Positions 1-55,951 of a DNA stretch of 55,951 nt are shown here, in pieces. The translations under genes were made by a program, and so were the position numbers. The notes beneath the pieces are model-generated. The model did not search any database and was not told the DNA's origin. It saw nothing but the letters and a program-made list of their open reading frames with translations. This stretch comes from an uncultured Bacteroidia bacterium (GTDB taxonomy: Bacteria; Bacteroidota; Bacteroidia; Bacteroidales; UBA932). The stretch lies in NCBI GenBank assembly GCA_902762655.1, contig CACWOZ010000023.1, forward strand, positions 1 through 55,951, in the 5' to 3' direction. How positions within the stretch are numbered: position 1 is the first letter of the stretch; every line of letters begins with the position of its first letter.

Positions 1-409
1 CATTGCTGCTGAACTGCCGGTGTTGGAAGATGTAATCTTCAGTGTGCCCTGCTCGGGAGCAGTGAACTTGAAGTAACGGTCCATATCGCCGGATTTGCCG
101 CCGAACTGGATGAAGGTCGTGTTGTACTTGCTCTTGCTACCGGAATGGAACAGGAGACCGTTCAAGGTCAGGTCCCAATTCGTAATGTCGGTGTTGACAG
201 CTCCGAGTTTCGCGAACTCAGCCTGCCAGTCGGCTGCGCTGAAATCCCAGTCATACTCGATTGTCTTCTTTGCACCTGTCATATAAGTGAATTCTATCTT
301 ATAGAAACGGAGGCCGTTCTCAGGAGCGGTAATGATCACATCACCTGCCGCTACGCTGAATTCGAGCTCTTCCGGAGTGTTGGACGAGAATCCACCGGGC
401 TGAGACTGG
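1..409 (-). pseudogene. Out-of-frame C-terminal continuation of the DUF4957/DUF5123 lipoprotein, cut by the window edge
   Basis: Reading the minus strand, a frame different from that of the lipoprotein gene at 351-3029 stays open from about 411 to base 1 with no stop. It encodes a small beta-rich domain end (GGFSSNTPEELEFSV, then GLRFYKIEFTY), followed by a second copy of the domain start (YDWDFSAADWQAEFAKLG through GDMDRYFKF) that runs off the window. It looks like the true downstream part of the same protein, separated by a -1-type frame change at about 409-411. Either the gene is frameshifted or the assembly lost bases here. The end of the original protein lies outside the window. Confidence 0.7.
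72..234. repeat. Direct repeat copy 1 (163 bp)
   Basis: Bases 72-234 match 410-572 with three differences that I count (at 100, 157 and 220). The copies are offset by 338 bp, which is not a multiple of three. The repeat encodes the WDFS-ADWQAEFAKLG to SGDMDRY segment of a C-terminal module of the surface lipoprotein. Confidence 0.93.
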
Positions 410-3029
410 AGTAACGGTCCATATCGCCGGATTTGCCACCGAACTGGATGAAGGTCGTGTTGTACTTGCTCTTGCTACCGGAATGGAACAGGAGGCCGTT
501 CAAGGTCAGGTCCCAATTCGTAATGTCGGTGTTGACAGCTCCGAGTTTCGCGAACTCGGCCTGCCAGTCGGCATCACTGAAGTCCCAAGTGAGAGTGACT
601 TCCTTCATCTCTTCTCCGCCCTTAGGCTGGATTGCGAAGGAAGCACTTCCAAGTTCAGACTTCTGATAGTAGATGTCGTCCTCGCGAGGTTTAGCCTGAA
701 CAGTAAAGGTATACAGCCCTGCCTTGAGGGCGGCTATATCTTCTGCCGCTACGGTAAAGGTCGTCTCCGTCTGAGGATCTTGAGTGCGTTTGTTGAATAC
801 TACCACGTATTCAGCGGCATTATCGATGGCTTCCCAAGCTATGGTGACATCGGTAGCTTCGCCTTCCTGAACGGTGACAGGCTCAACAACGGGCTTGGGA
901 GTTGCAAGAACCTTGTTGCCACCCACTGCATCCTCGCTCCATGCGAGTTTGGTAAAGCTGATCTCTCCATTTGAATAGAGATAGACCGTGCCTTCGCCGG
1001 AGACTTCGGGGACCAGGATCTTCTGGACTCCTGCCGAAGATGCGGCGGCAGCACCCTGGACTGCAAGGCCGTTGTCGTCATAAAGGGCGACCACGACACC
1101 AGCGCCTGTCTTTGCGGCATCATTTACGAGAATATCCACAGAACCGGGGGTCTTTACCTTAAAGGAAGCATATCCTTCTGTGGGCACGCCTTTGCGGGTG
1201 AGCACGGATGCGCCCTTGAAGGTGATGGCGCCGTCGGCATTCAAAGGAGTCGCCTCGGTGCCTACGAGCATGAGTTCGTCGCGAACACGGGAGTTCTTCA
1301 CATCACCTGCAAAGAGACTTGCATCCTGAAGGTTCCAGGTATGGGCTCCGGTAAGCGCGTTCTGGGTGAGATCCTCGGGTTTCTCAACGTAGGATATCCA
1401 CCACTTGGATGCACCGACCTGAGCTTCGATCAGATCCTGGGCTGCAAGTTGGAAGAAGTTGCCCTTGGAATTGTAGCAAGGGTCTACATTCATCTTTATG
1501 AAACCTGCTTCCTGGTTGGAGACCTTGGTGAAGAAATCCCTGCCCTCGGCATAACTGTAGTTGCCGGAAGCGGCCCTGAAGGTAGGGATGACCGTATTGT
1601 CGTTAACCTGGAACAACTGCGCCTTGTCGGTATCGTCAGTCTTTCCGCCATCCTCGAAAAGGAAGAGATTCTTCTTGAGGGTCATCTCATATTTGACACG
1701 CACGGCGAACACGCCACGGTTATTGTTATCATCCATGGTGCAGATATTCTTCACCGTATTGTTCTCGAAATCGATATGGCCGATCTTGATAGCATCGGAT
1801 GCATCGATACGGAAAAGCGTACGGATACCGTCGTACATGGTATTGTTCACGAACGCAATCTCATCTATTTCCGTAGTCTTTCGGATATCGACTGCGTCAC
1901 CACCGGAACCGGGGATGCCATACATGTCGCAGGTATCGAATATGAGTCTTCCTATCTTGACTACATCGTTGTTGTTTCCATAGAAGAATCCCGCAAGGAA
2001 GTTCGTGATTTCGCAATTCAGGAATTTGATCTCATCCAGTTCGGGAGTACCTCCGGTATGTTCAACGATACGGGATCCGGCAACTCCGTCGAATTTGATG
2101 TTCTCGAAATAGAGCTTGGCTTTGGCTTCGGTCAGATCCGCAGTAAGCTCAATTTTACCCTGAACAACGGGTTTAGCTCCGTCGGGGCCGAGTTCTCCGA
2201 TAACTGAAAGGCTGGCCGTAGGCTTGGCGGTACCCATAGAATAAGGGGTATCGCTGTAGGCAAGATAGTAGTTGCCACCAGTGATGACAGCGGCCTTGAG
2301 TTCGTCCGAGGTGGAGAGTTTGACGGCACTTCCCTGCTCTGCCATAGTCCAGATGTCCAAAGTGCCGCGTGATGCGCTCATGTAGAAGATAGTCACCTGA
2401 TACTCAGTAGAAGCAGCAAGTCCGGTGACGGTTGCCGCGGCGGCTTCAGCCTCTGCAGAGGTGATTTCCTTCTTCACGGTACTGCCACCCTTCACGGGGA
2501 CTGCCTGGATCTCGGTCACTTCCTTATAGTCGGTCAGATCTTTGCTCCACGCAAGCGAAATAGATGTTGCAGTACGGGCTGTAACTTCCGGGAACAGATT
2601 GTCTTTGACGGCGTAGGTCTTGACCGAACCGTCATAAACTGCGATGTTCGAAAGAGAACTTTCGATCTTGTCGCCATTGTCGTTCACCCTGTAAGCCTGA
2701 ACAGTAAACCAGTACTTCTGATCTGCAGTAAGGCGGGTGGTATAAGGAATCTGGTCGGGAGACAGCGTGATTGCTCTCTCAAGAGCAGTCATTTCCTCGT
2801 CAGTATAGACGGTGAGTTCATACTCGCCGGCATCTTTGTTAACATCCCAGCCGAAGGTGACGTTGTCGCCGGTGGCGGCATCGACTCTTGCGGAGAGATT
2901 CTGCGGCTCAAGGCAGCGAGAGAGAGTGATCTCCGTAATCTCGTTGAACTCCTTCTCTGTACAGCCTGCAAACATGGCCAGAGAAGCAATGAGCGCCAAA
3001 GAAACTTTCAAAATATTCTTGTAGTTCAT
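351..3029 (-). CDS. Surface lipoprotein with FN3, DUF4957 and DUF5123 domains (pectin PUL accessory), frameshifted near its end
   Basis: An 892-residue lipoprotein: signal peptide with lipobox ending at Cys23 (AMFAGC). Two fibronectin-III-like modules lie at about 35-130 and 140-235. A parallel beta-helix-like stretch at about 260-460, rich in N-N-D turns (FENIKFDG, IDFENNTVKNIC), matches the DUF4957 type. A DUF5123-like part follows (about 470-560), then a jelly-roll (about 570-700), another FN3 (about 715-800) and the start of a WDFS...DRY module. The last roughly 20 residues before the stop are out of frame with the module's natural continuation. In the Bacteroidota, DUF4957/DUF5123 proteins sit behind SusC/SusD in pectin loci and are thought to bind glycan at the surface; no catalytic motif is seen. 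It is 12 bp downstream of susD and last in the operon inside the window. Confidence 0.8.
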   Translation of the reverse strand: MNYKNILKVSLALIASLAMFAGCTEKEFNEITEITLSRCLEPQNLSARVDAATGDNVTFGWDVNKDAGEYELTVYTDEEMTALERAITLSPDQIPYTTRLTADQKYWFTVQAYRVNDNGDKIESSLSNIAVYDGSVKTYAVKDNLFPEVTARTATSISLAWSKDLTDYKEVTEIQAVPVKGGSTVKKEITSAEAEAAAATVTGLAASTEYQVTIFYMSASRGTLDIWTMAEQGSAVKLSTSDELKAAVITGGNYYLAYSDTPYSMGTAKPTASLSVIGELGPDGAKPVVQGKIELTADLTEAKAKLYFENIKFDGVAGSRIVEHTGGTPELDEIKFLNCEITNFLAGFFYGNNNDVVKIGRLIFDTCDMYGIPGSGGDAVDIRKTTEIDEIAFVNNTMYDGIRTLFRIDASDAIKIGHIDFENNTVKNICTMDDNNNRGVFAVRVKYEMTLKKNLFLFEDGGKTDDTDKAQLFQVNDNTVIPTFRAASGNYSYAEGRDFFTKVSNQEAGFIKMNVDPCYNSKGNFFQLAAQDLIEAQVGASKWWISYVEKPEDLTQNALTGAHTWNLQDASLFAGDVKNSRVRDELMLVGTEATPLNADGAITFKGASVLTRKGVPTEGYASFKVKTPGSVDILVNDAAKTGAGVVVALYDDNGLAVQGAAAASSAGVQKILVPEVSGEGTVYLYSNGEISFTKLAWSEDAVGGNKVLATPKPVVEPVTVQEGEATDVTIAWEAIDNAAEYVVVFNKRTQDPQTETTFTVAAEDIAALKAGLYTFTVQAKPREDDIYYQKSELGSASFAIQPKGGEEMKEVTLTWDFSDADWQAEFAKLGAVNTDITNWDLTLNGLLFHSGSKSKYNTTFIQFGGKSGDMDRYSSLSPVDSRPTLRKSSNSA
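410..572. repeat. Direct repeat copy 2 (163 bp)
   Basis: Partner of 72-234, lying inside the annotated end of the lipoprotein gene. The reading frame breaks exactly at the left edge of this copy (about 410), so the repeat boundary and the frameshift coincide. This is what a deletion or misassembly between tandem modules would leave. Confidence 0.93.
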
Positions 3030-3041
3030 AATGCGTCAGAT

Positions 3042-4892
3042 TTAATCAAGATTTTCGTAGCCGTAGTCGTTCTTGATGAGCTTCTGGCTGTTGATCATAG
3101 TAGTATTGTAGATAGGCCAGAACATATGCTGCTCAGGATCCTGATTGTAGATACCCTCTACAAGATCGTCATAAAGTCCGGTAGGAGCACCTTTGCTGTC
3201 CTCGGTTTTGCCAAAGTAGCCGGCCTTCTTCTCCCAGGCTCCAGCAGGTTTCACAGCCTCGCCGGAGAATCCGTATATGACGAGTTTGTTACCGTCCAAC
3301 TGATAGTATACATCGCCATCTTCACCAAGGTGGTTGACATCGGCGAATATACCGGTTCGGTTGCGGAGTTGCTTCATTTCGGTCTTGGCCTGGTCCATCT
3401 TTTCCTTGAGGATGCCCCAGCGGATAAGGTCGAACTTACGGGTCATCTCGCCGCAGAATTCGAATGCACGCTCATCTACTATTGCCTTGAACATTGCATC
3501 CTTGGAAGCGATTCCGTCAACATAATTCTCGGCATCATCCTCGTGACCCTTGAAAGCACGGGTACGCACTGCCTTGAGATACTCCTTGGCATCGCCGAGT
3601 TTGTTCTGGTCGTTGGCAATTTCAGCGGCCATAAGGAGGATGTCTGAGTAGCGGAGCACGACGGGCTTGACGCCGTCGTCATTTCCACCCTTATACGGGT
3701 TCTTCTTCATCCATTCCCAACGGTATTTGCCGAAATACCACTTCTGGATTCCGACAAGTTCGGGTTCATCATCGCTGTTCCAGCGCCAGTTGACACAGGT
3801 AATATCGCGACGGACATCATTCTTGTCATATTTGAACCACATGGTAGGCACAGGGCCGGCATCTCCACCGCGGGTAACGTTTGCTCCTCCTGCATAGCTG
3901 GAGCCCTCGGAACGAACCGCAAAAGTAAAGTTCCAGCGGCCGCGGCCATTAGAGAACGGGATTACATAGAGTGTTTCATAGCCGGGGCCGGCGGTGAGAT
4001 TGTCCTGATTACTCTGGTTCATCCAATATGTCTCATAGTCTTCGAGGGATGCAGAACCGGATTTGATGGCATCTTCGAGATATGCAAGAGCCTTAGGATA
4101 AAGGACATCTTTCTGGAGCTCCGTATCGTTGGTGATGCGGTTCCTTCCAAGGTCACCGGTTCCAACCATACCGTCATCGGGACGGATGGCATATCCGGAG
4201 GCCATCAGCGCGATCCTCGCATAAAGTCCCTGGGCGAACATCTTGTTCACGCGGTCGGTACGGGAAGTTGCGGCGGTCTTGCCGGGATAAGGAAGAAGAG
4301 GGATAGCCTCGTCAAGATCGCTGAGCAACTGTTTAAAGATGACATCGCGGCTTTCCTTGGCCTTGTAGATGGTTTCGCTGGTAGTAGACTCGAAACGGGC
4401 AGGGACATCTCCCCAGGCCCGGATCAAGTCGTAGTAAATCATTGCGCGGAGAGTAAGGACCTCTCCAAGGAGATATGCCATATCGGCATTCTCGGCTGGC
4501 TTTCCATACTGACGTATACCCTCGATGCAAAGGTTGGCACGCTCAATAGCTTCGTACATCTTCGCGAAGGGGCCGTTGTCAAGATTCAACTGGTTGTTGT
4601 TGGGCAACTGAGAATAAGCGGCGATCTGATATTTCTCGTCGGTAGTCTTGAAAGTGTTGTACCACTCGATATCGCTGTTGAGTCCTATCCAGCAGAGGTA
4701 ACGTCCACGATAGTTGTTCGTCTCTCCGAAAGACTGTGCTATAGAGAAAATGGTATTCTCGGTAAGGGAGTAGTTGGAATAAACAGCAGCAGCGTCAAAT
4801 GTTGACGGAGACTCCGAATCCAGGAATTTGTTGCAGGAAACCGCTATGGCGGCGATAATCACCGCAGAAAGAATATATATGATCTTTTTCAT
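3042..4892 (-). CDS. SusD/RagB-family glycan-binding lipoprotein (pectin PUL)
   Basis: 616 residues, of normal length for SusD. Signal peptide with lipobox ending at Cys20 (AIAVSC), then the usual FLDSESPSTF start. The N-terminal TPR-like helices include TLRAMIYYDLIRAWGDVP, and the C-terminal part has VLRYSDILLMAAEIAND and a late FDLIRWGIL segment, all hallmark SusD regions. It is expected to sit on the cell surface as the lid over the SusC channel, capturing pectic oligosaccharides. The gene starts 12 bp after the susC stop and is co-transcribed with it. Ligand specificity is inferred only from the neighbouring pectin enzymes. Confidence 0.95.
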   Translation of the reverse strand: MKKIIYILSAVIIAAIAVSCNKFLDSESPSTFDAAAVYSNYSLTENTIFSIAQSFGETNNYRGRYLCWIGLNSDIEWYNTFKTTDEKYQIAAYSQLPNNNQLNLDNGPFAKMYEAIERANLCIEGIRQYGKPAENADMAYLLGEVLTLRAMIYYDLIRAWGDVPARFESTTSETIYKAKESRDVIFKQLLSDLDEAIPLLPYPGKTAATSRTDRVNKMFAQGLYARIALMASGYAIRPDDGMVGTGDLGRNRITNDTELQKDVLYPKALAYLEDAIKSGSASLEDYETYWMNQSNQDNLTAGPGYETLYVIPFSNGRGRWNFTFAVRSEGSSYAGGANVTRGGDAGPVPTMWFKYDKNDVRRDITCVNWRWNSDDEPELVGIQKWYFGKYRWEWMKKNPYKGGNDDGVKPVVLRYSDILLMAAEIANDQNKLGDAKEYLKAVRTRAFKGHEDDAENYVDGIASKDAMFKAIVDERAFEFCGEMTRKFDLIRWGILKEKMDQAKTEMKQLRNRTGIFADVNHLGEDGDVYYQLDGNKLVIYGFSGEAVKPAGAWEKKAGYFGKTEDSKGAPTGLYDDLVEGIYNQDPEQHMFWPIYNTTMINSQKLIKNDYGYENLD

Positions 4893-4904
4893 ATCTGTCG
4901 CGGA

Positions 4905-7900
4905 TTAGAAAGTGAGGTTGATGCCGGCAACGAAACCGGTGCTCTTGGGATAAGCGGAGTAGTCGACACCCGGAGTAAGCGGGGTTGCACGGCGAGTATC
5001 CACTTCGGGGTCATAACCGGAGTAATTGGTCAGGCAGAAGAGGTTGGTACCCGTCACGTAAACACGGAGTTTGCGGACGTGTATCTTCTTGGTAATATCC
5101 TCAGGCAGAGTATAACCGAGGGTGACAGACTGGAGACGGAGGAATGATCCATCCTCGACTGCCCAGTCGCTGAAGACTGCGTTTCCGATAGCGGGATTCC
5201 ACATCGTCCTGCCAGCATTCAGAGCCTTGAGGGCGTCGGTATCGGTGATAAGTTCACCGGTAGCCCAGTCTATGTTGGTCCAGCGCTTGTCCACATCCAT
5301 CATATTGATAAGGTTGCGGTTGTAGTACTTACGGGAACTTGTAAACTCGATCTTGTTGGCATTGTAGACATCGTTGCCGACCATAAAGTTGAAGTTGGCG
5401 CTGAAATCGAATCCCTTGTAGAATCCGGAGAGGTTGAAACCGCCGGTGAAATCAGGAGCAGCGTTGCCAATGATAGTACGGTCTGCTGCGGTAATCTTGC
5501 CGTCGGTGGTATAACCTATCACATTACCTTCCTCGTCCAGAACCTCAACATTCTTGGCCACATCTTTATATTTGGGAGCACCGGGACGAAGATATGTACC
5601 TCCGATTACGCCGGAAGCATCCACAACGCCCTCATTGAGCACCCACTTGGAGCCATCCCATGTGAAATCATCCACAGTGTAGAAGCCATCCATCTGGTAT
5701 CCATACATGTTGCCGAGAGGTTGGTTTACCTGCACGATGTAGTCGTCTCCGATTTCAGTGGAAGCCCAGTAAGACTGTGCGGTAATGCTTTCCAGACCGC
5801 CGAGATCAGTAACCCTGTTGACATTGTAAGCGATATTTCCGCCAATGTTCAGCGAGAAATCCTTGGTGGTTATCAGAGGAGCATTCAGGGTAAGCTCGAT
5901 ACCGCGGTTACGGGTGGAACCCACATTCTGGTACTGGCTGTCATAACCGGATCCGGGGATAGGGAAATTAATGAGCAGATCTTTGGTATCGTTCTGATAA
6001 ACCTCGATACTACCGCTGATGCGGCTCTGGAACATACTGAAGTCGAGACCTATATTATGAGTATATGTGGTCTCCCAGGTAAGGTCGGGGTTATTCAGCA
6101 CCTTGCCGGCGGTGAAGATATTGTTCGCCATCGAAATCCAGGAAGAAGTCGAAGAAGCATACTGCTTCATCAGCTGACCGGAAGGAATATTATTATTACC
6201 GGCTGTACCGAAACTGTAACGCAGTTTGAGCTGGTCGAGCCAACCGCGTGCATTGTCCATCCAGGGCTCATTGGAAATTGTCCATGATGCAGCGGCGGAA
6301 GGGAAGAAACCCCAGCGGTTGCCACGGGCGAACTTGGAAGAACCGTCGGCACGGAGCGTTGCACCCAGCGAATAACGGCGCTTGTAGTCAAAGTTTACGC
6401 GACCGAAGAAAGAAAGGAGCTTGTCGTCGGGAGCATAGTAGTTGTTGGAAGATGCGGGGACACCGGATGCCATAAAATTCCAAGCCATCTCTGCGTCATA
6501 GAAAACGGGGAAACCGTCCACCATATCAGTGATAGTATTGCTCTTGGTAATGGTCATCTCTTCACCGATAAGGGCTGTCAGGCTGAAATCGTCGTTGTCC
6601 AACATATCGGTAAGGTCAAAGTTGAGCGTGTTGGTGTTGCGATAACGGGTGCGGAAAGCTTCCTTGTGCTGTGTAGAAGGAGTGTTCTTGACCGTGGAAT
6701 TATTAGCGACGTAATAAGTGGTAAGGCCATAGAAACGATCGTCTCCCTGACGATAATCCTCAAGACCTCCTTCAATCTTGAGCTTTGTATTGTCGGTGAT
6801 AGCCCAGTTGAATGCGGCATTGGCATTCCAGGTGGTACGTATACGCTTTGAGTCGTTGTCGGCAACGGAGAGGAGCGGAGGAGCGTTGTCACCATAGTCC
6901 TGTTCCAGATCGGAATCGGTAGATACGGCAGAAACCGGTATTGGAGCATAAGCCACAGCATGTTTGAGTCGGCCGTTACCTGCGGTAGAACCCTGGTCGT
7001 TGATACCATTGGCACCGGAACCGCGCACGTTGATGCGGGAATAACGGACATTGGCATCGATGCTGGTTGTGGCAGATGTCTTGAAGTTTGCCTTGAAGTT
7101 AAGATTGTCGCGGGTATAATTGGAACCGCTCATTATGGCGTCGTCACCAAGACGGGCATATCCGAGAGTCCAGTTATAGTTCTCACCGCTGCTGGAGATA
7201 GAAGCATCGGCACTATAGGAAGTTCCCACATTTCCGAATACTGCATCCACCCAGTCATTGCCTTGCAGGCCGCTGTAGAGGCCGATATCGCTGAACGAGC
7301 CGAAATAGGGGGTATAATTGTTACTGAGGGTGCCTCGGATACTTGCAAGTTCATACTGGAACTTGACGAAGTTTTCGGGATTCATGGCGACGATGGCATC
7401 TCTGTTGGCCATTACCTTGCGTCCATAATATGAATTGAATTTTACCGAAACCTTCTGGCCCTTTTCGGCGCTTTTGGTAGTTACGATAACAACACCGTTT
7501 GCACCGCGGGAACCGTAAATTGCTGTCGAGAACGCATCCTTGAGCACGTCGATTGAAGCAATTTCGGAAGATGAGATATCGTTGATAGATTCAACGGGGA
7601 ATCCATCCACAATGTAGAGTGGAGAACTGTCCTGAGTAATTGAACCGCCACCACGGACACGGATTTTGATGTCTGCGTCGGGATCACCTTCAGTAGTAAC
7701 TACCGATACACCGGCCATCTTTCCGGAGAGAGCCTGGGAAACAGACGTAACAGGCTGTTCGGTAAGTTTGTCGGAACCTACAGAAGACACCGAGCCAAGG
7801 AGGTCGCGGCGCTTGACGGTAGCATAACCTACCACCACCACCTCGTCCAGGAAGGTCTCATCGGCCTTCATAACAACGTTGATCTCATTCTGGCCGGCAA

Positions 7901-8159
7901 TGGCTATTGTCTGGTCTGCCAGGCCGATGAAGGAGAAGACAAGGTTCACTGCATCTGCAGGAACAGTAAGTTCGTAGTCCCCATCGAGACCGGTAACCGT
8001 ACCGATGGTGGTGCCCTCGACGAAGACACCGGCGCCCATCAGGGGTTCTCCCGAGTCATCGGTCACAATACCTTTTATGGTAGTCTGAGCCGATACGAAC
8101 GCGGCGGTTCCCAAGCAAAGTGCGAGCGAAAGAAGAAGTTTCTTTGTCAAACTTTTCAT
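4905..8159 (-). CDS. SusC/RagA-family TonB-dependent outer-membrane transporter (pectin PUL)
   Basis: 1084 residues. Signal peptide (to about 25, FVSA-QTT), then a carboxypeptidase-regulatory-like domain (about 26-110, TIKGIVTDDSGEPLMGAGV), the DEVVVVGYATVKRRDL stretch typical of SusC just ahead of the plug, a plug domain with the SusC hallmark SPLYIVDGFP and YGSRGANGVVIVTTK, and a 22-strand barrel ending in GINLTF with a terminal aromatic residue. There is no N-terminal STN extension, so no sign of anti-sigma signalling. It imports oligosaccharides into the periplasm together with the SusD encoded next to it. It lies only 37 bp downstream of the pectate lyase gene, so the transporter pair is at the distal end of the enzyme genes rather than at their front. 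Confidence 0.96.
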   Translation of the reverse strand: MKSLTKKLLLSLALCLGTAAFVSAQTTIKGIVTDDSGEPLMGAGVFVEGTTIGTVTGLDGDYELTVPADAVNLVFSFIGLADQTIAIAGQNEINVVMKADETFLDEVVVVGYATVKRRDLLGSVSSVGSDKLTEQPVTSVSQALSGKMAGVSVVTTEGDPDADIKIRVRGGGSITQDSSPLYIVDGFPVESINDISSSEIASIDVLKDAFSTAIYGSRGANGVVIVTTKSAEKGQKVSVKFNSYYGRKVMANRDAIVAMNPENFVKFQYELASIRGTLSNNYTPYFGSFSDIGLYSGLQGNDWVDAVFGNVGTSYSADASISSSGENYNWTLGYARLGDDAIMSGSNYTRDNLNFKANFKTSATTSIDANVRYSRINVRGSGANGINDQGSTAGNGRLKHAVAYAPIPVSAVSTDSDLEQDYGDNAPPLLSVADNDSKRIRTTWNANAAFNWAITDNTKLKIEGGLEDYRQGDDRFYGLTTYYVANNSTVKNTPSTQHKEAFRTRYRNTNTLNFDLTDMLDNDDFSLTALIGEEMTITKSNTITDMVDGFPVFYDAEMAWNFMASGVPASSNNYYAPDDKLLSFFGRVNFDYKRRYSLGATLRADGSSKFARGNRWGFFPSAAASWTISNEPWMDNARGWLDQLKLRYSFGTAGNNNIPSGQLMKQYASSTSSWISMANNIFTAGKVLNNPDLTWETTYTHNIGLDFSMFQSRISGSIEVYQNDTKDLLINFPIPGSGYDSQYQNVGSTRNRGIELTLNAPLITTKDFSLNIGGNIAYNVNRVTDLGGLESITAQSYWASTEIGDDYIVQVNQPLGNMYGYQMDGFYTVDDFTWDGSKWVLNEGVVDASGVIGGTYLRPGAPKYKDVAKNVEVLDEEGNVIGYTTDGKITAADRTIIGNAAPDFTGGFNLSGFYKGFDFSANFNFMVGNDVYNANKIEFTSSRKYYNRNLINMMDVDKRWTNIDWATGELITDTDALKALNAGRTMWNPAIGNAVFSDWAVEDGSFLRLQSVTLGYTLPEDITKKIHVRKLRVYVTGTNLFCLTNYSGYDPEVDTRRATPLTPGVDYSAYPKSTGFVAGINLTF

Positions 8160-8196
8160 TGGATTTTAAATTTGGTTAATAATTAATATGATAATC

Positions 8197-10164
8197 TTAT
8201 AAATCTTTATAATCACTTCCTTTATTTCCCTGTGCTACAATGTCTTTCACCAGATAGTGAAGATACATCTCAAGGTTAGTATAGCGCTTCTTGGGGTCAA
8301 GTGTAAATGTGCCTCCATCCGAAGCATTATTCTTATTTAGCCCCCAGGAATCTTCGATCTCATCGGGGATGCCGTCTCCGTCAGAATCGCGCAGGGCGTT
8401 CAAATCCGCTTCAGAGGCCTCATATGCAGGCCAGCCACCTACATCCGACTGTGTATCGATAAGGCCTTTGTACGAGCGCTCCACTGACACCCAAATCTCA
8501 TTACCCTGTGCATCTTTCGTTTTCTTCTTCGGATCGGTATTACTTCCTTCATACGTAAACGCTCCACGCCGCGTTTCATCCGCGATTCGTTCGTCTACGA
8601 CATCTCGGGAATAACTGGCACCAGCATACGTCAGGACCTGCTCAAAAACAGTCTGCGCACTATGAACACTCATGGCATTGCACTCGAAAGGAGTGGACTC
8701 CTTGATAGAAGAAACCTTATTGGCATCAATGCGCACACCTACAGAAGTACTTTCCCCTGCCTTCCAGTTGTTGGATGTGATGTCACTCTTACCATACATG
8801 ATGTTACCATCCATATAGAAGTGTCCGGGGACAATGGAAGACCCAGAAGGTATTGTACTTTTATCCGGATACACAGACATCTTGCTGCAGTTATCACAGG
8901 ATACGGTAGGATTCAGCAACCAAATATGCGAGGATGGCGTGACAGGGCCTGGTTTGTAGTAATTGTTAATAAAATTATACTGACGATAAGTATTTGAGTT
9001 ATTATAACTCTCTCCTCCATAACAGGTATTCCCCTCCCAGTTGTAAACCACATTATTTGAGATAGTAACAGGTCCCTTTTGGGTGCTCACGTAATCGTGG
9101 TCAATACGGGGATTGCGGCTATCGTGGTGGGCTAGGAGATTATGGTGATAAGTGGCGTTTGTGCCGCCCCAGATGCCACCATAGCCATGAGGTCCTTTAT
9201 CATGGATAGAGTTTCTCAGGCTCTCGGAGACGATGTTCCACTGGAATGTAAAGTCTTTCATGCCGTAGAAAGAAGCACATTCATCGGTGCTCCAACTCAC
9301 AGAGCAATGGTCGATGATAATGTTGGAATATACATCGTCAGTATGCGACATAATTTGCAAGGCGTCATCCTCTGTCTTGTTCACATCTCCCATACGGAAG
9401 CGAATAAAACGGATGATAACATTGCTGGCAGCAATCTGCACAGGATAACCACTTATGCATATTCCATCACCAGGTGCTGTCTGACCTGCAATGGTGACAT
9501 CTCCTTTTGTGATATTGAGTTTGCTACGAAGGTCTATCCTCCCTGCAACATCAAACACAATGGTCCTTTTACCACTCTGGGAAAGGCCATAGCGCAGAGA
9601 CCCTTTACTGCCGTCATCTGCCAGCGATGTGACGTGATATACCGTACCTCCGCGACCTCCGGTAGTATACATTCCGCCGCCTTCCGCGCCGGGGAAAGCC
9701 CTGGCCTTACCGTCCTCTTCTACAGCCGGGATTTCAAAGTCGGCATATGTTACCTCTATGCCGGACGGGTCATCATTTCCTGGATCGGTGTTTTGTTCCC
9801 CTTCGGTCTTGACTGTCAATGAAGTCCCGCTGGACTTATACTCTCCGGCAACGCTGCAAACTGTAAACACATACTCGGTTCCCTTCGCAAGATTCTCGAT
9901 CTTGACGTTGCGGACCTTAACCGAACCTTCCGTAACAGTTGCCGTCCCTTTTTTCAGCACATAGGAATAAGATGTCGCTCCGGCAACTGAATTCCACTGG
10001 AAAGTTAGGGATGTCTCGGTCGAATTGTGCAGCACCAATCCTGCAGGAGCATCGGGAGTGGCCCCGTCTGAAGGCTTTGTGTTGTCTTCCTGTTCAGGTT
10101 TTCCGCATCCAACACATATTGCAACGGCTATCGCCGCAGAAAGTATTCTGTATAACTTACTCAT
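8197..10164 (-). CDS. Pectate lyase, polysaccharide lyase family 1 type, with N-terminal FN3
   Basis: 655-residue lipoprotein (lipobox ending at Cys20, AICVGC). An FN3 module covers about 38-120. The right-handed beta-helix lyase domain starts at about 153 with ARAFPGAEGGGMYTTGGRGG, the typical opening of Bacteroidota PL1 enzymes. Further motifs are IIIDHCSVSWSTDE (about 283-296) and HHDSRNPRID, with Arg350 and Arg353 in the region of the family's catalytic arginine. Near the C terminus DSDGDGIPDEIE looks like a calcium-binding repeat. It should cleave de-esterified homogalacturonan by beta-elimination, giving 4,5-unsaturated oligogalacturonides. Its ATG overlaps the GH105 stop by four bases (ATGA), implying translational coupling with the enzyme that processes its products. 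Confidence 0.92.
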   Translation of the reverse strand: MSKLYRILSAAIAVAICVGCGKPEQEDNTKPSDGATPDAPAGLVLHNSTETSLTFQWNSVAGATSYSYVLKKGTATVTEGSVKVRNVKIENLAKGTEYVFTVCSVAGEYKSSGTSLTVKTEGEQNTDPGNDDPSGIEVTYADFEIPAVEEDGKARAFPGAEGGGMYTTGGRGGTVYHVTSLADDGSKGSLRYGLSQSGKRTIVFDVAGRIDLRSKLNITKGDVTIAGQTAPGDGICISGYPVQIAASNVIIRFIRFRMGDVNKTEDDALQIMSHTDDVYSNIIIDHCSVSWSTDECASFYGMKDFTFQWNIVSESLRNSIHDKGPHGYGGIWGGTNATYHHNLLAHHDSRNPRIDHDYVSTQKGPVTISNNVVYNWEGNTCYGGESYNNSNTYRQYNFINNYYKPGPVTPSSHIWLLNPTVSCDNCSKMSVYPDKSTIPSGSSIVPGHFYMDGNIMYGKSDITSNNWKAGESTSVGVRIDANKVSSIKESTPFECNAMSVHSAQTVFEQVLTYAGASYSRDVVDERIADETRRGAFTYEGSNTDPKKKTKDAQGNEIWVSVERSYKGLIDTQSDVGGWPAYEASEADLNALRDSDGDGIPDEIEDSWGLNKNNASDGGTFTLDPKKRYTNLEMYLHYLVKDIVAQGNKGSDYKDL

Positions 10165-11435
10165 ATTCTTTCATAAATCAGGGATGCCCAGATGAAGGGG
10201 CCTACTCCCTTGGGGTCGTTTTCGGTTATCTTCTCGTGGATGTAATAATCGTAGTCGCCGCTACGGTTCTCCTTGCCGCCGAGCCCTGCCACGGCGCAGC
10301 ATTGCGTGAGGGTGATGGTGCCATCGGCTTCTTCGCGGATGAATGTCTTGACCAGGCTGCGGTAAAGGCGCTTCGCATATTTCTCATACTGAGGTTCATA
10401 TCCCTTCTCCACGGCCTTGAGATAGGTATATGCGAACATTGCGGAGCAAGTGGATTCGATGTAGTTGCCCTCGCGTCCGGGGCAGTCCAGGACCTGATAC
10501 CACATGCCCGTCTTTTTATCCGCATATCTGGGAAGAGTCTCCAGGATGCTGTGCAGTATGCCAAGCATATCGGGACGGGCGGGATGATCCTCCGGCATCC
10601 AGTCGAGCACATCCACCAGCGCCATCGCATACCAGCCCATCGCCCTGCCCCAACTGTGGGCAGACTGCCCGGTGTAAGGGTCAGACCAGAACATACTGCC
10701 GGTCTCGTCCCAGGCATGGCGGAGCAGACCGGTGGCATAATCATAGCATTTGCTGTATGAAATGCGGAACTGGTCGGCTATGTCGTCGAAGTTCACATAT
10801 TTCTCGTGAGTGCTGTTCAGGCGCGTAGCGCTATATTCGGCATAGAAAGGCTCGCCCATATAGAGACCGTCGAGCCAGACCTGGAAAGGATATATCTTCT
10901 TGTGCCAGAAGGCTCCAGCTTCTGTGCGCGGCTGGCTGCCGACCTGGATGTAGATGCTGTCCATGCAGGCGCGGTATTTCTCCTTGCCGGTGAGTTCGTA
11001 GAGTTTGAAGAGGGTCCGTGCGGGGCAGACGTGGTCCAGACTATAGTTGGATTTCTTGTAGTTCGCGCCGACGCTGCCATCCTCGCGGATTATCGCATCG
11101 TACCAGGCATCGACATACTCCAGGACGCCAGCCTTCGGAGAAGCAATGCCCGTACCGGGTTCCCCTTGCGGGACACGGACGGGCCCTTTGCTTCTCGCGG
11201 AGGGGTATGCTGCATCCAGGAACGAGAGAAGTTCGAGGCCGGTAGTGTAATTCCACTTGAGTTTCCCCGCCATCCCGTCAAGATCGGCAGCAGTGGGGCA
11301 GCGCTTCATCTCCGACTCCACCATGCGGACGGAATACGGCTTTTGCGCTGTGCAAGCGGTAATCAGGAAAACCGCCGACAGCGCCAGCAAAATAGCCGTG
11401 CCACACAACTTACTATCTATCAATCTTTTACTCAT
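10161..11435 (-). CDS. GH105 unsaturated galacturonyl/rhamnogalacturonyl hydrolase (lipoprotein)
   Basis: 424 residues with a lipoprotein signal (lipobox ending at Cys28, LITAC). An (alpha/alpha)6-barrel of the YteR/RhiN type follows. Recognisable family segments are YSLDHVCPARTLF, VWLDGLYMGEPF (Asp of the WLDGLYM block is the expected general acid/base), SAHSWGRAMGWYAMALVDVL and GPFIWASLIYE. It removes the terminal 4-deoxy-4,5-unsaturated uronate from oligogalacturonides or rhamnogalacturonan fragments made by lyases, feeding KduI. It is 70 bp downstream of the CE12-CE8 gene and overlaps the pectate lyase gene. The choice between galacturonan and rhamnogalacturonan products cannot be made from sequence; the PL1 and GH28 neighbours favour the former. 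Confidence 0.92.
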   Translation of the reverse strand: MSKRLIDSKLCGTAILLALSAVFLITACTAQKPYSVRMVESEMKRCPTAADLDGMAGKLKWNYTTGLELLSFLDAAYPSARSKGPVRVPQGEPGTGIASPKAGVLEYVDAWYDAIIREDGSVGANYKKSNYSLDHVCPARTLFKLYELTGKEKYRACMDSIYIQVGSQPRTEAGAFWHKKIYPFQVWLDGLYMGEPFYAEYSATRLNSTHEKYVNFDDIADQFRISYSKCYDYATGLLRHAWDETGSMFWSDPYTGQSAHSWGRAMGWYAMALVDVLDWMPEDHPARPDMLGILHSILETLPRYADKKTGMWYQVLDCPGREGNYIESTCSAMFAYTYLKAVEKGYEPQYEKYAKRLYRSLVKTFIREEADGTITLTQCCAVAGLGGKENRSGDYDYYIHEKITENDPKGVGPFIWASLIYERI

Positions 11436-11505
11436 TTCAGCCTATCCAAAAAACGGAACCTACTTTTAACAAACTGCTAACAATCAATAACTTACTTGGC
11501 ACGCA

Positions 11506-13158
11506 TCACCTATTATCAAACGGATTCCATTTGATGCCATCCTGCTCCTGGAACATAACTTTCTCGAAGGAGTATTCCGCGGCCTGGCGATCGCTGAGTT
11601 GGCGGCTCCACTTCACGCGCTCCTTCTTGCTGGCGGCACCGGGGCCAAAGCATTTGTATTCAGCATAGTAGGAATTCTTCTTGGTGTCCGGTTTTCCGGG
11701 CTTCTCCCAATCGTGCCAGCCCTCGGCGACAATATGAGGACCGAGTTCGCATTCGAGGAAGACCGTCTTGGCATATGCCCCCCAGGGGCGTCCCAGGTAA
11801 CACTTGTCAATTCCAGGGGCGGCCGTGAGTTTGCAGTTCCTGAACACATAGCCGTATTTCTGCCCCTCGAAAGTAGAAGCCGCTGTCACGTAACTGTTTT
11901 TCTTGCTGTGGATGGTGCAGTTCTCGAAATACGCGATGCTTGGGCCGAATATGAAATCGGTCGTTCCTTCGATGTAGCAGTCCAGGAAATAGTTGCGCTT
12001 GACACCCCCATCCTTGCCGTAGCGGCCGTAAGTGTAAACGGTATCCTGGTTGCCGATGAAACGGCACCGGTGGAAGAAGAGGAAGTCGCCATCGGTGAAC
12101 AAGGCCACCGCCTGGGCTATCTCCTTACCTTCTCCCGCACTGTTCTCGATGGTCAGATCCTCCATCGTGACATAACTGGAATGGATGTAGACACTGGCGC
12201 TGCCGGAGGTCCCGACGTTGAAATCCCTTCCGGGCCAGGTCTGCTTTGCATACTTCCCATAGGTGATGATTGTCTTGTCCGCGCCCTCGCCGCTTATGTG
12301 CAGGCGGAACTTGTTGTGGGGGATGGTTACCATCTCATTATATATGCCCGCACGTATGCGTATGCGCGTAATGACGCCGTGGCTGTAGTCGGGAGCCGCA
12401 TTGATAGCCTCCTGCACGGTCATATAGTCTCCATGACCGTCGGCGGATACCACTATGTCATAACTGGTCAGATGCCCGGCGAGTTCGGGGATTTGCTCGC
12501 GGATCTTGCTGCAGACGATCTCCGTCACTTTGCGGGCACCACTGGCCACTGTGTGGGTGTTGTCGTTCTTACCGGTGCTGATCATGAAATAGGGCTTGGA
12601 ACCTTCGTCCCCGAGACCCTCCAGCCAGTCGAGAGTGGCTGTGGTTATGTCAAGCAGAGTTACTCCCTCTTCCTCGGCAACCTGCTTCATGGCAGCAGGA
12701 TAATCGGTATGGCAGTTACGGTCGAGTTTTCCGTCCTTGAACCATCTGCGTGCTACGGGAGTAAGAAGTACGGGCTTTACACCCATCTCCTTGGCTGTGC
12801 GGACGAACATCCTCAGGTTCACCTGATAATCCCCGTACGGAGCGGCATAGCGGGCGGGGTCGTCAACTTTGGCGTCGTTATGACCGAACTGTATGAAAAG
12901 CCAGTCGCCGGGCTGCATATGCTCCTTTACCTTGTCCCAGAGTCCGAGATCGATGAAACTCTTGGTGCTGCGCCCGTTCTGGGCGTAATTCTTCACAGTC
13001 ACCTCGTCATCCATGAAATTCTGGAACATCATTCCCCAGCCGCGCTCCGGCCCAGCCTTCGCGAGATCCTTCTCCGCCATGGTGGAATCCCCGATGGTGT
13101 GGATGGTGAATGCGCTGCAGAGCAACCAGGATATCGCCAAAATACCTATCTTTTTCAT
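11506..13158 (-). CDS. Two-domain pectin esterase: SGNH/GDSL acetylesterase (CE12 type) fused to pectin methylesterase (CE8)
   Basis: 550 residues from the ATG at 13158, where a signal peptide begins (MKKIGILAISWLLC). The in-frame codons upstream, to 13218, run through a hairpin and are not expected to be coding. Domain 1 (about 18-230) is SGNH: block I IGDSTMA (Ser25), block III QFGHNDA and a C-terminal DNTHTVASG with the catalytic His, as in rhamnogalacturonan acetylesterases. Domain 2 (about 235-550) is a CE8 beta-helix with GNQDTVYTYGR, DFIFGPS and YLGRPWG, so all active-site blocks are kept. The fusion would remove acetyl and methyl groups in one polypeptide, preparing pectin for PL1 and GH28. 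Exported, without an obvious lipobox. Confidence 0.93.
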   Translation of the reverse strand: MKKIGILAISWLLCSAFTIHTIGDSTMAEKDLAKAGPERGWGMMFQNFMDDEVTVKNYAQNGRSTKSFIDLGLWDKVKEHMQPGDWLFIQFGHNDAKVDDPARYAAPYGDYQVNLRMFVRTAKEMGVKPVLLTPVARRWFKDGKLDRNCHTDYPAAMKQVAEEEGVTLLDITTATLDWLEGLGDEGSKPYFMISTGKNDNTHTVASGARKVTEIVCSKIREQIPELAGHLTSYDIVVSADGHGDYMTVQEAINAAPDYSHGVITRIRIRAGIYNEMVTIPHNKFRLHISGEGADKTIITYGKYAKQTWPGRDFNVGTSGSASVYIHSSYVTMEDLTIENSAGEGKEIAQAVALFTDGDFLFFHRCRFIGNQDTVYTYGRYGKDGGVKRNYFLDCYIEGTTDFIFGPSIAYFENCTIHSKKNSYVTAASTFEGQKYGYVFRNCKLTAAPGIDKCYLGRPWGAYAKTVFLECELGPHIVAEGWHDWEKPGKPDTKKNSYYAEYKCFGPGAASKKERVKWSRQLSDRQAAEYSFEKVMFQEQDGIKWNPFDNR

Positions 13159-13199
13159 CGTTGCGGGTCTATATCTGATTATCAAGCTTTTATAAATAT

Positions 13200-13225
13200 T
13201 CGTCTGGTACATTTTCACCAGACGA
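13200..13225. other. Perfect inverted repeat between the GH28 and CE12-CE8 genes
   Basis: TCGTCTGGT and ACCAGACGA form 9-bp perfect arms around an 8-base spacer. It lies 11 bp after the GH28 stop and 42 bp before the CE12-CE8 start. On the transcribed strand it is followed by an A/T-rich stretch but no clean T run. It could be an RNA hairpin adjusting expression between the two cistrons, a weak terminator, or a protein-binding site. Confidence 0.6.
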
Positions 13226-13235
13226 TTTTGCGTAA

Positions 13236-14726
13236 CTATTTGTCATTCAATGGGGCATCCGTGACGGGCTTACCGTTAACCAGGACGTTGTCGAAGGTAA
13301 TGCCGGTGGCGAAGTGGATCTCCGCAGGCTTTTCGGCAGTGAAATTGCTGTTGGCAAAGGAGATGCCGCTGATGGGAAGTTCCGGAAGGCCGTTGATGTA
13401 GATTGCCTGCTTTGCCCCGGCGCAGAGGATGTCGGTGAAGTGGATGTCCCGCATTTCGGGAGTGGTCTCGTCCACGGGCAGGATGTCGGATTTTCCGTCG
13501 GCGTTCATGTCGCTCGCCGCCACTCCGGCATAATAGAGATTGAAGATGACACCGTAGGAAACGATATCCTTCATATAGATGCGCTCGCACCAGATGTCCT
13601 TCACCAGTCCACCACGGCCGCGGGTGCTCTTGAAGCGGAGTCCCACGTCGGTACCGATGAATCGGCAGTCGCTGACCTTGATATTCTCCACGCCACCGGA
13701 CATCTCACTGCCGATTACGAAACCGCCGTGACCGTGATAGACCGTGCAGTCCGAGATGATGAGGTTGCGGCATTTGCGTGCATGACGGCGCCCGTCGGCG
13801 TCCTTTCCGGATTTGATGCAGATGGCATCGTCGCCTACGTCGAACGAAGAACCGGTGAGAATCACGTTCTCGCAGGCATCGATGTCGATGCCGTCGCCAT
13901 TAGCGGAATAATGGGGATTGCGGACGATTATATCCTTGATAGTAAGATCCTTGCAATAAAGCGGATGGATATTCCAGCAGGGGCTGTTCTGGAAAGTGCA
14001 GTCCTGCAGGAGAACGCGCTCGCATTCGCGCAGCGACACCATCACAGGACGAAGGAAAGTCTTGATCTCGTTCTCGTCAAGGGAAGGATCGGGATAATTA
14101 AGGCTGCCTGCGGTAGCTCGGGCCTTCTTGTATCCTTCGTCGGGGAACCATACCTTGCCGTCATCGCTCAGCACTCCCCCGCGGGCCAGAATGGTTTTCC
14201 ACTGATCGTCCGAGACTTTACGCTTCTTGACCTCGCGCCAATATTCCCCGCTGCCGTCAATCACTCCGCCACCGGTTATCGCAATATCGGTAGCGCCTTC
14301 GGCGTGGATGGGGCTTAGGCAGCGACGCACGTCAAGACCTTCGAAATTGGTGTCTATGATGGGATAGAGATCCTGGTCGGGATCGAAGACGATGACAGCA
14401 TTGCGGTCGATATTCAGTTCGATATGGCTCTTCAACCCTATCGGGCCAGTACGCCAGATTCCGGCAGGCACCTCGAGGCGTCCGCCGCCCTTTTGCACAA
14501 GAGCGTCGATTGCATCGGCGAAAGCTTGCGTATTGAGCGTCTGTCCGTCCGGCACTCCGCCGAAGTCGACGATGATGACACTATGCGAAGGAATTGATGG
14601 AGTCTGGACCGCAGCCATGTCGAAAGGCAGTCCAACATACAATGAATCAACGGTTTTGCCGCTATTGCAGCACGCAGTACAGAGTGCTGTAGAAGCGATT
14701 ATAGCTGCCAGTTGGTAAAATTTCAT
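13236..14726 (-). CDS. GH28 polygalacturonase-family glycoside hydrolase (lipoprotein)
   Basis: 496 residues with a lipoprotein signal peptide (lipobox ending at Cys19). The parallel beta-helix carries all four GH28 motifs: NGDGID (Asn276, Asp278), VGDDAICIKSG (Asp299, Asp300), GHGGFVIGSE (His332) and RFKS (Arg364, Lys366). It opens with DFGGVPDGQTLNTQAFADAI, common to Bacteroidota exo-acting GH28 enzymes. It hydrolyses alpha-1,4-galacturonan or a related pectic linkage in the periplasm or at the surface. It heads its own transcription unit: a -7 box and an operator-like inverted repeat lie in the 108-bp gap upstream, after a hairpin that follows the GH43-CE15 gene. Exo- versus endo-action and exact substrate are not decided by sequence. 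Confidence 0.95.
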   Translation of the reverse strand: MKFYQLAAIIASTALCTACCNSGKTVDSLYVGLPFDMAAVQTPSIPSHSVIIVDFGGVPDGQTLNTQAFADAIDALVQKGGGRLEVPAGIWRTGPIGLKSHIELNIDRNAVIVFDPDQDLYPIIDTNFEGLDVRRCLSPIHAEGATDIAITGGGVIDGSGEYWREVKKRKVSDDQWKTILARGGVLSDDGKVWFPDEGYKKARATAGSLNYPDPSLDENEIKTFLRPVMVSLRECERVLLQDCTFQNSPCWNIHPLYCKDLTIKDIIVRNPHYSANGDGIDIDACENVILTGSSFDVGDDAICIKSGKDADGRRHARKCRNLIISDCTVYHGHGGFVIGSEMSGGVENIKVSDCRFIGTDVGLRFKSTRGRGGLVKDIWCERIYMKDIVSYGVIFNLYYAGVAASDMNADGKSDILPVDETTPEMRDIHFTDILCAGAKQAIYINGLPELPISGISFANSNFTAEKPAEIHFATGITFDNVLVNGKPVTDAPLNDK

Positions 14727-14745
14727 TGGTTAACAGTTATTATAT

Positions 14746-14760
14746 GGGCACGCAAATATA
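14746..14760 (-). promoter_or_regulatory. -7 promoter box of the GH28 operon with an adjacent operator half-site
   Basis: On the minus strand TATATTTG (14760-14753) matches the Bacteroidota -7 consensus TAnnTTTG and is followed at once by CGTGCCC (14752-14746), one half of the operator-like repeat centred 40 bp upstream. Transcription would start in or next to this half-site, about 20-25 bases before the GH28 ATG. No good -33 TTG is seen; the full inverted repeat occupies that position. Confidence 0.6.
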
Positions 14761-14775
14761 ATAACTTTTTTCGAT

Positions 14776-14795
14776 TTCCGTGCACGGGCACGGAA
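14776..14795. promoter_or_regulatory. Operator-like inverted repeat upstream of GH28
   Basis: Perfect inverted repeat with 8-bp arms (TTCCGTGC / GCACGGAA) around ACGG. The 13-bp core CGTGCACGGGCAC recurs at 20250-20262 just ahead of kduD. The dyad with central CG resembles LacI-family operators, which is inference only; no regulator gene is present in the window. It overlaps the expected -33 region of the GH28 promoter. Confidence 0.65.
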
Positions 14796-14811
14796 CTAAC
14801 TGTCAATTATT

Positions 14812-14829
14812 TTTCATTTTCAAATGAAA
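14812..14829 (-). terminator. Palindrome after the GH43-CE15 gene, probable weak terminator
   Basis: TTTCATTT-TC-AAATGAAA, perfect 8-bp arms with a 2-base centre, 5 bp after the GH43-CE15 stop (minus strand), followed by AATAATT. The stem is A/T-rich, so termination would be weak. It fits with GH28 having its own promoter just downstream. Confidence 0.45.
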
Positions 14830-14834
14830 CGGTC

Positions 14835-17642
14835 TTATTTCAGGAATCTATCGGCAAAATCGATATAGTTCTGCCAGTCGTAAAGGACGATGTCATGCTT
14901 TCCGGAACGGATATGATGTCCAAGGGGGCCATGTACTTCAGGCTTCTCCACTTCCGGCATCTTCGTAGAAGTGAATCCCTCTACGCCATATAGTTTGTAC
15001 ACCTTTGATGCTTCTACCAGACTCAGGTATTCTCCGTAAGGATCCGCCCATAGATCCTCCGAACAACTCTCTATATAGAGCGGACGAGGGGCTATCAACG
15101 CGAGGAGTTCGTGCTGATCTAACGGAAGAAGGTCCTCATTATCAGCATATTTATAGAAATTCGGGCACCACCAGTGAGGGAAGGAACTGCCTATGCGGCG
15201 AAGGGTCTCCCCATAGTGCCTGCGTGATATGGCTGCTCCTCCGCAGCCTGATGCGTTTGAAATAACTATCGCGAAGCGAGGATCGGTGGCTCCTGCCCAA
15301 AGAGCGGTTTTCCCCAGACGCGAATGCCCCAGGACAGCGACCTTGTCTGCCGCAACATCAGGATCTGTCTCCAGATAATCGAGGGCACGGGAAAGTCCCC
15401 AGGCCCAGGCGGCGATATTGCCCCAGGAGTCGCCCTTGCGCTCCTCGGGGCCGTAATGGCCGATAACGCCGTTCTTGAATCCGTCATCGAAATCAGGGTC
15501 GACATCCTCATAGCAAAAGGACGCCACTCCATATCCGTGGTCGATGGCATATTCTATGGGCCAGCGGTAGGCCTTGGCGCCACGCACAGGCCCGCTCAAA
15601 AAACTTCCGCGGACAGTGCATGCCGTAACGACTGACTTATCAGTAGTAACCGAAACATTCCCCTGAAAATTCGCCCCCAAGAAAACCGGAACAGGACCGG
15701 AGGCAGCCTCAGGTGTATAGAGAAGCAGCGTAAGGCCCTGTGTTTCTGCAGCATCGAACCAAATGCGCACCTGCTTGCGAATGGCTTTCCCGCCAAAGGC
15801 CTCGCCAGATTCCAGCAGATTGAAATGCAATTCTGAAGGCCTGCCGACGGGGGCCTTGCCATATATTTCGGAAGCGAACAATTCCAGCAGTTCCGGTCTG
15901 AGTTTCTTTTCCCATTCCTTAACAGTGCGCACCGGCCTGCCATTCTTCGTCATCAGAGCATCGGGCAACTGATAATCAGGCACTTTAGACTCATCATACT
16001 GATAAGTTTTATGATCGCCGAGTTCGCGGGTAATACGGAATTCCGTAATATCCAAATGCCCGCCGTCATTCTTCGGCTTAGATCGGTTACACCAGAAACC
16101 GAACCTGCTGCCAACCCACTTGCCCGGCTGGCAAACGAACCCGTCTGGCATCTTGATGTATTCTTTACCATCCAGACTGTAACTGAAACGGGCGACCACC
16201 TCTTTCTCTGCTATGCGGGGATAAACCTGCATCATCACCCATACTGTTGCGATACCTGACTCGTAAGGCAGGGTAAGCAGTTCCTCCACCTTCTCCTCGC
16301 CGCCATTCTCAGCATCGTTGCAGACTATATACTGAAGGCGGGCGCTTCCGGTATCATCTGCCAGACGGAACCCGGCATACGAAGAACCCATGGCCACCAT
16401 TCCGGCATTTTCTCCCAACCCCATATGAGGGCAGAACCCGAGTTTGGCAAATACCTTGAATCGTTCTTCGGGAAATTTCTGTGTCAGCAAGTTACGAATA
16501 TCCCAAAGATTGTTGGAACCGCCTTTACTTTCAGCCGAAAACAATCTTACTCCCCCCTCTGGAATCGCATAATGCCAGTAGGGAGATGGCACCGAAGGAT
16601 ATTGCCACTCGAGGTCCAATCCATAAGGTTTGTACGCAGAGCTGTTACGACGGCGGTCCCATTCGTTATAGGGGATATTCGTCACCCCGAAGGGTGCAGT
16701 CCAACTGTCCACCGGCTGTCCGCAACCGTCTCCATCAGCATCATGTCCGATTACCGGCCAGCCATTCTCCCTCCACTCCATAGGCTGCAGATGGACTATC
16801 CGGCCGTATGCACCCTTGTCCTGGAAATGTATGAACCAGTCGCTGCCCTGCGGGGTGTCCACCCACGCTCCCTGATGAGGGCCGTTAATCGTACCCTCGG
16901 CCGGAGCCATCACGACCTTCTCCTCGTAAGGGCCGAAAGGGTCATCGGCTCGAAGCACGGTCTGCCATCCGGTCCTGACACCGCCCGCCGGGCAGAAAAT
17001 GTAGTATTTTCCATCCCGCTTGTACATCTTTGTTCCCTCGATAGTGGGCTGGCTAGCATGCCCGTCGAACACCATACGCGATGGCCCGAGAAGTTTTGTA
17101 CCATCCGGCGACATGGGGGCCACGAACACTACGCTCTTGAGCCCAGCGCGCGAACCAGCGGCTGCATGGCTGAGGTAGGCCTTTCCATCATCATCCCACA
17201 AAGGACTGGGATCTATAAATCCCCTGCCTCTATATACCCACACCGGAGCCTCCCATTCTCCAAACGGGTCCTGAGTTTTCACCATAAAGATCCCCCTGTC
17301 GGGGTCTCCGCAATAGATGTAGAACCATCCGTCGTGATAGCGGATTGCCGGAGCCCATACGCCGTTTCCGTGCTGGACACGGGCGACACTCTGTGGCTTG
17401 AACTGGTATGTGTAATCAGTAAGGGCAGCACCAACGAGTTCCCAATTGACGAGGTCTTTCGAATGAAGGATCGGAAGTCCTGGAAAATAATTGAATGACG
17501 ATGCTGTCATATAGTAGTCGTCCCCGACGCGGCAGACATCAGGATCGGAATAATCCACATGCATGATGGGATTAGAATAGCGCACCTGCGCCACCGCTAC
17601 GATTTGCAGCAATGCCGCGACAAAAACGACCAACTTTTTCAT
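14835..17642 (-). CDS. GH43 glycosidase fused to a CE15-like carbohydrate esterase
   Basis: 935 residues, signal peptide to about 18. Residues about 20-320 form a GH43 five-bladed propeller: catalytic base in YSDPDV (Asp33), pKa modulator in GFIDPSP (Asp144), general acid in TIEGTKMYKRDGKYY (Glu202). Residues about 335-540 resemble the beta-sandwich that follows many GH43 domains. Residues about 555-935 form an alpha/beta-hydrolase of glucuronoyl-esterase (CE15) type, with nucleophile motif GHSRLGK (Ser774), SGCGGAAISRR (about 798) and PLGHHIRSG (His909). GH43 members remove arabinose or xylose side chains; CE15 enzymes cleave uronoyl esters. In this locus the pair probably trims substituted pectin, but substrates are inferred. 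The gene follows the DUF4861 gene by 2 bp. Confidence 0.9.
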   Translation of the reverse strand: MKKLVVFVAALLQIVAVAQVRYSNPIMHVDYSDPDVCRVGDDYYMTASSFNYFPGLPILHSKDLVNWELVGAALTDYTYQFKPQSVARVQHGNGVWAPAIRYHDGWFYIYCGDPDRGIFMVKTQDPFGEWEAPVWVYRGRGFIDPSPLWDDDGKAYLSHAAAGSRAGLKSVVFVAPMSPDGTKLLGPSRMVFDGHASQPTIEGTKMYKRDGKYYIFCPAGGVRTGWQTVLRADDPFGPYEEKVVMAPAEGTINGPHQGAWVDTPQGSDWFIHFQDKGAYGRIVHLQPMEWRENGWPVIGHDADGDGCGQPVDSWTAPFGVTNIPYNEWDRRRNSSAYKPYGLDLEWQYPSVPSPYWHYAIPEGGVRLFSAESKGGSNNLWDIRNLLTQKFPEERFKVFAKLGFCPHMGLGENAGMVAMGSSYAGFRLADDTGSARLQYIVCNDAENGGEEKVEELLTLPYESGIATVWVMMQVYPRIAEKEVVARFSYSLDGKEYIKMPDGFVCQPGKWVGSRFGFWCNRSKPKNDGGHLDITEFRITRELGDHKTYQYDESKVPDYQLPDALMTKNGRPVRTVKEWEKKLRPELLELFASEIYGKAPVGRPSELHFNLLESGEAFGGKAIRKQVRIWFDAAETQGLTLLLYTPEAASGPVPVFLGANFQGNVSVTTDKSVVTACTVRGSFLSGPVRGAKAYRWPIEYAIDHGYGVASFCYEDVDPDFDDGFKNGVIGHYGPEERKGDSWGNIAAWAWGLSRALDYLETDPDVAADKVAVLGHSRLGKTALWAGATDPRFAIVISNASGCGGAAISRRHYGETLRRIGSSFPHWWCPNFYKYADNEDLLPLDQHELLALIAPRPLYIESCSEDLWADPYGEYLSLVEASKVYKLYGVEGFTSTKMPEVEKPEVHGPLGHHIRSGKHDIVLYDWQNYIDFADRFLK

Positions 17643-17644
17643 GC

Positions 17645-18505
17645 TCAGAAATTTGCAGATAGTTCAAACCACTCTGCGGAACCCTTGATTTCTCCCTTGC
17701 TCCAGCAAGATCCGAACCAGTACTCCAAGGGTTGGCCGGAAGCCACCTTCTTGAGGCAGACTCCGTGACGGCCGCTGTCGACCATGGTCACACAGCCGGC
17801 TTCGGGCATAATCACGGCAACACCGAGCATTCCGTCTTCGGGCTCGACACTCTGGTCTGAAGCCTTCTCCCAGATTGCATAGTAATCATCGCCGAAGGCC
17901 TCTGCCTCGATGGTCTCAAGGTCGGGATGGCGGAAGATTCCTGCAGCAATAGTCAGGGAGTCCTTGTTGAAAGTGTAGACATCTTCAACCTTGCAGAAAT
18001 ATGAATCTGCGAACACGGTGACTGTCTTGTCGAGTTTTACGGTGACCTCTCCTGCCTGCCACTCGGGATAGTGCAACACGAAGCTAATCTCATCCGGGCT
18101 CTCGTTAAGCACCTCGCTGCTGCGGTAATTCGTTGCAGGATAACAAAGTACATCATCAATAAACGGGACCGAGCCGCCGCCACCGAGACTGACCGCAACT
18201 TTATAGCAGTCCTTTCCGCCGTGGTCCTGATGATAATAGTTCCCGTTTCCCGGCTTGACCGCTTCGGCATACCAGTCGTTGGCCACCAGCGCACCTGGGA
18301 GTTTTACCCAAATGTCGATACCCGGCGAGGTGGGATTTCCCTCCAGTGCCTTTCCGTAAAAACGACCGGCTATGAGATTATTCTCAAATACGAAATCGTC
18401 GGCCCTTTCAGGCACTGCGCGCGCCATGACCCTCTGCTCCTTCTGCTTTCCGGCACAGGCGGCAAGCAGCGCGACCGCCAACAATATAACTACAATTCTT
18501 TTCAT
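17645..18505 (-). CDS. DUF4861-family lipoprotein (pectin locus)
   Basis: 286 residues, lipoprotein signal (lipobox ending at Cys17, LLAAC). The body (ADDFVFENNLIAGRFYGKALEGN, SPGIDIWVK, HQDHGGKDCYKV, YWFGSCWSKGEI) matches the DUF4861 family known from pectin and ulvan-type loci of Bacteroidota. It is beta-sandwich rich with many conserved aromatic and acidic residues. The family has no firmly assigned function that I can quote; a role in binding or processing uronate oligosaccharides is inferred from its place between kduI and GH43-CE15. The 89-bp gap upstream holds two copies of a 32-34 bp element. Confidence 0.8.
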   Translation of the reverse strand: MKRIVVILLAVALLAACAGKQKEQRVMARAVPERADDFVFENNLIAGRFYGKALEGNPTSPGIDIWVKLPGALVANDWYAEAVKPGNGNYYHQDHGGKDCYKVAVSLGGGGSVPFIDDVLCYPATNYRSSEVLNESPDEISFVLHYPEWQAGEVTVKLDKTVTVFADSYFCKVEDVYTFNKDSLTIAAGIFRHPDLETIEAEAFGDDYYAIWEKASDQSVEPEDGMLGVAVIMPEAGCVTMVDSGRHGVCLKKVASGQPLEYWFGSCWSKGEIKGSAEWFELSANF

Positions 18506-18588
18506 TTTGTTCCCGTTTTAAATGGTTTATCGGAACAAATGCTTCAAAAAGACAGGTTTGTTCCCGTTTTGGCTGGTTTTTCGGAACA
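18506..18588. repeat. Two tandem TTTGTTCC...GGAACA elements between kduI and the DUF4861 gene
   Basis: Copies at 18506-18539 and 18557-18588, spaced 51 bp start to start. Each has TTTGTTCCCGTTTT, three variable bases, TGGTTT and ends TCGGAACA. Each copy is itself an inverted repeat (TGTTCC / GGAACA around about 20 bases), so each could fold as RNA or bind a dimer. The second inverted arm of the first copy ends against the DUF4861 start codon region. Confidence 0.85.
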
Positions 18589-18594
18589 GAAAAA

Positions 18595-19437
18595 CTATTT
18601 CAGTTGATCTGTTGCTACCCAGTCCATATCGTTGTAGTCGTCATTCTCACCGCACATACCCCAGATAAAAGTATAATTGCGGGTAGCGCAGGCGCTGTGG
18701 ATGCTCCACTGGGGCGAGATGACCGCCTCTTCGTTGTGCATCCAGATATGACGTGTCTCCTGGGGCTCGCCCATGAAATGGCAGACCGCAGCACCCTCGG
18801 GCACTTCGAAGTAGAAGTATACTTCCATGCGACGGTCATGGGTATGGGCCGGCATTGTGTTCCATGTGCTTCCCGGAGCAAGTTCAGTCATCCCCATCTG
18901 TAACTGGCAGCAAGGCACTACCTCCTTGACCAGCAGACGGTTGATGGTTCGTTCGTTACTCTCTTCGAGACTGCCCAGATGCATCACGACAGCATCTTTC
19001 TTGCTGACCTTCTTAACTCCCGTCTCGCGGTGCGCGGTGGCAGAGCAGAAATAGAAATGAGCAGGCTTGGCGGCATCGTCGCTCTTGAATATGACATGGC
19101 GGTTGCCGCGGCCTACATACAGAGCCTCCTTATATTCGAGATGATACTCTTCTTCGCCCACGACCACAGTACCCGCACCTCCGACATTGATAATGCCGAG
19201 TTCACGGCGCTGGGTGAAGTAATCGGCGCGAAGGATTTCCGGAGCGCTCAGAAGAAGATCTTCCTTCACCGGAACGGCACCTCCGGAGATGATGCGGTCG
19301 AACATGGAGTAGACCATGTTGATCTCATCGGCCACCATTATATTCTGCACGAGATATTCCTTGCGGATGCGCTCGGTGTCGTAGTGTTTCGCATCGACGT
19401 TGCTCGATGCCTGTCGTACTTGGCAATTAAGTTTCAT
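18595..19437 (-). CDS. kduI: 5-dehydro-4-deoxy-D-glucuronate isomerase (DKI isomerase)
   Basis: 280 residues, the normal length for KduI, a cupin-fold cytosolic zinc enzyme. It converts 5-keto-4-deoxyuronate, formed spontaneously from the unsaturated uronate released by GH105, to 2,5-diketo-3-deoxygluconate. Seen in sequence: NINMVYSMFDRII-type N-terminal segment (VADEINMVYSMFDR), FYFCSATAHRE, and the metal-site region PAHTHDRRMEVYFYFEVP (His, His and Glu), followed by HNEEAVISPQWSIHSACATRNYTFIWGM. It starts 3 bp after the kduD stop, forming a two-gene core with it. Confidence 0.97.
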   Translation of the reverse strand: MKLNCQVRQASSNVDAKHYDTERIRKEYLVQNIMVADEINMVYSMFDRIISGGAVPVKEDLLLSAPEILRADYFTQRRELGIINVGGAGTVVVGEEEYHLEYKEALYVGRGNRHVIFKSDDAAKPAHFYFCSATAHRETGVKKVSKKDAVVMHLGSLEESNERTINRLLVKEVVPCCQLQMGMTELAPGSTWNTMPAHTHDRRMEVYFYFEVPEGAAVCHFMGEPQETRHIWMHNEEAVISPQWSIHSACATRNYTFIWGMCGENDDYNDMDWVATDQLK

Positions 19438-19440
19438 ATC

Positions 19441-20244
19441 TTATTTCGGTTGTTTTCCAATATATGCGAGAATACCGCCATCGACATAAAGAATATGTCC
19501 GTTGACGGCGTCTGATGCCTTGGAGGCCAGGAACACTGCAGGGCCTGCGAGTTCGTCAGGATCCAGCCAGCGCCCGGCAGGAGTCTTGCTCACGATGAAA
19601 GCGTCGAAAGGATGGCGGCTGCCGTCCGGCTGACGTTCGCGCAGAGGCGCGGTCTGGCTGGTAGCGATATAGCCGGGGCCAAGGCCGTTGCACTGGATAT
19701 TATACTCGCCATACTCGGAGCAAATGTTACGGGTGAGCATCTTCAAACCACCTTTTGCGGCAGCGTAAGCTGATACCGTCTCACGGCCGAGTTCGCTCAT
19801 CATAGAGCAGATATTGATAATCTTGCCCTCGCGGCGCTCCATCATTTCCGGCAGGACTGCGGCAGAGCAGATATAGGGCGCTACCAGGTCGGTATCTATC
19901 ACCTGCTGGAACTCTCCCCGGGACATCTCGTGCATGGGGATGCGCTTGATTATGCCTGCATTATTGACAAGGATATGTATGGGACCGACCTCCTTGTGGA
20001 TGCGCTCCACCAAGGCTTTGACCTCTTTCTCGTCGGTAACATCGCACACATATCCGTGTACATTTTTGATTCCGGCCTTCTTGTAGGCTTCCAGCCCCTT
20101 TTGTAGGGAGGCCTCGCTACTGCTGTTGAAGATTATATTACTGGCACCAGCCTTGGCGTATGCCTCCGCAATGCTGAAACCGATGCCATGGGACGCTCCG
20201 GTAATCCAGGCATTCTTACCCTCGAGAGAAAACATGTTTGTCAT
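19441..20244 (-). CDS. kduD: 2-dehydro-3-deoxy-D-gluconate 5-dehydrogenase (short-chain dehydrogenase)
   Basis: 267 residues from the ATG at 20244 (MTNMFSLEGKNAWITG). A GTG at 20262 is in frame, but it would place the start inside the operator and promoter, so the ATG is preferred. SDR features: TGASHGIG nucleotide motif (about residue 15), NNAG, catalytic YAAAKGG, and a late GGWL-like specificity loop typical of KduD (AGRWLDPDELAGPAVFLAS). It reduces 2,5-diketo-3-deoxygluconate to 2-keto-3-deoxygluconate using NAD(P)H, in the cytosol. It is the first gene of the pectin unit; the KDG kinase and aldolase needed next are not in the window. Confidence 0.95.
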   Translation of the reverse strand: MTNMFSLEGKNAWITGASHGIGFSIAEAYAKAGASNIIFNSSSEASLQKGLEAYKKAGIKNVHGYVCDVTDEKEVKALVERIHKEVGPIHILVNNAGIIKRIPMHEMSRGEFQQVIDTDLVAPYICSAAVLPEMMERREGKIINICSMMSELGRETVSAYAAAKGGLKMLTRNICSEYGEYNIQCNGLGPGYIATSQTAPLRERQPDGSRHPFDAFIVSKTPAGRWLDPDELAGPAVFLASKASDAVNGHILYVDGGILAYIGKQPK

Positions 20245-20250
20245 AATTAC

Positions 20251-20262
20251 GTGCACGGGCAC
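20251..20262. promoter_or_regulatory. Operator-like inverted repeat upstream of kduD
   Basis: GTGC-ACGG-GCAC, the same core as at 14778-14793 before GH28 (13 identical bases with the preceding C). It lies 6 bp upstream of the kduD ATG and directly downstream of the putative -7 box, a good position for repression at the transcription start. Arms are 4 bp here against 8 bp at the GH28 site. Confidence 0.65.
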
Positions 20263-20288
20263 AAAGCCACATTATGCAAAATTAACAA
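20262..20288 (-). promoter_or_regulatory. Putative kduD promoter
   Basis: On the minus strand TTG (20288-20286), a 16-base spacer, then TGGCTTTG (20269-20262), one mismatch from the TAnnTTTG -7 box. The last base is shared with the operator-like repeat. The spacing is slightly short, so this is a moderate call. Confidence 0.45.
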
Positions 20289-20296
20289 TTTTTTTC

Positions 20297-20304
20297 TAAC
20301 TTCG
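20297..20304 (+). promoter_or_regulatory. Putative aroE -7 box (near-leaderless)
   Basis: TAACTTCG, one mismatch from TAnnTTTG, ends 6 bases before the aroE ATG. If used, the transcript would begin at or very near the start codon. Confidence 0.4.
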
Positions 20305-20310
20305 CCTTGT

Positions 20311-21030
20311 ATGAACAAATTCGGATTGATAGGGCATCCTATAGGGCACTCAGCTAGCCCGGAACTATTTGCCCGCGCATATGCCGGAAGGTGGCCGTAC
20401 GATTTGATTGAGGGTTCGGACTTTAATCTCTCCTGGCAAAAGTTTCTTTCTGATTACAAAGCAATTAACATCACAGCGCCATTCAAGGAAGATGCTTTTC
20501 GCAAAGTACTGGAATGCGGGGTTTTGGGCGGCGGCAAGTCGGCCGAGACTTCCGAAGATGCAATCCGTTCTATCGGGGCTATCAATATCGCGGTCAAAGA
20601 AGATGACGGGATGGTGCACGGCTACAATTCCGATTACCTGGGAGTCCTTGAACTGTTGCGCGAGCGCGGATTCGGGCACGAGTCCACTGTCGTGGTCGCC
20701 GGATTCGGCGGCGCCGGGAAAGCCGCAGCCGCTGCGGCAAGGGTTCTTGGTTGCGATGTAATAGTCTGCAACCGCACTCGTCACACCCAGGACATCCGTC
20801 CGCTCGACGAACTTCCGGTCCTTGCCGGAGTTGCGGATCTTCTCATCTATACCCTGGCCTTCCCCATACCGGGGCTGGACGCGTTGGAAGTACCTGCAAT
20901 CCTGGAGGCAAACTACCGCACCCCCTGCCTTGCCGGCCGCTCAGGATACATTCCCGGCACTGAATGGCACAAAGCACAGGCGGTTACAGGTTACCCTCTA
21001 ATGACAGGGGTAAATGTTTCTTCTTTTTAG
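20311..21030 (+). CDS. aroE: Shikimate dehydrogenase
   Basis: 239 residues from ATG 20311 (MNKFGLIGHPIGHSASPELF); the frame is open further upstream but the family N terminus begins here. GHSASP binds shikimate, NITAPFKE carries the catalytic lysine (about residue 60), VVAGFGGAGKAAAAA is the nucleotide-binding loop and VCNRT follows beta-2. It reduces 3-dehydroshikimate to shikimate in aromatic amino acid synthesis. It is on the short side for the family, as is usual in Bacteroidota. Divergent from kduD, with a 66-bp shared upstream region. Nothing links it to pectin use; it marks the start of the housekeeping segment. Confidence 0.93.
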   Translation: MNKFGLIGHPIGHSASPELFARAYAGRWPYDLIEGSDFNLSWQKFLSDYKAINITAPFKEDAFRKVLECGVLGGGKSAETSEDAIRSIGAINIAVKEDDGMVHGYNSDYLGVLELLRERGFGHESTVVVAGFGGAGKAAAAAARVLGCDVIVCNRTRHTQDIRPLDELPVLAGVADLLIYTLAFPIPGLDALEVPAILEANYRTPCLAGRSGYIPGTEWHKAQAVTGYPLMTGVNVSSF

Positions 21031-21040
21031 TTTTTTTTCG

Positions 21041-21048
21041 TACCTTGC
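21041..21048 (+). promoter_or_regulatory. Putative ssb -7 box
   Basis: TACCTTGC preceded by a T-rich tract, 20 bases before the ssb ATG; close to the TAnnTTTG consensus. No convincing -33 box. Confidence 0.4.
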
Positions 21049-21068
21049 AAGTCCTAAAAAATTGAGTT

Positions 21069-21617
21069 ATGAGTTTGAATAAAGTTATGCTGATCGGTAA
21101 CGTTGGAAGAGACCCGAATGTACGTTACCTTGATGGAAATGCCGGCGGCCAGGGATCCAAAGTCGCCACCTTTACACTTGCTACCACTGAGAGGTACAGA
21201 GACCGCAGCGGAGAGACCAGAGAGAATACGGAATGGCACAACATCGTGGCTTGGCGCAATTCCGCAGACCTTGCAGAAAAGTTCATACACAAAGGAACCC
21301 AGATTTATGTCGAAGGACGGCTCCGCACACGCTCCTACACCGATCAGGCAGGAGTGCAGAAGTACACCACCGAAGTAGTCGCCGACAACATCCAGTTGCT
21401 CGGACGCCGTCAGGACGGCGAAGACGGCGGACAGCCCCGCCAGCAGTATGGAGGACAACAGTTTGGCGGAGGACAGCAGCAATATGGCGCACCGGCCCAG
21501 CCTGCTTATCATCAGCCCCAATATGGCCAGCCAGCACCTCCCGTGCAGACAGAAGCCCCCGTGCAGCCTGCTGCGACCGGACTCGAATCCGACCCCAGCG
21601 ACGACCTGCCGTTCTAG
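21069..21617 (+). CDS. ssb: Single-stranded DNA-binding protein
   Basis: 182 residues. OB fold at about 1-110 (MSLNKVMLIGNVGRDP, NTEWHNIVAW, GTQIYVEGRLRTRSY), then a Gln/Gly/Pro-rich flexible linker and the acidic tip DPSDDLPF that docks replication and repair proteins. Binds ssDNA as a tetramer during replication, repair and recombination. It lies 38 bp after aroE and is followed by a short dispersed-repeat-like sequence. All family features are intact. Confidence 0.97.
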   Translation: MSLNKVMLIGNVGRDPNVRYLDGNAGGQGSKVATFTLATTERYRDRSGETRENTEWHNIVAWRNSADLAEKFIHKGTQIYVEGRLRTRSYTDQAGVQKYTTEVVADNIQLLGRRQDGEDGGQPRQQYGGQQFGGGQQQYGAPAQPAYHQPQYGQPAPPVQTEAPVQPAATGLESDPSDDLPF

Positions 21618-21654
21618 TAGATTCCATCACCTGCCCTGCAGGTTCGGAATGACA
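21618..21654. repeat. Short dispersed-repeat-like element after ssb
   Basis: Begins TAGATTC directly after the ssb stop and ends CGGAATGACA. The same ends flank the related element at 23035-23062. The middle contains the small inverted repeat ACCTGC/GCAGGT. Such short elements are widely scattered between genes in some Bacteroidota genomes; only two are seen here. Confidence 0.5.
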
Positions 21655-21672
21655 TAACAATAAAGACAAGCA

Positions 21673-23037
21673 ATGACAGAAAAAATACAAAAGCTGATGA
21701 ACGACAGCGCCTTGGCACGTTGGGGCGCACTCATCTCTATTGCGCTGATGATGTTCTTTGCATACCTGTTCGCAGACATCCTCTCTCCGCTTAAGTCCAC
21801 TCTGGAAAGCGTACGCGGCTGGGACAGCGCCACCTTCGGCACCTATGCCGGAGGAGAATATTTCCTTAACGTTTTCTGCTTCTTCCTTATCTTCGCAGGT
21901 ATCATCCTCGACAAGATGGGAGTCAGGTTCACCGGAATCCTGTCCGCAAGCCTGATGGTAGGAGGTGCTTTCATTAAATACATCGGCGTGAGCGACTGGT
22001 TCCAGGCCACAGAATTCTGCAACTGGCTTGGCAGTTGGTGGACATCTTTCCCCGCCAGCGCGAAGATGGCCACACTCGGTTTCATGATTTTCGGCTGCGG
22101 TTGCGAAATGGGCGGCACAACCGTCTCCAAAGCCATTGCCAAATGGTTCAAGGGCAAAGAGATGGCCATGGCGATGGGAGTTGAAATGAGCATCGCCCGT
22201 CTTGGCGTGTTCGCCGCGATGTGGCTTTCTCCCGCAATCTCCAAGGCCGCCGTCGACACGGTGGGCGCTCCCGTACTTGCAGGTGCGCTCCTGCTTTGCA
22301 TCGGCCTGCTCACCTTCACCTGCTTCACCTTCATGGACAAGAAGTTCGACAAGCAGCTTGAGGAGATTGGCGAGAGCGACACTTCCAAGGCGGACGAATT
22401 CCAGATAAAAGACCTTGGTATTATCTTCCGCTCGAAGATGTTCTGGATCGTATCCATCCTCTGCGTGCTATACTACAGCGGAATCTTCCCCTTCCAGAAA
22501 TTCGCCCCCAACTACCTTGAGGTCACCCTTGGCGTGGAGGCTGATTTTGCAGCCAGACTGTTCAGCGTATTCCCCATCCTTGCAATGGTGCTGACCCCGT
22601 TCCTCGGCTTGTTCCTGGACAAAAAAGGGAAAGGTGCAACCATGCTTCTTGTGGGTGCGATAATTATGGTTATCTGCCATCTGAGTTTCGCATTCCTGCT
22701 TCCGGTGGCCAAGTCTTCCGCACTCGCAGTGGTGCTCATCCTCGTTCTCGGAGTGAGTTTTTCGCTGGTTCCCGCTGCACTTTGGCCCAGCGTGCCAAAA
22801 ATCATTGATGAAAAAGTGCTCGGAAGCGCTTACTGCCTCATTTTCTGGGTCCAGAACATAGGCCTCTGGGGAGTTCCGCTTCTCATCGGCAACGTAGAGA
22901 AGGCTACCGGCGGCTATACCGTACCCATGATCATCTTCGCCAGCTTCGGCGTGATCGCTTTCATCTTCAGCCTGCTCCTCAAGGCAGAAGACAAGAAGAA
23001 GGGATACGGCCTGGAACTTCCGAACATAAAGGACTAG
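21673..23037 (+). CDS. Major facilitator superfamily transporter (first of a tandem pair)
   Basis: 454 residues with about 12 hydrophobic membrane segments and the MFS loop between helices 2 and 3 (ILDKMGVRFTG). The middle (about residues 225-255) is a charged cytosolic loop. It is clearly paralogous to the next gene: WGALISIALMMFFAYLFADI aligns with its N terminus, and GWDSATFGTY, KWFKGKEMAMAMGVE, YYSGIFPFQKFAPNYL and SLVPAALWPSVPKI have direct counterparts. The substrate is unknown. It is bounded on both sides by short related repeats. The position ahead of dxs suggests one transcription unit but gives no functional clue. Confidence 0.88.
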   Translation: MTEKIQKLMNDSALARWGALISIALMMFFAYLFADILSPLKSTLESVRGWDSATFGTYAGGEYFLNVFCFFLIFAGIILDKMGVRFTGILSASLMVGGAFIKYIGVSDWFQATEFCNWLGSWWTSFPASAKMATLGFMIFGCGCEMGGTTVSKAIAKWFKGKEMAMAMGVEMSIARLGVFAAMWLSPAISKAAVDTVGAPVLAGALLLCIGLLTFTCFTFMDKKFDKQLEEIGESDTSKADEFQIKDLGIIFRSKMFWIVSILCVLYYSGIFPFQKFAPNYLEVTLGVEADFAARLFSVFPILAMVLTPFLGLFLDKKGKGATMLLVGAIIMVICHLSFAFLLPVAKSSALAVVLILVLGVSFSLVPAALWPSVPKIIDEKVLGSAYCLIFWVQNIGLWGVPLLIGNVEKATGGYTVPMIIFASFGVIAFIFSLLLKAEDKKKGYGLELPNIKD

Positions 23038-23062
23038 ATTCTTCGCTGCGCTCAGAATGGCA
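23035..23062. repeat. Short dispersed-repeat-like element overlapping the second MFS start codon
   Basis: TAGATTCTTCGCTGCGCTCAGAATGGCA-type sequence: its TAG is the stop of the first MFS gene and its AATGGCA holds the ATG of the second. On the minus strand it reads CHSERSEES, the spurious peptide typical of a common dispersed intergenic repeat. It shares TAGATTC and GAATGRCA ends with 21618-21654. Confidence 0.6.
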
Positions 23063-24337
23063 ACTCGTAGGTGGCTTCCATGGATCGCTCTGGCATGCCT
23101 TGTGGTGCCGATGTTCGGCTCCTACTTCTTCGACGATATGTTCTCGAGCATATCGTTCCTGTTCAGCGATCCATCCCATATCGCTCTCGGATGGGATTCG
23201 GCCGGCTACGGACTCTACACCAGCGGCTATTCTGTCCTCTGCGTATTCGGAGGGCTGATCGTGTGCGGAATGCTCCTCGACAAATGGGGAGTGCGCATCA
23301 CCGGGTCCATATTCGTGGGTATGATGGCCGCCGGGGCAGCCCTGGTTCTCTGGGCCATCACCTCCGGCCTCGCTCCGAAACAGTCCCTCACCGTAGCATA
23401 CATTGGATGTATGATCTTCGGACTGGGCAGCGAGATTGCGGGAGTGGCTGTCACGCGCAGTATCGCCCGCTGGTTCAAGGACGGGCCTATGGCCTTCGCT
23501 ATGGGCCTGCAACTCGCAATAGCGAGACTGGGCACTGCCTTCGCACTTGTAATGGCTCCCCAACTGGTGCCCACCAAGACCTGCTATGCGTCCTATACCC
23601 TTGCCGAAACGGCCAGGCCTGCAACGCTCGGTCTCGGACTTCTGCTTCTCGGATGCATCCTTTGGGCGGTGTTCGTAGCACTGGATGCCAAACGCTACCC
23701 TGCTGCGAAGGATGACGCAAAGAGCGATGAATTCCACTTCTCAGACGTCCTTAAGGTTCTCACCAACAAGAGGTTCATCATCATCTCTCTTCTCTGCGTA
23801 TTCTTCTACAGCAGCATCATAGCTTTCAAGAAGTTCGCAGGTGCGATCCTGGTGCCCCGCTTCGACGTGCCCGCCGAGGCGGCAAGCTGGATGGTGAGCA
23901 TGCTGCCGTTCGCAACGGTGATATTCGCCCCGCTTTTCGGCATTCTGGTCGACAAGGTAGGACATGGCACAAAATGGATGCTTGCCGGTGCCCTACTGGC
24001 TCTTACCGCCCATCTGCTGCTTGCCTTCGCCCCTGCCGGAGTGCCTTTCTGGGGATATCTCGCAATGGTATTCCTAGGATTCGGCTACTCACTGGTGCCC
24101 GCAGCGATGTGGCCGTCGGTTCCCAGGATAGTGCCGGACAAGGTGCTCGGAACCGCCTATTCCCTCATCTACTGGATACAGAACCTGGGACTGATGCTGT
24201 TCAAGATGCTCGCGGGCGTCATTCTTGGCAAGGCCGCAGCCGGAGCAGGCCCTGTACATGTAGAGCTTATGTTCGTAGGTGTATGCATTATGGCACTTAT
24301 GCTCTCCGCCGAACTGCATCGAGTCAAATTGAATTGA
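23057..24337 (+). CDS. Major facilitator superfamily transporter (second of a tandem pair)
   Basis: 426 residues, about 12 membrane segments, loop motif MLLDKWGVRITG between helices 2 and 3. Parallels to the upstream paralogue include GWDSAGYGLYTSGYS, RWFKDGPMAFAMGLQ, FYSSIIAFKKFAGAIL and SLVPAAMWPSVPRI. The start codon lies inside a short dispersed repeat, 19 bp after the previous stop; no later ATG precedes the first helix, so the repeat seems to supply the start. Substrate unknown. The pair could form alternative carriers, as both are complete. Confidence 0.87.
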   Translation: MATRRWLPWIALACLVVPMFGSYFFDDMFSSISFLFSDPSHIALGWDSAGYGLYTSGYSVLCVFGGLIVCGMLLDKWGVRITGSIFVGMMAAGAALVLWAITSGLAPKQSLTVAYIGCMIFGLGSEIAGVAVTRSIARWFKDGPMAFAMGLQLAIARLGTAFALVMAPQLVPTKTCYASYTLAETARPATLGLGLLLLGCILWAVFVALDAKRYPAAKDDAKSDEFHFSDVLKVLTNKRFIIISLLCVFFYSSIIAFKKFAGAILVPRFDVPAEAASWMVSMLPFATVIFAPLFGILVDKVGHGTKWMLAGALLALTAHLLLAFAPAGVPFWGYLAMVFLGFGYSLVPAAMWPSVPRIVPDKVLGTAYSLIYWIQNLGLMLFKMLAGVILGKAAAGAGPVHVELMFVGVCIMALMLSAELHRVKLN

Positions 24338-24350
24338 ATCCGTACCGAGA

Positions 24351-26222
24351 ATGTACCCGCTGCTAGACAAAATAAACTCCCCGGCCGACATCAAACGCCT
24401 CGACTTGAATGAGTTGAAGCAGTTGTGCGCGGAGTTGCGCCACTATATCATCAAGGTCTGCTCGACCAACCCGGGGCACTTGGGATCCAGCCTTGGTGCT
24501 GTGGAACTTATTGTCGGGTATCACTATGTCTATGACAGCCCTGCCGACAAGATAGTATTCGATGTGGGCCACCAGGCCTACGCCCATAAGATTCTGACAG
24601 GGCGGAGAGAGGCATTCCGGACGCTGCGCAGATCCGGAGGGCTCAGCGGATTCCCCCGCAGGGATGAAAGCGAATACGACAGTTTCGGCGTGGGTCATTC
24701 CTCGACATCGGTTTCGGCTGCCCTCGGGCTGGCTGAGGCCGCACGCCTGCAGGGGAGGAAAGAGAAAGTAGTCGCCCTTATAGGCGACGGTGCCCTTACT
24801 GGAGGCCTTGCATTCGAGGGCCTGAATAATGCCGGTGCCGGTAACGCCGACCTGCTCGTCATCCTCAACGACAACGAGATATCCATAGACCACAACCTCG
24901 GAGGCCTGCATAATTATCTTCTCAAGGTGACAACCTCCCAGCGCTACAACGCATTGAAGGACAAAGTGTGGAACGTTCTGGGAGAGAGAGGGCTCAGGCA
25001 TGCAATACAGCGGTGGTGGAGGAGCCTCAAGTCCTGGATGGTCAAGCGCACAGGAGGGGACCTTTTCGAGGCCCTGGGATTCAGGTACTTCGGGCCTATA
25101 GACGGCAACGACATAGAGGCGGTAGTAATGGCTCTCCGGCGCATCAAGAACATCAGCGGTCCGCGTGTGCTGCATGCGCACACCGTCAAAGGAAAAGGGT
25201 TTCCAGCCTCGGAGGCGGATCCCTACACCTGGCACGCCCCGGGCAAGTTCGACCCCGAAACCGGCAAGCGCCTGAACGGCCCATATCCCGCAGACAGATA
25301 TCAGGACGTGTTCGGCCAGGTGCTCTGCGAACTCGCGGAGAAAGACTCTCGCGTGGTCGGCATAACGCCCGCCATGGCCAGCGGATGCGGAATGAGCAAG
25401 TTCGCAATACGATTCCCGGACCGTTTCTACGACGTAGGGATAGAGGAAGAGCACGCGGTAACCTTCTCAGCGGGGCTTGCCGCCGGGGGAATGAGACCGT
25501 TCTGCAACATCTATTCTTCCTTTGCGCAAAGGGCCTACGACCAGATTGTACACGACGTAGCCCTGCAGAAACTCCCGGTGGTACTCTGTTTCGACCGGGC
25601 CGGATTGGTCGGCGAGGACGGAGCCACACACCACGGGGTCTTCGACATAGCCGCCCTGCGTACGGTTCCGGACACTATTATCAGCTCTCCAAAAGATGAG
25701 GCCGAACTGAAGAACCTGATGTACACCGCCCTTAACACAGATCACGGTCCATTCATTATAAGGTACCCGCGCGGGTGCGGAGAAGGTGTGCAATGGAAAG
25801 ATGCCCCTTATGAACTGCTCCCTGCAGGCAAGGCGGAAGAACTTGCTGAAGGAAGCGAAATCGCATTGGTATGCACAGGCCCTGCTACGAGCATGGCGTT
25901 GCGTGTCGCAGAAAAATTCGACGGGAAAGCCGGAGTTTACAACTTCCGCTTCGTGAAGCCGCTGGACACGGAAATGCTCGACAGGATAGCCGGGAAATAC
26001 CGTCATGTGCTCACGATTGAGGACGGAAGTCTCAAGGGCGGGCTTTTTGGAGCCGTAGCCGAATACTATGCCGGCAAAGAGCCGGCCCCCACCATCGAAG
26101 GATGCGGCATTCCGGACAACTTCATCAGGCAAGCGTCCAAAGACGAAGAGTGGGCGATTTGCGGGATTGATGAAAAATCTGTTTCGAAAAAGATTGAAAA
26201 TTTTTTGGAGAATCGTAAATAA
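24351..26222 (+). CDS. dxs: 1-deoxy-D-xylulose-5-phosphate synthase
   Basis: 623 residues, standard length. The thiamine-diphosphate enzyme joins pyruvate and glyceraldehyde 3-phosphate, the first step of the MEP isoprenoid pathway. Seen: CSTNPGHLGSSLGAVEL near the start, GHSSTSVSAALGLAEA, the TPP motif GDGALTGGLAFEGLNNAG (about 148-165) with NDNEISID, VKGKGFPASE, the transketolase-type pyrimidine domain (FYDVGIEEEHAVTFSAGLA, DRAGLVGEDGATHHGVFD) and the C-terminal domain with LTIEDG. It starts 13 bp after the second MFS gene. The tRNA promoter overlaps its last codons. Confidence 0.97.
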   Translation: MYPLLDKINSPADIKRLDLNELKQLCAELRHYIIKVCSTNPGHLGSSLGAVELIVGYHYVYDSPADKIVFDVGHQAYAHKILTGRREAFRTLRRSGGLSGFPRRDESEYDSFGVGHSSTSVSAALGLAEAARLQGRKEKVVALIGDGALTGGLAFEGLNNAGAGNADLLVILNDNEISIDHNLGGLHNYLLKVTTSQRYNALKDKVWNVLGERGLRHAIQRWWRSLKSWMVKRTGGDLFEALGFRYFGPIDGNDIEAVVMALRRIKNISGPRVLHAHTVKGKGFPASEADPYTWHAPGKFDPETGKRLNGPYPADRYQDVFGQVLCELAEKDSRVVGITPAMASGCGMSKFAIRFPDRFYDVGIEEEHAVTFSAGLAAGGMRPFCNIYSSFAQRAYDQIVHDVALQKLPVVLCFDRAGLVGEDGATHHGVFDIAALRTVPDTIISSPKDEAELKNLMYTALNTDHGPFIIRYPRGCGEGVQWKDAPYELLPAGKAEELAEGSEIALVCTGPATSMALRVAEKFDGKAGVYNFRFVKPLDTEMLDRIAGKYRHVLTIEDGSLKGGLFGAVAEYYAGKEPAPTIEGCGIPDNFIRQASKDEEWAICGIDEKSVSKKIENFLENRK

Positions 26223-26234
26223 TCAGTATCTTTG
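26204..26234 (+). promoter_or_regulatory. Promoter of the tRNA-tuf cluster
   Basis: TTTG (26204-26207), 19-base spacer, TATCTTTG (26227-26234): a full match to the Bacteroidota housekeeping promoter TTTG-N19-TAnnTTTG. It sits at the 3' end of dxs, 30 bases ahead of the first tRNA. The best promoter in the window. Confidence 0.85.
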
Positions 26235-26264
26235 CAGTCCTTTTGAATAAAGGCTTGAAATATT

Positions 26265-26338
26265 GCCGATGTAGCTCAGCTGGCCAGAGCACGTGATTTG
26301 TAATCTCGGGGTCGACGGTTCGAATCCGCCCATCGGCT
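26265..26338 (+). tRNA. tRNA-Thr (anticodon TGT)
   Basis: Cloverleaf with acceptor GCCGATG/CATCGGC, discriminator T, D stem GCTC/GAGC, anticodon loop TTTGTAA and TTCGAAT T-loop. The anticodon stem CGTGA/TCTCG has a central U-U pair and the T stem GACGG/CCGCC an A-C pair. CCA is not encoded. Confidence 0.95.
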
Positions 26339-26372
26339 CACTCTGGTGCCTGGAGCACATCAGACACAACTT

Positions 26373-26452
26373 GGGAGGATCGCATAGCGGCAATTGCGGC
26401 GGACTGTAAATCCGCTCCTTCGGGTTCGGTGGTTCGAGTCCACCTCCTCCCA
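26373..26452 (+). tRNA. tRNA-Tyr (anticodon GTA)
   Basis: Acceptor GGGAGGA/TCCTCCC, discriminator A, anticodon loop CTGTAAA, T stem GGTGG/CCACC, and an extended variable arm as expected for bacterial tRNA-Tyr. CCA is not encoded. Confidence 0.95.
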
Positions 26453-26488
26453 CAATACTGGAGCGGAAGCAGAGTCTTCCCCCTGATA

Positions 26489-26560
26489 GCGGGGTTCGTA
26501 TAATGGCTATTATGCCAGCCTTCCAAGCTGGAAATGGGAGTTCGATTCTCCTACCCCGCT
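26489..26560 (+). tRNA. tRNA-Gly (anticodon TCC)
   Basis: Acceptor GCGGGGT/ACCCCGC, discriminator T, anticodon loop CTTCCAA between CCAGC/GCTGG, T-loop TTCGATT. CCA is not encoded. Confidence 0.95.
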
Positions 26561-26569
26561 CAAAAGTAA

Positions 26570-26641
<72 letters not shown>

Positions 26642-26673
26642 CTTTTTTTTGATAACTTTTATATCATAATATT

Positions 26674-27870
26674 ATGGCAAAAGAAACATTCGTAAGAACC
26701 AAACCGCACGTCAACATCGGTACTATCGGCCACGTTGACCACGGCAAGACCACCCTTACCGCTGCTATCACCAAGGTGCTCGCAGCCCGCGTAAAGGGTA
26801 ACGAAGGCAAGATCAAGTCCTTCGACCAGATCGACAACGCTCCTGAAGAGAAAGAGCGTGGTATTACCATCAACACCGCTCACGTTGAGTACGAGACCGA
26901 GACCCGTCACTATGCACACGTTGACTGCCCTGGCCACGCCGACTACGTGAAGAACATGGTTACCGGTGCCGCCCAGATGGATGGTGCAATCCTCGTTGTG
27001 GCTGCTACCGACGGTCCCATGCCCCAGACAAACGAGCACGTCCTTCTTGCCCGCCAGGTAAACGTACCTAAGATCGTCGTTTTCCTGAACAAGGTTGACC
27101 TCGTTGACGACCCTGAGATGCTTGACCTTGTTGAGATGGAAGTTCGCGACCTCCTCAACAAGTACAACTTCGACGGCGACAACGCTCCCGTCATCCGCGG
27201 TTCCGCCCTTGGCGCCCTCAACGGAGAGCCCGAGTGGGAAGACAAAGTCATGGAACTCATGAATGCTGTTGATGAGTACATCCCCATCCCTGTTCGTGAG
27301 AACGAGAAGCCTTTCCTCATGCCTATCGAGGACATCTTCTCCATCACCGGCCGTGGAACCGTTGTTACCGGACGTATCGAGACCGGTACCATCCACGTCA
27401 ACGATCCCGCTGAAATTGTCGGCTTCAATGACAAACCCAAGAACACCGTCGTCACCGGCGTCGAGATGTTCCGCAAGCTCCTCGATCAGGGTGAGGCTGG
27501 TGACAACGTAGGTCTCCTCCTCCGCGGTATCGACAAGAAAGAGGTCAAGCGTGGTGAAGTTATCGCCAAACCCGGTTCCATCACCCCTCACACCCACTTC
27601 CTTGGTCAGATTTACGTTCTGAAGAAAGAAGAAGGTGGCCGTCACACTCCTTTCCACAACAAGTATCGTCCTCAGTTCTTCATCCGTACCCTCGATGTTA
27701 CCGGTGAGATCTCTCTCCCCGAAGGCGTTGAGATGGTGATGCCTGGCGACAACGTGGAAATCAACGTGCAGCTCATCACTCCTGTAGCTCTTAACGAGGG
27801 TCTTCGTTTCGCTATCCGCGAAGGTGGCCGTACCGTTGGCGCAGGTCAGGTTATCAAGATTCTTGACTAA
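26674..27870 (+). CDS. tuf: Translation elongation factor Tu
   Basis: 398 residues. GTPase that carries aminoacyl-tRNA to the ribosome. G1 GHVDHGKT (about 19-26), switch [17 protein letters not shown]3 DCPGHAD, G4 NKVD, G5 SALGAL are all present; domains 2 and 3 follow, ending [14 protein letters not shown]. Preceded by an A/T-rich leader without Shine-Dalgarno, and probably transcribed with the tRNA cluster from the promoter at 26204-26234. Its codon use is strongly biased to C-ending codons, as in the ribosomal genes downstream. Confidence 0.99.
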
Positions 27871-27888
27871 TCCTGATTCTTACATCCG

Positions 27889-27921
27889 AGTGGGTTCCCC
27901 TGAAAGGGGCGCCCACTTTTT
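27889..27921 (+). terminator. Hairpin terminator after tuf
   Basis: AGTGGG...CCCACT stem enclosing a second CCCC/GGGG stem, followed by TTTTT, 18 bp after the tuf stop. The tRNA-Trp begins at the next base, so some read-through or processing is needed if the tRNA has no promoter of its own. Confidence 0.75.
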
Positions 27922-27992
27922 AGGGGAATAGAATAATGGTAATTCAGCGGTCTCCAAAACCGTCAATGTGGGTTCGATTCCTGCTTCCCCTG
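27922..27992 (+). tRNA. tRNA-Trp (anticodon CCA)
   Basis: Acceptor AGGGGAA/TTCCCCT, discriminator G, anticodon loop CTCCAAA, T-loop TTCGATT. It lies between tuf and secE, the arrangement widespread in bacteria. The 3' CCA is not encoded. Confidence 0.96.
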
Positions 27993-28036
27993 CAAAATAT
28001 CAAAGGTTACGATTTGGTAATCAATTAAATGTAAAG

Positions 28037-28225
28037 ATGAGAAAGTTTATCAATTACTTAAAAGAGTGCTATGTAGAGCTCGTCAAGAAGACTACGTGGC
28101 CTACCTGGCAGAAGTTGCAGAGTTCTGCGCTCCTCGTCATGGTGGCTACCGTCATCCTCGCGCTGATGCTCTTCATAATCGACTTCGCTTTCCAGCATCT
28201 GATGACCTTCATCTACACCCTGTAA
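28037..28225 (+). CDS. secE: Preprotein translocase subunit SecE
   Basis: 62 residues from ATG 28037; an upstream in-frame ATG lies in the tRNA and is not credible. Single-membrane-segment short form of SecE: amphipathic helix YLKECYVELVKKTTWPTWQKL with the conserved TWP, then one hydrophobic helix (LLVMVATVILALMLFIIDFAF). It clamps SecY in the inner-membrane translocon. First gene of the secE-nusG-rplKAJL unit. Confidence 0.96.
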   Translation: MRKFINYLKECYVELVKKTTWPTWQKLQSSALLVMVATVILALMLFIIDFAFQHLMTFIYTL

Positions 28226-28237
28226 ATTTTTACCGCG

Positions 28238-28804
28238 ATGGCTGAAATGAAATGGTATGTTCTGAGGGCGGCAGGCGGAAAGGAACGCAAGGCGAAGGAG
28301 TATCTCGAGAAAGAGATCGAGCGGAGCGGTATTGCCGACCAGGTGGGCCAGGTTCTGGTCCCGGTCAAGAAAGAAATAGTCACTAAGAACGGCAAGAGAA
28401 AAGCAGTTGACAAACTGCTCTTCCCTGGCTATGTGCTTATTCAGGCAACCCTCAGCCCGATGCTTGAGAACATCATCCGCAACCTGGTTCCCGGAATGTC
28501 CGGCTTCCTTACAGAAAAGAAAACAATCAGCAGCACACAGGTAGAAAGGATCCCTGTACCTATCCGTGAGGACGAAGTACAGCGCATCCTCGGTGTACAG
28601 GACGAAAACGTCGACAACGCGGCTGAAACTGTAGTGAACTACGAAATCGGCGAATCTGTAAAGATTACCGACGGACCCTTCAGCGGCTTCAGCGGTACAG
28701 TGGACGAGATTCTGGAAGACAGGAGCAAAGTCAAGGTTATCGTGGTCATTTTCGGCCGTAAGACTCAGCTCGAACTCAGCTTTACACAAGTAACTAAAGA
28801 ATAA
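28238..28804 (+). CDS. nusG: Transcription termination/antitermination factor NusG
   Basis: 188 residues. NGN domain ([19 protein letters not shown] at the start, [10 protein letters not shown]), then the KOW domain with [13 protein letters not shown] (about 145-160) and [17 protein letters not shown] at the end. It binds the RNA polymerase clamp and links transcription with Rho or ribosomes. It begins 12 bp after secE. Complete, normal length for the phylum. Confidence 0.98.
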
Positions 28805-28813
28805 CAAGTAAAA

Positions 28814-29257
28814 ATGGCAAAAGAAGTTACCGGATTTATCAAGCTCCAGATCAAAGGCGGAGCAGCTAACCCTGCGCCCCCGGTCGGACCGGCCCTCGGT
28901 TCCAAAGGCTTGAACATTATGGACTTCTGCAAGGCTTTCAATGCAGCCACGCAGGCCCAGGCTGGCAAAGTCCTCCCTGTGGTTATCACAGTCTATTCCG
29001 ACAAATCCTTCACATTCGAAGTAAAGCAGCCCCCCGTGGCAGTTTCTCTCAAGGAAGCAGCAAAGATCAGCAAGGCTTCCGGCGAGCCTAACCGCAAGAA
29101 GGTGGCATCCGTTACCTGGGACCAGGTAAAGGCTATCGCAGAAGGAAAGATGCCGGACCTCAACTGCTTCACACTTGCTTCGGCAATGAGAATGGTTGCA
29201 GGCACAGCAAGAAGTATGGGTATCACCATTACCGGTGAATTTCCCGCAGACCTTTAA
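28814..29257 (+). CDS. rplK: 50S ribosomal protein L11
   Basis: 147 residues. N-terminal domain with [20 protein letters not shown], the proline-rich loop contacted by release and elongation factors, and C-terminal rRNA-binding domain ending in ARSMGITI. Part of the L11-L1-L10-L7/L12 block. Nine bases separate it from nusG. Confidence 0.99.
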
Positions 29258-29269
29258 TGAACACACGCT

Positions 29270-29974
29270 ATGAGCAAGGCAACGAAAAATCAGAAAGTGG
29301 TGATGGCCAAGTTCGACCACACCCAGGTTTATCCTCTCGCACAGGCGTGCGCTCTCCTGAAGGATATTACTTATACCAAATTCGACGCTACAGTCGAACT
29401 CCATGTGAATCTTGGTGTCGACCCTCGTAAGGCCAACCAGATGATCCGCGGCGTCGTCACTCTCCCTCACGGAACCGGTAAGGTAGTCCGCGTACTTGCG
29501 CTCTGCACCCCCGACAAGGAGGACGAAGCAAAGGCGGCAGGAGCCGACTATGTAGGACTCGACGAGTACATCGAGAAGATCAAGGGCGGTTGGACTGACA
29601 TTGACGTTATCGTCTGCACCCCTTCCGTAATGGCAAAAGTCGGTGCTCTCGGTAAGATTCTCGGTCCCCGCGGCCTCATGCCGAACCCCAAGACCGGTAC
29701 GGTCACCATGGAAATCGGCAATGCTGTAAAGGATGTCAAGGGCGGTAAGATCGATTTCAAGGTCGACAAGACCGGTATCGTTCACACCGGAATCGGCAAG
29801 GTTTCTTTCACTCCCGAGCAGATCTACCAGAATGCTGCAGAGGTGCTGAATGCAATCTCCAAACTCAAGCCCCAGGCCCTCAAAGGCACTTATATGAAGA
29901 GTTGCGCTGTCGCTACAACAATGAGCCCCGGCGTTAAAGTTGACCTCAAGGCATTCCTCAACGGTGCCGAGTAA
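29270..29974 (+). CDS. rplA: 50S ribosomal protein L1
   Basis: 234 residues. Signature regions [21 protein letters not shown] and [15 protein letters not shown] are present. It forms the mobile L1 stalk at the E site. In many bacteria L1 represses its own operon through a leader site; no such site was identified here. It follows rplK by 12 bp. Confidence 0.99.
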
Positions 29975-29986
29975 AAATTGGGAATT

Positions 29987-30511
29987 ATGAAGAAAGAACT
30001 TAAAAATCAGGTTATTGAGAGCATCTCGGCCGAGTTGAAGGAATATCCCAATTTCTATATTACGGACATCGCCGGACTCAATGCCGGTCAGACTTCCAAA
30101 CTCCGCCGCGAATGCTTCGAGAAGGGCATCAAGCTCAGCGTTGTGAAGAACACCCTCTTCACCCATGTCCTCAAGGCTTCCGGAAACGCCGAACTCGAGT
30201 CTCTCATCGAGACCCTCGTAGGCAATACCGCTATCATGTACACCACCAGCGCCAACGCGCCTGCGAAACTCATCAAGGATTGGCAGAAGAAAGGCGAGAA
30301 ACCCGCTCTCAAAGGTGCTTACGTACAGGAATGCGCATTTATAGGTGCTGACAAACTCGACGAACTCGTTGCTATCAAGAGCAAGGAAGAACTCATCGGC
30401 GACATCATCGCTCTCCTCCAGAGCCCTGTACAGCGTGTACTCGGCGCTCTGCAGAGCGGCGGCCAGACCATCGCCGGAGTTGTCAAGACCCTCGAAGAAA
30501 AAAATCAGTAA
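29987..30511 (+). CDS. rplJ: 50S ribosomal protein L10
   Basis: 174 residues from ATG 29987 (MKKELKNQVIESISAEL); a TTG nine bases upstream is in frame but less likely. The N-terminal domain binds 23S rRNA (TDIAGLNAGQTSKLRR, VVKNTLF) and the C-terminal helix (GALQSGGQTIAGVVKTLEEK) docks L7/L12 dimers. It follows rplA by 12 bp. Confidence 0.98.
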   Translation: MKKELKNQVIESISAELKEYPNFYITDIAGLNAGQTSKLRRECFEKGIKLSVVKNTLFTHVLKASGNAELESLIETLVGNTAIMYTTSANAPAKLIKDWQKKGEKPALKGAYVQECAFIGADKLDELVAIKSKEELIGDIIALLQSPVQRVLGALQSGGQTIAGVVKTLEEKNQ

Positions 30512-30544
30512 TAACAATAATAACAATTTAAAAAACAAACAATT

Positions 30545-30919
30545 ATGGCAGATGTAAAAGCACTTGCAGAAGAGTTGGTAAACTTGACTGTCAAAGACGT
30601 TCAGGAACTTGCTAAGGTCCTCAAGGAAGAATATGGTATCGAGCCCGCAGCCGCTGCAGTAGCAGTAGCAGGCCCCGCAGCAGCCGCTGACGCAGCTCCT
30701 GCAGAGCAGACTGAGTTCGACGTTATCCTTACCAGCGCCGGTCAGGCCAAGCTTCAGGTGATCAAGGTCGTCAAGGAAGCTCTCGGTCTCGGACTTAAGG
30801 AAGCTAAGGATCTTGTTGACGGTGCTCCCAAGGCTGTTAAGGAGAAAGTCTCCAAGGCTGAGGCTGAGCAGCTCAAGGCTACCCTCGAGGAAGCTGGAGC
30901 AGAGGTCGAGGTTAAGTAA
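30545..30919 (+). CDS. rplL: 50S ribosomal protein L7/L12
   Basis: 124 residues. N-terminal dimerisation helix ([26 protein letters not shown]), Ala-rich hinge, and C-terminal factor-binding domain ([27 protein letters not shown]). The 33-bp leader is A-rich (AATTTAAAAAACAAACAATT), the type of strong, Shine-Dalgarno-free start found in Bacteroidota and suited to the multi-copy need for this protein. Confidence 0.99.
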
Positions 30920-30950
30920 CTTCGCCCCCTCCCTTGCAAGGGACAAAACA

Positions 30951-30988
30951 GGTTTAGAGCCGGGGATAAAAGGCTCTAAACCTTTTTT
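30951..30988 (+). terminator. Strong intrinsic terminator between rplL and rpoB
   Basis: GGTTTAGAGCC (30951-30961) and GGCTCTAAACC (30972-30982) form a perfect 11-bp stem with a 10-base loop, followed by TTTTTT. It is 31 bp after rplL and 36 bp before rpoB. A stem this good should stop most transcripts or act as an attenuator setting the ribosomal protein to polymerase ratio. Confidence 0.9.
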
Positions 30989-31024
30989 CCGTCTAAAAAT
31001 TATTTATTTCCTTAAGGCAGATTT

Positions 31025-34000
31025 ATGTCAAAAAAGACCCAACCGAAGCGAATTAATTTCGCAAGCTCCAAAATACTGGAATACCCTGATCTGCTTGAGG
31101 TCCAGTTGAAGTCCTTCAAGGATTTCCTTCAACTTGAGACCACTCCTGAAAGCAGGAAGAATGAAGGTCTGTATCAGGTCTTCCAGGAAATATTCCCCAT
31201 CGAGGACATGCGGAACAGTTACAAATTGGAGTTCATCGATTATTTCGTGGACCCGCCGCAGTATTCGATAGAGGAATGTCTTGAGAGAGGGCTGTCCTAC
31301 AGTGTTCCTCTGAAGGCAAAACTCCGCCTTTCGTGCACCGACTCGGAGCATGAGGATTTCGACACCAAGGTCCAGGACGTTTACCTTGGCGACATCCCCT
31401 ACATGACACCGGGCGGCACATTCGTTATCAACGGTTCGGAGCGCATCATAGTATCGCAGCTCCACCGTTCCCCGGGCGTGTTCTTCGACCAGACACAACA
31501 CGCCAACGGCACGAAACTCTACTCCGCCAGAATTATCCCTATCAAGGGTTCCTGGATAGAGTTTGCAAGCGACATCAACAATGTGATGTTCGCCTACATC
31601 GACCGTAAGAAAAAACTTCCTGTAACCACTCTGCTGAGGGCCATCGGATTCAACTCCGATAAGGATATCATCAATATCTTCGACCTTGCCGACGAAGTTG
31701 CAGTAAACAAGAAGACCCTTAAGGCCAACGAAGGCCGCAAACTCGCTGCCAAGGTGCTCAAGACCTGGACAGAAGACTTCGAGGATGAAGATACCGGCGA
31801 GGTCATCCCTATCGAGCGTACGCTCCCCATCGTGGAAAGGGATGCCGTCCTTGACGATGAAACCATCGACGCGATTCTCGATACCGATGTCAAGAGCATT
31901 CTCCTCCAGAAGGACGAAGCCAGCACCAGCGAGTACGCCATCATTTTCAACACACTCCAGAAGGATCCTACCAACACGGAAATCGAGGCTGTGAACTACA
32001 TCTACAAACAGTTGCGCAACAGCGAACCGCCAGATGAGAACACCGCCCGCGACGTGATCGACAAACTCTTCTTCAGCGAAAAGCGCTACGACCTCGGCAA
32101 TGTGGGCCGTTTCCGCCTCAACCGCAAACTTGGCCTGGACACCGACGAAAATCTCCGCGTGCTCACCAAGGAAGACTTCATCGAGATCGTGAAATACCTC
32201 ATCCGTCTAATCAACGGTAAGGCCACTGTGGATGACATCGACCACCTGAGCAACCGTCGCGTCCGTACTGTAGGCGAGCAACTTGCCAACCAGTTCAGCG
32301 TAGGCCTCAACAGGATGGCCCGTACCATTCGCGAAAGGATGAACGTCCGCGACAGCGAGCAGTTCACTCCCTCCGACCTCATCAATTCGAGGGGTCTCTC
32401 TTCCGTGATCAACTCGTTCTTCGGCACCAGCCAGTTGAGCCAGTTCATGGACCAGACCAACCCTCTGGCAGAGATCACCCACAAGAGGCGTCTCTCCGCA
32501 CTCGGCCCCGGTGGTCTTTCCCGCGACCGTGCAGGATTCGAGGTGCGTGACGTGCACTACACCCACTACGGCCGTCTCTGCCCTATCGAAAGTCCTGAAG
32601 GACCTAACATCGGTCTTATCTCCAGCCTTTGCGTGTATGCGCGCATCGACTCCCTCGGCTTCATCGAAACTCCTTACCGCGATGTCAAGGACGGAAAGGT
32701 GGATCTGAGCGCTGCCGGCACACATTATATGACCGCTGAGGACGAGGAGAACAAATATGTGTCACTTGCCAACGTGAAGATGGATGACGACGGAAACATC
32801 CTTGACGACCGCATCCAGTGCCGTCTCGAGGCCGATTTCCCTGTCGTTACCAAGGAGGAAGTGGATTATATGGACGTGGCCCCGAACCAGATGGCTTCCG
32901 TGGCGGCTTCCCTGATTCCATTCCTCGAGCACGACGATGCGCACCGCGCCCTCATGGGAGCGAACATGATGCGTCAGGCAGTTCCTCTTCTCAAACCCGA
33001 ATCCCCTATCGTGGGCACCGGACTCGAGGAGCGCGTCTGCCTGGATTCCCGCACCCAGTTCATCGCGGAGCGCAAGGGTGAAGTCACCTACGTCGATGCC
33101 AATGAAATCCACGTCAAGTACGCCCGTACCGAAGATGAAGCCTTCGTCAGCTTCACTCCGGAAGAGACGATATACAAACTCCCCAACTACCGCAGGACCA
33201 ACCAGAGCACTACCGTCACTCTCCGTCCAATCGTCCGCAAGGGCGACAAGGTCGAGAAGGGCCAGGTGCTGACCGAAGGTTATGCGACACAGAACGGGGA
33301 ACTTGCTCTCGGACGCAACCTGAAAGTGGCCTTCATGCCTTGGAAGGGATACAACTACGAGGACGCCATCGTGCTTTCCGAAGAGATGGTGAAATGGGAT
33401 ATCCTTACATCCGTACACGTCGACGAGTACCTCACCGAGGTGCGTGACACCAAGCGCGGAATGGAGGAACTCACTTCCGATATCCCGAACGTCAGCGAAG
33501 ATGCCACCAAAGATCTTGACAAGAATGGTATCGTACGCGTAGGTGCCCACCTCGAGCCCGGTGACATCATGGTCGGTAAAATCACTCCTAAGGGAGAAAG
33601 CGACCCTTCACCTGAGGAGAAACTCCTCAAGGCCATCTTCGGCGACAAGGCCGGCGATGTAAAGGATGCATCCCTCAAGGCAAACCCTTCGCTCAGCGGT
33701 ACCGTCATCAAGACCGCCCTCTATGCTAAACTCAGCAAGGAAAGCGGCAAGAAAGGCGCATCCAAGAACGACATCAAGACACGTTCCGAAATCCGCGAGG
33801 CGGAATTCAGGGCCAAGGCAGAGAAACTCCGCGCAGAATTCCTGAAGAAACTCGAAATCCTCACAAAGGACAAGAAGAGCGCAGGAATCTTCGATATCTT
33901 CGGCGTCGAGGTTGTCGCCAAGGACAAGAAGTTCACCAAGGAAATCCTTGCGAACATCGAATACGACAATGTGAATACCGGCAAGTGGACTAACGAGAAG

Positions 34001-34846
34001 GATACCAACCTCCTTATCCACGACCTCATCAACAATTACTGCATCACTCTCAAGAACGAGGCCGCGGTATGCAAGAGGGAAGTGGACCAGATCAAGGTCG
34101 GTGACAATCTTCCTCCCGCAGTCATGCAGATTGCAAAGGTATACGTTGCAAAGAAGCGCAAGATCACCGTCGGTGACAAGATGGCAGGACGACACGGAAA
34201 CAAGGGTATCGTTGCCAAGATTGTCCGCCGTGAGGACATGCCGTTCCTCGAGGACGGAACTCCGGTCGACATCGTACTCAACCCTCTGGGCGTGCCTTCC
34301 CGTATGAACCTCGGCCAGATCTACGAAACCGTGCTCGGTTGGGCCGGCAGCCGTCTTGGCGTGAAGTTCAGCACTCCTATCTTCGACGGTGCAAGCAACG
34401 AGGAAATCGCTGCATATACCGACAAGGCAGGTGTTCCCCGCTATGGCAAGACAAGGCTCCGCGATGGCGGCACCGGTGACTGGTTCGACCAGCCCGCAAC
34501 CGTCGGCGTCATCTATATGATCAAACTCGGCCATATGGTTGACGACAAGATGCACGCCCGTTCCATCGGTCCTTACTCCCTCATCACCCAGCAGCCTCTC
34601 GGAGGCAAGGCCCAGTTCGGCGGCCAGCGTTTCGGTGAAATGGAGGTCTGGGCCCTCGAGGCCTTCGGCGCAGCAAATGTGCTCCAGGAAATCCTCACCG
34701 TCAAGTCCGACGACGTGACGGGACGCAGCAAGACATACGAGGCCATCGTCAAGGGTGACCCGATGCCGCCTGCAGGAATTCCCGAATCGCTGAATGTGCT
34801 GCTGCACGAACTCAGAGGCCTTGGTCTAAAGGTTACGTTGGAATAG
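31025..34846 (+). CDS. rpoB: DNA-directed RNA polymerase subunit beta
   Basis: 1273 residues, standard for Bacteroidota. The rifampicin-binding cluster reads [18 protein letters not shown] then [13 protein letters not shown]; Asp, His and Ser at the usual resistance positions (E. coli D516, H526, S531) are the sensitive-type residues. Also [41 protein letters not shown] and the C-terminal [12 protein letters not shown]. Forms the catalytic core with beta prime. Starts 36 bp after the strong terminator; no clear separate promoter box was recognised in the gap. rpoC follows after 24 bp. Confidence 0.99.
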
Positions 34847-34870
34847 TATAACGGATAATCGAACAAGAAT

Positions 34871-37800
34871 ATGCCTAATTTCAATAATAGAGATAATAAG
34901 GTAAAGAGCAATTTCCAGACGATCAGCATCTCGCTGGCATCTCCTGAAGACATCATAGAAAGGAGTTGCGGAGAGGTCTTGAAGCCGGAAACCGTCAACT
35001 ACCGTACATACAAGCCGGAACGCGACGGTCTCTTCTGCGAGAAGATCTTCGGTCCTACCAAGGACTACGAGTGCTATTGCGGAAAATACAAGAGGATTCG
35101 CTACCGCGGCATCGTATGCGACCGCTGCGGTGTGGAGGTTACCGAGAAGAAGGTACGCCGCGAGAGGATGGGTCACATCACCCTCACCGTTCCCGTTGCG
35201 CATATCTGGTATTTCAAGAGTGCCCCCAACAAGATATCCGCCGTGCTCGGAATTCCTTCCAAGAAACTGGAATCGGTTATCTACTACGAGAAGTACATCG
35301 TGACCCGCCAGGGCGCCAGCGACGTTCCCAAGTACGAACTCCTCGCAGAGGACGAGTACCTCGACGTGCTTGCAAAACTCCCCGGCAACGAGAATCTTTC
35401 CGACTCCGATCCCGACAAGTTCATCGCCAAGATGGGTGCGGAAGGAATCTACGATCTCCTCAAGGAAATCGACCCCGAGCAGCTCTGCTATGAACTCCGC
35501 CAGAAGATGCTGGTAGAAACCTCGCAGCAGCGCAAGGCCGAAATCCTCAAACGCCTCCAGGTAGTCAAGTGGTTCCAGGAGAGCAAGCGTGTAAACCGTC
35601 CCGAATGGATGATCATGAAGGTGATTCCGGTCATTCCCCCGGATCTCCGCCCTCTGGTTCCCCTCGACGGCGGCCGCTTCGCAACCTCCGATATCAACGA
35701 TCTCTACCGTCGCGTAATAATCCGCAACAACCGTCTCAAGAAACTCATCGAGATCAAGGCTCCCGAAGTCATTCTCCGCAACGAGAAACGTATGCTTCAG
35801 GAAGCCGTCGACAGTCTCTTCGACAACTCCAAGAAGAGTTCCGCGGTCAAGAGCGAGAGCAACCGCGCCCTCAAGAGCCTTTCCGACTCCCTGAAGGGCA
35901 AGCAGGGACGCTTCCGCCAGAACCTCCTCGGTAAGCGCGTGGATTACTCCGCACGTTCCGTCATCGTGGTAGGCCCCGAGCTCAACATGCATGAGTGCGG
36001 TCTGCCCAAGTTCATGGCTGCAGAGCTCTACAAGCCTTTCATCATCCGCAAACTCATCGAGCGCGGCATTGTGAAGACCGTAAAGAGCGCAAAGAAGATC
36101 GTCGACCGCAAGGATCCTGTTATCTGGGACATCCTCGAGAATGTGATGAAGGGTCACCCCGTGCTCCTCAACCGTGCACCTACCCTCCACCGCCTCGGTA
36201 TCCAGGCATTCCAGCCCAGGATGATCGAAGGCAAGGCTATCCAGCTGCACCCGCTCGCATGTACGGCATTCAACGCCGACTTCGACGGTGACCAGATGGC
36301 TGTCCACCTCCCTCTCGGCAACGCCGCAATCATGGAGGCACAGCTTCTGATGCTCGGAAGCCACAACATTCTCAACCCCGCAAACGGAGCCCCTATCACC
36401 GTTCCTTCCCAGGATATGGTGCTCGGACTCTACTATATTACCAAGGTTCGCCCCGGTGCCAAGGGAGAAGGCCTGACCTTCTACGGCCCCGAGGAGGTGA
36501 TCATTGCCTATAACGAGAAGGTTATCGACATGCACGCAGAAATCAAGGTCCGCGTACCTGCCGACAAGATGGATCCTTCCAAGGGCACCCAGATCATCAA
36601 GACCACCGCAGGCCGCATCATCGTGAACCAGTACGTTCCGGACGAAGTTCCCTATGTGAACGAAGTTCTCGGAAAGAAGGCCCTGCGCAACATCATCACC
36701 CTGGTAATCAAAAACACCGGTGTGACCCGCACCGCGAAGTTCCTCGACGATATCAAGAACCTCGGATACGACCAGGCATTCCGTGCCGGTATCTCCTTCA
36801 ACCTCGGCGACGTCATCATCCCCAAAGAGAAAGACCAGCTGATTGACGAAGGCTACAAGCAGGTTGGCGACATCAAGAACAACTACGCGATGGGTTTCAT
36901 CACCAACAACGAGCGCTACAACAAAGTCATCGACCTCTGGACGGGTATAGACAACAAACTGACCGGCATAGTGACCAAACAGATTTCCGCCGACCAGCAA
37001 GGTTTCAACCCTGTGTTCATGATGCTTGACTCCGGCGCCCGTGGTTCAACCCAGCAGATCAAGCAGCTTTGCGGCATGCGAGGCCTTATGGCCAAGCCGC
37101 AGAAGAGCGGTGCAGCCGGCGCAGAGATCATCGAGAACCCTATCATCTCCAACCTTAAGGAAGGTATGACGGTGCTCGAGTACTTCATCTCCACGCACGG
37201 TGCACGTAAAGGTCTTGCCGATACCGCCCTCAAGACCGCCGATGCAGGTTACCTGACAAGGCGTCTGGTGGACGTGTCGCACGACGTGATCATTACAGAA
37301 GAAGACTGCGGTACGCTCCGCGGACTTATCGCAACCGCCATCAAGAACAAGGATGAGGTTGTAGAGAGTCTCGGCGAACGTATCCTCGGCCGTACTACGG
37401 TGCACGACATATTCAATCCTCTCACTGGAGAACTCATCCTGCACGCAGGGGAGGAAATCCGCGAGAAGGAAGCAGAACTTATCGACTCCCTGCCCATCGA
37501 GCAGGTGGAAATCCGCAGCGTTCTCACTTGCGAAAGCCGTCACGGTGTATGCGCCAAGTGCTACGGACGCAACCTTGCCACCAGCCGCATGGTCGAAAAG
37601 GGAGAGGTCGTCGGTGTCATCGCCGCACAGTCCATCGGTGAACCTGGTACCCAGCTTACACTGCGTACCTTCCACGTCGGTGGTACTGCCGGCGGTTCCG
37701 TGGTCGACTCTTCGATCGACTCCAAGTACGAAGGACGCCTCGAGTTCGAGGAACTCCGTACCATCGAGCGCGTCGGAGACGATGCCACATCAGAGACAGT

Positions 37801-39124
37801 CGTCGTCAGCCGCATGACCGAACTTCGCATAGTGGACGAGAATACCGGCTACGCTTATTCTCAGTACGATATTCCTTACGGCGCCATCCTCTTCAAGAAA
37901 GACGGTGACAAGGTGCGCAAGGGAGACCGTATCTGCGAATGGGATCCTTACAATGCAGTTACCCTCGTGGAAACTGCCGGCAAGGTGGCCTTCGAGAACA
38001 TGATTGAGGGCGTAACCTTCCGTAAGGACAATGCGGATGAGTTCAGCATGAGCACCGACAAGGTGATTATCGAGAGCAAGGACAAGACCAAGAACCCGAC
38101 CCTGGTGATTCTCGGCGAAGGTGGAGAAACCCTAAGGACTTACAACCTTCCTGTGGGCGCCCACGTCACCGTAGAAAACGGAAGCGATGTGCGTATCGGC
38201 GAGATCATTATCAAGATCCCCCGCGCAATCGGCAAAGCATCCGATATCACCGGCGGTCTGCCGCGTGTCACCGAACTCTTCGAAGCCCGCAATCCTTCCA
38301 ACCCTGCCATCCTTTCCGAAATCAACGGCGAGGTCATCATGGGCAAGGTCAAGAGGGGTAACCGCGAGATTGTTGTGAAGAACAAGAGTGGCATCGAGAA
38401 GCATTATCTCGTGCCATTGACCAAGCAGATCCTCGTGCAGGAGAACGACTACGTCAAGGCGGGAACTCCGCTTTCCGACGGAGGCGTCTCCCCTACCGAC
38501 ATTCTCAACATCCTCGGCCCCGTTAAGGCTCAGGAATACATTGTGAATGAGGTTCAGGCAGTGTATCGTCTGCAGGGTGTGAAGATCAACGACAAGCATT
38601 TCGAGATCATCGTACGCCAGATGATGCGCAAAGTGGAAATCACCAATCCCGGTGACACCGAATTCCTGCAGGATGAACTCGTGGACAAGAGCCGCTTCAT
38701 GGATGTGAACGACGCTATCTACGGCAAGTTCCTTGTGCTGGAACCCGGTGACAGCGAGCGCTATGTAATGGGCGACCTCGTCAGCGCACGCGATTTGCGC
38801 AGCGAGAACACCTCTCTCGAGCGTCAGGGCCGCAAGGGCATCACTGCCCGTCCGGCAGAACCCGCAACCGCTCGGCTGATGCTGCAGGGTATTACCCGCG
38901 CCGCTCTCCGCACCAACAGTTTCATCTCCGCCGCTTCCTTCCAGGAAACCACGAAAGTGCTCAGCGAAGCCGCCATCCGCGGCCGCGTCGACCACCTCGA
39001 GGGCCTCAAGGAGAACGTCATCTGCGGACACCTGATTCCTGCAGGTACCGGTCTTTCCGATTACCAGGATATCGTGGTCGGCCGCAAGGACGAATCGGTG
39101 CAGGATCAACTGATGGATCTGTAG
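34871..39124 (+). CDS. rpoC: DNA-directed RNA polymerase subunit beta prime
   Basis: 1417 residues. N-terminal zinc ribbon ([20 protein letters not shown], about 65-85), the Mg-binding [12 protein letters not shown] (about 470), bridge helix and trigger loop region ([20 protein letters not shown]), second zinc site ([16 protein letters not shown]) and [15 protein letters not shown]. It supplies the active-site aspartates of RNA polymerase. Ends with a classical hairpin terminator 16 bp after the stop. Confidence 0.99.
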
Positions 39125-39140
39125 CGATCTGAACGATCAA

Positions 39141-39168
39141 GGCCCGCTCGATTGAGCGGGCCTTTTTT
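39141..39168 (+). terminator. Intrinsic terminator after rpoC
   Basis: GGCCCGCTC-GATT-GAGCGGGCC, perfect 9-bp GC-rich stem with a four-base loop, followed by TTTTTT. The convergent xth gene ends on the T tract, so it may insulate both directions. Confidence 0.93.
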
Positions 39169-39919
39169 ATTTGATTATGAGTTCTACCGGGCAGTGGTCG
39201 GAGCCGAATATCTCGTTATGGATGTCGGTAGAGACAATTCGCGAGGCAATGTCCTGCGACACCAGAAAATAATCGATGCGCCAACCCACATTCCTTTCGC
39301 GGGCGGCCATTCTGTAACTCCACCAGGAGTACTTGGCCTCGCCGGGATGCTGGGAGCGCCATGAATCTATGAATCCGGCGCCGAGAAGTTCTGTCATCTT
39401 ACCCCGTTCCTCGTCGGAGAATCCGGCGTTGAAGTGGTTGGTATCGGGGTTTTTAAGGTCGATTTCTTCATGGGCTACGTTCATGTCACCGCAGATAATC
39501 ACACCCTTCTTTCCGGCAAGTCTGCTCACGTAGGCCCGGAAGTCATCTTCCCAACGCATACGATAGTCCAGACGTCGGAGTCCGTCCTGGGAATTTGGAA
39601 CGTACGTATTGACCAGATAGAAATCCGGATACTCCAAAGTGACTGCACGTCCTTCGTGGTCGTGTTCATCGACTCCAAGACCGTATGAAATCGAAAGTGG
39701 TTCGTGCTTTGCCCAGATAGCCGTTCCGGAATAGCCTTTCTTGTCGGCATAGTCCCAGTAGGAAGTATAGCCAAGAAATTCCAGATCGATCTGCCCGGCC
39801 TGAAGCTTAGTTTCCTGAATGCAGAAGAAATCGGCATCAAGATCCGCAAAGATATCCGCGAAACCCTTGCCGGCTACGGCCCGAAGGCCGTTCACATTCC
39901 AACTGATAAACTTAGTCAT
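39167..39919 (-). CDS. xth: Exodeoxyribonuclease III / AP endonuclease
   Basis: 250 residues from ATG 39919, whose first bases overlap the cysS stop (ATGA); a start at 39931 would lie within cysS. EEP-fold DNA repair enzyme: [12 protein letters not shown] (metal Asn), FCIQETKLQ (Glu), [11 protein letters not shown] (Asp and Asn), [10 protein letters not shown] and GSDHCPVEL (Asp-His) are all present. It cleaves abasic sites and degrades 3' ends in base excision repair. The stop lies in the rpoC terminator's T tract. Confidence 0.96.
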
Positions 39920-41442
39920 TCTATTGTCCATTCGGCTCCGTCCTTGGTGTCCTTAACGGTAATGCCAAGAGCCTTCAGAGCATCGCGGATGGCATCGGAA
40001 GTCGCCCAGTCCTTATTTGCCTTGGCCTTTGCACGCTCAGCGAGCACCATATCCATCAGGCCGTTCACCACTTTGCCGGAACCGGCTTCGGCGGCTTCTT
40101 CATCACGAAGCCCGAGGACGCCGAACACTATGTCATCGAATAACTGGACCAGTGTTTCAATGTCGCCGCTGCCAAGTTTGAGAGAACCCGCCTTGGCGCT
40201 GTTGATGATACGCACGGCCTCGAAGATATGGCTGAGGGCGACGGGGGTGTTAATATCGTCGCAGAGAGCATCATACACACCTTCGAAAATAGCCTTGACC
40301 TCGGCTGACTCAGCATTGCAGGTGTCCGGTGCAACGGCTTCTGAGAGTTCTCCATAAGGGAGCACCGGAGCATGTCTGCCGGCCATAGCATAAAGGTCCT
40401 TGGCGGCCTGCATAACTTTCTTGTACGCCTTTTCTGCCGCCTGCAAGGCCTCGTTGCTGAAGTCCAGCGTACCACGGTAGTGGGCCTGGAGGATGAAGAA
40501 GCGGATCGTCATAGGGCTGTAGGCACGTTCCAGTTTGGGATGGTCGCCGGCAAAAAGCTGAGGCAAAGTAATGAAGTTGCCCAGACTCTTTCCCATCTTC
40601 TGTCCGTTGATGGTGATCATATTGTTGTGAACCCAGTAATGCACGCCCTGGGTGCCTCGGGATGCCACGTTCTGGGCGATTTCGCACTCGTGGTGAGGAA
40701 ACATCAGGTCCATTCCTCCACCGTGGATATCGAACTCCTCGCCAAGATATTTCTCCCCCATCACAGAACACTCGAGGTGCCAGCCGGGGAAGCCTTCGCT
40801 CCAGGGGGATGGCCAGTGCATGATATGCTCAGGCTCTGCCTTCTTCCAAAGTGCAAAGTCGGCAGGAGCGCGCTTGTCGCTCTGTCCGTCAAGGCTGCGG
40901 GTGCCTTCCAGGGTATCATCGAGATTGCGTCCGGAAAGGATCCCGTAGTGATGGTCCTGGTTGTATTTCGCGACATCGAAGTAGACGCTGCCGTTGCTGA
41001 TGTAGGCGTAGCCAGCATCCAGTATCTTCTTGATAGCCTCTATCTGCTCGACAATGTGTCCGGAGGCACGGGGCTCGATGGACGGAGGAGCGACGTTCAA
41101 CTGACGCATAGCCTCGTGATAGCGCAGGGTATATGCCTGCACGACCTCCATAGGCTCGAGTTGCTCGAGGCGGGCCTTCTTTGCTATCTTGTCCTCTCCC
41201 TCGTCGGCATCATGCTCCAGATGCCCCACGTCGGTGATGTTGCGCACGTAACGCACCTTGTATCCGAGATGGCGCAGGAGCTTGAAAAGGACGTCGTAGG
41301 TCACTCCCGGACGGGCGTGCCCGAGATGGGCGTCACCATAGACGGTTGGACCGCAGACATACATCCCCACATGCCCGGGATTCACGGGCTTGAAGATTTC
41401 TTTGTTGCGGGTGAGGGTATTGGTGAGGAAAAGAGTGCGCAT
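39916..41442 (-). CDS. cysS: Cysteinyl-tRNA synthetase
   Basis: 508 residues. Class I synthetase: [19 protein letters not shown] combines the zinc cysteine and the HIGH-type motif (HLGH), the middle has WHLECSVM and [20 protein letters not shown] with further zinc ligands, and the KMSKS loop reads [12 protein letters not shown]. The C-terminal anticodon-binding helices end in the [14 protein letters not shown] region. It follows the SIMPL gene by 6 bp and overlaps xth by 4 bp. Confidence 0.98.
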
Positions 41443-41448
41443 GTCAGT

Positions 41449-42153
41449 TTAGTTCTTGAGTTGGTAGGTAATGGTGGTCACTACGCGGAGTTTCTTGATC
41501 TGGGGATTGTTCTCATCCTTGCTGGTTATGCTGAACTGCCCCTGGTCCGCGGAAAGGATCTTGCCGAGCCTGCTGCCGGAGTTCTGCGCAAACTGCTTTG
41601 CGGTAGCCTGTGCATTGGCAATAGCCTCTTCCATCATCCTTGGCTTCATTTCCTGGAAAGATACGTAAGAGTAGGATACCGGCTCGGAGTACTCGTTGTT
41701 GATGATCGCTATGCCCTGTTGCAGGAGTTCTCCCTGACGCGAGATAAGGCCGCGCACCTTGTCAACTTCCTTGGAATTGACGGACATCACAGTCTTGATC
41801 TTGAAACGGAAGGGGATACGTTCTGCACTCCAGCGATCGGCCTCGTTATCGGTGACAATAGGAGTACCGACGGATATGTCGCCTGCAGCGATGCCGTTGT
41901 TTGTGAGGAACTTACTGATCTTGCCTATTTTGGCAGATGCGTTGGCATAGACCTGCTGGAGGTCATTGCCGGTTTCAACCGTGGTGATGGACCAGGTCAC
42001 CTGGTCGGCCGGAACCTCGATCTCGGACAAACCCTTGACTGTAACTTTCCTGTCTCTGTTGGTGAAATTGTCGAGACCAGCCTTGAAGAGGAGGCCGAAG
42101 ATAACGACTGCGGCAGCAATGATGCATGCCTCTATGATTCTAGACTGTTTCAT
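41449..42153 (-). CDS. SIMPL (DUF541) domain protein
   Basis: 234 residues from ATG 42153 (MKQSRIIEACIIAAAVV); the in-frame ATG at 42180 would translate through the promoter. One N-terminal membrane anchor (about 9-27) then a periplasmic SIMPL domain (VTVKGLSEIEVPADQVTW, YSYVSFQEMKPRMMEEAIANAQATAKQFA). Family members (Omp28-like and BP26-like proteins) are periplasmic or envelope proteins linked to oxidative or envelope stress; the molecular role is unsettled. First gene of the SIMPL-cysS-xth unit, under a -7 box four bases upstream. Confidence 0.85.
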   Translation of the reverse strand: MKQSRIIEACIIAAAVVIFGLLFKAGLDNFTNRDRKVTVKGLSEIEVPADQVTWSITTVETGNDLQQVYANASAKIGKISKFLTNNGIAAGDISVGTPIVTDNEADRWSAERIPFRFKIKTVMSVNSKEVDKVRGLISRQGELLQQGIAIINNEYSEPVSYSYVSFQEMKPRMMEEAIANAQATAKQFAQNSGSRLGKILSADQGQFSITSKDENNPQIKKLRVVTTITYQLKN

Positions 42154-42157
42154 AATA

Positions 42158-42165
42158 CAAATATA
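42158..42165 (-). promoter_or_regulatory. -7 box of the SIMPL-cysS-xth operon
   Basis: TATATTTG on the minus strand, a perfect TAnnTTTG match, ending 4 bases before the ATG at 42153. Transcription would begin at or next to the start codon, giving a leaderless message. No clear -33 box. Confidence 0.55.
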
Positions 42166-42211
42166 GCGAAATATTGACATTGTGCATTATACAAGATTCG
42201 TGCAGAATTGA

Positions 42212-42219
42212 TATATTTG
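42212..42219 (+). promoter_or_regulatory. -7 box of the ribokinase-SDR operon
   Basis: TATATTTG, a perfect TAnnTTTG match, 26 bases before the ribokinase ATG. It is divergent from the SIMPL promoter, the two -7 boxes being about 46 bp apart. Confidence 0.6.
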
Positions 42220-42245
42220 TGGATAAAACCAACCAATACAAATTC

Positions 42246-43145
42246 ATGAATAACAAAATCCTTGTCATCGGCAGCAGCAATACCGACATGACTATCAAGG
42301 GAAAGAAACTTCCCGCACCAGGAGAAACCGTAACCGGAGGTATCTTCTACATGGGTCCCGGCGGAAAAGGAGCGAACCAGGCAGTGGCCGCAAAACGGCT
42401 TGGCGGAGATGTGACCTTCATCTGCAAGGTGGGTAACGACATCTTCGGCGACAATGCCCTTGAAGGATACAAGAAGGAAGGTATCGACATCTCCCATGTC
42501 ATGCGCTCGAAGGAGGCCTCCGGAACCGCGCTGATCCTGGTAGATGACAGCGGTGAGAACTGCATTTCCGTGGCAAGCGGAGCCAACGGAGACATCACTC
42601 CGGCCGACATCGACAGTGTAGCGGATGTAATCCGCAACTCCGGATTCCTCATCCTGCAATTGGAGATTCCCGTAGAGTCAGTCCTGCGTGCCGCAAAAAT
42701 CGCCCATGAAGCAGGTGTCTATGTTATTCTGAACCCGGCTCCGGCTTGCGAACTTCCCAAAGAGATTTTCAAGTACATCTCCCTGATGACTCCTAACCGT
42801 TCCGAGGCATCTATCATGAGCGGTTGCGCCGTCACCGACGAAGCATCCCTTGGCAAAGCCGTGGAAGTTCTGCGCGGTTATGGCGTGAAGGACTTCGTAG
42901 TAACACTCGGCAGCAAGGGCTCGCTGGTTTTCCAGGGAGGAAAATCGGAGATGATTCCTTCTCTCAAGGTCAATGCCGTTGATGCGACAGCCGCCGGCGA
43001 CACATTCTGCGGTGCACTTTGCGTGGGCCTCTCCGAGGGCCTGAGCCTGCAGGATGCGGCACGTTTCGCCACCAAGGCGTCCGCCATCACGGTAACCCGC
43101 CCCGGTGCACAGAATTCCATCCCTACCAGAAACGAAATTCAATAA
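42246..43145 (+). CDS. rbsK: Ribokinase (PfkB family)
   Basis: 299 residues from ATG 42246 (MNNKILVIGSSNTDM). The N-terminal GSSNTDM and GGKGANQA motifs, NPAPA, TPNRSEA and the C-terminal DATAAGDTFCGAL (catalytic Asp in the AAGD motif) are those of true ribokinases rather than KDG kinases or fructokinases. It phosphorylates D-ribose at O5. It is followed 4 bp later by a hexuronate-type SDR, an unexpected partner, so the substrate could differ from ribose. Confidence 0.88.
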   Translation: MNNKILVIGSSNTDMTIKGKKLPAPGETVTGGIFYMGPGGKGANQAVAAKRLGGDVTFICKVGNDIFGDNALEGYKKEGIDISHVMRSKEASGTALILVDDSGENCISVASGANGDITPADIDSVADVIRNSGFLILQLEIPVESVLRAAKIAHEAGVYVILNPAPACELPKEIFKYISLMTPNRSEASIMSGCAVTDEASLGKAVEVLRGYGVKDFVVTLGSKGSLVFQGGKSEMIPSLKVNAVDATAAGDTFCGALCVGLSEGLSLQDAARFATKASAITVTRPGAQNSIPTRNEIQ

Positions 43146-43149
43146 TAAT

Positions 43150-43968
43150 ATGGCAAATCTATTTGATATCAAGGGCCGTGTGGTCGTAATGACCGGCGCC
43201 TGCGGTGTGCTTGGAGCCACCATCGTAAAGTATTTTGCAGCCCAGGGTTGCAAGGTAGTACTCCTTGATCTGGAACGTGCTGCCGAAAAAGGGAATCAGC
43301 TCGTTGCAGAGATTAAAGCTGACGGAGGAGAGGCCATGTTCCTCCCTACCAATGTACTGGACACCGCTGCGCTTGAGCAGAATCTCGCAGATATCCTCAA
43401 GGCTTATGGCAGTGTGGATATCCTCCTGAATGCCGCCGGAGGCAATATGGGTCCTGCCAATGTGACTCCCGAACAGACCATCTTCGACCTTGATATCGAC
43501 GCCACCCGCAAGGTTATCGACCTCAACACCTTCGGAACTATCATCCCTACCAAGGTCTTTGCCAAGGCCATGGTCGAGAACAAGAAGGGCAGCATCATCA
43601 ATTTCTGCAGCATGTCCTCGTTCCGTCCGCTGACACGCGTTGCCGGCTACGGTATCGCCAAAGCCGGAATGGCCAGCTGGACGCAGTGGCTTGCCGGAGA
43701 ACTTGCCATCAAGTTCGGCGAAGGCCTGCGCGTGAATGCCATCGCTCCCGGATTCCTGCTCACCAACCAGAACAGGACCCTGCTTACCAATCCTGACGGC
43801 AGCCTGACCGACCGTTCCCACAAGATCATCGGCCACACTCCTTTCGGCCGTTTCCTGGAGCCGGACGAGTTGGTAGGTGCACTCCACTATCTGGCATGCG
43901 ATGCCTCCAAGGGCGTGACCGGCACTATAGTGGCCGTGGACGGCGGATTCAACGCATTTACAATCTAG
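43150..43968 (+). CDS. SDR oxidoreductase, UxuB/YjmF-like (fructuronate reductase candidate)
   Basis: 272 residues from ATG 43150 (MANLFDIKGRVVVMTGACG). SDR motifs: TGACGVLG cofactor loop, NAAGGNMG, catalytic YGIAKAG, and the C-terminal HTPFGRFLEPDELVGALHYLACDAS and AVDGGFNAF. The long IFDLDIDATRKVIDLNTFGTIIPTKVFAKAM stretch is typical of the SDR-type D-mannonate oxidoreductases such as B. subtilis YjmF, which reduce fructuronate in galacturonate/glucuronate breakdown. That assignment rests on family memory and needs a search. It would add the isomerase-route side of uronate catabolism to the kdu route at the other end of the window. Confidence 0.75.
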   Translation: MANLFDIKGRVVVMTGACGVLGATIVKYFAAQGCKVVLLDLERAAEKGNQLVAEIKADGGEAMFLPTNVLDTAALEQNLADILKAYGSVDILLNAAGGNMGPANVTPEQTIFDLDIDATRKVIDLNTFGTIIPTKVFAKAMVENKKGSIINFCSMSSFRPLTRVAGYGIAKAGMASWTQWLAGELAIKFGEGLRVNAIAPGFLLTNQNRTLLTNPDGSLTDRSHKIIGHTPFGRFLEPDELVGALHYLACDASKGVTGTIVAVDGGFNAFTI

Positions 43969-44000
43969 CAGGCACCTCCCACAACCGATCTATCCCTTTC

Positions 44001-44042
44001 ATCGCAAAGAGAGCAGCCATTTCTGACTGCTCTCTTTGCGAT
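44001..44042. terminator. Long bidirectional hairpin between convergent operons
   Basis: ATCGCAAAGAGAGCAG and CTGCTCTCTTTGCGAT form perfect 16-bp arms around a 10-base loop, between the SDR stop (43968, plus) and the transporter stop (44042, minus). There is no clean T run outside the stem, but the U-rich and A-rich parts of the arms make it a plausible two-way terminator. Confidence 0.75.
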
Positions 44043-45418
44043 TACTGAATCTGCTGTACTTTCCGCTTCCAGTTTAGCATGGGAAGCAGGAAGGAAATGA
44101 TGGCCGCCCCAAGCCAGAACCAGACAACGGCAGAGAAGTCATGGCCCGACGCTGTGCTGCCATTGTCCATCAGAAGGCCAGTAACAACATTCTGCAGGCC
44201 GGCCGCAGCATAAGAAGCAATACCAACAATGCCCAAGGCGGCTCCAGAGGCTTTACGTGGTACCAGGTCAATAGCCATTAACCCGCCCAGGAAACTGATG
44301 AGGACGCCGATGGCGATACCGAACAGAATCATGGCCAGGACGTTGACCCAACGGGCCGGACCACCAAAGAGGAAGAGCGCCAGAGCGATGGACTCCAGGA
44401 CACCGGCCACAAAAGCCGGATACTTGCGGTCCCCCTTAAAAATCACATCAGACAGCCAGCCGGAGAGTACCGTGCCTATGATACCGAACACGGGATTGAT
44501 GCCGATAATGGTGGCGGCTTCGCCCAGGCTGTAACCTTTGGCTTCCTGCAGGAAGATGGTTCCCCACTCATTGATAGCGTAACGGCTCATGTACATGAAA
44601 GCACTGGCCGCAGCCAATATCCAGACACCGGGATTCTTGATCACCATCTTTTGCATCAGCTTGGTTTCCAGACGCTTTTTCTTCTTTACCTCTTCTGCGG
44701 CAAGGCGCAGATTTCCACCTTTTAGTTCGTATTCTTCAGGGGTCATCTCACCGGAGAGCACTTCGATGGCCGGCAAGCCCTTGGATTCTGGGGAATCATG
44801 GAACAATAGTAATACCAGAATCAGGCCTACGATACCCCCAAGAGCCGCTCCAAAAAAGCCCCACTTCCAACCGAAGGCTGCAACAATAGAACCCACAAAG
44901 ACAAAAGAAAGCCCCTCTCCGATATTATGGGAAGCACTGAATATGCCATAGAAAGTACCTCTGACTTTCAGTGGCATCCAGCGTGAAAGGGCGACGATAC
45001 AAGCCGGCGATCCCATAGACTGCGCCCAGCCGTTCAAGGCCCAAAGGACACAGAAACTCAAGAACAATACGGAATTGGCTATGCCTCCATCCAGAGACTT
45101 GACTCCCAACACACCCATTGAAAAGTTCATGGCCACTGAGATCAGGATGCCTGTTGCCATAAAACGCTTGATATTGGCGCTGTCGGCAAGAAAGCCATTG
45201 ACGAGTTTTCCAACGGCATAGGTCCAATATAGACACGCGCCAATGACTCCCAGCTGGGTTGCCGAGAGTAGACCTGCGTCAATCAGCGGCTGCTTCATCA
45301 CGCCCATTGACAGACGGCAGACATAATATAGCGCATACCCGAAGGTTGCCGCCAGGAAAGTCTGCATCCGCTGACGTTTATAAGATTTCAAGACCTTGTT
45401 ATCAAGTGAATCGGACAT
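44042..45418 (-). CDS. Organophosphate:phosphate antiporter (OPA) family transporter, GlpT/UhpT-like
   Basis: 458 residues, 12 predicted membrane helices with a charged central loop (about 210-258). The OPA signature region GWAQSMGSPACIVALSRWMPLKVRG (about 130-153) is clear. The two arginines that bind substrate phosphate in GlpT (R45, R269) have counterparts in YYVCRLSMG (Arg35) and FMYMSRYAINEW (Arg279), so it likely exchanges a sugar- or glycerol-phosphate for inorganic phosphate across the inner membrane. Some OPA homologues are sensors (UhpC), but no kinase lies nearby. It is the last gene of the second Sus operon, 5 bp after the EEP phosphatase gene. Confidence 0.87.
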   Translation of the reverse strand: MSDSLDNKVLKSYKRQRMQTFLAATFGYALYYVCRLSMGVMKQPLIDAGLLSATQLGVIGACLYWTYAVGKLVNGFLADSANIKRFMATGILISVAMNFSMGVLGVKSLDGGIANSVLFLSFCVLWALNGWAQSMGSPACIVALSRWMPLKVRGTFYGIFSASHNIGEGLSFVFVGSIVAAFGWKWGFFGAALGGIVGLILVLLLFHDSPESKGLPAIEVLSGEMTPEEYELKGGNLRLAAEEVKKKKRLETKLMQKMVIKNPGVWILAAASAFMYMSRYAINEWGTIFLQEAKGYSLGEAATIIGINPVFGIIGTVLSGWLSDVIFKGDRKYPAFVAGVLESIALALFLFGGPARWVNVLAMILFGIAIGVLISFLGGLMAIDLVPRKASGAALGIVGIASYAAAGLQNVVTGLLMDNGSTASGHDFSAVVWFWLGAAIISFLLPMLNWKRKVQQIQ

Positions 45419-45423
45419 TGTTG

Positions 45424-46383
45424 TCAGGGTTTAATGGTAACAAATATAGGAAAATGGTCGGACGGATGGCAAAAATTGTGAATGTCTTTTCCGCGGGGGT
45501 CCCGGTAACAATCGGCAAAGCCCTCGCGAAGGACACGGGCCGACGTCACTTTGCCAAACAGCGCCGGCGTCACATATACCATGTCTATGCGCTTCCCGGA
45601 AACCGTGGTTTTCTGGAATTCCCCAGGATAGAATCGCTCTATCACATCAATGTAGGGTGTGTGATTGCGCACATAGTCGTGCACCAGGAAAGCGGTATCA
45701 TCAGCGTCTTTTCCATAGTGGAAGTTATCTATGGAAGAGATGGCATTGAAGTCCCCTGTCATCAGCCAGAGGTGGTCCTTTGCTGAAGGATCCGTGCCGA
45801 TGGTCTGCTCGCAGATGTACTGCATCTCCCGGGCGCGGAAATGGTCTCCGCCATGCGCGGCGGCATCGGCCTTTTCATCGGCCGCCAGGTATGCGAACTT
45901 TTGGGGCCAGGTGTGCACCGTAACCACGTTGAGCTCTGCGCCGCCGGGCAATTGAACCACCGCCCAGCCGGCTCCGTGGGCCACTATGATGTCTTCCCCG
46001 TTGCCGGTTATGCGTTTAATGATACGGATGGGATACTTGGAAGTGATTACCTGAGGAAATGTATCCCGCTTACCGCATATCAGGGTATACTTATGCCCAT
46101 AACGGGATGCCAGAATATCCCAGTTCCAGGGAAGGTACTGTTCCTCCGGCATCTGCATCTTTTCTGCAGTATCGGTCCTGTAACGGGACTCGGCCTCGGC
46201 CCAGACACAAATATCCGGGTCCAGATCCTGGACAAAACTGACAAAGTTGTCGTAGTTGTTTCCCTGGTCATGCCACATCCCGTTCTGGATGTTCCAGTAC
46301 AGGACCTTCACTTCCCTGCCCCGTCCCCAAGCACAGGAGGACAGGGCAAGAAGGAAAGTAAAAAGAATTAAGAAGCGTTTCAT
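45424..46383 (-). CDS. Secreted endonuclease/exonuclease/phosphatase (EEP) fold lipoprotein
   Basis: 319 residues from ATG 46383, which overlaps the stop of the GLUG lipoprotein (ATGA). Lipobox ends at Cys17 (LALSSC). The complete EEP active site is visible: Asn31 (YWNIQNG), Glu63/65 (AEAESR), His157 (VTVHTW), Asp211 and Asn213 (TGDFNA), Asp309-His310 (PSDHFPI). EEP enzymes hydrolyse phosphomonoesters or phosphodiesters of nucleic acids, lipids or inositol phosphates. Because this one is exported and sits between a phosphodiester glycosidase and an OPA transporter, a carbohydrate phosphoester substrate is the best inference. Divalent metal dependence expected. Confidence 0.88.
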   Translation of the reverse strand: MKRFLILFTFLLALSSCAWGRGREVKVLYWNIQNGMWHDQGNNYDNFVSFVQDLDPDICVWAEAESRYRTDTAEKMQMPEEQYLPWNWDILASRYGHKYTLICGKRDTFPQVITSKYPIRIIKRITGNGEDIIVAHGAGWAVVQLPGGAELNVVTVHTWPQKFAYLAADEKADAAAHGGDHFRAREMQYICEQTIGTDPSAKDHLWLMTGDFNAISSIDNFHYGKDADDTAFLVHDYVRNHTPYIDVIERFYPGEFQKTTVSGKRIDMVYVTPALFGKVTSARVLREGFADCYRDPRGKDIHNFCHPSDHFPIFVTIKP

Positions 46384-47984
46384 TGGGCAGGTGCCACATA
46401 GGTAAGACCGCTGACTTTGGCCTTGGAGCCGCCTCCGATGTAATCCATGAAGTTCTCGGCATTGATTTCGTAGACCTCGCCGCCAACCATACCCAGCGTA
46501 CCGCTCACTACAACATCCTTGAAAGAGGAGTACTTGGAGAAATTGGCCACCAGCAGGCCTCGGCCGTTGGCAGCGGCATTGCCCGTACGGATATTGCCAT
46601 AGTTTCCGCCACCTTCCACAGTGCAACTGTTGTCGTTAAGAAGGGCAACCATACCGGCTGTGGTGGTATTGCTGTCCGAGGTGGTCAAGTCGCCACGGTT
46701 AGTACAGTTAATCATGTGGCAATCCAAGTTCAGTAGGGAAACCAGGTTGCCGATACGGCCATTCGCAAAGTTGTTCACCTGGCTGGCGTAATTGGTGCAG
46801 TCCTTAATGATGGTGGCGTTGTTGGCCGTTGCCAAAAGACCGCTGCAACGGCCCTGGTCGGCCGTAATGGTGCCGCGGACCACGCAATTCGCAATAGTGT
46901 CACGTGCAGCACTCTTGTCACCGGTTACGAAGCCGGCAATACCGCCGAACATGGAAGCTGTAGCACCGCTCTTTGTATTTTTGCCGCTACCACCGGTAAC
47001 GGTCACCTCCACTTCACAATTCTTGATGCTGCTCTCAAGCAGATCACCTTCGCTAGAACAGCAGAAGACAAAGCCGGCGAGGCCGCCCACGGCAAACCGC
47101 TTGTTGTCTGTCTGGGTACCTTCGGTCTTGATGGTAGCCTTAATCTTCACGTTCTCGATGGTGGAAGCATACACCGTACCCGCAAGTACGCCGGCATCGC
47201 CCGTGGAAAGGCCTCCCACGGTGAAATCGGCCTCGAGGTTGAGGTTCTTGACCGTTGCGCGATATAGGGCGCCGAAGAAACCGTAGGTTCCACCGTCCTC
47301 AATGTCGGTCTTGGAAGCCTTGAAGCCCTTGATGGTGTGGCCGCCGCCGTCGAAGACGCCGGTGAAGTAGTTTCCTTCCGGAGCCGAGGCGTTATTGCCA
47401 TTGCCCGTCTTTTCCACATTGCCGATAGGAACCCATTCGGCCACTTCGCTCAGGTCAAGGTCAGCCAGGAGTTGAACTTCCTGCTTGTCGTTGAGCCAGC
47501 GGACGACAGGGTCTCCGTCGTTGACGGCGGCAATAAAGTCCAGGAACTCGTCCTCGTCGGGAATACCGCCGATGGATGCGTTGGGGTCGATGAATCCCTT
47601 GTGGCCCAACTGGCTAACGGGGACCACCAGAGATGTCATACCACCGGAGAACTTCACTTCTCCGGTGCGGGGAGCCATATCTGTGCTTTCGTTCTTGTAG
47701 TTGGACTGGAAAGAAAGTGTAACCACGGTGGATTTACCGCCGCCCACGCCCGTGACGGGATCTATGGTAACCCAGTCCGGTCCCTGGGCAATCCAATAGG
47801 GAGCATCCGTAGTCACCACCAGGGTCTGGGAGCCGGGATTGTTGGCAGGAATTTCCGAAACGGACGTGATGTCCGAAGAAATGGTGTAGGTCTTGACTTC
47901 CTGCTGCTTGTTGCAGGAAACCGCCGCCATTGCCCCTGCCAGGAGCAAGATAAGACATTTTTGCATGGTTTTCATATGCTGCAT
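46380..47984 (-). CDS. BACON and GLUG-type beta-helix lipoprotein
   Basis: 534 residues from 47984 (ATGs at 47975 and 47966 are also in frame just ahead of the signal peptide). Lipobox ends at the Cys of AAVSCNKQ. Residues about 35-125 are a BACON-like beta-sandwich (TLVVTTDAPYWIAQGPDWVTIDP, VTLSFQSN). After a linker, residues about 150-510 carry irregular repeats of the GLUG kind (GVFDGGGHTIKGF, GGLAGFVF, NCTNRGDLTT, NYGNIRTGNA), predicting a beta-helix. No catalytic motif; likely surface glycan binding. The C-terminal 90 residues are clearly paralogous to the partial protein at the right window edge. Four bases separate it from the upstream gene. Confidence 0.82.
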   Translation of the reverse strand: MQHMKTMQKCLILLLAGAMAAVSCNKQQEVKTYTISSDITSVSEIPANNPGSQTLVVTTDAPYWIAQGPDWVTIDPVTGVGGGKSTVVTLSFQSNYKNESTDMAPRTGEVKFSGGMTSLVVPVSQLGHKGFIDPNASIGGIPDEDEFLDFIAAVNDGDPVVRWLNDKQEVQLLADLDLSEVAEWVPIGNVEKTGNGNNASAPEGNYFTGVFDGGGHTIKGFKASKTDIEDGGTYGFFGALYRATVKNLNLEADFTVGGLSTGDAGVLAGTVYASTIENVKIKATIKTEGTQTDNKRFAVGGLAGFVFCCSSEGDLLESSIKNCEVEVTVTGGSGKNTKSGATASMFGGIAGFVTGDKSAARDTIANCVVRGTITADQGRCSGLLATANNATIIKDCTNYASQVNNFANGRIGNLVSLLNLDCHMINCTNRGDLTTSDSNTTTAGMVALLNDNSCTVEGGGNYGNIRTGNAAANGRGLLVANFSKYSSFKDVVVSGTLGMVGGEVYEINAENFMDYIGGGSKAKVSGLTYVAPAQ

Positions 47985-47988
47985 ATAA

Positions 47989-50451
47989 TTATTTTTCTCT
48001 TATAAGTATGTAAGACAGGCAACTGCGCTCGCCCTTGGAATCAGCGGGTTTGTTCACAATGGAACCCTTGGAACCATCCCAGAGCCATACCGCAGAACTT
48101 CCTCCGCCGTCCAGACGCGAGATATGGGCGCCGCCAAGTTTCTTTCCTATCCGGAACATCTCGTAAGCTTTCACGCCCATTCCCTTCCAGCCCCGGCGTC
48201 CGTCAACTTCTACCAGCCAGAGGCGGGTACCGTCGGCAGACACTACAGGGAAAGTCATGGGGTCGTATTTGGTAAGCGGAGCGGCGCCGGAGGGAATGGT
48301 ATTGGTCCGGTCTTCCCCGTCCACCATAATCTCGTACATGGTAGAATCCAGGGTGAGAATGGGTTTGGAGCTGTCCCCGTTGATGGCGATACGGCAGGAA
48401 AGTTCCAGGACATCGCCCACCTTCACTGCGTCGGCCCACTCGCCGGCTGGGGTGCCGGAGAGGGCGATTCCCACCTGCGAGGCGGACGAAATGTAAGGAG
48501 GCTGCACACTCTTGAAACGACCGTCCAGGATGGAGACCACCCGGGCCTTCGCGTAACCGCCGTTCACCTTCATGGGACCATCCATGTACTCGCACACGAC
48601 ATATAGTACATCGCGTGCCAGGGGGTTGGTGATGGAAGGCTTGACGGGATAGGGAGTCTGCACATAGTAGCGGGTGTACAGGTTAATCGGAGACACGGTA
48701 GGACTTGCATGCCGGAGGGTAGTATCGTTCACCGTGTAAAAGCTGTATTCCTTGGAAGGAGTCTTCACTTTTCCCTGGAACGATTTTTTCCCGCTGGCGG
48801 CCGTACCATCCGCGTAAACCGCAATGCCCCATTGGTGATTGGAGAGCTGCTTCACAACGGAAGGGTTGTTGATGTACACAGGCTCGCCGTTTTCCACATG
48901 GAAGCCACGGGAAATGCCGTCGTTGGAGTCGAAGAAACAGGCGTTTACGCCATAGAGAATCTTCTCCCCTGCGGCACGGCGACGGTTGCAAACATCCGAA
49001 AGCCGCTCACGCAGGTTAAAGCCGTTGTTATAGTTTCCGTTCCCATTGGGGTTGGGAATCATATCACCGGCCAGGGCTCCAACAACTTCAACGTTGGCAC
49101 TCTTCAGGTCCACCTCTACAACATGCATGGTTCTGGGCACATTGACAAAGGAATACTTGGTATATACCACGCCGGAAGCGAGTTCCCGGGTATCTTCCAC
49201 CGTCCAGTCGTAGTAGGCGTCCAGTGTCCAGTCCACATTGTTGTTGAGGCCCGGACTGGTGCTTTCGTCATCGTACAGGACAAAGTTGTTCACCGGATCC
49301 ACCACGGCATTCACCAACATGGCAGGATGGCTGGTATCGCCCACAAAACCGTAACCGGTATTGGCAAAGAAGTTCTTTGCGGTTTCATTGTACGAACAGC
49401 CCCAGCCTGGTCCCAGTTTCCTGTCGGCCGAATAAGGGCCCAGGATGGCACCAGAATTGGTGCAGTGCGTAACAGTACCCAGATTGTATCCCACAAGGCC
49501 TCCTTCGCGGCAGGCTGTCTTTACGCTGATATCACCATTGTTCACACATCCTTTGCCGGAAATGTCTCCGCCCAGGAGGGTGTTGGCGTCAGTTCTGCCG
49601 GCAATGCCTCCCACAAAGAGGTTCTCTCCGGTCGAATGGTTGTCCTCCAGCGTAATGGAAACGTTGTTGGTAACGGACTCCAGGGTGGCGCCCACAGCAC
49701 GCCCCACAACGCCTCCCACTGCCACATTGCCGGAGGAAACGCCCGTGAATGTGGCCTTGCTTCCGCTGTCACCCACCGTGAGGCGACGGATGGTGGCCCC
49801 GTTCACACAGCCGAAAAGGCCGGCATCGGGATACTTCGAGAGGTCTACCGTCCAGCCAATGTTCTTAATGGTGAACCTGGCTCCGTCCACACTGTATTTC
49901 AGCGGATGGGACGCCGTACCAACAGGAATCCATTCCCGGATGGAGGAAGCGTCAATGTCGGCGGTGAACTTCACCTCGCCGTCCACCAAATACTGGTTTA
50001 TGGAATAGCCGGCCTCACCGTTCACGGCCCTGGCAAACCCCAAAAGGTCTTCGGCCGTGCCGATTCCGCGTTTCACAACACCGCTGCCTGCAGCCTGCTT
50101 CAGGGCTATTTCGGCCTTTTTGCCGTCAAGGGTGGACACGGTGATAACACCGGAACGCTCCGATGTCTCCTTGTTCTCCTCAACGGAAACCGTAAGGGAC
50201 GAAGCCTGTGTAGGGGATCCCTTTCCGGAAGCGGAGACCATCTTGATCCAGTTTTTATCGGCTCGGGCAAACCAGTCGCTGGACGAGAGTACGGAGAAGG
50301 TCTTGTTTTCCCCCAGAGCGGCTACGTCGGCCGAGGTGGGAGAAACAGAGAACGTGGTCTCCGATGGATCCGTCGTCTCTTTCCCGCCACAAGCGGCGAG
50401 AAAGAGACCGGAAACCAGTACAAAGGATATGCTGCGCAAAAGGCTATTCAT
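47989..50451 (-). CDS. BACON-GLUG-phosphodiester glycosidase (NAGPA type) lipoprotein
   Basis: 820 residues from ATG 50451 (MNSLLRSISFVLVSGLFLAAC), overlapping the susD end by 8 bp. After the lipobox Cys comes a BACON domain (about 30-120: FSVSPTSADVAALGENKTFSV, GVITVSTLDGKKAEIALKQ), GLUG-like repeats (about 130-340: GARFTIKNIGW, GLFGCVNGATI, GGVVGRAVGA) and a C-terminal domain (about 430-820) with the hallmarks of PF09992: GVNACFFDSNDGISRGFHVENGEPV, MGVKAYEMFRIGKKLG and LDGGGSSAVWLWDGSKG followed by ERSCLSYILI. The human relative removes GlcNAc from a GlcNAc-1-phospho-6-mannose diester. Here it should release a sugar joined through a phosphodiester; the sugar is unknown. Confidence 0.88.
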   Translation of the reverse strand: MNSLLRSISFVLVSGLFLAACGGKETTDPSETTFSVSPTSADVAALGENKTFSVLSSSDWFARADKNWIKMVSASGKGSPTQASSLTVSVEENKETSERSGVITVSTLDGKKAEIALKQAAGSGVVKRGIGTAEDLLGFARAVNGEAGYSINQYLVDGEVKFTADIDASSIREWIPVGTASHPLKYSVDGARFTIKNIGWTVDLSKYPDAGLFGCVNGATIRRLTVGDSGSKATFTGVSSGNVAVGGVVGRAVGATLESVTNNVSITLEDNHSTGENLFVGGIAGRTDANTLLGGDISGKGCVNNGDISVKTACREGGLVGYNLGTVTHCTNSGAILGPYSADRKLGPGWGCSYNETAKNFFANTGYGFVGDTSHPAMLVNAVVDPVNNFVLYDDESTSPGLNNNVDWTLDAYYDWTVEDTRELASGVVYTKYSFVNVPRTMHVVEVDLKSANVEVVGALAGDMIPNPNGNGNYNNGFNLRERLSDVCNRRRAAGEKILYGVNACFFDSNDGISRGFHVENGEPVYINNPSVVKQLSNHQWGIAVYADGTAASGKKSFQGKVKTPSKEYSFYTVNDTTLRHASPTVSPINLYTRYYVQTPYPVKPSITNPLARDVLYVVCEYMDGPMKVNGGYAKARVVSILDGRFKSVQPPYISSASQVGIALSGTPAGEWADAVKVGDVLELSCRIAINGDSSKPILTLDSTMYEIMVDGEDRTNTIPSGAAPLTKYDPMTFPVVSADGTRLWLVEVDGRRGWKGMGVKAYEMFRIGKKLGGAHISRLDGGGSSAVWLWDGSKGSIVNKPADSKGERSCLSYILIREK

Positions 50452-52288
50452 TGGTAGAATTGTCAAAACCGTCATCCCAGCCGGGATTCTGCGTGAGGAC
50501 GCCGCCGGTGGCGGAGCGCTCGCTCACAGGGATAGGCCATAGATAATCGCGGCTTTCTACCCAGGTATAGTCTTCGCTTGAGTAATAGGTGAGGTATCCG
50601 TGGTCGCCCTCGGACAATGTATAATTCGAACCCAGTTCAATGTGGTTGGACGCCTTCACGGATGTGGTGGGTTTCTCGCCCTTATACAGCAGGATGTCCA
50701 TCTTGCCGTCACCGTCCATGTCATATTCTCCAAGACCGGTGAAATAGCATCCGCCAAAACCGCCCACACTCTTGGGAGTGAGCCATTTACCCTCGCCCCA
50801 GCGCAGGAGATCCCACTGACGGAAGCCTTCTGCGACAAGCTCTACGGTGCGCTCACGGCGCACTTCCAGAATGGCTGCTTTCTGAGCGCCCTTGGCATTG
50901 GGATAGTACTGTTCCATAAGCGGGTCCACGGTAGTGGGAACCTTAGCCATGGCGGGCATACCAACACGGGCACGGATTACATCAATGGTAGCGGCAACAT
51001 CGGCATCGGTAAGCTCACCCAGTTCGGCTTTGGCCTCGGCATAGTTCAGCAGGACCTCGGCATAGCGGAAGAGCGGATAATCCGTGGTGGACGTTGTAGC
51101 AGTCTCATGCGAAGAGTCGGAGATGTACTTGATGACCCGGTAGCCGTTGAAGGTACGGTCGAAGGCAATCTCTTCGTGTCCCGTTCCGTCCACGGCCTTA
51201 TAGGAAGGTCCATGCAGCGTCTGGGACATACGGGGATCCCTGTTGGCGAATGCGTCCAGGTAGGACATCGTCTCCCAGCCGGCACGCTCCTGGATGGGCT
51301 TTCCGTCGCTCTGAAGATAGTGGTTCACCAGGCGGGTTGTGGCGCTCATGCGCTTGGACTTCAAGTCAAACTGAATGCCGTGACGCACCAGAATATCCAC
51401 ACTGTAACGGCGCGAGAGGATAGTTTCGTCGGCCGCGGCATCTTCCAGGATAAAGAATTCCCGGTAGCTGGCACCGGTAGCCTTCTTTGCCAGTCCCAGT
51501 GTATTTCCCGTATAGAGGGAATGCTTGCCCAGAAGTTTTCCGGCAGCATCGGCCGCCTGGCGGAGGAAGTATTCGGAAGAAATTGTTACACCGTCGAAGG
51601 TCTGCTCGTCCTGCGGCACGTAAGGCGTACCGGCGTGGTACTTGCGGAAGGTGCCTTCAAACAGGGCAATCCGGGCCTTGAGGGCCAGAGCAGCGTCTTT
51701 GGACACATGGTATAACGGAGAAGAGGACCATTTTTCGGGAAGGCGTTCGTAGGCTTTGTCCAAGTCTTCCATGCACTTGAGCATCACGTAGCCGCGCGGG
51801 TCGCGGGGTTTCTTCAGGGCCTCGGTATCCCCGGAGCCGATCACTTTGTCGTACCAGGGCATGTCGCCGTATACCCGCACTTTCTTGTAATAGTAAAGGG
51901 CGCGGAAAAAATAGGCCACACCGTCATACATTTCCTTCACGGAAGCGTCCGGGCAGCGGTTGTTCTCCAGCAGGTAATTGATATCCCTAAGCGGAGCCCA
52001 AGTGCTGGAACTCCAGGTGCTGCTGGGGTTGCGGGTGCCCTTCTGGATACCCGACAGGCCTGTGGCGCTCACGATATCATCGGCCGTGAGCTCGGCCAGG
52101 TCTTCAGCAGTGGTAAAATTCCTGCTGTAGAAGCGGTTGGCCCAGAGATCCAGTTCGGCCTTGGAGGAGAAGAAAGAGCCCGGAGACAGGTTGGTCTCGG
52201 GAGTTTTAGTCAGAAAATCATCCTGGCAGGAAATAACGCAGAAAACGCCTGCCATCATAGTTATAAGGAGTATAATCTTCTTTTTCAT
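50444..52288 (-). CDS. SusD/RagB-family glycan-binding lipoprotein (second PUL)
   Basis: 614 residues; lipobox ends at Cys21 (FCVISC), followed by DDFLTKTPETNLSPGSFF. SusD landmarks: YDGVAYFFRALYYYKKVRVYGDMPWYDKV, LFRYAEVLLNYAEAKAELGE, VRRERTVELVAEGFRQWDLLRWGEGKW and a C-terminal RDYLWPIPVSE. Outer-membrane lipoprotein lid of the SusC encoded 6 bp upstream. Low similarity to the pectin-locus SusD, so a different ligand is expected. Confidence 0.95.
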   Translation of the reverse strand: MKKKIILLITMMAGVFCVISCQDDFLTKTPETNLSPGSFFSSKAELDLWANRFYSRNFTTAEDLAELTADDIVSATGLSGIQKGTRNPSSTWSSSTWAPLRDINYLLENNRCPDASVKEMYDGVAYFFRALYYYKKVRVYGDMPWYDKVIGSGDTEALKKPRDPRGYVMLKCMEDLDKAYERLPEKWSSSPLYHVSKDAALALKARIALFEGTFRKYHAGTPYVPQDEQTFDGVTISSEYFLRQAADAAGKLLGKHSLYTGNTLGLAKKATGASYREFFILEDAAADETILSRRYSVDILVRHGIQFDLKSKRMSATTRLVNHYLQSDGKPIQERAGWETMSYLDAFANRDPRMSQTLHGPSYKAVDGTGHEEIAFDRTFNGYRVIKYISDSSHETATTSTTDYPLFRYAEVLLNYAEAKAELGELTDADVAATIDVIRARVGMPAMAKVPTTVDPLMEQYYPNAKGAQKAAILEVRRERTVELVAEGFRQWDLLRWGEGKWLTPKSVGGFGGCYFTGLGEYDMDGDGKMDILLYKGEKPTTSVKASNHIELGSNYTLSEGDHGYLTYYSSEDYTWVESRDYLWPIPVSERSATGGVLTQNPGWDDGFDNSTNE

Positions 52289-52294
52289 AAGGCT

Positions 52295-55200
52295 CTAGAA
52301 TGTAATGTCCACACCGAAAGAGAAAGTCCGGGAATAAGGATAGGTAACGTCACGGGTACTCGAACCGGCCGTAGCCACTTCCGGATCTACATACTTGGAA
52401 ATCTTGGACAGGGGAGACAGGTAGAAGAGGTTTTCGCCGGAGAAGTATACGCGCACTTTCTCCAGGATACGGTTCTTCTTCAGGGGAAGGGTGTAACCCA
52501 CGGTGAGGTTCTTCAAACGCAGATAAGCCGCGTTCTGCAGATAATAGTCGTTGGTCTTGTAGTTGGCAATCAAACGGCCCCTCATGCGGGGGAAGTAAGC
52601 GTTGCTGTTGTCGGCGCCTTCTGCAGGGTCCCAGCACAATGCTTCGAAATCCTTCGGGATGAAGGAAGGACGCTGGTAGCCGTAAGGTCCCCAGAAATAA
52701 CTGCTATAGGCACTGGGGGCCCAGTCCAGCTTTCCTACGCCCTGGAAGAAGACGCTGATATCCAGACCGGCCCAGCTGAAGTCGCCCTTGAGGGCATAAT
52801 TATAATGGGGACGGCTGTTGCCGATGACTTCTCGGTCACCGGGGTCGTCCAGTGTATTCTTACCGGTGTTGATGGCGCCGGAACCGTCCAGGTCTTTGTA
52901 TTTCAGGTCTCCAGCCATCAGGTGGTTGTACGGAGCCTTGGAGTTGAAGATATCAGCATTCACCACCTTGGAGTCGATTGCGGCTTCATAGGCGGCTGCT
53001 TCCTCGTCTGTTGCGAAGAACCCGTCTGTCCGGTAGCCCCAGATATCGCCCAGGCGCTTGCCCACGAAGTGGTCGCTGATGAGTTTGTCGGGATTCTCGT
53101 AACGGGTGATGTAACTCACGTTGTCGCCCAGGGTGGCGGTAATTCCATAATACAGTGGTTTCCCAGCCAGGGTAACGTTGTCTTTCCAACTCACCGCCAC
53201 CTCAAAGCCATAGGTGCGCAGGTCAGCCGCATTCTCCTTGGGAGCCTCTGCACCATACACCGACGGCAAAGTCATGGCCGTGGTGAGCATGTTCTTGGTA
53301 TCCCTGATGTAATAGTCGGCGTTGACGGTGAGACGGTTCCTCAGGAAACCCAGGTCCAGACCCACATTCTTGGAAATCACGGTTTCCCAGGTAAGGCTGC
53401 TGGAAACGGGATCGGAGACAGAGGCATATCCGGCCTTGCTGCCGTCGAAGGTATAGGAAAGAGATCCCACGGAGATGGTGTCCCAGTAGTAGTAGTTGCT
53501 CACCTGCTGGTTACCCAGGGTACCATAAGAGAGACGGATCTTCGCATTGGAAACTATGGGACGGATTTCCTCCCAGAAGGGTTCCTCGGAGATTCTCCAA
53601 CCAGCCGATGCGGAAGGGAAGAAGCCCCAGCGATTGCCTTTGGGGAAGCGGGAAGAGCCGTCGTAACGGCCGCTCAGTTCCAGTAGGTAACGGCCTTTCC
53701 AATCGTAATTCAAACGGCCGAAGAAGCCCAGCGTACGGTATGCGGAATTGGATTCCGACAGGGTTTCGATACCTACCAGGTTGCCGTCAGCATCTACTGC
53801 AGCCGCGTTTTTGTTCAGGTAAGAGAGGGTTTCGCTCAGCGAACCTTTCTGCTTCACGGTGAGCTGGGTGGAATGATAGTCGTCATAGTTGGTACCCAGG
53901 GTGGCGGCCACATGATGGGCTTCTCCGAAGGTGTTGTCATAGGAGAAGTAAGCGTTTGCCACACTTCCGTCCTGGAGATAACGGACTTCCTGGTAGAAGT
54001 CGTAGACAGAGCCGTTGGTGAATACACCGCCGGTGAGGCCGTTACCTTCATACATCCGCTTGTTCACATTGTCGTAAGCATTGACGGTGGGGACGCTGCG
54101 GTATCCGGCCAGACGGTCCCTGCGGCGGTAGGTATAGTCTGCAATGAACTTGAGTCCCTTCGCGATGTTCATCGTAAAGCGGTTAGTCCACGTCCAGTAA
54201 TTATTGGTGTTGTTATTATGGTTGCGGCCGTCCATGAACACACCGCCACGGCCGCTCATGAGCGGAGATGTAGCGTCGGCCATAAAGCCGGGAACCATAG
54301 CGATAGTGCCGTCGGGATTGAAAGGAACCAGGTTCGGGCCCACATTCTGGGTAATGTTCCACATAATACCCTGGGAATTGAGACCGTCGCTGCCGTCCAT
54401 CTCCCAGAAACCTCCCCAGTCATACTGGGTACGTTCCAGGGAAACGTTGGTGGAATAGTTGAGCCAGGGGGTAATCTTGGCGTCAATCTTGCTGCGGAGG
54501 GAAACGCCGTTGTATGTATCCTGAACCGCACCGCCAAAGAAACCGTTTCTCCTGATCCAGCGGCCCGAAGCATAGTATTTCACATTTTCGTTACCACCGC
54601 GAACTGCTACGTTATGCTCGGTCTCGGGACGTACTTTGTTGAACAGGTAGCTATACCAGTCAAAGTTGCCCAGATACACATAGGTGTTGGTACCGGTAGC
54701 ATCCGGAACCACCCAGGGGCGCTCAGGATTCTCAGTTACGTCGTTCCGGCGCTCGTACAGCATCTGCATCTGTTCGTCGGAATAAGTCCAGGCGCCGTAA
54801 CCCTTGTAGGTCTCATAGAACTTGTTGGTAAGGGTTACGTAGTCGTAGCCGCTGGTAATGAAGTCCGTAGAAGTAGTGTTGGTTGAGAGGGAGAAGCGAC
54901 CGTTATAGGTCACTTTGGCCATCCCCTCGTTTCCGCTCTTGGTCGTGATGAGAATCACACCCGCCGACGCCTTGGCGCCGTAGATGGCGCAGGCCGACGC
55001 ATCCTTGAGCACGGAAATGCTCTCGATGTCGTTGGGGTTCACCAGGGTAAGGGAACTCTCGATGCCATCCACAAGGATGAGCGGGGAACCGCTGTTGAGC
55101 GAGAGTTTACCGCGGATGTTCACGCTGTAGTTGGTTCCGTCAATGGAGCCGGAAGATGTGGTAAGCACCAGGGAAGGATCTGCTCCCTGTAGAGCCATGG

Positions 55201-55627
55201 CGGTATTGGTAACGGGACGGGCATTTAGTTCCTTGCCGTCAATCACGGACACGGCGCCGGTCAGGTTAACACGTTTCTGGGTACCGTAACCCACTACCAC
55301 CAGTTCTTCCAGAACGTTGTCACTTTCCATAACGATGGAAAGGGGCATGCGCTCCGATCCTGTGAGGTTCAGCACCTTGTCGGTCATTCCCATGAAGGAA
55401 ACGGTAATCCGGGCAGGGAAAGCGACATTGCTTATGGAGAAGGCTCCGTCATTGTCCGTAATTGCATACTGGCTGGTTCCGGCCACTTGTACGGCAGCCC
55501 CTATCAGGGGCTCACCGTAATTGTCCGTCACCACACCGCGAATGCTGCTCTGCGCCTGTGCCAGCGCCGGAATGAGCAGCACGAGGAATGCAAGCATCAC
55601 ATTCCGCAGGAAGTTTGTTTTAGACAT
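52295..55627 (-). CDS. SusC/RagA-family TonB-dependent outer-membrane transporter (second PUL)
   Basis: 1110 residues. Signal peptide (LIPALAQAQ), carboxypeptidase-regulatory-like domain (SSIRGVVTDNYGEPLIGAAV), the SusC stretch ELVVVGYGTQKRVNLTGAV leading into the plug, plug motif GSPLILVDGIE and YGAKASAGVILITTKSG, then the beta-barrel ending RTFSFGVDITF. No STN domain. Works with the adjacent SusD and the TonB-ExbBD motor to bring oligosaccharides into the periplasm. Only 6 bp separate it from susD; the upstream GLUG protein gene ends 41 bp before its start. Confidence 0.96.
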   Translation of the reverse strand: MSKTNFLRNVMLAFLVLLIPALAQAQSSIRGVVTDNYGEPLIGAAVQVAGTSQYAITDNDGAFSISNVAFPARITVSFMGMTDKVLNLTGSERMPLSIVMESDNVLEELVVVGYGTQKRVNLTGAVSVIDGKELNARPVTNTAMALQGADPSLVLTTSSGSIDGTNYSVNIRGKLSLNSGSPLILVDGIESSLTLVNPNDIESISVLKDASACAIYGAKASAGVILITTKSGNEGMAKVTYNGRFSLSTNTTSTDFITSGYDYVTLTNKFYETYKGYGAWTYSDEQMQMLYERRNDVTENPERPWVVPDATGTNTYVYLGNFDWYSYLFNKVRPETEHNVAVRGGNENVKYYASGRWIRRNGFFGGAVQDTYNGVSLRSKIDAKITPWLNYSTNVSLERTQYDWGGFWEMDGSDGLNSQGIMWNITQNVGPNLVPFNPDGTIAMVPGFMADATSPLMSGRGGVFMDGRNHNNNTNNYWTWTNRFTMNIAKGLKFIADYTYRRRDRLAGYRSVPTVNAYDNVNKRMYEGNGLTGGVFTNGSVYDFYQEVRYLQDGSVANAYFSYDNTFGEAHHVAATLGTNYDDYHSTQLTVKQKGSLSETLSYLNKNAAAVDADGNLVGIETLSESNSAYRTLGFFGRLNYDWKGRYLLELSGRYDGSSRFPKGNRWGFFPSASAGWRISEEPFWEEIRPIVSNAKIRLSYGTLGNQQVSNYYYWDTISVGSLSYTFDGSKAGYASVSDPVSSSLTWETVISKNVGLDLGFLRNRLTVNADYYIRDTKNMLTTAMTLPSVYGAEAPKENAADLRTYGFEVAVSWKDNVTLAGKPLYYGITATLGDNVSYITRYENPDKLISDHFVGKRLGDIWGYRTDGFFATDEEAAAYEAAIDSKVVNADIFNSKAPYNHLMAGDLKYKDLDGSGAINTGKNTLDDPGDREVIGNSRPHYNYALKGDFSWAGLDISVFFQGVGKLDWAPSAYSSYFWGPYGYQRPSFIPKDFEALCWDPAEGADNSNAYFPRMRGRLIANYKTNDYYLQNAAYLRLKNLTVGYTLPLKKNRILEKVRVYFSGENLFYLSPLSKISKYVDPEVATAGSSTRDVTYPYSRTFSFGVDITF

Positions 55628-55668
55628 GTTTAAAAAGGTAATTATTTGGTTTTAAGGTCTAATCAACA

Positions 55669-55951
55669 TTAAGGTGCAACGTAGGTGCAGTTGGTGATTT
55701 TGGCCTTGTCGTCGGCAACATACCGACCAATATAATAATCATCAATAAAGTTTTCGGCTGTTACCTCCTTTTCCGTTCCTTTGTTGAACAACTGCCCGCT
55801 TACGGTAACGCCGTCAACCTTTAAAATGCCATTCATGTAGGCTGCGACAAGGCCATAATTGGTGGCATGCATACTGGAGACTATGCCATAGTTCGCGCCA
55901 CCCTGAATATACCCATTATGCTCAATCAAGGCAGCCATACCACCTGTAGTG
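55669..55951 (-). CDS. Partial GLUG-type protein, C-terminal end only (paralogue of 46380-47984)
   Basis: The frame is open to the window edge (TTGG precedes the first visible Met) and ends 41 bp before the SusC start. The roughly 94 visible residues align with the C terminus of the lipoprotein at 46380-47984: TTGGMAALIEHNGYIQGGANYGIV against TTAGMVALLNDNSCTVEGGGNYGNI, VTVSGQLFNKGTEKEVTAENFIDDYYIG against VVVSGTLGMVGGEVYEINAENFMDYIGG, and both end YVAP. Probably a surface lipoprotein of the same operon; its N-terminal part lies outside the window. Confidence 0.8.
   Translation of the reverse strand, partial: TTGGMAALIEHNGYIQGGANYGIVSSMHATNYGLVAAYMNGILKVDGVTVSGQLFNKGTEKEVTAENFIDDYYIGRYVADDKAKITNCTYVAP

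Follow-up and report, generated by a model that had tools for sequence, protein, structure and literature searches.

A SusCD operon with NAGPA-type, EEP and OPA genes: a candidate locus for the use of a phosphodiester-rich polymer in Bacteroidales

An operon that runs past its contig end

What might a SusCD operon take up when a NAGPA domain is the only glycosidase-type domain that Pfam scans find in it? The locus that raises this question lies at the end of contig C23, which constitutes the window, that is, the whole stretch of DNA analysed (55951 bases of a 2.18-Mb genome in 36 contigs); the window ends where the contig ends. All of the genes concerned are on the minus strand. In the direction of transcription they begin with the 3' end (93 codons; 55669-55951) of a gene for a GLUG-like protein, an open reading frame that runs to the window edge, followed after 41 bp by a SusC-like TonB-dependent outer-membrane transporter (52295-55627; TIGR04056, 1.5e-240) and, 6 bp further on, by a SusD-like surface binding lipoprotein (50444-52288; PF07980, 1.1e-43; PF14322, 1.1e-16). 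The adjacency of these two genes (TIGR04056 and SusD_RagB matches) marks a SusCD locus. An 8-bp overlap then leads to a NAGPA-type lipoprotein with a BACON domain and a C-terminal NAGPA domain (47989-50451; PF13004, 2.9e-10; PF09992, 2e-11), a 4-bp gap to a GLUG-like lipoprotein (46380-47984), a 4-bp overlap to a secreted EEP-fold enzyme of the endonuclease/exonuclease/phosphatase superfamily (45424-46383; PF03372, 6.9e-09), and a 5-bp gap to the last operon gene, which encodes an OPA-family (MFS) organophosphate carrier of a divergent subfamily (44042-45418; PF07690, 1.7e-41). The gene finder is home-made and has misplaced some starts.

The initial annotation described seven packed genes without an ordinary glycoside hydrolase (GH) or lyase. 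Coordinates and spacings bear out the packing, but the seventh gene is a cut 3' end, and the operon extends beyond the window. The absence of GH and lyase domains was confirmed by Pfam in the six whole genes, and Pfam found no GH or PL domain in the genes on contig C19 (see below) or in the relatives' copies of the remaining operon genes, so that the enzymes by which a PUL is recognized were not found. The names of the whole genes are backed by Pfam and NCBIfam except for the GLUG-like lipoprotein, which has no Pfam domain above cut-off: its BACON-like N-terminus (0.0013) and its GLUG-like repeats (0.02) both score under the Pfam cut-offs. Among the unlabelled clusters in the NAGPA operon runs, the largest consists of proteins resembling this lipoprotein, and the lipoprotein is probably a binding protein.

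Four relatives (G005, G062, G156 and G333) carry proteins with 76-93% identity to the window proteins or parts of them. Upstream of SusC, all four have a GLUG-like protein of 834-854 aa and then one of 728-739 aa; the larger is the homologue of the cut gene and occupies the same place in loci L107, L108, L109 and L110. Further upstream lie an EEP fusion of ~1080 aa, a large protein (1330-1377 aa; DUF4886 by Pfam in the G062 copy) and then a GDPD gene. This order up to GDPD is found on unbroken contigs in 4/4 window-clade relatives with long contigs, the GDPD call resting on Pfam in G062 and G005 and on a profile of ours in every one of the four; G156 has both the EEP fusion and the large protein, each split over two frames. 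At the other end of the operon, OPA follows EEP in G005, G062 and G333, and the G156 contig stops there. Another contig of the window's own genome, C19, begins inside a homologue of the 728-739-aa GLUG-like protein. Next come the EEP fusion, the DUF4886 protein and GDPD, in the order seen in G062; the four genes are 74, 80, 83 and 88% identical, respectively, to the upstream genes of G062. The operon thus very probably continues on C19 across an expected missing stretch of ~2.9 kb, a linkage made by synteny with no contig joining the two. The GDPD copy on C19 (G000:C19:9776-10156) scores 81.6 bits against PF03009 (cut-off 23.6; G062 copy, 80.5), and its closest solved relative is 3i10 (1.4e-53). 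A comparison of two GDPD upstream regions gave no clear motif; it placed the GDPD start further upstream than the gene-finder call, with a lipoprotein-like signal.

A divergent NAGPA domain, an EEP enzyme and a divergent OPA-family carrier

The NAGPA-type glycosidase of the initial annotation stands insofar as PF09992 scores above its cut-off (44.8 bits against 25; residues 736-825 of the longer frame), but the match spans only the C-terminal half of the domain (profile positions 88-168 of 169). In profile comparisons with the PDB, the best matches were 3ohg (6.5e-10) and 6ozd (3.4e-09), and the match to NAGPA itself was weak (6pki, 0.13). The C-terminal half has DGR and DGGGS in common with the NAGPA "uncovering enzyme" (6pki) and the bacterial DUF2233 protein 3ohg; unlike these, the window domain is divergent and longer, has a BACON front, and is left unaligned in its N-terminal half by profile comparison. 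Motifs DGR, DGGGS and GERS are invariant in 18 sequences of the subfamily. The canonical PRT motif, however, reads PMT in the window protein, and its arginine, invariant in five canonical copies, is M or K in 16 of the 18. With this arginine mostly replaced, the subfamily is divergent and its catalytic activity uncertain.

An alignment of 31 sequences, window included, shows little or no variation at the motif positions of the EEP enzyme, in agreement with the active site noted earlier; which of the conserved positions are catalytic is our assumption. Copies in the four syntenic loci are 85-90% identical, and the protein is possibly a lipoprotein, judging by eye from an LSSC signal. The best PDB matches of its profile are LINE-1 endonucleases (1.3e-5), and because of these the enzyme could be a nuclease. 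A mannosyl-6-phosphatase, 4c1r, matches weakly (0.019).

The carrier matches TIGR00881 at 2.7e-65, yet under that family's cut-off, and GlpT (PDB 1pw4) at 1.9e-41; it is 29% identical to E. coli GlpT. It scores below the cut-offs of the equivalogs for GlpT (TIGR00712; 199.5 bits against 632.55) and UhpT (169.1 against 497). Both arginines to which the initial annotation pointed, R35 and R279, align with GlpT R45/R269 and UhpT R46/R275, and H164 and K71 stand in place of GlpT H165 and K80, so that the two arginines and the histidine are all present. Missing are GlpT K46 (L36) and E299 (P309) and UhpT D388/K391, where the carrier has L395 and V398. The roles of these residues in GlpT and UhpT, including the histidine and the D388/K391 pair, are as we take them to be.

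Among 18 loci of the genus that carry a window-type OPA gene and were taken at consecutive ranks, some of which look near-duplicate, GDPD lies directly upstream of OPA in 11; in L119 one gene separates the two (GDPD-HAP-OPA), and 6 loci have none. The E. coli gene glpT likewise adjoins glpQ, which encodes a GDPD, although glpTQ comes without SusCD, NAGPA or EEP and the carrier here is without GlpT K46/E299. Because OPA often pairs with GDPD and UhpT D388/K391 are missing, glycerol-3-phosphate appears a likelier cargo than a phosphorylated sugar, and we take the carrier to import either glycerol-3-phosphate or a glycerophospho-product resembling it. The earlier proposal that it imports a phosphorylated product keeps its arginines, and a hexose-phosphate product is weakened by the same two observations. 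A glycerol-3-phosphate product would favour a polymer of glycerol-phosphate, teichoic acid for example.

Recurrence of the gene set in related loci

If NAGPA, EEP and OPA act together with SusCD, they should recur together. NAGPA alignment fetched 78 distinct loci, the best 80 of 95 confirmed stretches, which were annotated with home-made profiles; they come mostly from rumen or herbivore-gut Bacteroidales MAGs (L198, L206 and L208 are titled Alistipes or Rikenellaceae). These 78 loci (best 80 of 95) contain SusD in 65, SusC in 58, EEP in 36, GDPD in 17, HAP (histidine-type phosphatase) in 12 and OPA in 11, with GDPD and HAP never together. On NAGPA's own strand the counts are 36 for EEP, 16 for GDPD and 11 each for HAP and OPA, and at least one of the four is present in 51/78 and none in 27 (best 80 of 95). 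Operon runs with SusD lack all four in 22/60; 33 of these 60 runs reach the stretch end, and among the other 27 there are 8 without any. OPA as a fixed member of the set did not survive this count: with OPA in 11 of the 78 NAGPA loci (best 80 of 95), we rejected it as a constant operon part.

A rough chance estimate is 1.6-2.8% per locus; it derives from this genome's copy numbers (OPA 5, GDPD 7, EEP 4), with thresholds that differ from those of the locus annotation, and GDPD copies range from 0 to 11 per genome in 41 genomes. Against it, same-strand P values by locus are 4e-7 for OPA, 4e-10 for GDPD and 2e-43 for EEP. When NAGPA proteins are clustered at 70% identity, 22 clusters result (OPA in 8, GDPD in 9, EEP in 8, HAP in 5), and with one locus per cluster and means rounded down P is about 0.009, 0.0003 and 2e-5 for OPA, GDPD and EEP. 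Removal of the five window-clade loci leaves OPA in 8/73 (P 1e-4), GDPD in 16/73 (P 1e-10), EEP in 31/73 and HAP in 11/73. The co-occurrence of NAGPA, EEP and OPA with susCD that the initial annotation had proposed to look for is therefore present, in divergent loci and above rough chance. Neither EEP nor OPA is rare in the genus, since an EEP match at 1e-20 occurs in 156/400 genomes and an OPA match at 1e-30 in 209/250; the genus, presumably Cryptobacteroides, is very large, and the 400 genomes were drawn from a larger group.

The 78 loci (best 80 of 95) contain 50 long SusC genes that SusD follows; 37 of these have a FecR-sized gene before them, and in 21 of the 50 an ECF-sigma-sized gene lies ahead of it in turn, calls made by length only with two members of each kind checked with NCBIfam. 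The presence of these genes in relatives suggests sensing of a substrate rather than PhoBR. Beside SusC, the window clade has the GLUG-like gene and no such pair.

Candidate substrates

Since the co-occurrence recurs in divergent loci above rough chance, uptake of a phosphodiester glycan is the best reading, and we give about an even chance to the locus being most of a PUL-type operon for a phosphodiester-rich polymer, probably one with glycerol-phosphate (teichoic-acid-like). The phosphoglycan uptake proposed earlier thus holds in outline, but its gene set was incomplete, with GDPD and a second EEP enzyme outside the window. As predicted from the gene content, the GLUG/BACON lipoproteins and SusD would bind the polymer and SusC would import pieces of it, while secreted EEP and GDPD enzymes would cut phosphodiesters and the NAGPA-type enzyme would split glycosyl-1-phosphate links. 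GDPD would free sn-glycerol-3-phosphate, and OPA would move the organophosphate across the inner membrane against outgoing phosphate. Where sister loci lack GDPD, phosphate removal may fall to HAP. A more specific version, in which such loci form a GH-free class in Bacteroidales that lives off teichoic acids, or comparable glycerol-phosphate glycans, from Gram-positive neighbours, with NAGPA splitting glycosyl-1-phosphate and glycerol-3-phosphate imported, is tentative and less likely than not. If true, phosphodiester-linked polymers, perhaps gut bacterial cell-wall polymers, would join the Bacteroidales SusCD diet, bacterial NAGPA (DUF2233) enzymes would gain a testable setting, and a glycerol-3-phosphate route would be predicted in rumen communities. 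A literature search that was weak on subscription journals found no paper joining "phosphodiester glycosidase" and SusD, and none combining teichoic acid with either SusD and phosphodiester or PUL, Bacteroides and GDPD.

The nearest known kind, going by the available part of PMC8115612, is seen in Flavobacterium, where the "phosphate utilisation systems" (PusCD clusters) join SusCD to phosphomonoesterases, phosphodiesterases, phosphonate enzymes and inner-membrane organophosphate transporters. Here as there, SusC/SusD are accompanied by phosphodiesterases or phosphatases, some with organophosphate transporters, in place of CAZymes (PMC8115612, same part); EEP, NAGPA and OPA in the window and GDPD on C19 give the corresponding gene content. 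The locus might then scavenge phosphate in the same way: SusCD and phosphoesterases would strip mixed phosphodiesters, namely lipid head groups and nucleic acids, of their phosphate or organophosphate, and the backbone would be incidental. A cluster of four S1/P1 nuclease-like proteins in the NAGPA-operon runs (one member Pfam-tested) would fit. We regard this as unlikely: the available part of PMC8115612 mentions neither NAGPA nor GLUG proteins, and the FecR-sized (37/50) and ECF-sigma-sized (21) genes before SusC in many relatives (best 80 of 95) suggest substrate sensing. The NAGPA domain, the GLUG/BACON lipoproteins and the combination of GDPD with OPA are further differences from Pus as that part describes it. 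Use of nucleic acids or of phospholipid or inositol-lipid head groups, in which EEP would act as a DNase or in the manner of a lipase, GDPD would cleave deacylated phospholipids and HAP would work on inositol phosphates, would account for the LINE-1 endonucleases among the EEP matches and for the GDPD-OPA pairs that are frequent in the genus without NAGPA nearby. It is nevertheless improbable, because it leaves unexplained both the large GLUG/BACON lipoproteins and the presence of NAGPA beside SusD in 65/78 NAGPA-fetched loci (best 80 of 95).

Phosphomannan or another sugar-phosphate glycan would call for NAGPA to remove a capping sugar and for hexose-6-phosphate to be dephosphorylated by EEP or imported. 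The yeast alpha-mannan PULs of Bacteroides thetaiotaomicron are also SusCD operons that include an EEP-fold enzyme, and 4c1r, with its weak match to the EEP profile, presumably comes from one of them; there are also GH92-NAGPA (L045) and HAP-NAGPA (L036, L039 and L133) fusions. The mannan systems depend on GH76 and GH92, however, whereas no GH was found in the window operon, and the carrier is without UhpT D388/K391. The NAGPA domains in the GH92- and HAP-fused loci belong to another, more canonical subfamily, so we set aside the idea that these loci are the same system. With these points against it, a phosphomannan-like substrate seems quite unlikely.

HAP-NAGPA fusions are also found in side loci that were noticed by looking where matches clustered and that, like the fusions just named, stand outside all counts. 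L216, L219 and L220 make up a second class of NAGPA-bearing SusCD-type loci: L216 has OPA and a HAP-NAGPA fusion, L219 the fusion without OPA, and L220 OPA without HAP. In L133 the HAP-NAGPA fusion and a GH97 gene adjoin OPA, and in L134 NAGPA is flanked by two OPA genes.

Fusions of the NAGPA domain

At locus L045, one protein (6187-9090) carries both the phosphodiester glycosidase (NAGPA) domain and a GH92 catalytic domain by Pfam, and its gene has a SusC-like gene upstream. The fused GH92 domain hints at mannosyl phosphodiester substrates in a locus type other than that of the window. L046 looks similar (the Pfam result is for L045 only). NAGPA was also found fused to a histidine-phosphatase domain (PF00328) at L036:8806-10902, L039:9446-11473 and L133:4866-7010, the last in a locus with GH97 and organophosphate carrier (OPA) genes.

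Further families in NAGPA operons

Among the operon runs, a lipoprotein-like family of ~450 aa recurs (cluster of 10), two members of which (L119:409-1785 and L185:14071-15426) match the phage five-bladed beta-propeller profile PF21311 in Pfam. S1/P1 nuclease-like proteins form a cluster of four (one member Pfam-tested); an S1/P1 nuclease family protein at L186:19036-19797 lies in a NAGPA operon with GDPD on one side and OPA on the other.

Operon head and assembly break

Several GLUG-like lipoprotein genes occur per operon, in the window (46380-47984 and 55669-55951) and in relatives. Their mutual similarity may, as a guess, have caused the assembly break between the window and C19, the same genome's contig that very probably continues the operon. 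Upstream of GDPD on C19 (L215:10694-13363) are genes that by eye look like a sugar isomerase and kinase, possibly rhamnose-related. In the window-clade relative G156 (L109), a second OPA gene lies directly upstream of the operon-head GDPD, and the EEP fusion gene and a large DUF4886-type gene each appear split into two frames.
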